Virus record (IMG/VR): IMGVR_UViG_3300044522_000281
Location: 1-22,399 of that record
Reading direction: 5' to 3' (one strand)
DNA length: 22,399 nucleotides
From: a virus
In this document: in pieces, positions 1 to 22,399 of the stretch
How the letters are laid out: each line of letters starts with the position of its first letter
Position numbering within the stretch: the stretch's first letter is position 1
Notes under the pieces: model-generated
Told to the model about the DNA's origin: nothing
What the model saw: only the letters and a program-made list of their open reading frames with translations
The model's database searches: none
Made by a program: the position numbers and the translations under genes

Positions 1-2
1 GG

Positions 3-104
3 CTAGCTAAACTACATGCAAAGCTTATTGCCGAAAACTCACCAAATATTGAGTGGGCAATAATGTTGACAGAGCAAGCACTTAAGGAGAAAAACGGTGA
101 CTAA
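3..104 (+). CDS. 3' end of a truncated phage gene (left edge)
   Basis: This frame is open from the window edge to a TAA at 102-104 and has no in-frame start that would explain it as a complete gene, so it is probably the last 33 residues of a protein beginning outside the window. The visible part is a charged, helix-prone tail ending LKEKNGD. It overlaps the GTG start of the next gene by 8 bases, the same compact arrangement seen throughout this module. Its final codons (CTT AAG GAG AAA AAC) also contain the Shine-Dalgarno sequence of the next gene. The function is unknown. Being short, it could be a chance open frame, but the gene overlap and the built-in ribosome binding site argue for a real gene. 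Confidence 0.6.
   Translation, partial: LAKLHAKLIAENSPNIEWAIMLTEQALKEKNGD
84..90 (+). promoter_or_regulatory. Ribosome binding site (AAGGAGA) for the GTG-started gene
   Basis: AAGGAGA lies 6 bases before the GTG at 97 and supports that non-ATG start. It sits inside the end of the preceding reading frame. A near copy of the same segment (CTCAAGGAGAAAAAC) precedes the next gene at 333. Confidence 0.7.
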
Positions 105-336
105 ACCCATAGCATGGATGATTTACACAGAAGACGGTAAGTCTGTGTATGTAACCGATAACCCAACCGATATTAAAGAGGACCAACGAGCTTTGCCGCT
201 TTACACGAAGCCTGAGTGGCAGGGGCTGACGAAGGCTGATGTAAATAAACTCACAAAATATGTGATTGCGTTTAAAAGCGAGGTTGTGGAGTTTATTAGA
301 GAAGCAGAAGCAAAGCTCAAGGAGAAAAACACATGA
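97..336 (+). CDS. Small phage hypothetical protein, 79 aa
   Basis: Starts at GTG 97 behind a good AAGGAGA ribosome binding site and ends at a TGA overlapping the next ATG (ATGA, 333-336). The N-terminal half (residues 1-45) contains a layout I recognise from many small phage proteins: M-x-K-P-I-A-W-M-I, an acidic/aspartate-rich turn, a PLYT segment, then WQGLTKADVNKL. The C-terminal half (about 46-79) is a single amphipathic, strongly charged helix. Genes of this layout are common in early accessory regions of tailed phages but have no established function that I can cite. No catalytic motif, membrane segment or signal peptide is visible. It belongs to a run of overlapping small plus-strand genes and is probably co-translated with its neighbours. 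Confidence 0.85.
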   Translation: MTKPIAWMIYTEDGKSVYVTDNPTDIKEDQRALPLYTKPEWQGLTKADVNKLTKYVIAFKSEVVEFIREAEAKLKEKNT

Positions 337-533
337 CTGAAACCGAACGCAAACTAGACCTTCTGCTAGGCGATGCTTTAGCAGAGAACGAACGCCTAAA
401 GCGAGAACTAAAATACCAAGACGCTAGAGAAGGTCACATCGGTACGCACGGGCCGGAGTGCTGGACGTTTGGTCCGCGTCACTACGACTGCGCCATCAGA
501 CACATCAACTCAATGACGGACGACGGAAAATGA
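333..533 (+). CDS. Small coiled-coil Cys/His protein, 66 aa
   Basis: ATG at 333 overlaps the previous stop (ATGA) and is preceded by AAGGAGA at 319-325. Residues 1-30 form a charged helix with leucines spaced for a short coiled coil. Residues 34-60 carry H-x3-H-G-P-E-C-W, then G-P-R-H-Y-D-C-A and a further R-H. These His/Cys residues could bind a metal, but the spacing does not match a zinc finger I can name. The GPECW...GPRHYxCA signature recurs in small phage hypotheticals. Its stop overlaps the start of the DUF3310-type gene by 4 bases, so coupled translation is likely. The function is unknown; a DNA-binding or adaptor role would be a guess. Confidence 0.85.
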   Translation: MTETERKLDLLLGDALAENERLKRELKYQDAREGHIGTHGPECWTFGPRHYDCAIRHINSMTDDGK

Positions 534-739
534 CTGACAACGTAAATAACCCACCGCACTACACGCAGGGGACGGTTGAGTGCATCGAAGCAATCCAGTC
601 TGCGCTGACTGAGGAAGAGTTCCGGGGCTACTGCAAAGGCAACGCCATAAAATATATCTGGCGGGAAAAGCACAAGGGCGGGGATGAGTCTTTGGCGAAG
701 GCTATGTGGTATTTAAACTATAGGGAGCAGTGTGTGTAA
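530..739 (+). CDS. DUF3310-family phage protein, 69 aa
   Basis: I chose ATG 530, which overlaps the upstream TGA (ATGA). A longer in-frame version starting at 458 would run through the previous gene and adds residues outside the family. The protein shows the hallmark order of the DUF3310 (SaV-like) family: NPPHYTQG near residues 6-13, VECIEAI, EEFRGYCKGNAIKYIWR at about 29-45, KHKGG, then a final helix (L-A-K-A-M-W-Y-L). The family is widespread in phages of many hosts. As I recall it includes a region of the T7 gp1.7 nucleotide kinase, but a catalytic role cannot be deduced here because the protein consists only of this short domain. Its stop overlaps the ATG of the following gene (TAATG). 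Confidence 0.92.
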   Translation: MTDNVNNPPHYTQGTVECIEAIQSALTEEEFRGYCKGNAIKYIWREKHKGGDESLAKAMWYLNYREQCV

Positions 740-1143
740 TGTCCCAGATCAAACACGATAACCCAGACATTGCCCGCTGCGCTTCCTTTGTCCTAGGCCT
801 GCCAGAAGGCCTGCGCTGCACTGCCATAGCAGAGCTTATGAAGGTCAGCAAGGACAAGACAAACAGACTACTAGCCATCAGCCGCCAGCTTGGGGTCTTG
901 AAGCTGTCCGGGGCAACCTGGGTAGACCCCCAGTTCTATGATGCTCTGCGTTTAAATGCGGCAGATAGAACCCGACTTCTCAAGAGGGTTGCTTATCACA
1001 AGCGTGAACCAAAGAAGCGAGCAGCAGTAAAATTAACGCTAGGCAAATGGCCTTCTGCTCACATAGTAGGCGACAAGAAGAACGCCAGGAGCATCAATGT
1101 AAACGCTCCAAACAGTGTCTGGCAGTACGCAGACTTCGTATAA
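739..1143 (+). CDS. Putative winged-helix DNA-binding phage protein, 134 aa
   Basis: ATG 739 overlaps the preceding TAA (TAATG) and has GGGAG at 723-727. A GTG at 730 would add three residues but leaves almost no spacing to that site. Residues about 12-60 read as a helix-turn-helix with wing: a first helix, then TAIAELMKVSKDKTNRLLAISRQ as the paired helices, then L-G-V-L-K-L-S-G-A-T-W-V as a beta hairpin. The C-terminal half is basic (many K/R at about 75-105), consistent with nucleic-acid contact, and ends in a short polar tail. It sits last in the overlapping early run and directly before a strongly folded RNA element and a tRNA. A transcriptional or replication-accessory role is an inference from the fold only. 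I cannot assign a named family. Confidence 0.85.
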   Translation: MSQIKHDNPDIARCASFVLGLPEGLRCTAIAELMKVSKDKTNRLLAISRQLGVLKLSGATWVDPQFYDALRLNAADRTRLLKRVAYHKREPKKRAAVKLTLGKWPSAHIVGDKKNARSINVNAPNSVWQYADFV

Positions 1144-1226
1144 GGGATGTGTGCCGTGTAGCGGGTTAGCGCCGCTTGGTTGATGACATAGCACAAACAC
1201 TGCTAGATGTGGACGGTACACATCCC
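1144..1226 (+). ncRNA. Predicted three-way-junction structured RNA upstream of the tRNA
   Basis: Beginning one base after the stop codon of the winged-helix gene, GGGATGTGTGCCGT (1144-1157) pairs with ACGGTACACATCCC (1213-1226). This gives 14 consecutive pairs, one of them G-U. Inside this closing stem are two hairpins, each with a 7-base loop. One is AGCGG/CCGCT (1160-1164 with 1172-1176). The other is ACAT-AGCA/TGCT-(AG)-ATGT (1186-1193 with 1201-1210, two bases bulged). The junction strands are GT, TGGTTGATG and GG. The element ends 4 bases before the tRNA. No T-run follows, so it is not an ordinary terminator. It may be a stable phage small RNA, a riboswitch-like element or a processing signal. 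It matches no class that I can recognise. Confidence 0.55.
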
Positions 1227-1230
1227 CCCT

Positions 1231-1315
1231 GCCTGAGTGGTGAAATTGGTAAACACTAGGGACTTAAAATCCCTCGCCTCACGGCTTACCGGTTCAAATC
1301 CGGTCTCAGGCACCA
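1231..1315 (+). tRNA. trnL: tRNA-Leu (anticodon UAA), CCA encoded
   Basis: The acceptor stem is GCCTGAG paired with CTCAGGC, followed by discriminator A and an encoded CCA at 1313-1315. The anticodon arm is AGGGA, loop CTTAAAA, TCCCT, giving anticodon TAA, which reads UUA and probably UUG. A long variable arm (CGCCTCACGGCTT) makes it a class II tRNA, as expected for leucine. The T arm is ACCGG-TTCAAAT-CCGGT. All arms are intact, so it should be functional. It is probably co-transcribed with the flanking plus-strand genes. The ribosome binding site of the next gene begins at the base after the CCA. UUA codons are frequent in the structural operon, notably before Asn and Lys codons, which gives a plausible reason for the phage to carry it. 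Confidence 0.97.
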
Positions 1316-1320
1316 AAGGA
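1316..1320 (+). promoter_or_regulatory. Ribosome binding site abutting the tRNA 3' end
   Basis: AAGGA immediately follows the tRNA CCA and lies 5 bases before ATG 1326. Maturation of the tRNA 3' end would therefore generate a messenger whose 5' end sits at or just before its own ribosome binding site. Confidence 0.7.
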
Positions 1321-1325
1321 CAAAC

Positions 1326-1514
1326 ATGACTGATCTTGAAATACTAGATTTAAAGCTTGCCAACATCAGCCTCCGGATGGAGCTAAAGAATTTAAAGCAC
1401 AAGTACAAGGGCAGGATAGAGGCAGAGAACTGCTCCTACTTCTGTGAGCAACCAGAGTGCGCCAAAGCACTGGCAGAGAAGACCTGGGCTCCTAATGAAA
1501 TGTCCAGTCTGTAA
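1326..1514 (+). CDS. Small coiled-coil hypothetical protein, 62 aa
   Basis: ATG 1326 is placed by AAGGA at 1316-1320. Residues 1-35 form a leucine-rich, charged amphipathic helix (L at regular spacing through LEILDLKLANISLRMELKNL), likely a coiled coil that dimerises. Residues 37-50 contain three cysteines (C-x3-C-x4-C), which could bind a metal or be incidental. The C-terminal end overlaps the zinc-ribbon gene by 20 bases. It resembles the 66-aa protein at 333 in architecture: an N-terminal short coiled coil followed by a Cys-bearing tail of unknown role. No family is recognised and no function is proposed. Confidence 0.75.
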   Translation: MTDLEILDLKLANISLRMELKNLKHKYKGRIEAENCSYFCEQPECAKALAEKTWAPNEMSSL

Positions 1515-1686
1515 GATAGAGCAGCACCAAGTCTTACGGACAAAGGTTACAGAGCCCGGAATCTTGAGAAGAAGAACGTGTTATAACGGGCACAGGTTCA
1601 CAACCCTGGAGCAAATCCTTGTACAGGAACACGCATCTTTTAAAGACAGTACGCTTGTCCCCATGTCAGCATTGCGGGGTAAGTGA
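1495..1686 (+). CDS. Stand-alone NrdR/Ogr-like zinc-ribbon protein, 63 aa
   Basis: I chose ATG 1495 because the protein then opens with the zinc knuckle itself (M-K-C-P-V-C). A GTG at 1444 would add 17 residues lying entirely within the previous gene. The zinc site is C3-x2-C6 and C29-x3-H33, followed by R-F-T-T-L-E. The segment R-R-R-T-C...H-R-F-T-T-L-E closely resembles the N-terminal zinc ribbon of the ribonucleotide reductase repressor NrdR. The ATP-cone that completes NrdR is missing, and the fourth ligand is His rather than Cys. In size and form it also recalls the P2-type Ogr/Delta late-gene activators. A DNA-binding regulator is likely; whether it acts on nucleotide metabolism or on the late operon is inference. 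The last 68 bases overlap the HNH gene in another frame. Confidence 0.8.
   Translation: MKCPVCKIEQHQVLRTKVTEPGILRRRTCYNGHRFTTLEQILVQEHASFKDSTLVPMSALRGK
1608..1611 (+). promoter_or_regulatory. GGAG ribosome binding site supporting a TTG start
   Basis: GGAG at 1608-1611 lies 7 bases before TTG 1619. No ATG or GTG is available in this frame between the upstream stop at 1565-1567 and the first zinc ligand of the nuclease, so this site decides the start. Confidence 0.65.
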
Positions 1687-1912
1687 CGGGACTGTAGTAG
1701 CTGCGCACTCCAACCAGCTACGGGACGGTAAGGGCAGAGGTTTAAAGGCGCAGGACTATAGGATCGCTGCCCTCTGCTTTACTTGTCACTTCGATATAGA
1801 CCAAGGCAGTAAGCTGTCCAAGGCCGAACGGGTTGAGATCTGGGAAGAGGCTCACCGTAAGACCATTGGATGGCTATTTGATAACGGGCTGCTTAGTCTA
1901 TGTTCTTCTTGA
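1619..1912 (+). CDS. HNH-like zinc nuclease-domain phage protein, 97 aa
   Basis: The start is TTG 1619, supported by GGAG at 1608-1611; beginning here gives the N-terminus R-N-T-H-L-L-K-x-V-R typical of this phage family. Zinc ligands are C16-x2-C19 and C53-x2-C56. Between them lies A-A-H30-S-N-Q-L-R-D-G-K-G-R-G-L-K, and the second knuckle continues as C-F-T-C-H57, giving the beta-beta-alpha-metal layout of an HNH-type nuclease with H30 and H57 as candidate catalytic or metal residues. I recognise the architecture as that of DUF1364-like phage nuclease-domain proteins. Activity in recombination, packaging or host-DNA breakdown is inference. It overlaps the zinc-ribbon gene by 68 bases upstream and the giant minus-strand gene by 20 bases downstream. 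Confidence 0.85.
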   Translation: MYRNTHLLKTVRLSPCQHCGVSDGTVVAAHSNQLRDGKGRGLKAQDYRIAALCFTCHFDIDQGSKLSKAERVEIWEEAHRKTIGWLFDNGLLSLCSS

Positions 1913-4900
1913 TGACCTGAATGTTGGCAGTCAGTTTATTCTCTGCCTTGGTGATGTTTAAAAGAGCATCACGCTTCTCGTCAGGTTCCATCTTAGACGC
2001 CCGGATCAGCAACTTCATTTCCCGGAACTCCTTCATGGTTTTCTCAAGGTCAAGCATATAGTCCTTGGTAGCCAAAAGCTTTATGTTGTCCTTGTAGTAT
2101 GGACCCCATTCCTTGAAGTTCATGGTACGTTCTAAGAGACCCGAAGTACGCACCGCTGCGTCTGTTGAGTTCTTGATTTCATAGTAGGCACTGACAGTCC
2201 CCCGCGCTTCAGGATCAAGCAGGAACCTCTTAATGACCGGGCTTTGTTCAAACCTCTTAGAGGCATCTGTAGAGTCATTATTGATCTTATAGATGGAGTC
2301 CATGAGGCTGAAGGCATACATGCCCATAGTCCCTGTAAACCCACCAAGAAGATGGTCAAGCTTTAAAGGAGATATGCCTGTAGCCCTACCAATATCAGTA
2401 GCAATCCCAGATGTATTAGGCCCAGTCTGGTAGCCTGACTCAACACCTTCCATGCCTTGCCCAACAAGGGGCCTGCCTGTAAAGAAGTTGTAGTTTGTTG
2501 CGTACTCAACAAAAGGCTTGGCAACTTGAGGGATTGGATTTAAAGACAAAGTACCAGATAACTGCCGGACCATTGACTCTGTAAAGTCCTTGTTGGTGTC
2601 CTTGCCAAAGGTGAGTGCCATGATCCTCTCAGGGATCACTTTAAATAAGATACCAACCTCAAATGGGATGGGTAGTTTTATGCCCAACGAAGGCAGAAGC
2701 CAGTAGTTGTCCTTTGTTTCCTGCTCCTGCTTTTTGTATTCATCATCGTCATGCGTCAAGGCCCAGTACATGCAGGACATTGCCATCATGGTTGCACCAC
2801 GGATGAAGAACTGCTTCTGAATTGCATCTGCGCTTTGTTGGTTTATTCCTTTACCAAAAGCTGCGCGGTAGAAAACATCCAAGCCTTGTATCCGAGCATT
2901 TAAGAACGGGATGGAGGCAGTCAGGACACGCACAATGGCAGAGTTACCCTTGCGGTTGAAGTTCATCACCTCAACAGCCCTGTAAATGGCTTCTGCTTCA
3001 TTGTTGGTCTTGGCTAGGACTTCCCTGTAAACCTGCATCCGGGTTGCCGCATCAGAGGCTGTAGTCCCCTTCTCAAGAGCTTCCCAGATACCTGTCACAG
3101 GGCTAGCAAGCTTCTCGTTTGCCGTCCTATACCCAGCAGTCTTGCGCAGATCACTGGCAAACTTATTGCCGCTCTGGACAATGCTCTCAGAGTATTCATT
3201 CCCACCCAGGATGCCGGCGTTAAACAGAGCCTGGAACTCAGGTGACTTCCCTGCGATAGCTGCGGCAAAGTTCCTGATCGTTGTCGCCGGGTTCACACTC
3301 CCTATCCCAGAGGTGACATGCGAAGACATTGAATCCCGGATCATGTTAGCTAGCATGAACCCTGGTTCTTTGGTAACAAGGGTTCTCAATAACTGAGCGG
3401 GCTTAGAGAAGATCCCCATGAAGGGCACATCAGGCAGATTCAAGCTGGTCACAGCCTGTAGCCAAAGCCTATCCTGAGACCTAAATGACTTCTTCATCCC
3501 ATTTACAAGGATGGTTATGGTGTCATCACCCGTGGAGACAAAGGACAACGGCTCAAGAACGTCTGTAGATCCTGGCGCATTTAAACTAAGAGCAACGGTC
3601 ACAGCCTTCTGGCCTGCTGTGTTCTTGATGCCCATCTGGATGGCAGACTGCGTGTTCCGGATGATGGTCTCAAGGAAGTCCGCAACAGGAGCATCAGATC
3701 CACCTTTAAGCTTCTTGGGTGGCTTTACACCTGTAAGCGACTGGAAGAGCTTAGGCCCAATGGTTGGCTCATCATCCATTTGGCGGTAGAACGGGATGTA
3801 GTCTCCGTACTTAATCCACTCTTTCCGGCCTTCATCGTTTATAACCCCGGTGTCCATTAAATACTTGGACAACTGATTGTTGTACTTAATCCATTCCTTT
3901 TGGACATCTACAAATTCCGGGTAAAGATTCTCGTAATACGCAGCTTCTGCAATGTCAGGAGGAGTGTAATTTATCTCAGTGCCGTTAGGGTTTGTTGCCG
4001 AAGGCATCAGCCGCTTACCGCGCTTCACACCAGCCCAGAGTTGATAAGCCCTGTAAATGTCTGGGTCACCCTTGCCAAGCTTAGTGAGGACGGAGAAGAT
4101 CTCTAAGGGGCCTTTAATAGTGCCATTTAAAGTACTGACAGTGGTCATGCCGTTGGCAAAGACGGGGACACCACCAGATTTACTAAACACGGCAGCGGTC
4201 AAGCCTGCACCGTAGTCAGACATCATGGCAGCAGCTTCTGAGCTTGCATCTGCCAAAAGACCGAACCCGCCCATCCTATCGGCACGCTGCTTGTCATAGA
4301 CCCCAAGCTGGTTGTAACGATTTAACCAGACCTGACGGTACTCTGAGAAGTGCTTGGGAGAAATAGCACTTAGTAGTCTAGATGCCCAGCCTTCTTCTAT
4401 CCGGGCAACTGAAGTGCGGTCAATTGCTGCGTTGGCAGATGCTCTCCAAGTGCTACGAAGGCTTAGCTTCTCGGTGCTTCCGGCAGGGACTCCACCACTT
4501 TCATCAGGTGTTCCGCTCTCTCCTGCGGCGACATTCCCAGTGTTAACTCCTCTATCGAAGACCACAGAGGGTCGCGGTCGTCCACTACCCTCACTGGACT
4601 GCTTGATGATTGCTTCTTCATATCCGATGTCATCTGCTTTCTTCCCACTCAGCTTACCGTAAAGACGCTTCTCATAGTACCAAAGCGCTGCCTGGATGTC
4701 CGCAAGACTCAGGTTTATTTTCTCTTCCTGCAACAATTTTTGTGTGCGGCGGGCTGCGTCATACATGAACTTGCGGTCAGAAGAACCGAAAGGAGCCTCT
4801 TCAAGCATCTCGTATTCATTCTTGTAAATGGTGTTAGCCATTTTTTCAAGTCTGTTTTCATACATCAACTGATCAAAAGCGTCTTCAGCAACTACCCTTG

Positions 4901-7900
4901 CTTTCTTTTCCCAAGCAGCTTTCTCTGCTTTTACCGTGGGTTCTTTCTTGCCAACAAGATGTTCTAATTCTGTGTTAAACCCATACTCTTTGTACTTATC
5001 ACGAAGAGGAACAGCTTCCGCAAGGATGTCATCCCGCGTGGCATTAGGTTTACCAATCAACTCCCGGAACTTGTCAATGGAAGCATCAGTTGCTTGGGGG
5101 ATTAATAGACCGCGCATCCGGTTAAATGTACGGCTCCACCAAAGATCCATTGTTAAATAACCTTCTGACCCAGAAAGGTTAGCATAGAAGGCACCAAGCT
5201 TTGGCCCAAAGTAAATAGCAGCAGCAGGTATCCGCGTGTTTGCCAGATAAGATGCATCTGATTTTTTGCCAATAGAACGCAGATAAGCGTTCATGTCAGC
5301 AACAGTTACTTCTTTCTTTAATACTTGTTCAAAGTTCTCGCCATGCTTAGCAAGCAGCACTTCAATTTGCTTCAAGTTGTTAATTAAAGCAGTGGCCCTT
5401 CTGTTGCCCATAGCAACCAAAGGCTTACCATCCCTAAGCTTTGCGTAAAGCTTTACAGCGTTGGATATGTTCTTGGTGACCTTCTCGCCATTGGATGTAA
5501 CAGCAACAATGGCAGAGAAAACAGACTGCGCATGTCTGTTATAACCAAGCTCTGGGAATCTTGTGGAAAGCTGTTTAACTGCTTTAGGATAGTTATTAGA
5601 GTACCAGCCTAACCCAGTGCCCGTCTTAGAAGAGGATGCAAGTTGATAAGATACCTCATCTGCTAATGCCCTAGATATGGTATTTAAATCATCAGTGGTT
5701 AATTCTTTCCGATTCATTTGCCCCTGGTTCTCAAGAGTTTCTCTATTGAGAGCTATAGCAATATCACGGACTTTATTAAACCGGTTCCTCACTGCCTTTG
5801 TTTTTAATCCAAGCTCGTTTCTGGCAAAAGCATCATTTGCCTCCATGATCCCTCTTGTGGACAATGGAATAGAACGCAGGCTTAGCTTTTCTTGTTTCTT
5901 AGATTCATACTCTGCTTTGGTTCCTTGGTATTCAACAGGCGTGTTATGGTTCAACACAACCATCATACCCATCTTGGGAACTGCATAGCCATCATACCCA
6001 GCGTCAACAATCAACGATTCCATCGTGTTTGCATCGCCACGGGCTTCTGAATAAAGCCTGCTTACGACTGCTGGAGGTGCCAGATTGTCAAAAGTTTGGG
6101 TGTACACATAACCACCCAACCCGGACTCAGGCAGAGGCATAGTGCCATCTGGCTTGGCAATGTAGAAGTAGACCCGCTTTTTAATGCGGTCATCCCAGTG
6201 GGTTTCCAGCCGACGAGACTCAGCCCCACGCAGCCCAGTGCCGTACTTAAGCGCATCTAGGGTGTCAGTTTTTGCTTTGCCGTAATGTACCCCGCTAAAA
6301 GCAACGGAGTCTGGTTGCTTTGTACCAAGGGTTATCCCTCGTAAGGAGTACTTGGTTGCAGCAACTTGCAACTCTACTGCTTGTTCGTATTCAACAAGAG
6401 GAGTTTTAGCAACAGCTTCATCACCAGCCTTTAAATCACCCTTAGGGTTAAAAGATGGGTCATAAACATAAAACACCAAGTCTGGATTGCCGTTTTGGAA
6501 TTGCTTAAACTTCTGGAAATCCCAGAGTTCAGTCGCCATCTCTGGGTTAAATTCAACCCTAGCAACTGGACGGAATTGTGCCTTGCCCAATACGCTGGGA
6601 AGCTTTGTCCTGTAAGCATCTATTCTTCTGCCGCCTTCTTCAACAGCAAGGCGCAATGTTGGGTATGCTTGTCCACCACCGCCAGAGAAGAATGAACCAA
6701 TCTCATCGCCAATCAAAGCAAAGCCTGATTCTTTGTCTTCCGACAGGAAAAGCCTAGCGTCTTGATATGTTTCTAAATCATGCACATGCAAGGGGAAGGC
6801 ATATTCTCTGCCGCGCTTTACACGGTCAACAGCATTCCTAAACATCTTTGCATCTTTGCGGGAATCCAATTCTTGAAATACAGGCTCATCTTTAGATATG
6901 CCTTCTTTCCAAGTCCAGTCAGGCATAAGCCCAACCTTCTGATCAGCAAAAGCGGTTTCAAAAACTTTTGCTTTTCTGTTTTTTTCCCCATTAGGACCGT
7001 AGTTTACTTCGCTATTTTGCCCTCTAGTTTCACTAGTAAGAGCTTTTAAAGCGGGCCCATAGAATAATTTTGCATGAGCTTGCCATGCGTTTTCTTCACC
7101 TTCAGCCCTAAACCCAGCACCTTCAAGCCCGTGCCCAAACGCATCATGCACAGCACGGAACAAATCATTTGCCGTAACCATGCGTTCAATGCCGTTCTGG
7201 TCTTCCCATAAAAGACCAGTATCCGCAAGCATTGGGTTGTTTTTAACAGCAGATTCTGTTCTGCCATCTGGCCCATACCCATCGTATGTGCCATAAACTG
7301 CCATTGTTTTATTTGCGCGGAGATCCCGCATGGAATTCCAGGCATTACCATCATAGGGGTCTGTTTCCCCGTCAAAAAACGTAAACTTATACCCGCTATC
7401 ACTTAACGCATCAAATTGATCCCGAACTTGCCGAATCATATCGGCATAAGCTTCTTTTACTTTGGGGTCTTCCGGGTTATTTGGCATTGCCAAATAAGCT
7501 TTTGCAAGACGTTTAGCCCGGTCTACGTTTAATTCAACGTATTCAGATTGCCTCTTATAAGGTATGCCGTATTTCTTGGCATACTTCTCAGCAACAGCTA
7601 CTAGCTCTGAATTGGGCCCACCCCCCTGCACAGTCGGCGCACCAGAAAGCGCCGTATCTTTTCCGCTTCTATCCCGTCCTCCTCCGTCTCCGGTCGGCGC
7701 GGATCGTCCTCCTCGTATTGAGAGCTTTCCTTCATCGCCGCCATCGCTTCCTTGCCCGCCTCTATCGCCGGGTCTAAGCGCAGGTTCTCCAGATCTAGCT
7801 TGTTCACTTGCTTCTCCTTGTTGAGTGCCTGATTGTACGCCTGACTGTGTGCCACTAGTGGTTGACCCTCCTCTTGAAGGGGCTTTTAGCTCACCGCGTG

Positions 7901-10900
7901 CAATCTTGCCAAAGATCTGCCTAGCAGCTTGCTCAGAGGTGTAGATCCCATTGCCCTGTAAAGCACTCTTAATCGCGTCAAACAAGCTAATCAGCCTGTT
8001 TAGGATTGCCTTGAGCATCCCAGGAGGAGCCCCGCTGGTGTCGAAGTCACCGAAGGCATCTGCGATTGCTTCTTCAATGATGGCATTGGGGTCAGACTTG
8101 AACTCAGGCCGCTCCATGTAGGCATCGTAACGGGACTTCTCTCCCTCTTTTAAAGGGTTGCCATCTTCGTTGCGAGTCTTCAAATAGGTGTCAATCCACC
8201 CATCATTGGCCTGTTTGGTCAGAGCCTTCCATTGACTTTCACTGAAGAAGCCCAGTTCCTTCAGGGCATGGATAGCTTCATGGCGCAGAGTCCTTACAGG
8301 CTTGTCTGCGTCCAGTGCAATCTTGATGAGCTTTGCTGAGTAAGAGCCTTCATACTTCTTGGACTCAATGTCATCCATGATCTTGACGGCAACATCCTTA
8401 AGGCCCATGCGGTTAAGCATCTTGCTCAGGATGTTCTTAAACTGCTCCGTCTTCTCAGCAATCCTAGCGGGGCCCTCAGCTTTAAATGCCTCAATGGCAG
8501 CTAAGTCTTGCTTCTCAACCTCAGAGAGTTCTGCTGGGGGCTTGGCTTCCTTGGCTGCTTCTTTGGGCTTACGCTTGGAGAAGTACTCCTTTTCCTGGGC
8601 TTCTGTCCCGGTCTTAGCAGCAGTAACAAGCTCTTCAGACAGGGCTATTGCCTCTGTCAAAGCATTGGAATCCTTAATGCCCAGCAGTTGGGCAATAGTC
8701 TCTACAAACTTGCTCCAAGCAGTGGTCTTCTCATAAGCAATCTTAGATAACCAGTACTGGAAATCAGGGTTACCCCATGCCTCGCTTACAAACTCATGGA
8801 TGTTGGTAAGACCATACGGTTTATGAGTATTGGCATATTGTTTGTTATGTAATGGATTTACCTCTTCACGAACTTTTCCAAGGTTTTCTTTTACATGTTC
8901 AAACAGTTTTTGCAACTTCCTAACTATTGGCTTTTGTTCCGCTGTTGGGTTATCTATTGAATAGCTGGTAATTGCATGAGTGTATTCATGCGTTAATATG
9001 TTTTCATCTTTTGCAAAATACGGGCTTTGTATTTCAACAGTGTTTGTGCTGCGGTCAAAACTTCCAGCAATGGCAGTCCTTTTTGAAATAACCCGACCAA
9101 TGGATTGCCGCAGACGATCTTCACCAAGTTCTTTTGTTTCTTCTTCAAGTTTTGCTAAAGTATTAAGGAAAGACTTTTTTACAATTGTTTCCCCTCTTTG
9201 GAACTCACGAAGAGTAATTTCATGGTTCCCATTACCAAGATCATCTATTATTACGTCTTTTGGCAAAAGAACATATGGGCTTAATAATTTATATGGAACA
9301 TGATCCATATCATTTGGCAACTGTTCAACAATTGGCTTTAACTCCCGCATTGCATCAAGTTGATTGATGTGCATGGTATGAGCAACAACTGTGTTTTGAT
9401 CAGCGGTTCTACGAGAGTAATCTTCCTGTTCACTTGCTTCTGGGTTAATTCTTGTCTTTAACCCTGGAATTAAACTAGCCAGTTCGGCTATTTTCTGTGT
9501 GAATACATTTTTGCTTTTGCTTAAAGCAGAAAGAACCCCTGGGGTGTCTTCCAGCATCACAGCTTTGGCGGCAGGTTGATTTACTCTCCCACTTAAATTC
9601 CACCCGCCCGCTCCTCTTACCGCGCCTGTTGCTTTGCCAAATGCTTCTCTTTCTTTAAGCATTGAAGGCTGACGCTCAGCCGCTGTCGTTGAAGGCCCAA
9701 CTAACGACATCTCTTCTACTGAAGGGGGTGCTGCTGTTTCTCCTCCAACAGTGCCTGTAACATTCTGCCCAGTAGAAACCATTCCATCTGGCTGAGTGGC
9801 TGCAACTCCTGGGGTGGTGCTTCCTGCACCGGGCTCGCTAGCCAACACAGTGCTTTCTCCACCTGGGGCTGTGTCAGTTGTTCCAACATTTACAGTTCCT
9901 TGTGTCGCAGGAGTTACAGGCTTAAAGAATGGGATTGATTCTATAAAGGTATCAATGTTCTGGGACGTAGCTCCAGGCTTAATACCTGCCTTGTACTTAT
10001 TAAGTATGTCAATAACGGCAGCAGCTTGCTCCGGATTGCTTATGTCCTTACCAACAATCTGGTCAAATATATTGGTCTTGCTCTTGTTCTGAACAAACCC
10101 AATAGAGTTTGCCAGTTGTGCTGAAATGACCGTGGACAGATCAGCAGGAAGGAATGACAGATCCCCTGCGCCTTCAGCCTGTGGCTGTAAAGAGCGTGAT
10201 GCCTCATCAAGTTTCTTTAACAGGAAATCATTTACTACACCCTCTGTATCGTTAAGAGATGCAGTGTTGGCAGCTTTAATTGCAGCCTTAATTTCAGGTG
10301 TCTGGGGTAAGGCTTGTAATGTCCCTATGTACGCAGGGATTTGCCCATACGGAAGATTGTTTAAATCTTGCTCGTTAAGGATGGGGGAGACAGGGGGAGG
10401 CGGGGGAGCAGGCGGCGGGAGTAGATTTAACTTCTCTTCGTCTATTTCATTCTTCAACCGCTGAGCAGCATCAGCCAAGGACTCACCGGGGCGTTGCCCA
10501 GGCATAGCACCTACAACCTCAGCTTCACGTTGTTCCCTGCCGCGCTCAAAGTAACGCCCAACAGGAGCCATAGCCCCACCAAGGGCAGCACCGCCCAGGA
10601 AGCTGTCTAGGTATTCCTTCTGCGCTTTCTCATCGGTAAGGCTTAAGCCCGCCTGTAACCGTTCAAAGACTTGCTGGCCGGCTTCTGTAAGCCCCTCTAC
10701 CCCCATTGTCTTGCCGGTAGAAAGAGCGTAGTCCGCAACAGTTCTCTTTAAACCTTGAGTAGCAATAGCCTCGGCTTCTTCTGCCGTCATCTTCTTACCA
10801 GCAGCACCAAAGATTCCCCGGACACCAGGGATCATCTTCAAGGACAGCACATCCAACGCAGCCTGCGGGATAGCAGCCAAGGCAGCAGAACCAAGCTCAG

Positions 10901-11435
10901 CATCGGCTAAGGAAGAACCTTCTTCCATTTTCCGGGTAAGGTTTGATCCAGTGAACTGAGCACCAGATACGAGACCAGTAAGGCCCATGCCTATCCCGGT
11001 TGCAACAGCAGGAGCAATGGTGGCCGGTAAGGCTAGGGTGGCAACACCAGCAAGTGCAGGAGCAGCCATATAGGCAGCAGACCCGCCAGCAAGCTCTTTA
11101 AGCTTCTTTAAAGGAGACTGTGACCAGTCATCTTCAGTGGGCTGAAAGATCTTTGCGGACTCTTCACGTTGCTTGGCTATATAGTCTTCAGCAGACTTAA
11201 TATCCATCAAGCCAGTCTTGGCTGCAAGCGCAGCCGCATCACCTTTTAAACCTTTAAAGCCTGCCTGTAATGCCGGGAAAAATCCAGACTTAGTTTCATC
11301 CGGAGGAGCAGGAGGCCTATTAGAGTTTGGAAACTTTGCCAAAACAGCTTGCGCCACTTGGGCATCGGTAGCATCGTCAGGGCCTTCAATTTGGTATGTG
11401 CCCCCATCAGGAGCGGTAACACGATAAGTAGCCAT
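1893..11435 (-). CDS. Giant polyvalent internal-virion-type protein, 3180 aa
   Basis: A single uninterrupted 9.5-kb gene. Residues 1-30 form a small domain (YRVTAPDGGTYQIEGPDDAT). Residues 117-160 and 180-212 are hydrophobic Ala/Gly-rich helices, and 340-349 is proline-rich. HEYTH (816-820, with NIHEFVSE near 879) and HEAIH (1052-1056, with EEAIADAF from 1121) look like two zinc metallopeptidase sites. H-D-A-F-G-H is at 1430-1435. A GNAT-like segment (GFALIGDEIGSFFS) starts at 1571. About 1700-1836 is ADP-ribosyltransferase-like, 1860-2290 is a conserved polyvalent-protein domain (FGPKLGAFYANLSG, LWWSRTFNR), and 2330-3180 is LPD38-like (FLNARIQGLD). Such proteins are packaged or injected with DNA in many phages. 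The start overlaps the previous stop (TAATG) without a clear ribosome binding site. Enzyme activities are inferred from motifs only. Confidence 0.95.
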   Translation of the reverse strand: MATYRVTAPDGGTYQIEGPDDATDAQVAQAVLAKFPNSNRPPAPPDETKSGFFPALQAGFKGLKGDAAALAAKTGLMDIKSAEDYIAKQREESAKIFQPTEDDWSQSPLKKLKELAGGSAAYMAAPALAGVATLALPATIAPAVATGIGMGLTGLVSGAQFTGSNLTRKMEEGSSLADAELGSAALAAIPQAALDVLSLKMIPGVRGIFGAAGKKMTAEEAEAIATQGLKRTVADYALSTGKTMGVEGLTEAGQQVFERLQAGLSLTDEKAQKEYLDSFLGGAALGGAMAPVGRYFERGREQREAEVVGAMPGQRPGESLADAAQRLKNEIDEEKLNLLPPPAPPPPPVSPILNEQDLNNLPYGQIPAYIGTLQALPQTPEIKAAIKAANTASLNDTEGVVNDFLLKKLDEASRSLQPQAEGAGDLSFLPADLSTVISAQLANSIGFVQNKSKTNIFDQIVGKDISNPEQAAAVIDILNKYKAGIKPGATSQNIDTFIESIPFFKPVTPATQGTVNVGTTDTAPGGESTVLASEPGAGSTTPGVAATQPDGMVSTGQNVTGTVGGETAAPPSVEEMSLVGPSTTAAERQPSMLKEREAFGKATGAVRGAGGWNLSGRVNQPAAKAVMLEDTPGVLSALSKSKNVFTQKIAELASLIPGLKTRINPEASEQEDYSRRTADQNTVVAHTMHINQLDAMRELKPIVEQLPNDMDHVPYKLLSPYVLLPKDVIIDDLGNGNHEITLREFQRGETIVKKSFLNTLAKLEEETKELGEDRLRQSIGRVISKRTAIAGSFDRSTNTVEIQSPYFAKDENILTHEYTHAITSYSIDNPTAEQKPIVRKLQKLFEHVKENLGKVREEVNPLHNKQYANTHKPYGLTNIHEFVSEAWGNPDFQYWLSKIAYEKTTAWSKFVETIAQLLGIKDSNALTEAIALSEELVTAAKTGTEAQEKEYFSKRKPKEAAKEAKPPAELSEVEKQDLAAIEAFKAEGPARIAEKTEQFKNILSKMLNRMGLKDVAVKIMDDIESKKYEGSYSAKLIKIALDADKPVRTLRHEAIHALKELGFFSESQWKALTKQANDGWIDTYLKTRNEDGNPLKEGEKSRYDAYMERPEFKSDPNAIIEEAIADAFGDFDTSGAPPGMLKAILNRLISLFDAIKSALQGNGIYTSEQAARQIFGKIARGELKAPSRGGSTTSGTQSGVQSGTQQGEASEQARSGEPALRPGDRGGQGSDGGDEGKLSIRGGRSAPTGDGGGRDRSGKDTALSGAPTVQGGGPNSELVAVAEKYAKKYGIPYKRQSEYVELNVDRAKRLAKAYLAMPNNPEDPKVKEAYADMIRQVRDQFDALSDSGYKFTFFDGETDPYDGNAWNSMRDLRANKTMAVYGTYDGYGPDGRTESAVKNNPMLADTGLLWEDQNGIERMVTANDLFRAVHDAFGHGLEGAGFRAEGEENAWQAHAKLFYGPALKALTSETRGQNSEVNYGPNGEKNRKAKVFETAFADQKVGLMPDWTWKEGISKDEPVFQELDSRKDAKMFRNAVDRVKRGREYAFPLHVHDLETYQDARLFLSEDKESGFALIGDEIGSFFSGGGGQAYPTLRLAVEEGGRRIDAYRTKLPSVLGKAQFRPVARVEFNPEMATELWDFQKFKQFQNGNPDLVFYVYDPSFNPKGDLKAGDEAVAKTPLVEYEQAVELQVAATKYSLRGITLGTKQPDSVAFSGVHYGKAKTDTLDALKYGTGLRGAESRRLETHWDDRIKKRVYFYIAKPDGTMPLPESGLGGYVYTQTFDNLAPPAVVSRLYSEARGDANTMESLIVDAGYDGYAVPKMGMMVVLNHNTPVEYQGTKAEYESKKQEKLSLRSIPLSTRGIMEANDAFARNELGLKTKAVRNRFNKVRDIAIALNRETLENQGQMNRKELTTDDLNTISRALADEVSYQLASSSKTGTGLGWYSNNYPKAVKQLSTRFPELGYNRHAQSVFSAIVAVTSNGEKVTKNISNAVKLYAKLRDGKPLVAMGNRRATALINNLKQIEVLLAKHGENFEQVLKKEVTVADMNAYLRSIGKKSDASYLANTRIPAAAIYFGPKLGAFYANLSGSEGYLTMDLWWSRTFNRMRGLLIPQATDASIDKFRELIGKPNATRDDILAEAVPLRDKYKEYGFNTELEHLVGKKEPTVKAEKAAWEKKARVVAEDAFDQLMYENRLEKMANTIYKNEYEMLEEAPFGSSDRKFMYDAARRTQKLLQEEKINLSLADIQAALWYYEKRLYGKLSGKKADDIGYEEAIIKQSSEGSGRPRPSVVFDRGVNTGNVAAGESGTPDESGGVPAGSTEKLSLRSTWRASANAAIDRTSVARIEEGWASRLLSAISPKHFSEYRQVWLNRYNQLGVYDKQRADRMGGFGLLADASSEAAAMMSDYGAGLTAAVFSKSGGVPVFANGMTTVSTLNGTIKGPLEIFSVLTKLGKGDPDIYRAYQLWAGVKRGKRLMPSATNPNGTEINYTPPDIAEAAYYENLYPEFVDVQKEWIKYNNQLSKYLMDTGVINDEGRKEWIKYGDYIPFYRQMDDEPTIGPKLFQSLTGVKPPKKLKGGSDAPVADFLETIIRNTQSAIQMGIKNTAGQKAVTVALSLNAPGSTDVLEPLSFVSTGDDTITILVNGMKKSFRSQDRLWLQAVTSLNLPDVPFMGIFSKPAQLLRTLVTKEPGFMLANMIRDSMSSHVTSGIGSVNPATTIRNFAAAIAGKSPEFQALFNAGILGGNEYSESIVQSGNKFASDLRKTAGYRTANEKLASPVTGIWEALEKGTTASDAATRMQVYREVLAKTNNEAEAIYRAVEVMNFNRKGNSAIVRVLTASIPFLNARIQGLDVFYRAAFGKGINQQSADAIQKQFFIRGATMMAMSCMYWALTHDDDEYKKQEQETKDNYWLLPSLGIKLPIPFEVGILFKVIPERIMALTFGKDTNKDFTESMVRQLSGTLSLNPIPQVAKPFVEYATNYNFFTGRPLVGQGMEGVESGYQTGPNTSGIATDIGRATGISPLKLDHLLGGFTGTMGMYAFSLMDSIYKINNDSTDASKRFEQSPVIKRFLLDPEARGTVSAYYEIKNSTDAAVRTSGLLERTMNFKEWGPYYKDNIKLLATKDYMLDLEKTMKEFREMKLLIRASKMEPDEKRDALLNITKAENKLTANIQVIKKNID

Positions 11436-11437
11436 TA
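11433..11437 (-). promoter_or_regulatory. TAATG stop/start coupling site before the giant gene
   Basis: The TAA of the 595-aa gene shares its last A with the ATG of the giant gene. The bases just upstream on the minus strand (AAGTTACCCAAA) contain no convincing Shine-Dalgarno sequence, unlike the 782-aa and 710-aa genes, which have AGGAG and GGGGAGG. Translation of the giant protein probably depends on ribosomes finishing the upstream gene. Confidence 0.55.
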
Positions 11438-13222
11438 TTTGGGTAACTTAGTTACGTTAAACCCCGTTGGGGCATTGAAGGCCGCATCATTTAAATTAAC
11501 AGGAGGAGGCAATCCTTTTGCTTTTTCATGTTGCTCATACATTGCCCGTTCAGTTTTGTATATCTGATCGTTAATTGGCTTGACGGCATTTGCTTTGTAT
11601 GCCTCATGTTGACCCAAGATGGTTTCAAATTCTGCTCTAGCAGTTTTGTCGCCTGTGCCAGCCAAAGCAATAACAGGTTTGTTTCTTTCGTTAAAGACTT
11701 TATCAAGTTCGGCAATGATTGCTTGTTTGTTATTGTTAAATTTAGCCAAGCCTGCGTTAAATGTCCCTATGCTGTTAGCAGTTTTAGTAAGATCGTTGGC
11801 CTCTCTCATGGTGCTAATCTTAATCCTGTCAAGGTTAGCCATAGTGTCAGTATTGTAAAGACTGGCCCCAATACTACCTGATTGACCAGCAAGTTGAGCT
11901 TTACGGTCTGCGTTGTCTTTGAGTATGGTGTTAACGTCTTTAATAGCGGCGATGTACTTCTCTTGGTCACCAACCTTCTTGGCATTCTGAGCATCAACAA
12001 TAAGCCCGCTAAGCTGAGCATTGGTCAGTCTACGGGTAGTATCCGCTTCCGTCAACCTGCGCTCTTCCTCACCAACCCGTGCCATGCCTTCACCATTGCG
12101 GTTCATAGACATATCCCGCATCAATTCTCTAAACTGCCTTGAGCCAAAGCTTTCTTTACGCTCCTTGGCGGCAGTGTCATACTCTTCTTGAGCCCGCCGA
12201 TACGCAGCAAGTTGCTCAATGCCGGCAAGAGGTTGATCAGCCCGCATCTTGTTTAAGCGGTTAACTTCATTCCGTTGCTCAGTCGTATCAACGTCTTGGG
12301 CATACTTTTGTGTCCGCTGTATCATCCCTTCTACAGATTCCGGTCCAGTCTGTGCGGGGGGACGGGGAGTCTGTTGAACAGGGCGGGAAACGGCTTGCGC
12401 CACGGGAGGCCTTGAGGACTGAACATCCCTCGTGTCCATCATTGAAGTAGGAGCCGCATTCGGTATATCGCGGGTGTCTTTTTGTCCTTCAACTGTACGT
12501 TTTCTTTCTCCTTGAGGAGCATAAAATTGGTTGGAGATAACAGACAGAAGCTCTTTCCTTGCTGCATCAGCATCTCGTTGAGCAGCCTCCAGCCCCTGTG
12601 GATCATTTTGTTTCTTTATGATTCCGTATTGGTTTAATACAGCATTTGCCCGTGCAGCTTCATCTTTTGCTCTTTGTAAATCAACATTCTCATCTGGCTT
12701 TTCAAAAGCCCGCCTTAACAAACCAGCAGCCTTAGATGCCGCTTCAAGTTCTGCTGCGGTTGGCTCTGCTTCAGGAACCCTCTGCCCTTGTTCTCCAGTT
12801 CCTTGAAACCCCAGCACACCACCCTCTTTAAACCCATGCATGTTGTGTGCGTTTAAACCTGCAATGCCACCACTAGCCATTTGCTGAGGTTGAGCTTGTT
12901 GGGCTTGAGCCATCATCGCCTGTTGAGCCGCCTGCTGCTGTTGAGCCTGGATCTGCGCCCCAATGCCTGCGTTTTGCGCAATACTAGCAATCCCATTTTG
13001 CTGGGGTTGTGGTTGACTTTGAGGAGGAGCGGGTTGCCCTTCCGGAGCTTGAGGCTCAAAAGGTTGAGAAGCCTGTTGAGCAGCTTGTGCGGCCTGCATA
13101 GCCACGGTAGGGCCAGCCGGCCCCTGTGGGGTTGCCTGAGTCTTCTTAAACTCTTCTAGCGCCCTGGTCAAGTTAGCAAGGGCAGCAAACGAATCGGGAA
13201 TAACAGCTTGTGGATTGGACAT
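11435..13222 (-). CDS. Internal virion/ejection-type protein, Gln-rich, 595 aa
   Basis: ATG 13222 follows AAGGAA by a few bases. Residues 40-115 are dominated by Gln, Ala and Pro. Residues 115-139 read MASGGIAGL, then HGFKEGGVLGF, a glycine-rich signature (GGIAxL...GG) found in internal proteins of many aquatic podoviruses. A related form occurs in the 782-aa neighbour. Residues about 155-235 and 300-560 are charged, alanine-rich helices with heptad character, likely coiled coils, joined by a Pro/Arg-rich linker around 240-300. No enzyme motif is visible. Its position between another structural protein and the giant payload protein suggests an inner-core or DNA-ejection component. A scaffold or tail-associated role remains possible because sequence identity to a named family is not apparent. 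Confidence 0.9.
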   Translation of the reverse strand: MSNPQAVIPDSFAALANLTRALEEFKKTQATPQGPAGPTVAMQAAQAAQQASQPFEPQAPEGQPAPPQSQPQPQQNGIASIAQNAGIGAQIQAQQQQAAQQAMMAQAQQAQPQQMASGGIAGLNAHNMHGFKEGGVLGFQGTGEQGQRVPEAEPTAAELEAASKAAGLLRRAFEKPDENVDLQRAKDEAARANAVLNQYGIIKKQNDPQGLEAAQRDADAARKELLSVISNQFYAPQGERKRTVEGQKDTRDIPNAAPTSMMDTRDVQSSRPPVAQAVSRPVQQTPRPPAQTGPESVEGMIQRTQKYAQDVDTTEQRNEVNRLNKMRADQPLAGIEQLAAYRRAQEEYDTAAKERKESFGSRQFRELMRDMSMNRNGEGMARVGEEERRLTEADTTRRLTNAQLSGLIVDAQNAKKVGDQEKYIAAIKDVNTILKDNADRKAQLAGQSGSIGASLYNTDTMANLDRIKISTMREANDLTKTANSIGTFNAGLAKFNNNKQAIIAELDKVFNERNKPVIALAGTGDKTARAEFETILGQHEAYKANAVKPINDQIYKTERAMYEQHEKAKGLPPPVNLNDAAFNAPTGFNVTKLPK

Positions 13223-13233
13223 TTGTTATTTCC

Positions 13234-15582
13234 TTATTTTGGCTTCTTGCCGTAAATCAACTCGTCAATTGCTGTAGCAAGATCCTGGGCATTACCAAAT
13301 GCCTTACTAACGTCCATAGCAGGACTTGTTGCAGTGCTGGAAGTGACGGTAGAAACTGGTAAGCCTTTGTACAGATTCTGTGTAGCAAGAATACCAGCCA
13401 TTGGGGCTCCACGTTCTTCTTCAAACGCCGCCTTCTTAGCCGCAATGCCTTCAGCTTCAATCCCGCGTTCAGTAGCCCCGGCACCAGACAGTGCATTAAG
13501 GTTTGCAATCCCAGCCGCATTCTGCATAGACCCTATGTTTGCTGCTGCGTTGTTTGCACCTAACTGGTTGGTCAATGCGCCCATCCCAAAAGTAGAGCCA
13601 AATTGAGCTTCTTGTGCCTTGCGGGCTTCCTCTGCGTTGAACTGAGCAGTTGCCTTATCGTATGCAGTATTGTAGCCCGCACCTGCTATCCCGGCTAAGT
13701 TAGTTCCAAGATTCCTCTGAGTCTCAGTGTTCATCAAAGCACTTCGGCTACCACCAAAAGCCCCAGCTTGGGTTGCCTTGGCATCATTTGCCATCTGGGT
13801 AATCTGAGATTGCCGGCGAGCTTCTGCCATTTGAGGGTCAAGAGAAGCTTGTAAGTACGGGTTCATGTACTTAGTCGCCGCAGCAGCGTCAAATGTTGAC
13901 CCAACCGGGGAGTAGCTCATAGCCCCCATCTTGTTGCCAATGTCTGTTGCTGCTGTCCCTGCTGCACCAATGCTAGTTGGAACACTAAGGTTACCCGCTG
14001 CTGTAAACGCTTTGTTCTGTAAAGGAGAAGTGCCAGCCGTCAACGGGCCTTTGTACGCCTGATAGGGCTCTTTGGCAAGTGCCGTTCCACGGGTGATGTA
14101 GTCAGCAATCCCCGGTCCAGCCCATGAAGACAGGTTGGATTCGTTGGTAGCAGGCATTCCAGTGGAAGATGTCCCTGGAGCTTTAACTACATCACCTGCG
14201 TTAAAGGCAACCGCTCCGCCATCAGCATAAGCAGGCAGAGAAGCTAACCCACCCGGCATGAACTTCTCAGGGTTGATCTGCTTGCCTTGCTTACGATTGC
14301 CTGTACGGGCCTTACGAACCCGGTCCATCATCCTGTACAGGACATCAGCGCCAGCAGTGGAGTTACCGTTACCCAGATGGGAAACAACATCCGCAGGGAT
14401 AACAAACTCACCATGACTTAGCTTGGCTGCTTGTTTCTCATCAATGGTGGTATCAAGTTTATCAGCCATACCGTCAGTCTTGCCGTGTAAATACCTGCCA
14501 CCACGGGCTAGGCCGGCAACACCACCCATAGCAAACCCACCGTACCCTTCCATTTGCATGGTGTTTGGATTGGGGAGGTTTAAATCTCCAGGGGCTTGAT
14601 AACCTTGATCTCCTGGCTTTAAGTCCATTGTGCTCATCCCAGGATAGTTTTCTGGCTCAACCTGAGTTTGCAAAAAGTTTTCCTTGTTATCGTAAAGTTT
14701 CCCATAACTAAAAAACTTGCCTTCTGGGGCAGCAACCATTTTCCCGTCTTGCAATTGCATATACTGTACAGGGAGTGGCGTACCGTCTTCAAAGTCTTCG
14801 TAAACAGTCCCATCTTTTACAGACAAGTTGCCACCCTTTTGGCCTTGCATCCGTTTACCGCCAAGTTCATTTTGGTACATAAACCCCGTGGCAGGGTCTA
14901 TTAACCGTTTTACACCACCTAACCCAATGATTGATGAAGAGCCGTCATCATTTCCCCGGCCAAACGATTCCCCTGGACGCAATGGCCCAGCTTGGTCATC
15001 TTCCTTAGGGCCAAAGTCTTTAGGCAAAGAGCCAATGCCCTTCTTAGCCAAGAAATCAGCCAACGGGACACCATTCACCATCTGGGGAGGAGTTGCCGCA
15101 CCCGGCTTGCTGTAGGACACATCAGTGAACTGCCTACCACCCATTACAGGCTTACCGCTGTAAGGCTGATACTCTGGTTGTTCTATCTGCGCTCTGTTGG
15201 CTACATAAGCATTAGGATCAATGACACCCTTCCAGCCTGGAGAAGCACCGGCCTTGTTTGAGCCTAGAGCAGAACCAAGCAGTGACGCTAAGAAACCAAG
15301 CCCACCTGGGGTAGATGCTTTGTCTAAGAGTTTCTTAAATATGTCAGACCCTATGGGAGAACCGCTACCCGGAGTAAACGTTGTATCTTTCTGTGGGATT
15401 GGATTCCCATCTGCATCCTTTGGCACTTGATCACTGCCATAAGTGTCATAAGGGTTTATGAGTTCCCCTGTTATAGGGTCATAAGTGCCATCTGGGGGAA
15501 GGTTTGTAAGATCTGGAAGCAGGTTTTTGTTTAGACTATCAAAAAAGTCGCTATCTTCGTCGTTTGGGTAGTTTGGGCTCAT
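13234..15582 (-). CDS. Internal virion/ejection-type structural protein, 782 aa
   Basis: ATG 15582 has AGGAG at 15589-15593 with 6-base spacing. The N-terminal 120 residues are acidic and proline-rich. Residues about 350-370 carry FAMGGVAGLARGG, and 385-432 carry L-S-H-G-E-F-V-I-P-A-D-V-V-S-H-L-G followed by a basic R-M-M-D-R-V-R-K-A-R segment. A further MPGGLASLPAYADGG follows. I recognise the HGEFVIPADVVSxLG signature from structural proteins of aquatic tailed phages. The C-terminal third (about 570-666) is a long Ala/Gln helix starting MNPYLQ...DPQMAEARRQ and containing AGAFGGSRSALMNTE, also a common phage pattern. It has no catalytic motif. A role in the inner core or DNA-ejection apparatus is inferred from composition and its place beside the 595-aa and giant proteins. 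Confidence 0.9.
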   Translation of the reverse strand: MSPNYPNDEDSDFFDSLNKNLLPDLTNLPPDGTYDPITGELINPYDTYGSDQVPKDADGNPIPQKDTTFTPGSGSPIGSDIFKKLLDKASTPGGLGFLASLLGSALGSNKAGASPGWKGVIDPNAYVANRAQIEQPEYQPYSGKPVMGGRQFTDVSYSKPGAATPPQMVNGVPLADFLAKKGIGSLPKDFGPKEDDQAGPLRPGESFGRGNDDGSSSIIGLGGVKRLIDPATGFMYQNELGGKRMQGQKGGNLSVKDGTVYEDFEDGTPLPVQYMQLQDGKMVAAPEGKFFSYGKLYDNKENFLQTQVEPENYPGMSTMDLKPGDQGYQAPGDLNLPNPNTMQMEGYGGFAMGGVAGLARGGRYLHGKTDGMADKLDTTIDEKQAAKLSHGEFVIPADVVSHLGNGNSTAGADVLYRMMDRVRKARTGNRKQGKQINPEKFMPGGLASLPAYADGGAVAFNAGDVVKAPGTSSTGMPATNESNLSSWAGPGIADYITRGTALAKEPYQAYKGPLTAGTSPLQNKAFTAAGNLSVPTSIGAAGTAATDIGNKMGAMSYSPVGSTFDAAAATKYMNPYLQASLDPQMAEARRQSQITQMANDAKATQAGAFGGSRSALMNTETQRNLGTNLAGIAGAGYNTAYDKATAQFNAEEARKAQEAQFGSTFGMGALTNQLGANNAAANIGSMQNAAGIANLNALSGAGATERGIEAEGIAAKKAAFEEERGAPMAGILATQNLYKGLPVSTVTSSTATSPAMDVSKAFGNAQDLATAIDELIYGKKPK

Positions 15583-15584
15583 AA

Positions 15585-17717
15585 TTAACTCCTATATCCA
15601 AGTTCATTAAGAAGCGCCATCATCCGGCTGTCTCCTGATGGGTTCTTACGCTTCTGTGCGTCTTTGTAAGCATAGAGAGCGGGGTTTAGCATCCTTAAGA
15701 TGTCCGTCTCAGGAAGCTGCATAAGCTCTTGGTGCAACTGCTGAGTTGTCCCAGGCATTGTATAGCTTGGCGTAGTAGTGGTTTTTGTGGGGGTTACCAC
15801 TGGAACCTTGGGGACTACGGGTTTAACTACAGGCTTAACAACAGGCTTAATGGGCTCTACAACAGGCTCATTGACCTCCGGTGGGGGTTCCTCACCAGGG
15901 TAGATGAACGGGAACTCTTTGGGCGGTGTTTGGCCTATGATTTCTACTTCCTGCGTTATGTCGTCTGTTAATTTATCAGGGACAGTTTCTGTTTGTTCAT
16001 CAGCAGGGTAATAAGGGTTTAAATCTAAGACAGTATCATCTTTTAACTTGTCTTTAATTTCAACCTTTTGGGTATTGTCGACTATCGGTCCTTCGTTAAT
16101 AGCCCCAAGGTCTAACCCGGCATCTTTTAAAAGAACTTCCGTTTGTTCATCTGCCGGATAGTTATCTTTTGGCGTTGTGCCAGTCACTTGAACTTTCTGC
16201 GTGTTATCAAGTGGGGTGTCATATGGGCCTAGCAAGGCCATTAAATCATCAACAGCGGTGTCTTTGGGTTGAGCTTCACCTTGGACAACAACCTTTGGCG
16301 TTAATTGGTTTGTAAGAACCTTCTGCGCTTCGTCAGACGTAAACCCATTGGCCTCAAGGAACCGCATTAGCTCTATGTCAGGGGTGCGGCCTGTAATCTC
16401 AACTTTTTGCGGTGCAGCATCCAAGCTAGCCGTGGCTTCAGGACGCTCTGCAAATGCCCCGAAATCCAACCCATAATTAGAAGGGGTTTGTCCTGTAACT
16501 TCAACTTGGGGAGCCGCGCCTGTAGGCAATTGCTCTGTAGCCGGAGCGGTTAATAAACCTGCGTCTTTGTATATCTGGTCTAACTCTTGGTTATTCGATG
16601 GAACAGAAGGACCACTGTAGAAAGTATCGGCTTCATCACTGAGTGGAGCATAGGCGGGTTGTTTAGACCAGTCTTGATACGCCTCCCGTAGCACTTCTTC
16701 TTTTGAAAAAACATTGCCAACCAATTTGCCTTTGTTTGGCCCTTTTTCTATTTGTGATACTGAAAGAACAGACCCGTCATCCTGGGGATACTCTCCAGGC
16801 TCTGTGATCCCGCTCATCAAGTCTTTAGGGGCAGCTACGCCAGGGGTTGTTTGTTTACCTTCTGCAACAGACCCCTTAATAGCCCCGCCAAGCTCTCCTA
16901 TAGCAGCCTTTAAAGCAGCCGTTGTGCCATCACCGCCCGTCAATGAAGCAATCGCTGCTGGGCCTAAGATGTTTAAAGCAGAGGGTGGTAGCCCTGTACT
17001 GCCAACTGCGTCACTTACAAAGCTGTTTACACCAGAGCCCGCAGCAGCCCCTGCCCCCGCTGTCAGGGCGTCTTGAAGGATGTTCTTGTTGCCAGTCAGG
17101 AGGGACGTTACCCCACTGCCCGCAGCAGACTGAAGGCCTTTGTTCAGGGCTGTGTCTAAAGACTTTATGCCAGTAGGTGCTACGCCTTTGGGTAACGCAT
17201 CACCAATGGCAGACCCAAGATAGGATGTGGCCCCGCTTGTAAAGCCTGCCTTTAATGCGTCCCCAAAATCCCCACCACCCCCTGCTGTTTTGCCAGCATT
17301 GACAATACCTTGGCCTATAGCCATCTGGGCACCAGTCCCAAGACTTGGCGCAGCTAAAGCTCCAACTTTCCCCGCTAATGGCCCAAGAACTCCCGCCATG
17401 CCGGCTTGGATAAGCAACCCAAACAGAGCATCATTAGGGTCTTTAGTGTTTACCTCTGAAGGCGTACCAATTAGACCGTCTGGCCCAAACTGCTGTACTT
17501 GATACTTTTGGTTCCCAGTCTGCCGCCAAGCCATGTCCTGCGGTATGGATTCTGGACCCCTACTGCCTACAGTTTGATCCTGACCTTCTCCAGATGTAAA
17601 CGTTGCTGGGCCAGTCCCTGGGAGATACCAAGGGGAATCCTCTATCCCAACTTCTGCCTGCCCAGGGGTCATGCCTGCTGGGCCAGTAAACCATCCTTCA
17701 GGAGGTAGGGTTGCCAT
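15585..17717 (-). CDS. Gly/Ala-rich virion protein with repeated VEVTGxTP motif, 710 aa
   Basis: ATG 17717 directly follows the upstream TAA and has a strong GGGGAGG at 17726-17732. Residues about 95-285 are rich in Gly, Ala, Leu and Ile with many small hydrophobic helices (GLLIQAGMAGVLGPLAG and similar), a composition common in pore-forming or ejected phage proteins. Residues 403-598 contain six copies of a short beta-strand-like motif related to Q-K-V-E-V-T-G-Q-T-P, plus two copies of YPADEQTE. Residues 605-648 are a Pro/Val/Lys stretch (PVVKPVV repeats) like a rigid stalk. The C-terminal 60 residues look folded (LHQELMQLPETDILRML, ending NELGYRS). No family is recognised by name. A virion component acting in DNA delivery is the likeliest reading. 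Confidence 0.9.
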   Translation of the reverse strand: MATLPPEGWFTGPAGMTPGQAEVGIEDSPWYLPGTGPATFTSGEGQDQTVGSRGPESIPQDMAWRQTGNQKYQVQQFGPDGLIGTPSEVNTKDPNDALFGLLIQAGMAGVLGPLAGKVGALAAPSLGTGAQMAIGQGIVNAGKTAGGGGDFGDALKAGFTSGATSYLGSAIGDALPKGVAPTGIKSLDTALNKGLQSAAGSGVTSLLTGNKNILQDALTAGAGAAAGSGVNSFVSDAVGSTGLPPSALNILGPAAIASLTGGDGTTAALKAAIGELGGAIKGSVAEGKQTTPGVAAPKDLMSGITEPGEYPQDDGSVLSVSQIEKGPNKGKLVGNVFSKEEVLREAYQDWSKQPAYAPLSDEADTFYSGPSVPSNNQELDQIYKDAGLLTAPATEQLPTGAAPQVEVTGQTPSNYGLDFGAFAERPEATASLDAAPQKVEITGRTPDIELMRFLEANGFTSDEAQKVLTNQLTPKVVVQGEAQPKDTAVDDLMALLGPYDTPLDNTQKVQVTGTTPKDNYPADEQTEVLLKDAGLDLGAINEGPIVDNTQKVEIKDKLKDDTVLDLNPYYPADEQTETVPDKLTDDITQEVEIIGQTPPKEFPFIYPGEEPPPEVNEPVVEPIKPVVKPVVKPVVPKVPVVTPTKTTTTPSYTMPGTTQQLHQELMQLPETDILRMLNPALYAYKDAQKRKNPSGDSRMMALLNELGYRS
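15924..16511 (-). repeat. Six-copy VEVTGxTP-type protein repeat
   Basis: Within the 710-aa protein the motifs are PQVEVTGQTP (residue 403), PQKVEITGRTP (436), PKVVVQGE (474), TQKVQVTGTTP (506), TQKVEIKDK (549) and TQEVEIIGQTP (588). Spacing is irregular, 32 to 43 residues, and two copies are followed or preceded by YPADEQTE. The copies have diverged in sequence while keeping the strand-turn pattern. Confidence 0.7.
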
Positions 17718-18056
17718 TTAAACAGCCTCCCCGCCACTGGCTGTGATAGTCAACCCAGTCGAAGAAGCTCTGACTCGTAGGGTTTCCCCGGCGTCCATAA
17801 CCTGAATGCCCTTCCACTGAAGAACACTATTAGCAGCTACTGAAAACGTGTAGTAGATAGCATTGGCTGTGCTCGCCGAGCCGCTTACAGGAACAAGATG
17901 AACGTCTACAGTCAGCGTCCCGCCCGTGGTGTTGCAGATGTCAAGCTGCTTGACATAGGTCTTGGACAGCGCAGGGGTCGTGTAAAGCGTAGCTATGGTG
18001 CCCGTGATAGCCGCTTGGCCCAGCTTTATAGCAGTGACGGTTTGAAAGTTTGCCAT
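17718..18056 (-). CDS. Small beta-sandwich-like virion protein, 112 aa
   Basis: ATG 18056 lies one base after the upstream stop. The protein is almost entirely predicted beta strand: LGQAAITGTIATLYTTPA, YVKQLDICNTTGG, LTVDVHLVPVSG, ANAIYYTFSVAANSVLQW, then QVMDAGETLRVRASSTGLTITASGGEAV. The pattern 'TLYT-x-PA ... I-x-I-x-N-T-x-G ... V-x-LVP ... AG-x-x-L-x-x-x-AS-x-x-G-L-T' is familiar from small accessory virion proteins in tailed phages, where it forms a jelly-roll or immunoglobulin-like fold. No known enzymatic role applies. It sits between the tail stabilisation gene and the internal protein genes, so a tail or head-tail junction accessory is likely, though a capsid decoration role cannot be excluded. 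Confidence 0.88.
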   Translation of the reverse strand: MANFQTVTAIKLGQAAITGTIATLYTTPALSKTYVKQLDICNTTGGTLTVDVHLVPVSGSASTANAIYYTFSVAANSVLQWKGIQVMDAGETLRVRASSTGLTITASGGEAV

Positions 18057-18057
18057 G

Positions 18058-18246
18058 CTAGTCCCAAGTGTTAAGCCAAATCATTGTCTGACTAGAGGAG
18101 ACTTGCTCGTTGATGACCCGGTTCTGGTTGTCCAGAAGGCTGAAGTAAATCCGTGAAACATTCCTAAACCGTTCTTCAGCCCCCCGCTCGTAGTCTTTCT
18201 CGGCTAAGGGTAGGTTAGGTGCAACGAATGCAGTGGGGATGCTCAT
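18058..18246 (-). CDS. Small hypothetical structural-operon protein, 62 aa
   Basis: The ATG overlaps the stop of the 644-aa gene by 4 bases (ATGA), so the pair is probably translationally coupled. The protein starts with a Pro-rich, extended segment (IPTAFVAPNLPLAEKDY), followed by a charged helix with E-R-F-R-N-V-S-R-I-Y-F-S-L-L-D-N and a short polar tail ending WLNTWD. Small proteins of this shape are often found between tail stabilisation and internal protein genes in podovirus-like genomes. No domain family can be assigned. It could be a tail accessory or assembly factor, but nothing in the sequence distinguishes these. Confidence 0.8.
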   Translation of the reverse strand: MSIPTAFVAPNLPLAEKDYERGAEERFRNVSRIYFSLLDNQNRVINEQVSSSQTMIWLNTWD

Positions 18247-20177
18247 CTTCGTCCATCAGGTCTAATATCAAGTCTGGGTGCGCCAAGCTGCCACTGCACC
18301 CCTAGTGCGGTAGATTCTACTTTGATAGATAGCTGCCGTCCACGAATCCTTGTGTAAACCTGACCAGTGAACTGCTCTATAGGGTAAGTCCCCGTCCTTG
18401 TGACGGTTGCAAAACTTTGCCCTGAACTAGTCGCAGGGGGACCGTCGTGACGAACAGACTGGTTGCTGTTTGTAGAGGTATTGTTGTTGTACCCAGAGCC
18501 TGAGTTGGACAAAGGTAAGAGGTACATGGTCGCCGCAGGGTTGGCAGCGGAAGAACCCCGGAAGGTGATGTCAGGCAGCATACGCCAGACAAACGAGAAG
18601 TTGTGCCCGTCGTCTAAGTCAAATTCAGCGGACGTAATGTATGAGGTAATTGGCACTGACACATTGGTTGAGAGGTCATCAGTCCCAGTTTCTTGGAACA
18701 TCAACTTCTTGTTTGTATCATCAGCAGCTATGGGTAAATGCCCTGTAACACCAGCGTCTATCCACGCAGTACGCACCATTGTCCCAAAGTACCATATCTT
18801 TTCCGTGTAGTTATAGACTACATAACGATCATTGGTAGTGCTGCCAGCAGAACAGTAGAACCACCATACTTCGTTAAACTTCTCTACAGTAGAACCAAAT
18901 ACTTGCTCATTCTGGTTATTGTTAAAGCCTGGAACATCATCAAAGACATATTGCAGCAAGTCACAAGTTAATGTGCCGGTGCGGCCTTCATACAGATAGA
19001 ACTTGTCTAACCCCATCCAGTATGTAACGCCAGCAGCAGTTGCCCATGCCCTATCACTTAGGATAGAAATATTGTCGGTAAGAAGGGTAGAACTCCAAAC
19101 AATAGGCGCGCCAACGAACTGCAAAGAGTACAGCGCTGTATCAGTCCAAACAAGTATTTCCTGCCGAGTCTGGGCAACAGCAACAATAGATGAGCCATGA
19201 GAAAGGCGAAGACTGCCTGCTTGATTAGTAACCGCAGGAGTCCAATTGACTGCACTTTCCTGATCAGACCACCGGATAAGCATGGGGTCTAATTCAGTAT
19301 CGCCGTACTCGTTAGTACCAAAGGCAAACACAAACCTAGATGTGTCAGACACAAGCATTAGGTTCTGCATCACCGGGGTATCAGACGCCCCAGCTAGTGA
19401 GGACAGTGCCACGCCACGAGAAGTCAGCGGAGAACCAGAAGTACTCCAGTAGTACAACGGTCCACCTTTGGGACCAAAGATCAAGTCTTGACCAAAGTTC
19501 TGCGCATTCCATATGCGTATAGCGCTAGTGGACGTTGAGCCCGTGCCCCACCCACCAGAACCCCAGAAGCCCGCACCCCACCCGTACAGTGAGACGTTGA
19601 TTGCATAGCCTACAGGTACTTCATAAGCCCCGACAACTAACGTACCGCCATTCCCGCTATCAGAAGCATTCGCCGTTGCCGTGGCTGTAATGGTGTAAGT
19701 GTTTGCGGTGGGTGTAGTAACGATTTGGTAGTTCTGGTTTAAAACAGCGGCAGTGATGTTGCCACCAAGACTGACAGCCCCTGAGAAAGTCACAAAGTCG
19801 CCAACACTGGACCCAAACGCAGTGTCAGTAACCGTTATGGTTGCCGACCCATTTGTTGCTGCAAACGTCACATCCCCAACAGCAGTTGTTGCCCGGATAG
19901 GAGTGATGTCGTTATACGCCAACCCCGATTCAATGTAGTACTTAAGGTTAGTACCGACACCAAGGTATGGGAACGCGCTGTTGGTCGTCCAAGGCCACAA
20001 AGACCGAGCAGTACCCAGGTATGTAGCACTAGGCGTTACAGGCGTCCAGCCGCCAATCTTCTCAGGAGTGCCTTGACGGAAACGAATCTTGTCGCAGTCA
20101 TACCAGCCGCCTTCATTGGTGTACCGTGTGTTCTCCCGGTTTACACCGGGCTTTAGGGTAATTTTCTTGAGCGGCAT
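18243..20177 (-). CDS. Tail stabilisation/hub-type phage structural protein, 644 aa
   Basis: ATG 20177 has AAAGG overlapping the upstream stop. The N-terminal 95 residues show a signature I know from a widespread phage structural family: PLKKITLKPGVNRENTRYTNEGGWYDCDKIRFRxGxPEKIGGW, then G-T-A-R-S-L-W-P-W and YNDITPIRAT. Residues about 98-180 are an inserted beta domain (ITVTDTAFGSSVGDFVTFSGA...YTITATATA). From about 185 onward, repeated Trp/Tyr-rich blades (FGQDLIFGPKGGPLYYW, EILVWTDTALYSLQFVG, YVVYNYTEKIWYFGTM) suggest a beta-propeller, resembling the P22 gp10-type hub group. The end is basic (RLDIRPDGRR). It probably joins the tail to fibres or stabilises packaged heads. The assignment is by pattern memory, not alignment. 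Confidence 0.88.
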   Translation of the reverse strand: MPLKKITLKPGVNRENTRYTNEGGWYDCDKIRFRQGTPEKIGGWTPVTPSATYLGTARSLWPWTTNSAFPYLGVGTNLKYYIESGLAYNDITPIRATTAVGDVTFAATNGSATITVTDTAFGSSVGDFVTFSGAVSLGGNITAAVLNQNYQIVTTPTANTYTITATATANASDSGNGGTLVVGAYEVPVGYAINVSLYGWGAGFWGSGGWGTGSTSTSAIRIWNAQNFGQDLIFGPKGGPLYYWSTSGSPLTSRGVALSSLAGASDTPVMQNLMLVSDTSRFVFAFGTNEYGDTELDPMLIRWSDQESAVNWTPAVTNQAGSLRLSHGSSIVAVAQTRQEILVWTDTALYSLQFVGAPIVWSSTLLTDNISILSDRAWATAAGVTYWMGLDKFYLYEGRTGTLTCDLLQYVFDDVPGFNNNQNEQVFGSTVEKFNEVWWFYCSAGSTTNDRYVVYNYTEKIWYFGTMVRTAWIDAGVTGHLPIAADDTNKKLMFQETGTDDLSTNVSVPITSYITSAEFDLDDGHNFSFVWRMLPDITFRGSSAANPAATMYLLPLSNSGSGYNNNTSTNSNQSVRHDGPPATSSGQSFATVTRTGTYPIEQFTGQVYTRIRGRQLSIKVESTALGVQWQLGAPRLDIRPDGRR

Positions 20178-20186
20178 AGCGTACCT

Positions 20187-20516
20187 TTACGCAACCCAAG
20201 GAAGCGGTTGATCGGCTGGGGATGGAGGGGGGTTTGCTAAGTAAGTGATCTGTCCTTGAATGGCAGCGTACAAGTTGTCTATCCCCGGTTGAGTAAGCGC
20301 CGCCTGCACCCAGCCTACCACTTGATCCTGCGTTAGCTGATCAAAAGGTGTAAACGCACCGCCTGTGTAGGTGAACTGCTGCATTCCTCTGATTGAAGTA
20401 ACTGTGCCGTTCTCAGACCCAGTGACTGTGTACGTAGAATTCACCACAACATCAGACTGCCCGTCAACTTGCGGGAGCGTTGAGAGAGCGTTGATAGTCC
20501 AAACAAAAGTAGTCAT
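20187..20516 (-). CDS. Conserved tail-associated small protein, 109 aa
   Basis: ATG 20516 shares its A with the tail-fibre stop codon (TAATG), so translation is coupled to the fibre gene. The protein starts TFVWTINALSTLPQVDGQSDVVVNSTYTVTGSENG and has a central FTPFDQLTQDQVVGWVQAAL helix. It ends with a Pro-rich tail finishing PLPW-V-A. This arrangement (Trp-rich strand, DVVV strand, LT-x-x-Q-V-x-x-W-V helix, terminal PLPW) recurs next to tail fibres in phages and marine viral metagenomes; I believe it corresponds to DUF7936 but cannot confirm. Fibre assembly factor or distal tail component are both plausible. No catalytic residues are apparent. Confidence 0.88.
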   Translation of the reverse strand: MTTFVWTINALSTLPQVDGQSDVVVNSTYTVTGSENGTVTSIRGMQQFTYTGGAFTPFDQLTQDQVVGWVQAALTQPGIDNLYAAIQGQITYLANPPPSPADQPLPWVA

Positions 20517-21937
20517 TACTTGCCTTCAAGTTCTGCAACACGGGCGGTTAGTTCTTGGATTGCCTTGACCAACACCGGGATAAGCTTACCGTAAGCCGCC
20601 TCAAGTTTGTTGGGGTTCTCTGCGTAAACAAGTCCTGGTATAAACTCTTGCGTCAGGCTTTGGCAAGCCTGTAAATCTTGAGCAATGAACCCCGTGTCAG
20701 CAACCCCAATCTTGCCGCCATCTCGCATGTTCCAGTCAAAAGAAACAGGGCTGAGTCGGTTGATAAAGTTTAAACCTGGGATAAGTGGTTGAATGTTGGT
20801 CTTGTCCCGAGCATCAGACAATGACGTTATGCTTGTAACTTGACAACGCAAGGTGGTGATAGAACTATCACCAAGGGTAATTTCGTTGTTAACTGTTGCG
20901 GATGAGGCATACGCCGCCCTACCAATGCAAGAGTTGTTACCCCCGGACGTAATATTAGCCCCTGCAAAATAACCTATCGCAGTGTTTTCCTGGCCTGTAA
21001 CTCCACTTAAACAATATACACCAACAGCCGTATTGCCAACCGAAGATATATTGTTTGTAAGAGTACTTGTCCCACCAACGGCAGTATTGTTTATAGCCGT
21101 TTCAAGCTTACTCAAGGCAGATGAACCAATAGCGGTGTTACCGAACCCAGTTGTAATTGCTTGAAGCGCAGAGGTTCCTGTTGCGGTGTTATCCGTCCCA
21201 GTAGCTTTCCACGCAGCAAATGCGCCCACAGCCGTATTGTTATAGCCCACCGTGGTGGTGGTCAAAGTGTTGGCTCCAACAGCGGTATTGTTGATACCAG
21301 AGGTCAATAGCGTTAGTGCATTAGCCCCTACCGCAGTAGTTCCACCAGCAGACCCTGTAGTGGAGGCTAAAGCCCCTGAACCTACCGCCGTGGTTGTAGC
21401 GACGTTATTAAGCCCCCGGCCTACCTTAACCCCGTTGCTTGTGAGGTTGGTGCCGTCAAAGGTAAGGTTTGCTGACGCCCCAAAAACACCACTGTTGTTG
21501 TACTGAACTTGGGTAGTAGAGCCAGCCACAATTGCCGGAGTAACCGCATAAACCACATTTGTGCCGTTGCAATATAAAGCAAGACTAGTTCCTGCCCCTA
21601 CAGCAATACCCGTTCCAGCAGCCGTTTTAACGGTTATTGAAAACCCACCTGTGGTGTTGTTTGAAACAAAGTACAGTTTAGAAACAGCAGGGCAGATAAC
21701 GTTTGCGGCAGCGCCGGGGGTTCCCGTGAAGTTGAGGAACATCTTCCGGGCTTCGTCAGTTGCGCCATTGCTGGTCGTTAACGTGTAATCCGCTGCGGTT
21801 GTAAAAGCTACTGTCGTGGTGCCCGCAACTGAAGCATCAACAAGGTTTGTAATGCCGTTGTTGACTACGGTGCCCCAGTTGGTATCTCCGTCTGCTGGGA
21901 GAGTGAGTTTAAGGCTTGTGGTATAGCTTGCTGGCAT
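20516..21937 (-). CDS. Tail fibre with beta-roll-like repeats and S74 auto-cleaving chaperone, 473 aa
   Basis: ATG 21937 follows AGGAAG. Residues 1-130 are the widespread phage fibre N-terminal domain (SYTTSLKLTLPADGDTNWGTVVN, then ARKMFLNFTGTPGAAANVICPAVSKLYFV and LYCNGTNVVYAV), which presumably attaches to the tail. Residues 183-345 are ten 16-18-residue repeats around N-T-A-V-G-x-x-A-L, like the YadA-head type of left-handed beta roll. The C-terminal 100 residues are an intramolecular chaperone of the endosialidase type (peptidase S74). Ser374 and Lys379 in S-D-A-R-D-K have the same 5-residue spacing as the catalytic Ser-Lys pair of K1F endosialidase, so cleavage just before Ser374 is expected after trimerisation. 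The end is a coiled coil (AIQELTARVAELEGK). The receptor is not deducible. Confidence 0.95.
   Translation of the reverse strand: MPASYTTSLKLTLPADGDTNWGTVVNNGITNLVDASVAGTTTVAFTTAADYTLTTSNGATDEARKMFLNFTGTPGAAANVICPAVSKLYFVSNNTTGGFSITVKTAAGTGIAVGAGTSLALYCNGTNVVYAVTPAIVAGSTTQVQYNNSGVFGASANLTFDGTNLTSNGVKVGRGLNNVATTTAVGSGALASTTGSAGGTTAVGANALTLLTSGINNTAVGANTLTTTTVGYNNTAVGAFAAWKATGTDNTATGTSALQAITTGFGNTAIGSSALSKLETAINNTAVGGTSTLTNNISSVGNTAVGVYCLSGVTGQENTAIGYFAGANITSGGNNSCIGRAAYASSATVNNEITLGDSSITTLRCQVTSITSLSDARDKTNIQPLIPGLNFINRLSPVSFDWNMRDGGKIGVADTGFIAQDLQACQSLTQEFIPGLVYAENPNKLEAAYGKLIPVLVKAIQELTARVAELEGK
20903..21391 (-). repeat. Ten-copy NTAxG-type beta-roll repeat in the tail fibre
   Basis: Units begin at residues 183, 201, 218, 235, 251, 268, 285, 303, 319 and 336, each starting TA[VI]G or a variant (TATG, SCIG) and mostly ending in NN or GN. 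Unit length is 16-18 residues. Loop positions vary between copies while the TAxG core is kept. Confidence 0.88.
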
Positions 21938-21945
21938 TTTACTTC

Positions 21946-22245
21946 CTAGTTAATTATCAACTGCCAATTGGCGTCTTGCGTGTTAGGCACCAGACCCCAC
22001 ACAAGGACTGATCCAATTTGACCGAAGGCCACAACGCCTGTAACGGGCGCAGTCCCAGCGGCGGTAACAACAACAGTTCCAATAGCCCCTGTGGCCTGTA
22101 CCCCAGTGACAATGATGATGCTACTGAGAAGGATGGATACTGTGCCAATGCTTCCAACAGCTTCAACGCCAGTGACAACAACTGTAACTTGTCCCGCTTG
22201 GAACGCGCTTTCTTGGAACGCTGATTGTTGGAAAGCTACAGCCAT
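21946..22245 (-). CDS. Small repeat-containing virion-type protein, 99 aa
   Basis: ATG 22245 follows AAGGG by a few bases. The N-terminus has three AFQ triplets (VAFQQSAFQESAFQ), a signature common at the start of small phage structural proteins. It is followed by three copies of a 22-residue unit built on V-T-G-V-x-A-x-G-x-I-G-x-V, beginning at residues 24, 46 and 68. The C-terminus is VWG...PNTQDANWQLI. The repeats are beta-strand prone and hydrophobic (one reads LLSSIIIV), but short loops break them, so membrane insertion is less likely than a beta structure. It lies directly upstream of the tail fibre, which suggests a tail or fibre-attachment accessory. No enzymatic role is visible. Confidence 0.88.
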   Translation of the reverse strand: MAVAFQQSAFQESAFQAGQVTVVVTGVEAVGSIGTVSILLSSIIIVTGVQATGAIGTVVVTAAGTAPVTGVVAFGQIGSVLVWGLVPNTQDANWQLIIN

Positions 22246-22258
22246 GTTAGCCCTTGTT

Positions 22259-22399
22259 TTAGGCGCGTAAAACTATCAACGGCAACGCAGCAAGGATACC
22301 ACCAAAGCACGTTGCGGCAGCGTCTAGAAACTCTACGCCATGAGGCCCGCGTATGGGACTGCCAGTTGCCCGCCAGTTGATTACCGCGTCACTGATTTC
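22259..22399 (-). CDS. 3' end of a truncated small hydrophobic protein (right edge)
   Basis: On the minus strand one frame is open from the window edge to a TAA at 22259-22261, giving 46 residues. The visible part starts EISDAVINWRATGSP, continues with GPHGVEFLDAAAT and ends in a hydrophobic segment, CFGGILAALPLIVLRA, long enough for one membrane span. The stop lies 13 bases before the ATG of the 99-aa protein, the spacing seen elsewhere in this operon. It could be the end of a holin-like or other small membrane protein. The missing N-terminus prevents a choice, and the open frame alone is moderate evidence. Confidence 0.55.
   Translation of the reverse strand, partial: EISDAVINWRATGSPIRGPHGVEFLDAAATCFGGILAALPLIVLRA

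Follow-up and report, generated by a model that had tools for sequence, protein, structure and literature searches.

The window, a 22,399-nucleotide stretch of viral DNA (IMG/VR record IMGVR_UViG_3300044522_000281), carries between an open reading frame and a tRNA gene one copy of a three-way-junction RNA element that recurs in more than 140 distinct phage sequences. Across roughly 150 distinct copies gathered from viral metagenome contigs, two constant loops sit on freely varying stems, and from this combination we conclude that the element is very probably a functional phage RNA. The family has very strong covariation support, occurs in phages with dissimilar gene neighbourhoods and finds no match in Rfam 15. 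By the measure of Rfam 15 and the open-licence literature it is a new RNA family within a known wider kind, the structured noncoding RNAs of phages.

The minimum free energy (MFE) fold of the window element (Table 1) reaches −36.2 kcal/mol (z = −3.71), and none of 200 shuffled sequences is equally stable. An earlier note on this DNA, made from the letters alone, had described a 14-bp closing stem with one G·U pair, a first hairpin with the loop GUUAGCG, a start directly after a stop codon (here TAA) and 4 nt (1227–1230) left before the tRNA, all of which we confirm. It had also remarked on the absence of a T-run, and indeed the bases after P1 in the window are CCCT, which does not make an intrinsic terminator; a T-run follows the element in 8 of 150 copies.

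Table 1 Features of the RNA element and its neighbours in the window.
Feature	Position	Strand	Description
Three-way-junction RNA element	1144–1226	+	Closed junction, MFE fold
P1, 5′ strand	1144–1157	+	14 bp with 1213–1226, one G·U; P1 of homologues free in sequence, still paired
P2 hairpin, AGCGG-GUUAGCG-CCGCU	1160–1176	+	Loop 1 at 1165–1171; outer pairs covary (A-U, U-A, G-C, C-G)
J2/3 linker	1177–1197	+	Variable, 15–46 nt across homologues; neither length nor sequence conserved
P3 hairpin, CAC-UGCUAGAU-GUG	1198–1211	+	Loop 2 at 1201–1208; CAC/GUG, CGC/GCG and CUC/GAG variants
J3/1	1212	+	Single base
P1, 3′ strand	1213–1226	+	Partner of 1144–1157
Covariance-model match (model R1)	1149–1221	+	61.7 bits, E = 4.9 × 10−14; near-identical copy L001 is among the 32 sequences of R1
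Upstream ORF, 137 aa	730–1143	+	Neighbour; its TAA (1141–1143) abuts P1; served as query for relatives
tRNA-Leu(UAA)	1231–1315	+	ARAGORN and Rfam; neighbour of the element, not part of it

The second hairpin had to be redrawn. The pairing read by the earlier note (UAGCA-CAAACAC-UGCUA) is rarely kept, with three or more of its pairs possible in 13 of 150 homologues, whereas the conserved hairpin is CAC-UGCUNNAU-GUG, at 1198–1211, which covaries between CAC/GUG, CGC/GCG and CUC/GAG. The closed three-way junction and its first hairpin therefore stand while the identity of the second does not, and a loop-loop contact proposed between GUU and AAC falls away with it, since homologues do not keep the hairpin on which it depended. 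The choice is explained by nearest-neighbour energies, which, computed with no tertiary contacts, favour the window sequence with the TAGCA/TGCTA hairpin (−36.2 kcal/mol) by 2.1 kcal/mol over the fold with the consensus P3 (−34.1 kcal/mol).

The first relatives were found through the upstream 137-aa reading frame; a pattern of the two hairpins then gave 20 stretches in viral contigs, and broader scans combined with a filter for the closing helix brought the collection to 79 and later to 150 distinct copies. By itself, the 15-base hairpin pattern yields many chance matches. One candidate, L138, was set aside as a chance pattern match in which the fold is absent, and in bacterial genomes the one narrow pattern used matched once (L139), also by chance and without the fold. 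Three relatives by gene content (DSL-LC04, ctpbd312 and Pag-Yong1) have no copy in the 50 kb searched of each. In the consensus, P1 may have any sequence over about 8 bp or more and ends 6 nt 5′ of GGUUAGCGCC in most copies (5–7 nt otherwise), P2 adjoins it with 0–1 nt between, P3 is a 3-bp helix of the form C[A/G/U]C-UGCUNNAU-G[U/C/A]G, and a spacer of one base (0–3) leads back to P1. The geometry in the window, P1-P2(GGUUAGCGCC)-J-P3(CRCUGCUNNAUGYG)-P1′, is that of the model R1 family, whose RNAs would be about 75–110 nt long.

In an alignment of 32 copies, the 18 pairs are formed in 98.1% of pair cells, and 14 of them have changed on both sides. The covariation score is 0.732 compared to 0.165 in shuffles, none of 500 shuffles reaches it, slid and shuffled controls all lie far below, and RNAalifold recovers the identical 18 pairs unaided. 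We looked for uncompensated, stem-breaking substitutions, which would have spoken against a structured RNA; P1 is instead maintained by compensating changes. These changes strongly support both the idea of an undescribed structured RNA and that of a phage small RNA. Scored symmetrically over 127 distinct P1 helices, G·U pairs outnumber A·C by 145 to 22, from which it follows that the plus-strand RNA is what is selected; the functional strand is settled.

Whereas the stems change freely, the loops do not, which points to a conserved partner. A scan that fixed none of the seven bases of loop 1 still gave GUUAGCG in 61 of 63 distinct copies, the remaining two keeping AGC; with six bases of loop 2 left free, all 75 copies read UGCUNN. 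Both loops are also kept in eight copies reached solely through a neighbouring hairpin, two of which supplied CUC/GAG, the third type of P3 pair. The AGC(G) of loop 1 is complementary to the (U)GCU of loop 2, and both are invariant. Docking of the loops through these bases is plausible, and we go no further, because the complementarity is present but shuffled loops match it in 6% of trials. Invariant loops cannot covary, which leaves the proposal to be drawn from complementarity: scans with the loops free gave, as the sole candidate for a compensating loop-loop change, one copy with AGU in place of AGC, which would still form a wobble.

A three-way junction with two hairpins and complementary loops of about 7–8 nt is also the architecture of the purine riboswitch, and this topology, the loop complementarity and a leader position in a subset of copies would suit a ligand-binding riboswitch. 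We consider that very improbable: the element has variable junction strands and no conserved core, a P3 of 3 bp and a long variable J2/3, a tRNA or other RNA often comes next, and the function of the downstream gene is not constant. The pRNA of phage phi29 resembles the element in being a phage RNA with paired 5′ and 3′ ends, a three-way junction and loops able to base-pair; it differs in that the loops of the element are invariant rather than phage-specific and its location is not tied to packaging genes. Neither RNA gives an Rfam match for the element.

More broadly, Rfam 15 yields no match to the window element, whether at gathering score or at any E below 1 (the best overlapping chance match is the snoRNA sR42, E = 1.6), nothing at gathering score in 12 other loci, and one distant sub-gathering match in five RNA-island loci searched up to E = 1. 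We also found no description of the element in open-licence PubMed Central literature. Two stable RNAs of phage T4, species 1 and 2, are encoded with the phage tRNAs and are larger than the element; GOLLD genes lie near phage tRNAs. GOLLD and ROOL are ornate, large structured noncoding RNAs of phages and bacteria, described as lake- or rumen-derived (PMC12286853). They extend over several hundred nucleotides compared to the 75–110 nt of the element, and their covariance models match neither the element nor its RNA islands.

The tRNA that follows in the window is not part of the element, as the neighbours differ among phages. Homologues precede VRR-NUC, glutaredoxin, terminase and tail genes; in four loci (L002, L004, L005 and L006) the element follows the homologous upstream gene without a tRNA; and close relatives have, at the equivalent site, the element only, a tRNA only or neither. 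At the site before the MNEQQELF gene, for example, there is the element in L020 and L022, a tRNA-Leu instead in L003 and nothing in L007, the behaviour of an independent RNA cargo. The neighbours include tRNA-Leu (the window, L001 and L023) and tRNA-Met (L050, L054, L066, L090 and L122). Other neighbours include genes for a major head protein, a primase, a minor tail protein and a thioredoxin/glutaredoxin and, as read from the ORFs, a putative VRR-NUC-like gene. With terminase, tail, glutaredoxin and VRR-NUC genes as well as tRNAs downstream, there is no constant class of following gene, which weakens the earlier suggestion of a ligand-sensing leader; that of a decoy for tRNA-processing enzymes finds no support. 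On the minus strand, the window also holds a 3180-aa ORF (1893–11435) convergent with the tRNA side; in a relative, Planktothrix phage Pag-Yong1, a ‘large polyvalent protein’ is annotated beside virion genes.

The element is matched in 44 of 46 phage records scored, at one place in most and at two in the rest. Record G032 carries its two identical matches at opposite ends, so that they probably represent one copy. Reading of the ORFs places putative terminase genes near the element in L149, L153, L158 and L159, and tblastn confirms the large terminase in L149 and L159. Low copy number in most phages and a position upstream of terminase genes in these four could hint at a DNA-level structure such as a cruciform or a packaging or replication site. 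We give this hardly any credence, given the strong strand polarity of the wobbles (145 versus 22), the promoters placed at P1 and a position that lies elsewhere in other phages and is not constant in the genome.

Promoter-like sites upstream of the element have −10 ends that peak 5–7 nt before P1. We scored 92 non-redundant contexts. A sigma70-like promoter whose −10 ends 4–8 nt before P1 occurs in 29, which places the predicted start site at the first P1 base or no more than 2 nt from it; in 27 an ORF start with a Shine-Dalgarno-like site follows no further than about 70 nt downstream (13 have both); a neighbouring hairpin, H0, is present in 26; and 31 have none of the three. The Shine-Dalgarno-like starts fit an mRNA leader as well as a small RNA. 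The main rival to a free-standing RNA is a cis-acting 5′ leader, in which the transcript would begin at the first P1 base, its buried 5′ end would escape RppH and RNase E, and the loops would bind a factor that stabilizes or regulates the following gene, mRNA or tRNA. The promoters, the ORF starts and the conservation of P1 solely as a helix speak for it; we nonetheless regard it as rather unlikely, because phages mostly have one or two copies though many operons could use the element, the downstream genes are unrelated, L007 has the same downstream gene without the element, and a third of the contexts (31 of 92) show none of the scored features.

We favour, at about an even chance, the reading that the window element belongs to a new family of structured small RNAs of phages, free-standing, stable and acting in trans through its two loops. 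It would be made as its own short RNA, either transcribed from a promoter located at P1 or processed out of the transcript of a phage RNA or tRNA operon. The window has no good promoter for the element, so that its RNA would need processing, and cleavage by RNase P at the 5′ end of the tRNA may set its 3′ end. P1 would close both RNA ends against exonucleases, and the loops, docked through AGC(G) and (U)GCU, would make up a constant surface for binding, in trans, a factor of the host or of the phage.

Alternatively, the element could itself be what cuts polycistronic phage RNA between units, as an RNase III/E site or a ribozyme. Its frequent position between RNA units or immediately 5′ of tRNAs would suit this, and there is a precedent in the theta ribozymes, small HDV-like structured RNAs that likewise abut phage tRNA genes (PMC10879173); these, however, fold as an HDV-like pseudoknot and cleave at tRNA 3′ ends, whereas the element has another fold and is 5′ of tRNAs in some phages only. 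Rfam ribozyme models match neither the element nor the RNA-island loci, base conservation is concentrated in the two loops and almost absent from the junction, unlike in known small ribozymes, and where a promoter lies directly at P1 there is nothing upstream to cut. Such a processing element is thus improbable.

In a subset of copies, the element is strung together in islands with H0 hairpins, other units and tRNAs; the window has the three-way junction and tRNA only, without other island units. H0 consists of CYAACACGCATGGGGATTG ... CAGTCCCCAGCCGTGTTGG around variable insides. Its pairs occur in 82 contig stretches, and only 8 of the 74 newly fetched of those loci contain the three-way junction, so H0 and junction units are separable. 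In L036 (1465–1700) and L071 (4679–4784), the H0 stem doubles as the closing stem of the junction, so that the junction looks inserted into H0. Tandem arrays of unnamed units, H0 together with X units of the form GTTGG(T)GAAAGCGGATGC ... GTAGCGAGTAGCCAAC, are seen in L233, L248, L066, L015, L166, L217 and L240, where adjacent H0 and X units share GTTGG/CCAAC arms and alternative pairings between units are possible. Pieces resembling a tRNA T-arm (GGTTCGA.TCC) lie in the H0/X units of L116, L233 and L248, as if tRNA remnants were the inserts. Several hundred nucleotides 3′ of the element, L240 and L036 share a similar noncoding stretch of more than 300 nt (CTATCGGGTT...CCTACAACGTTCTGA...GAGAGCGCAAAGAAG...TGTATGGCCG) which resembles a large structured RNA and has no Rfam match. 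Other loci (L017, L018, L027, L028, L092 and others) hold two copies of the element about 230–270 nt apart, between which lie a promoter-like TTGACA..TATAAA and a stretch with a terminator-like end, GGCC..TTTTTGTTTT, probably another gene for a small RNA.

One carrier is a cultured phage, Acidovorax phage ACF1, whose host is Acidovorax citrulli. BLAST of the elements against isolated phages was blind at strict E-values; a search at E = 10 led to ACF1, and the covariance model confirmed the copy (MZ547449.1:54971-55055, minus strand, 62.0 bits, E = 2 × 10−15). A BLAST match in Mycobacterium phage Saguaro reached 12.4 bits with the model and is due to chance. The ACF1 copy, which is not mentioned in the ACF1 paper, lies where, for about 700 nt between a tRNA-Ala and a head-tail adaptor gene, no gene is annotated. 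Upstream of the element, this gap (MZ547449.1 54803-55510, L261) holds repeated CCTTCGAG/CTCGAAGG hairpins, unlike H0 in sequence but alike in their layout of overlapping arms.

Going beyond the window, we tentatively suggest that these are widespread trans-acting phage RNAs, interchangeable cargo in the manner of tRNAs and often set in islands with other unnamed units. The two invariant loops, docked on each other, may bind a host component that is both essential and conserved, in host takeover or counter-defence. As ACF1 is cultured and carries a copy, the function of the element is directly testable, and the RNA islands suggest that phages have a repertoire of small RNAs invisible to protein-centred annotation.
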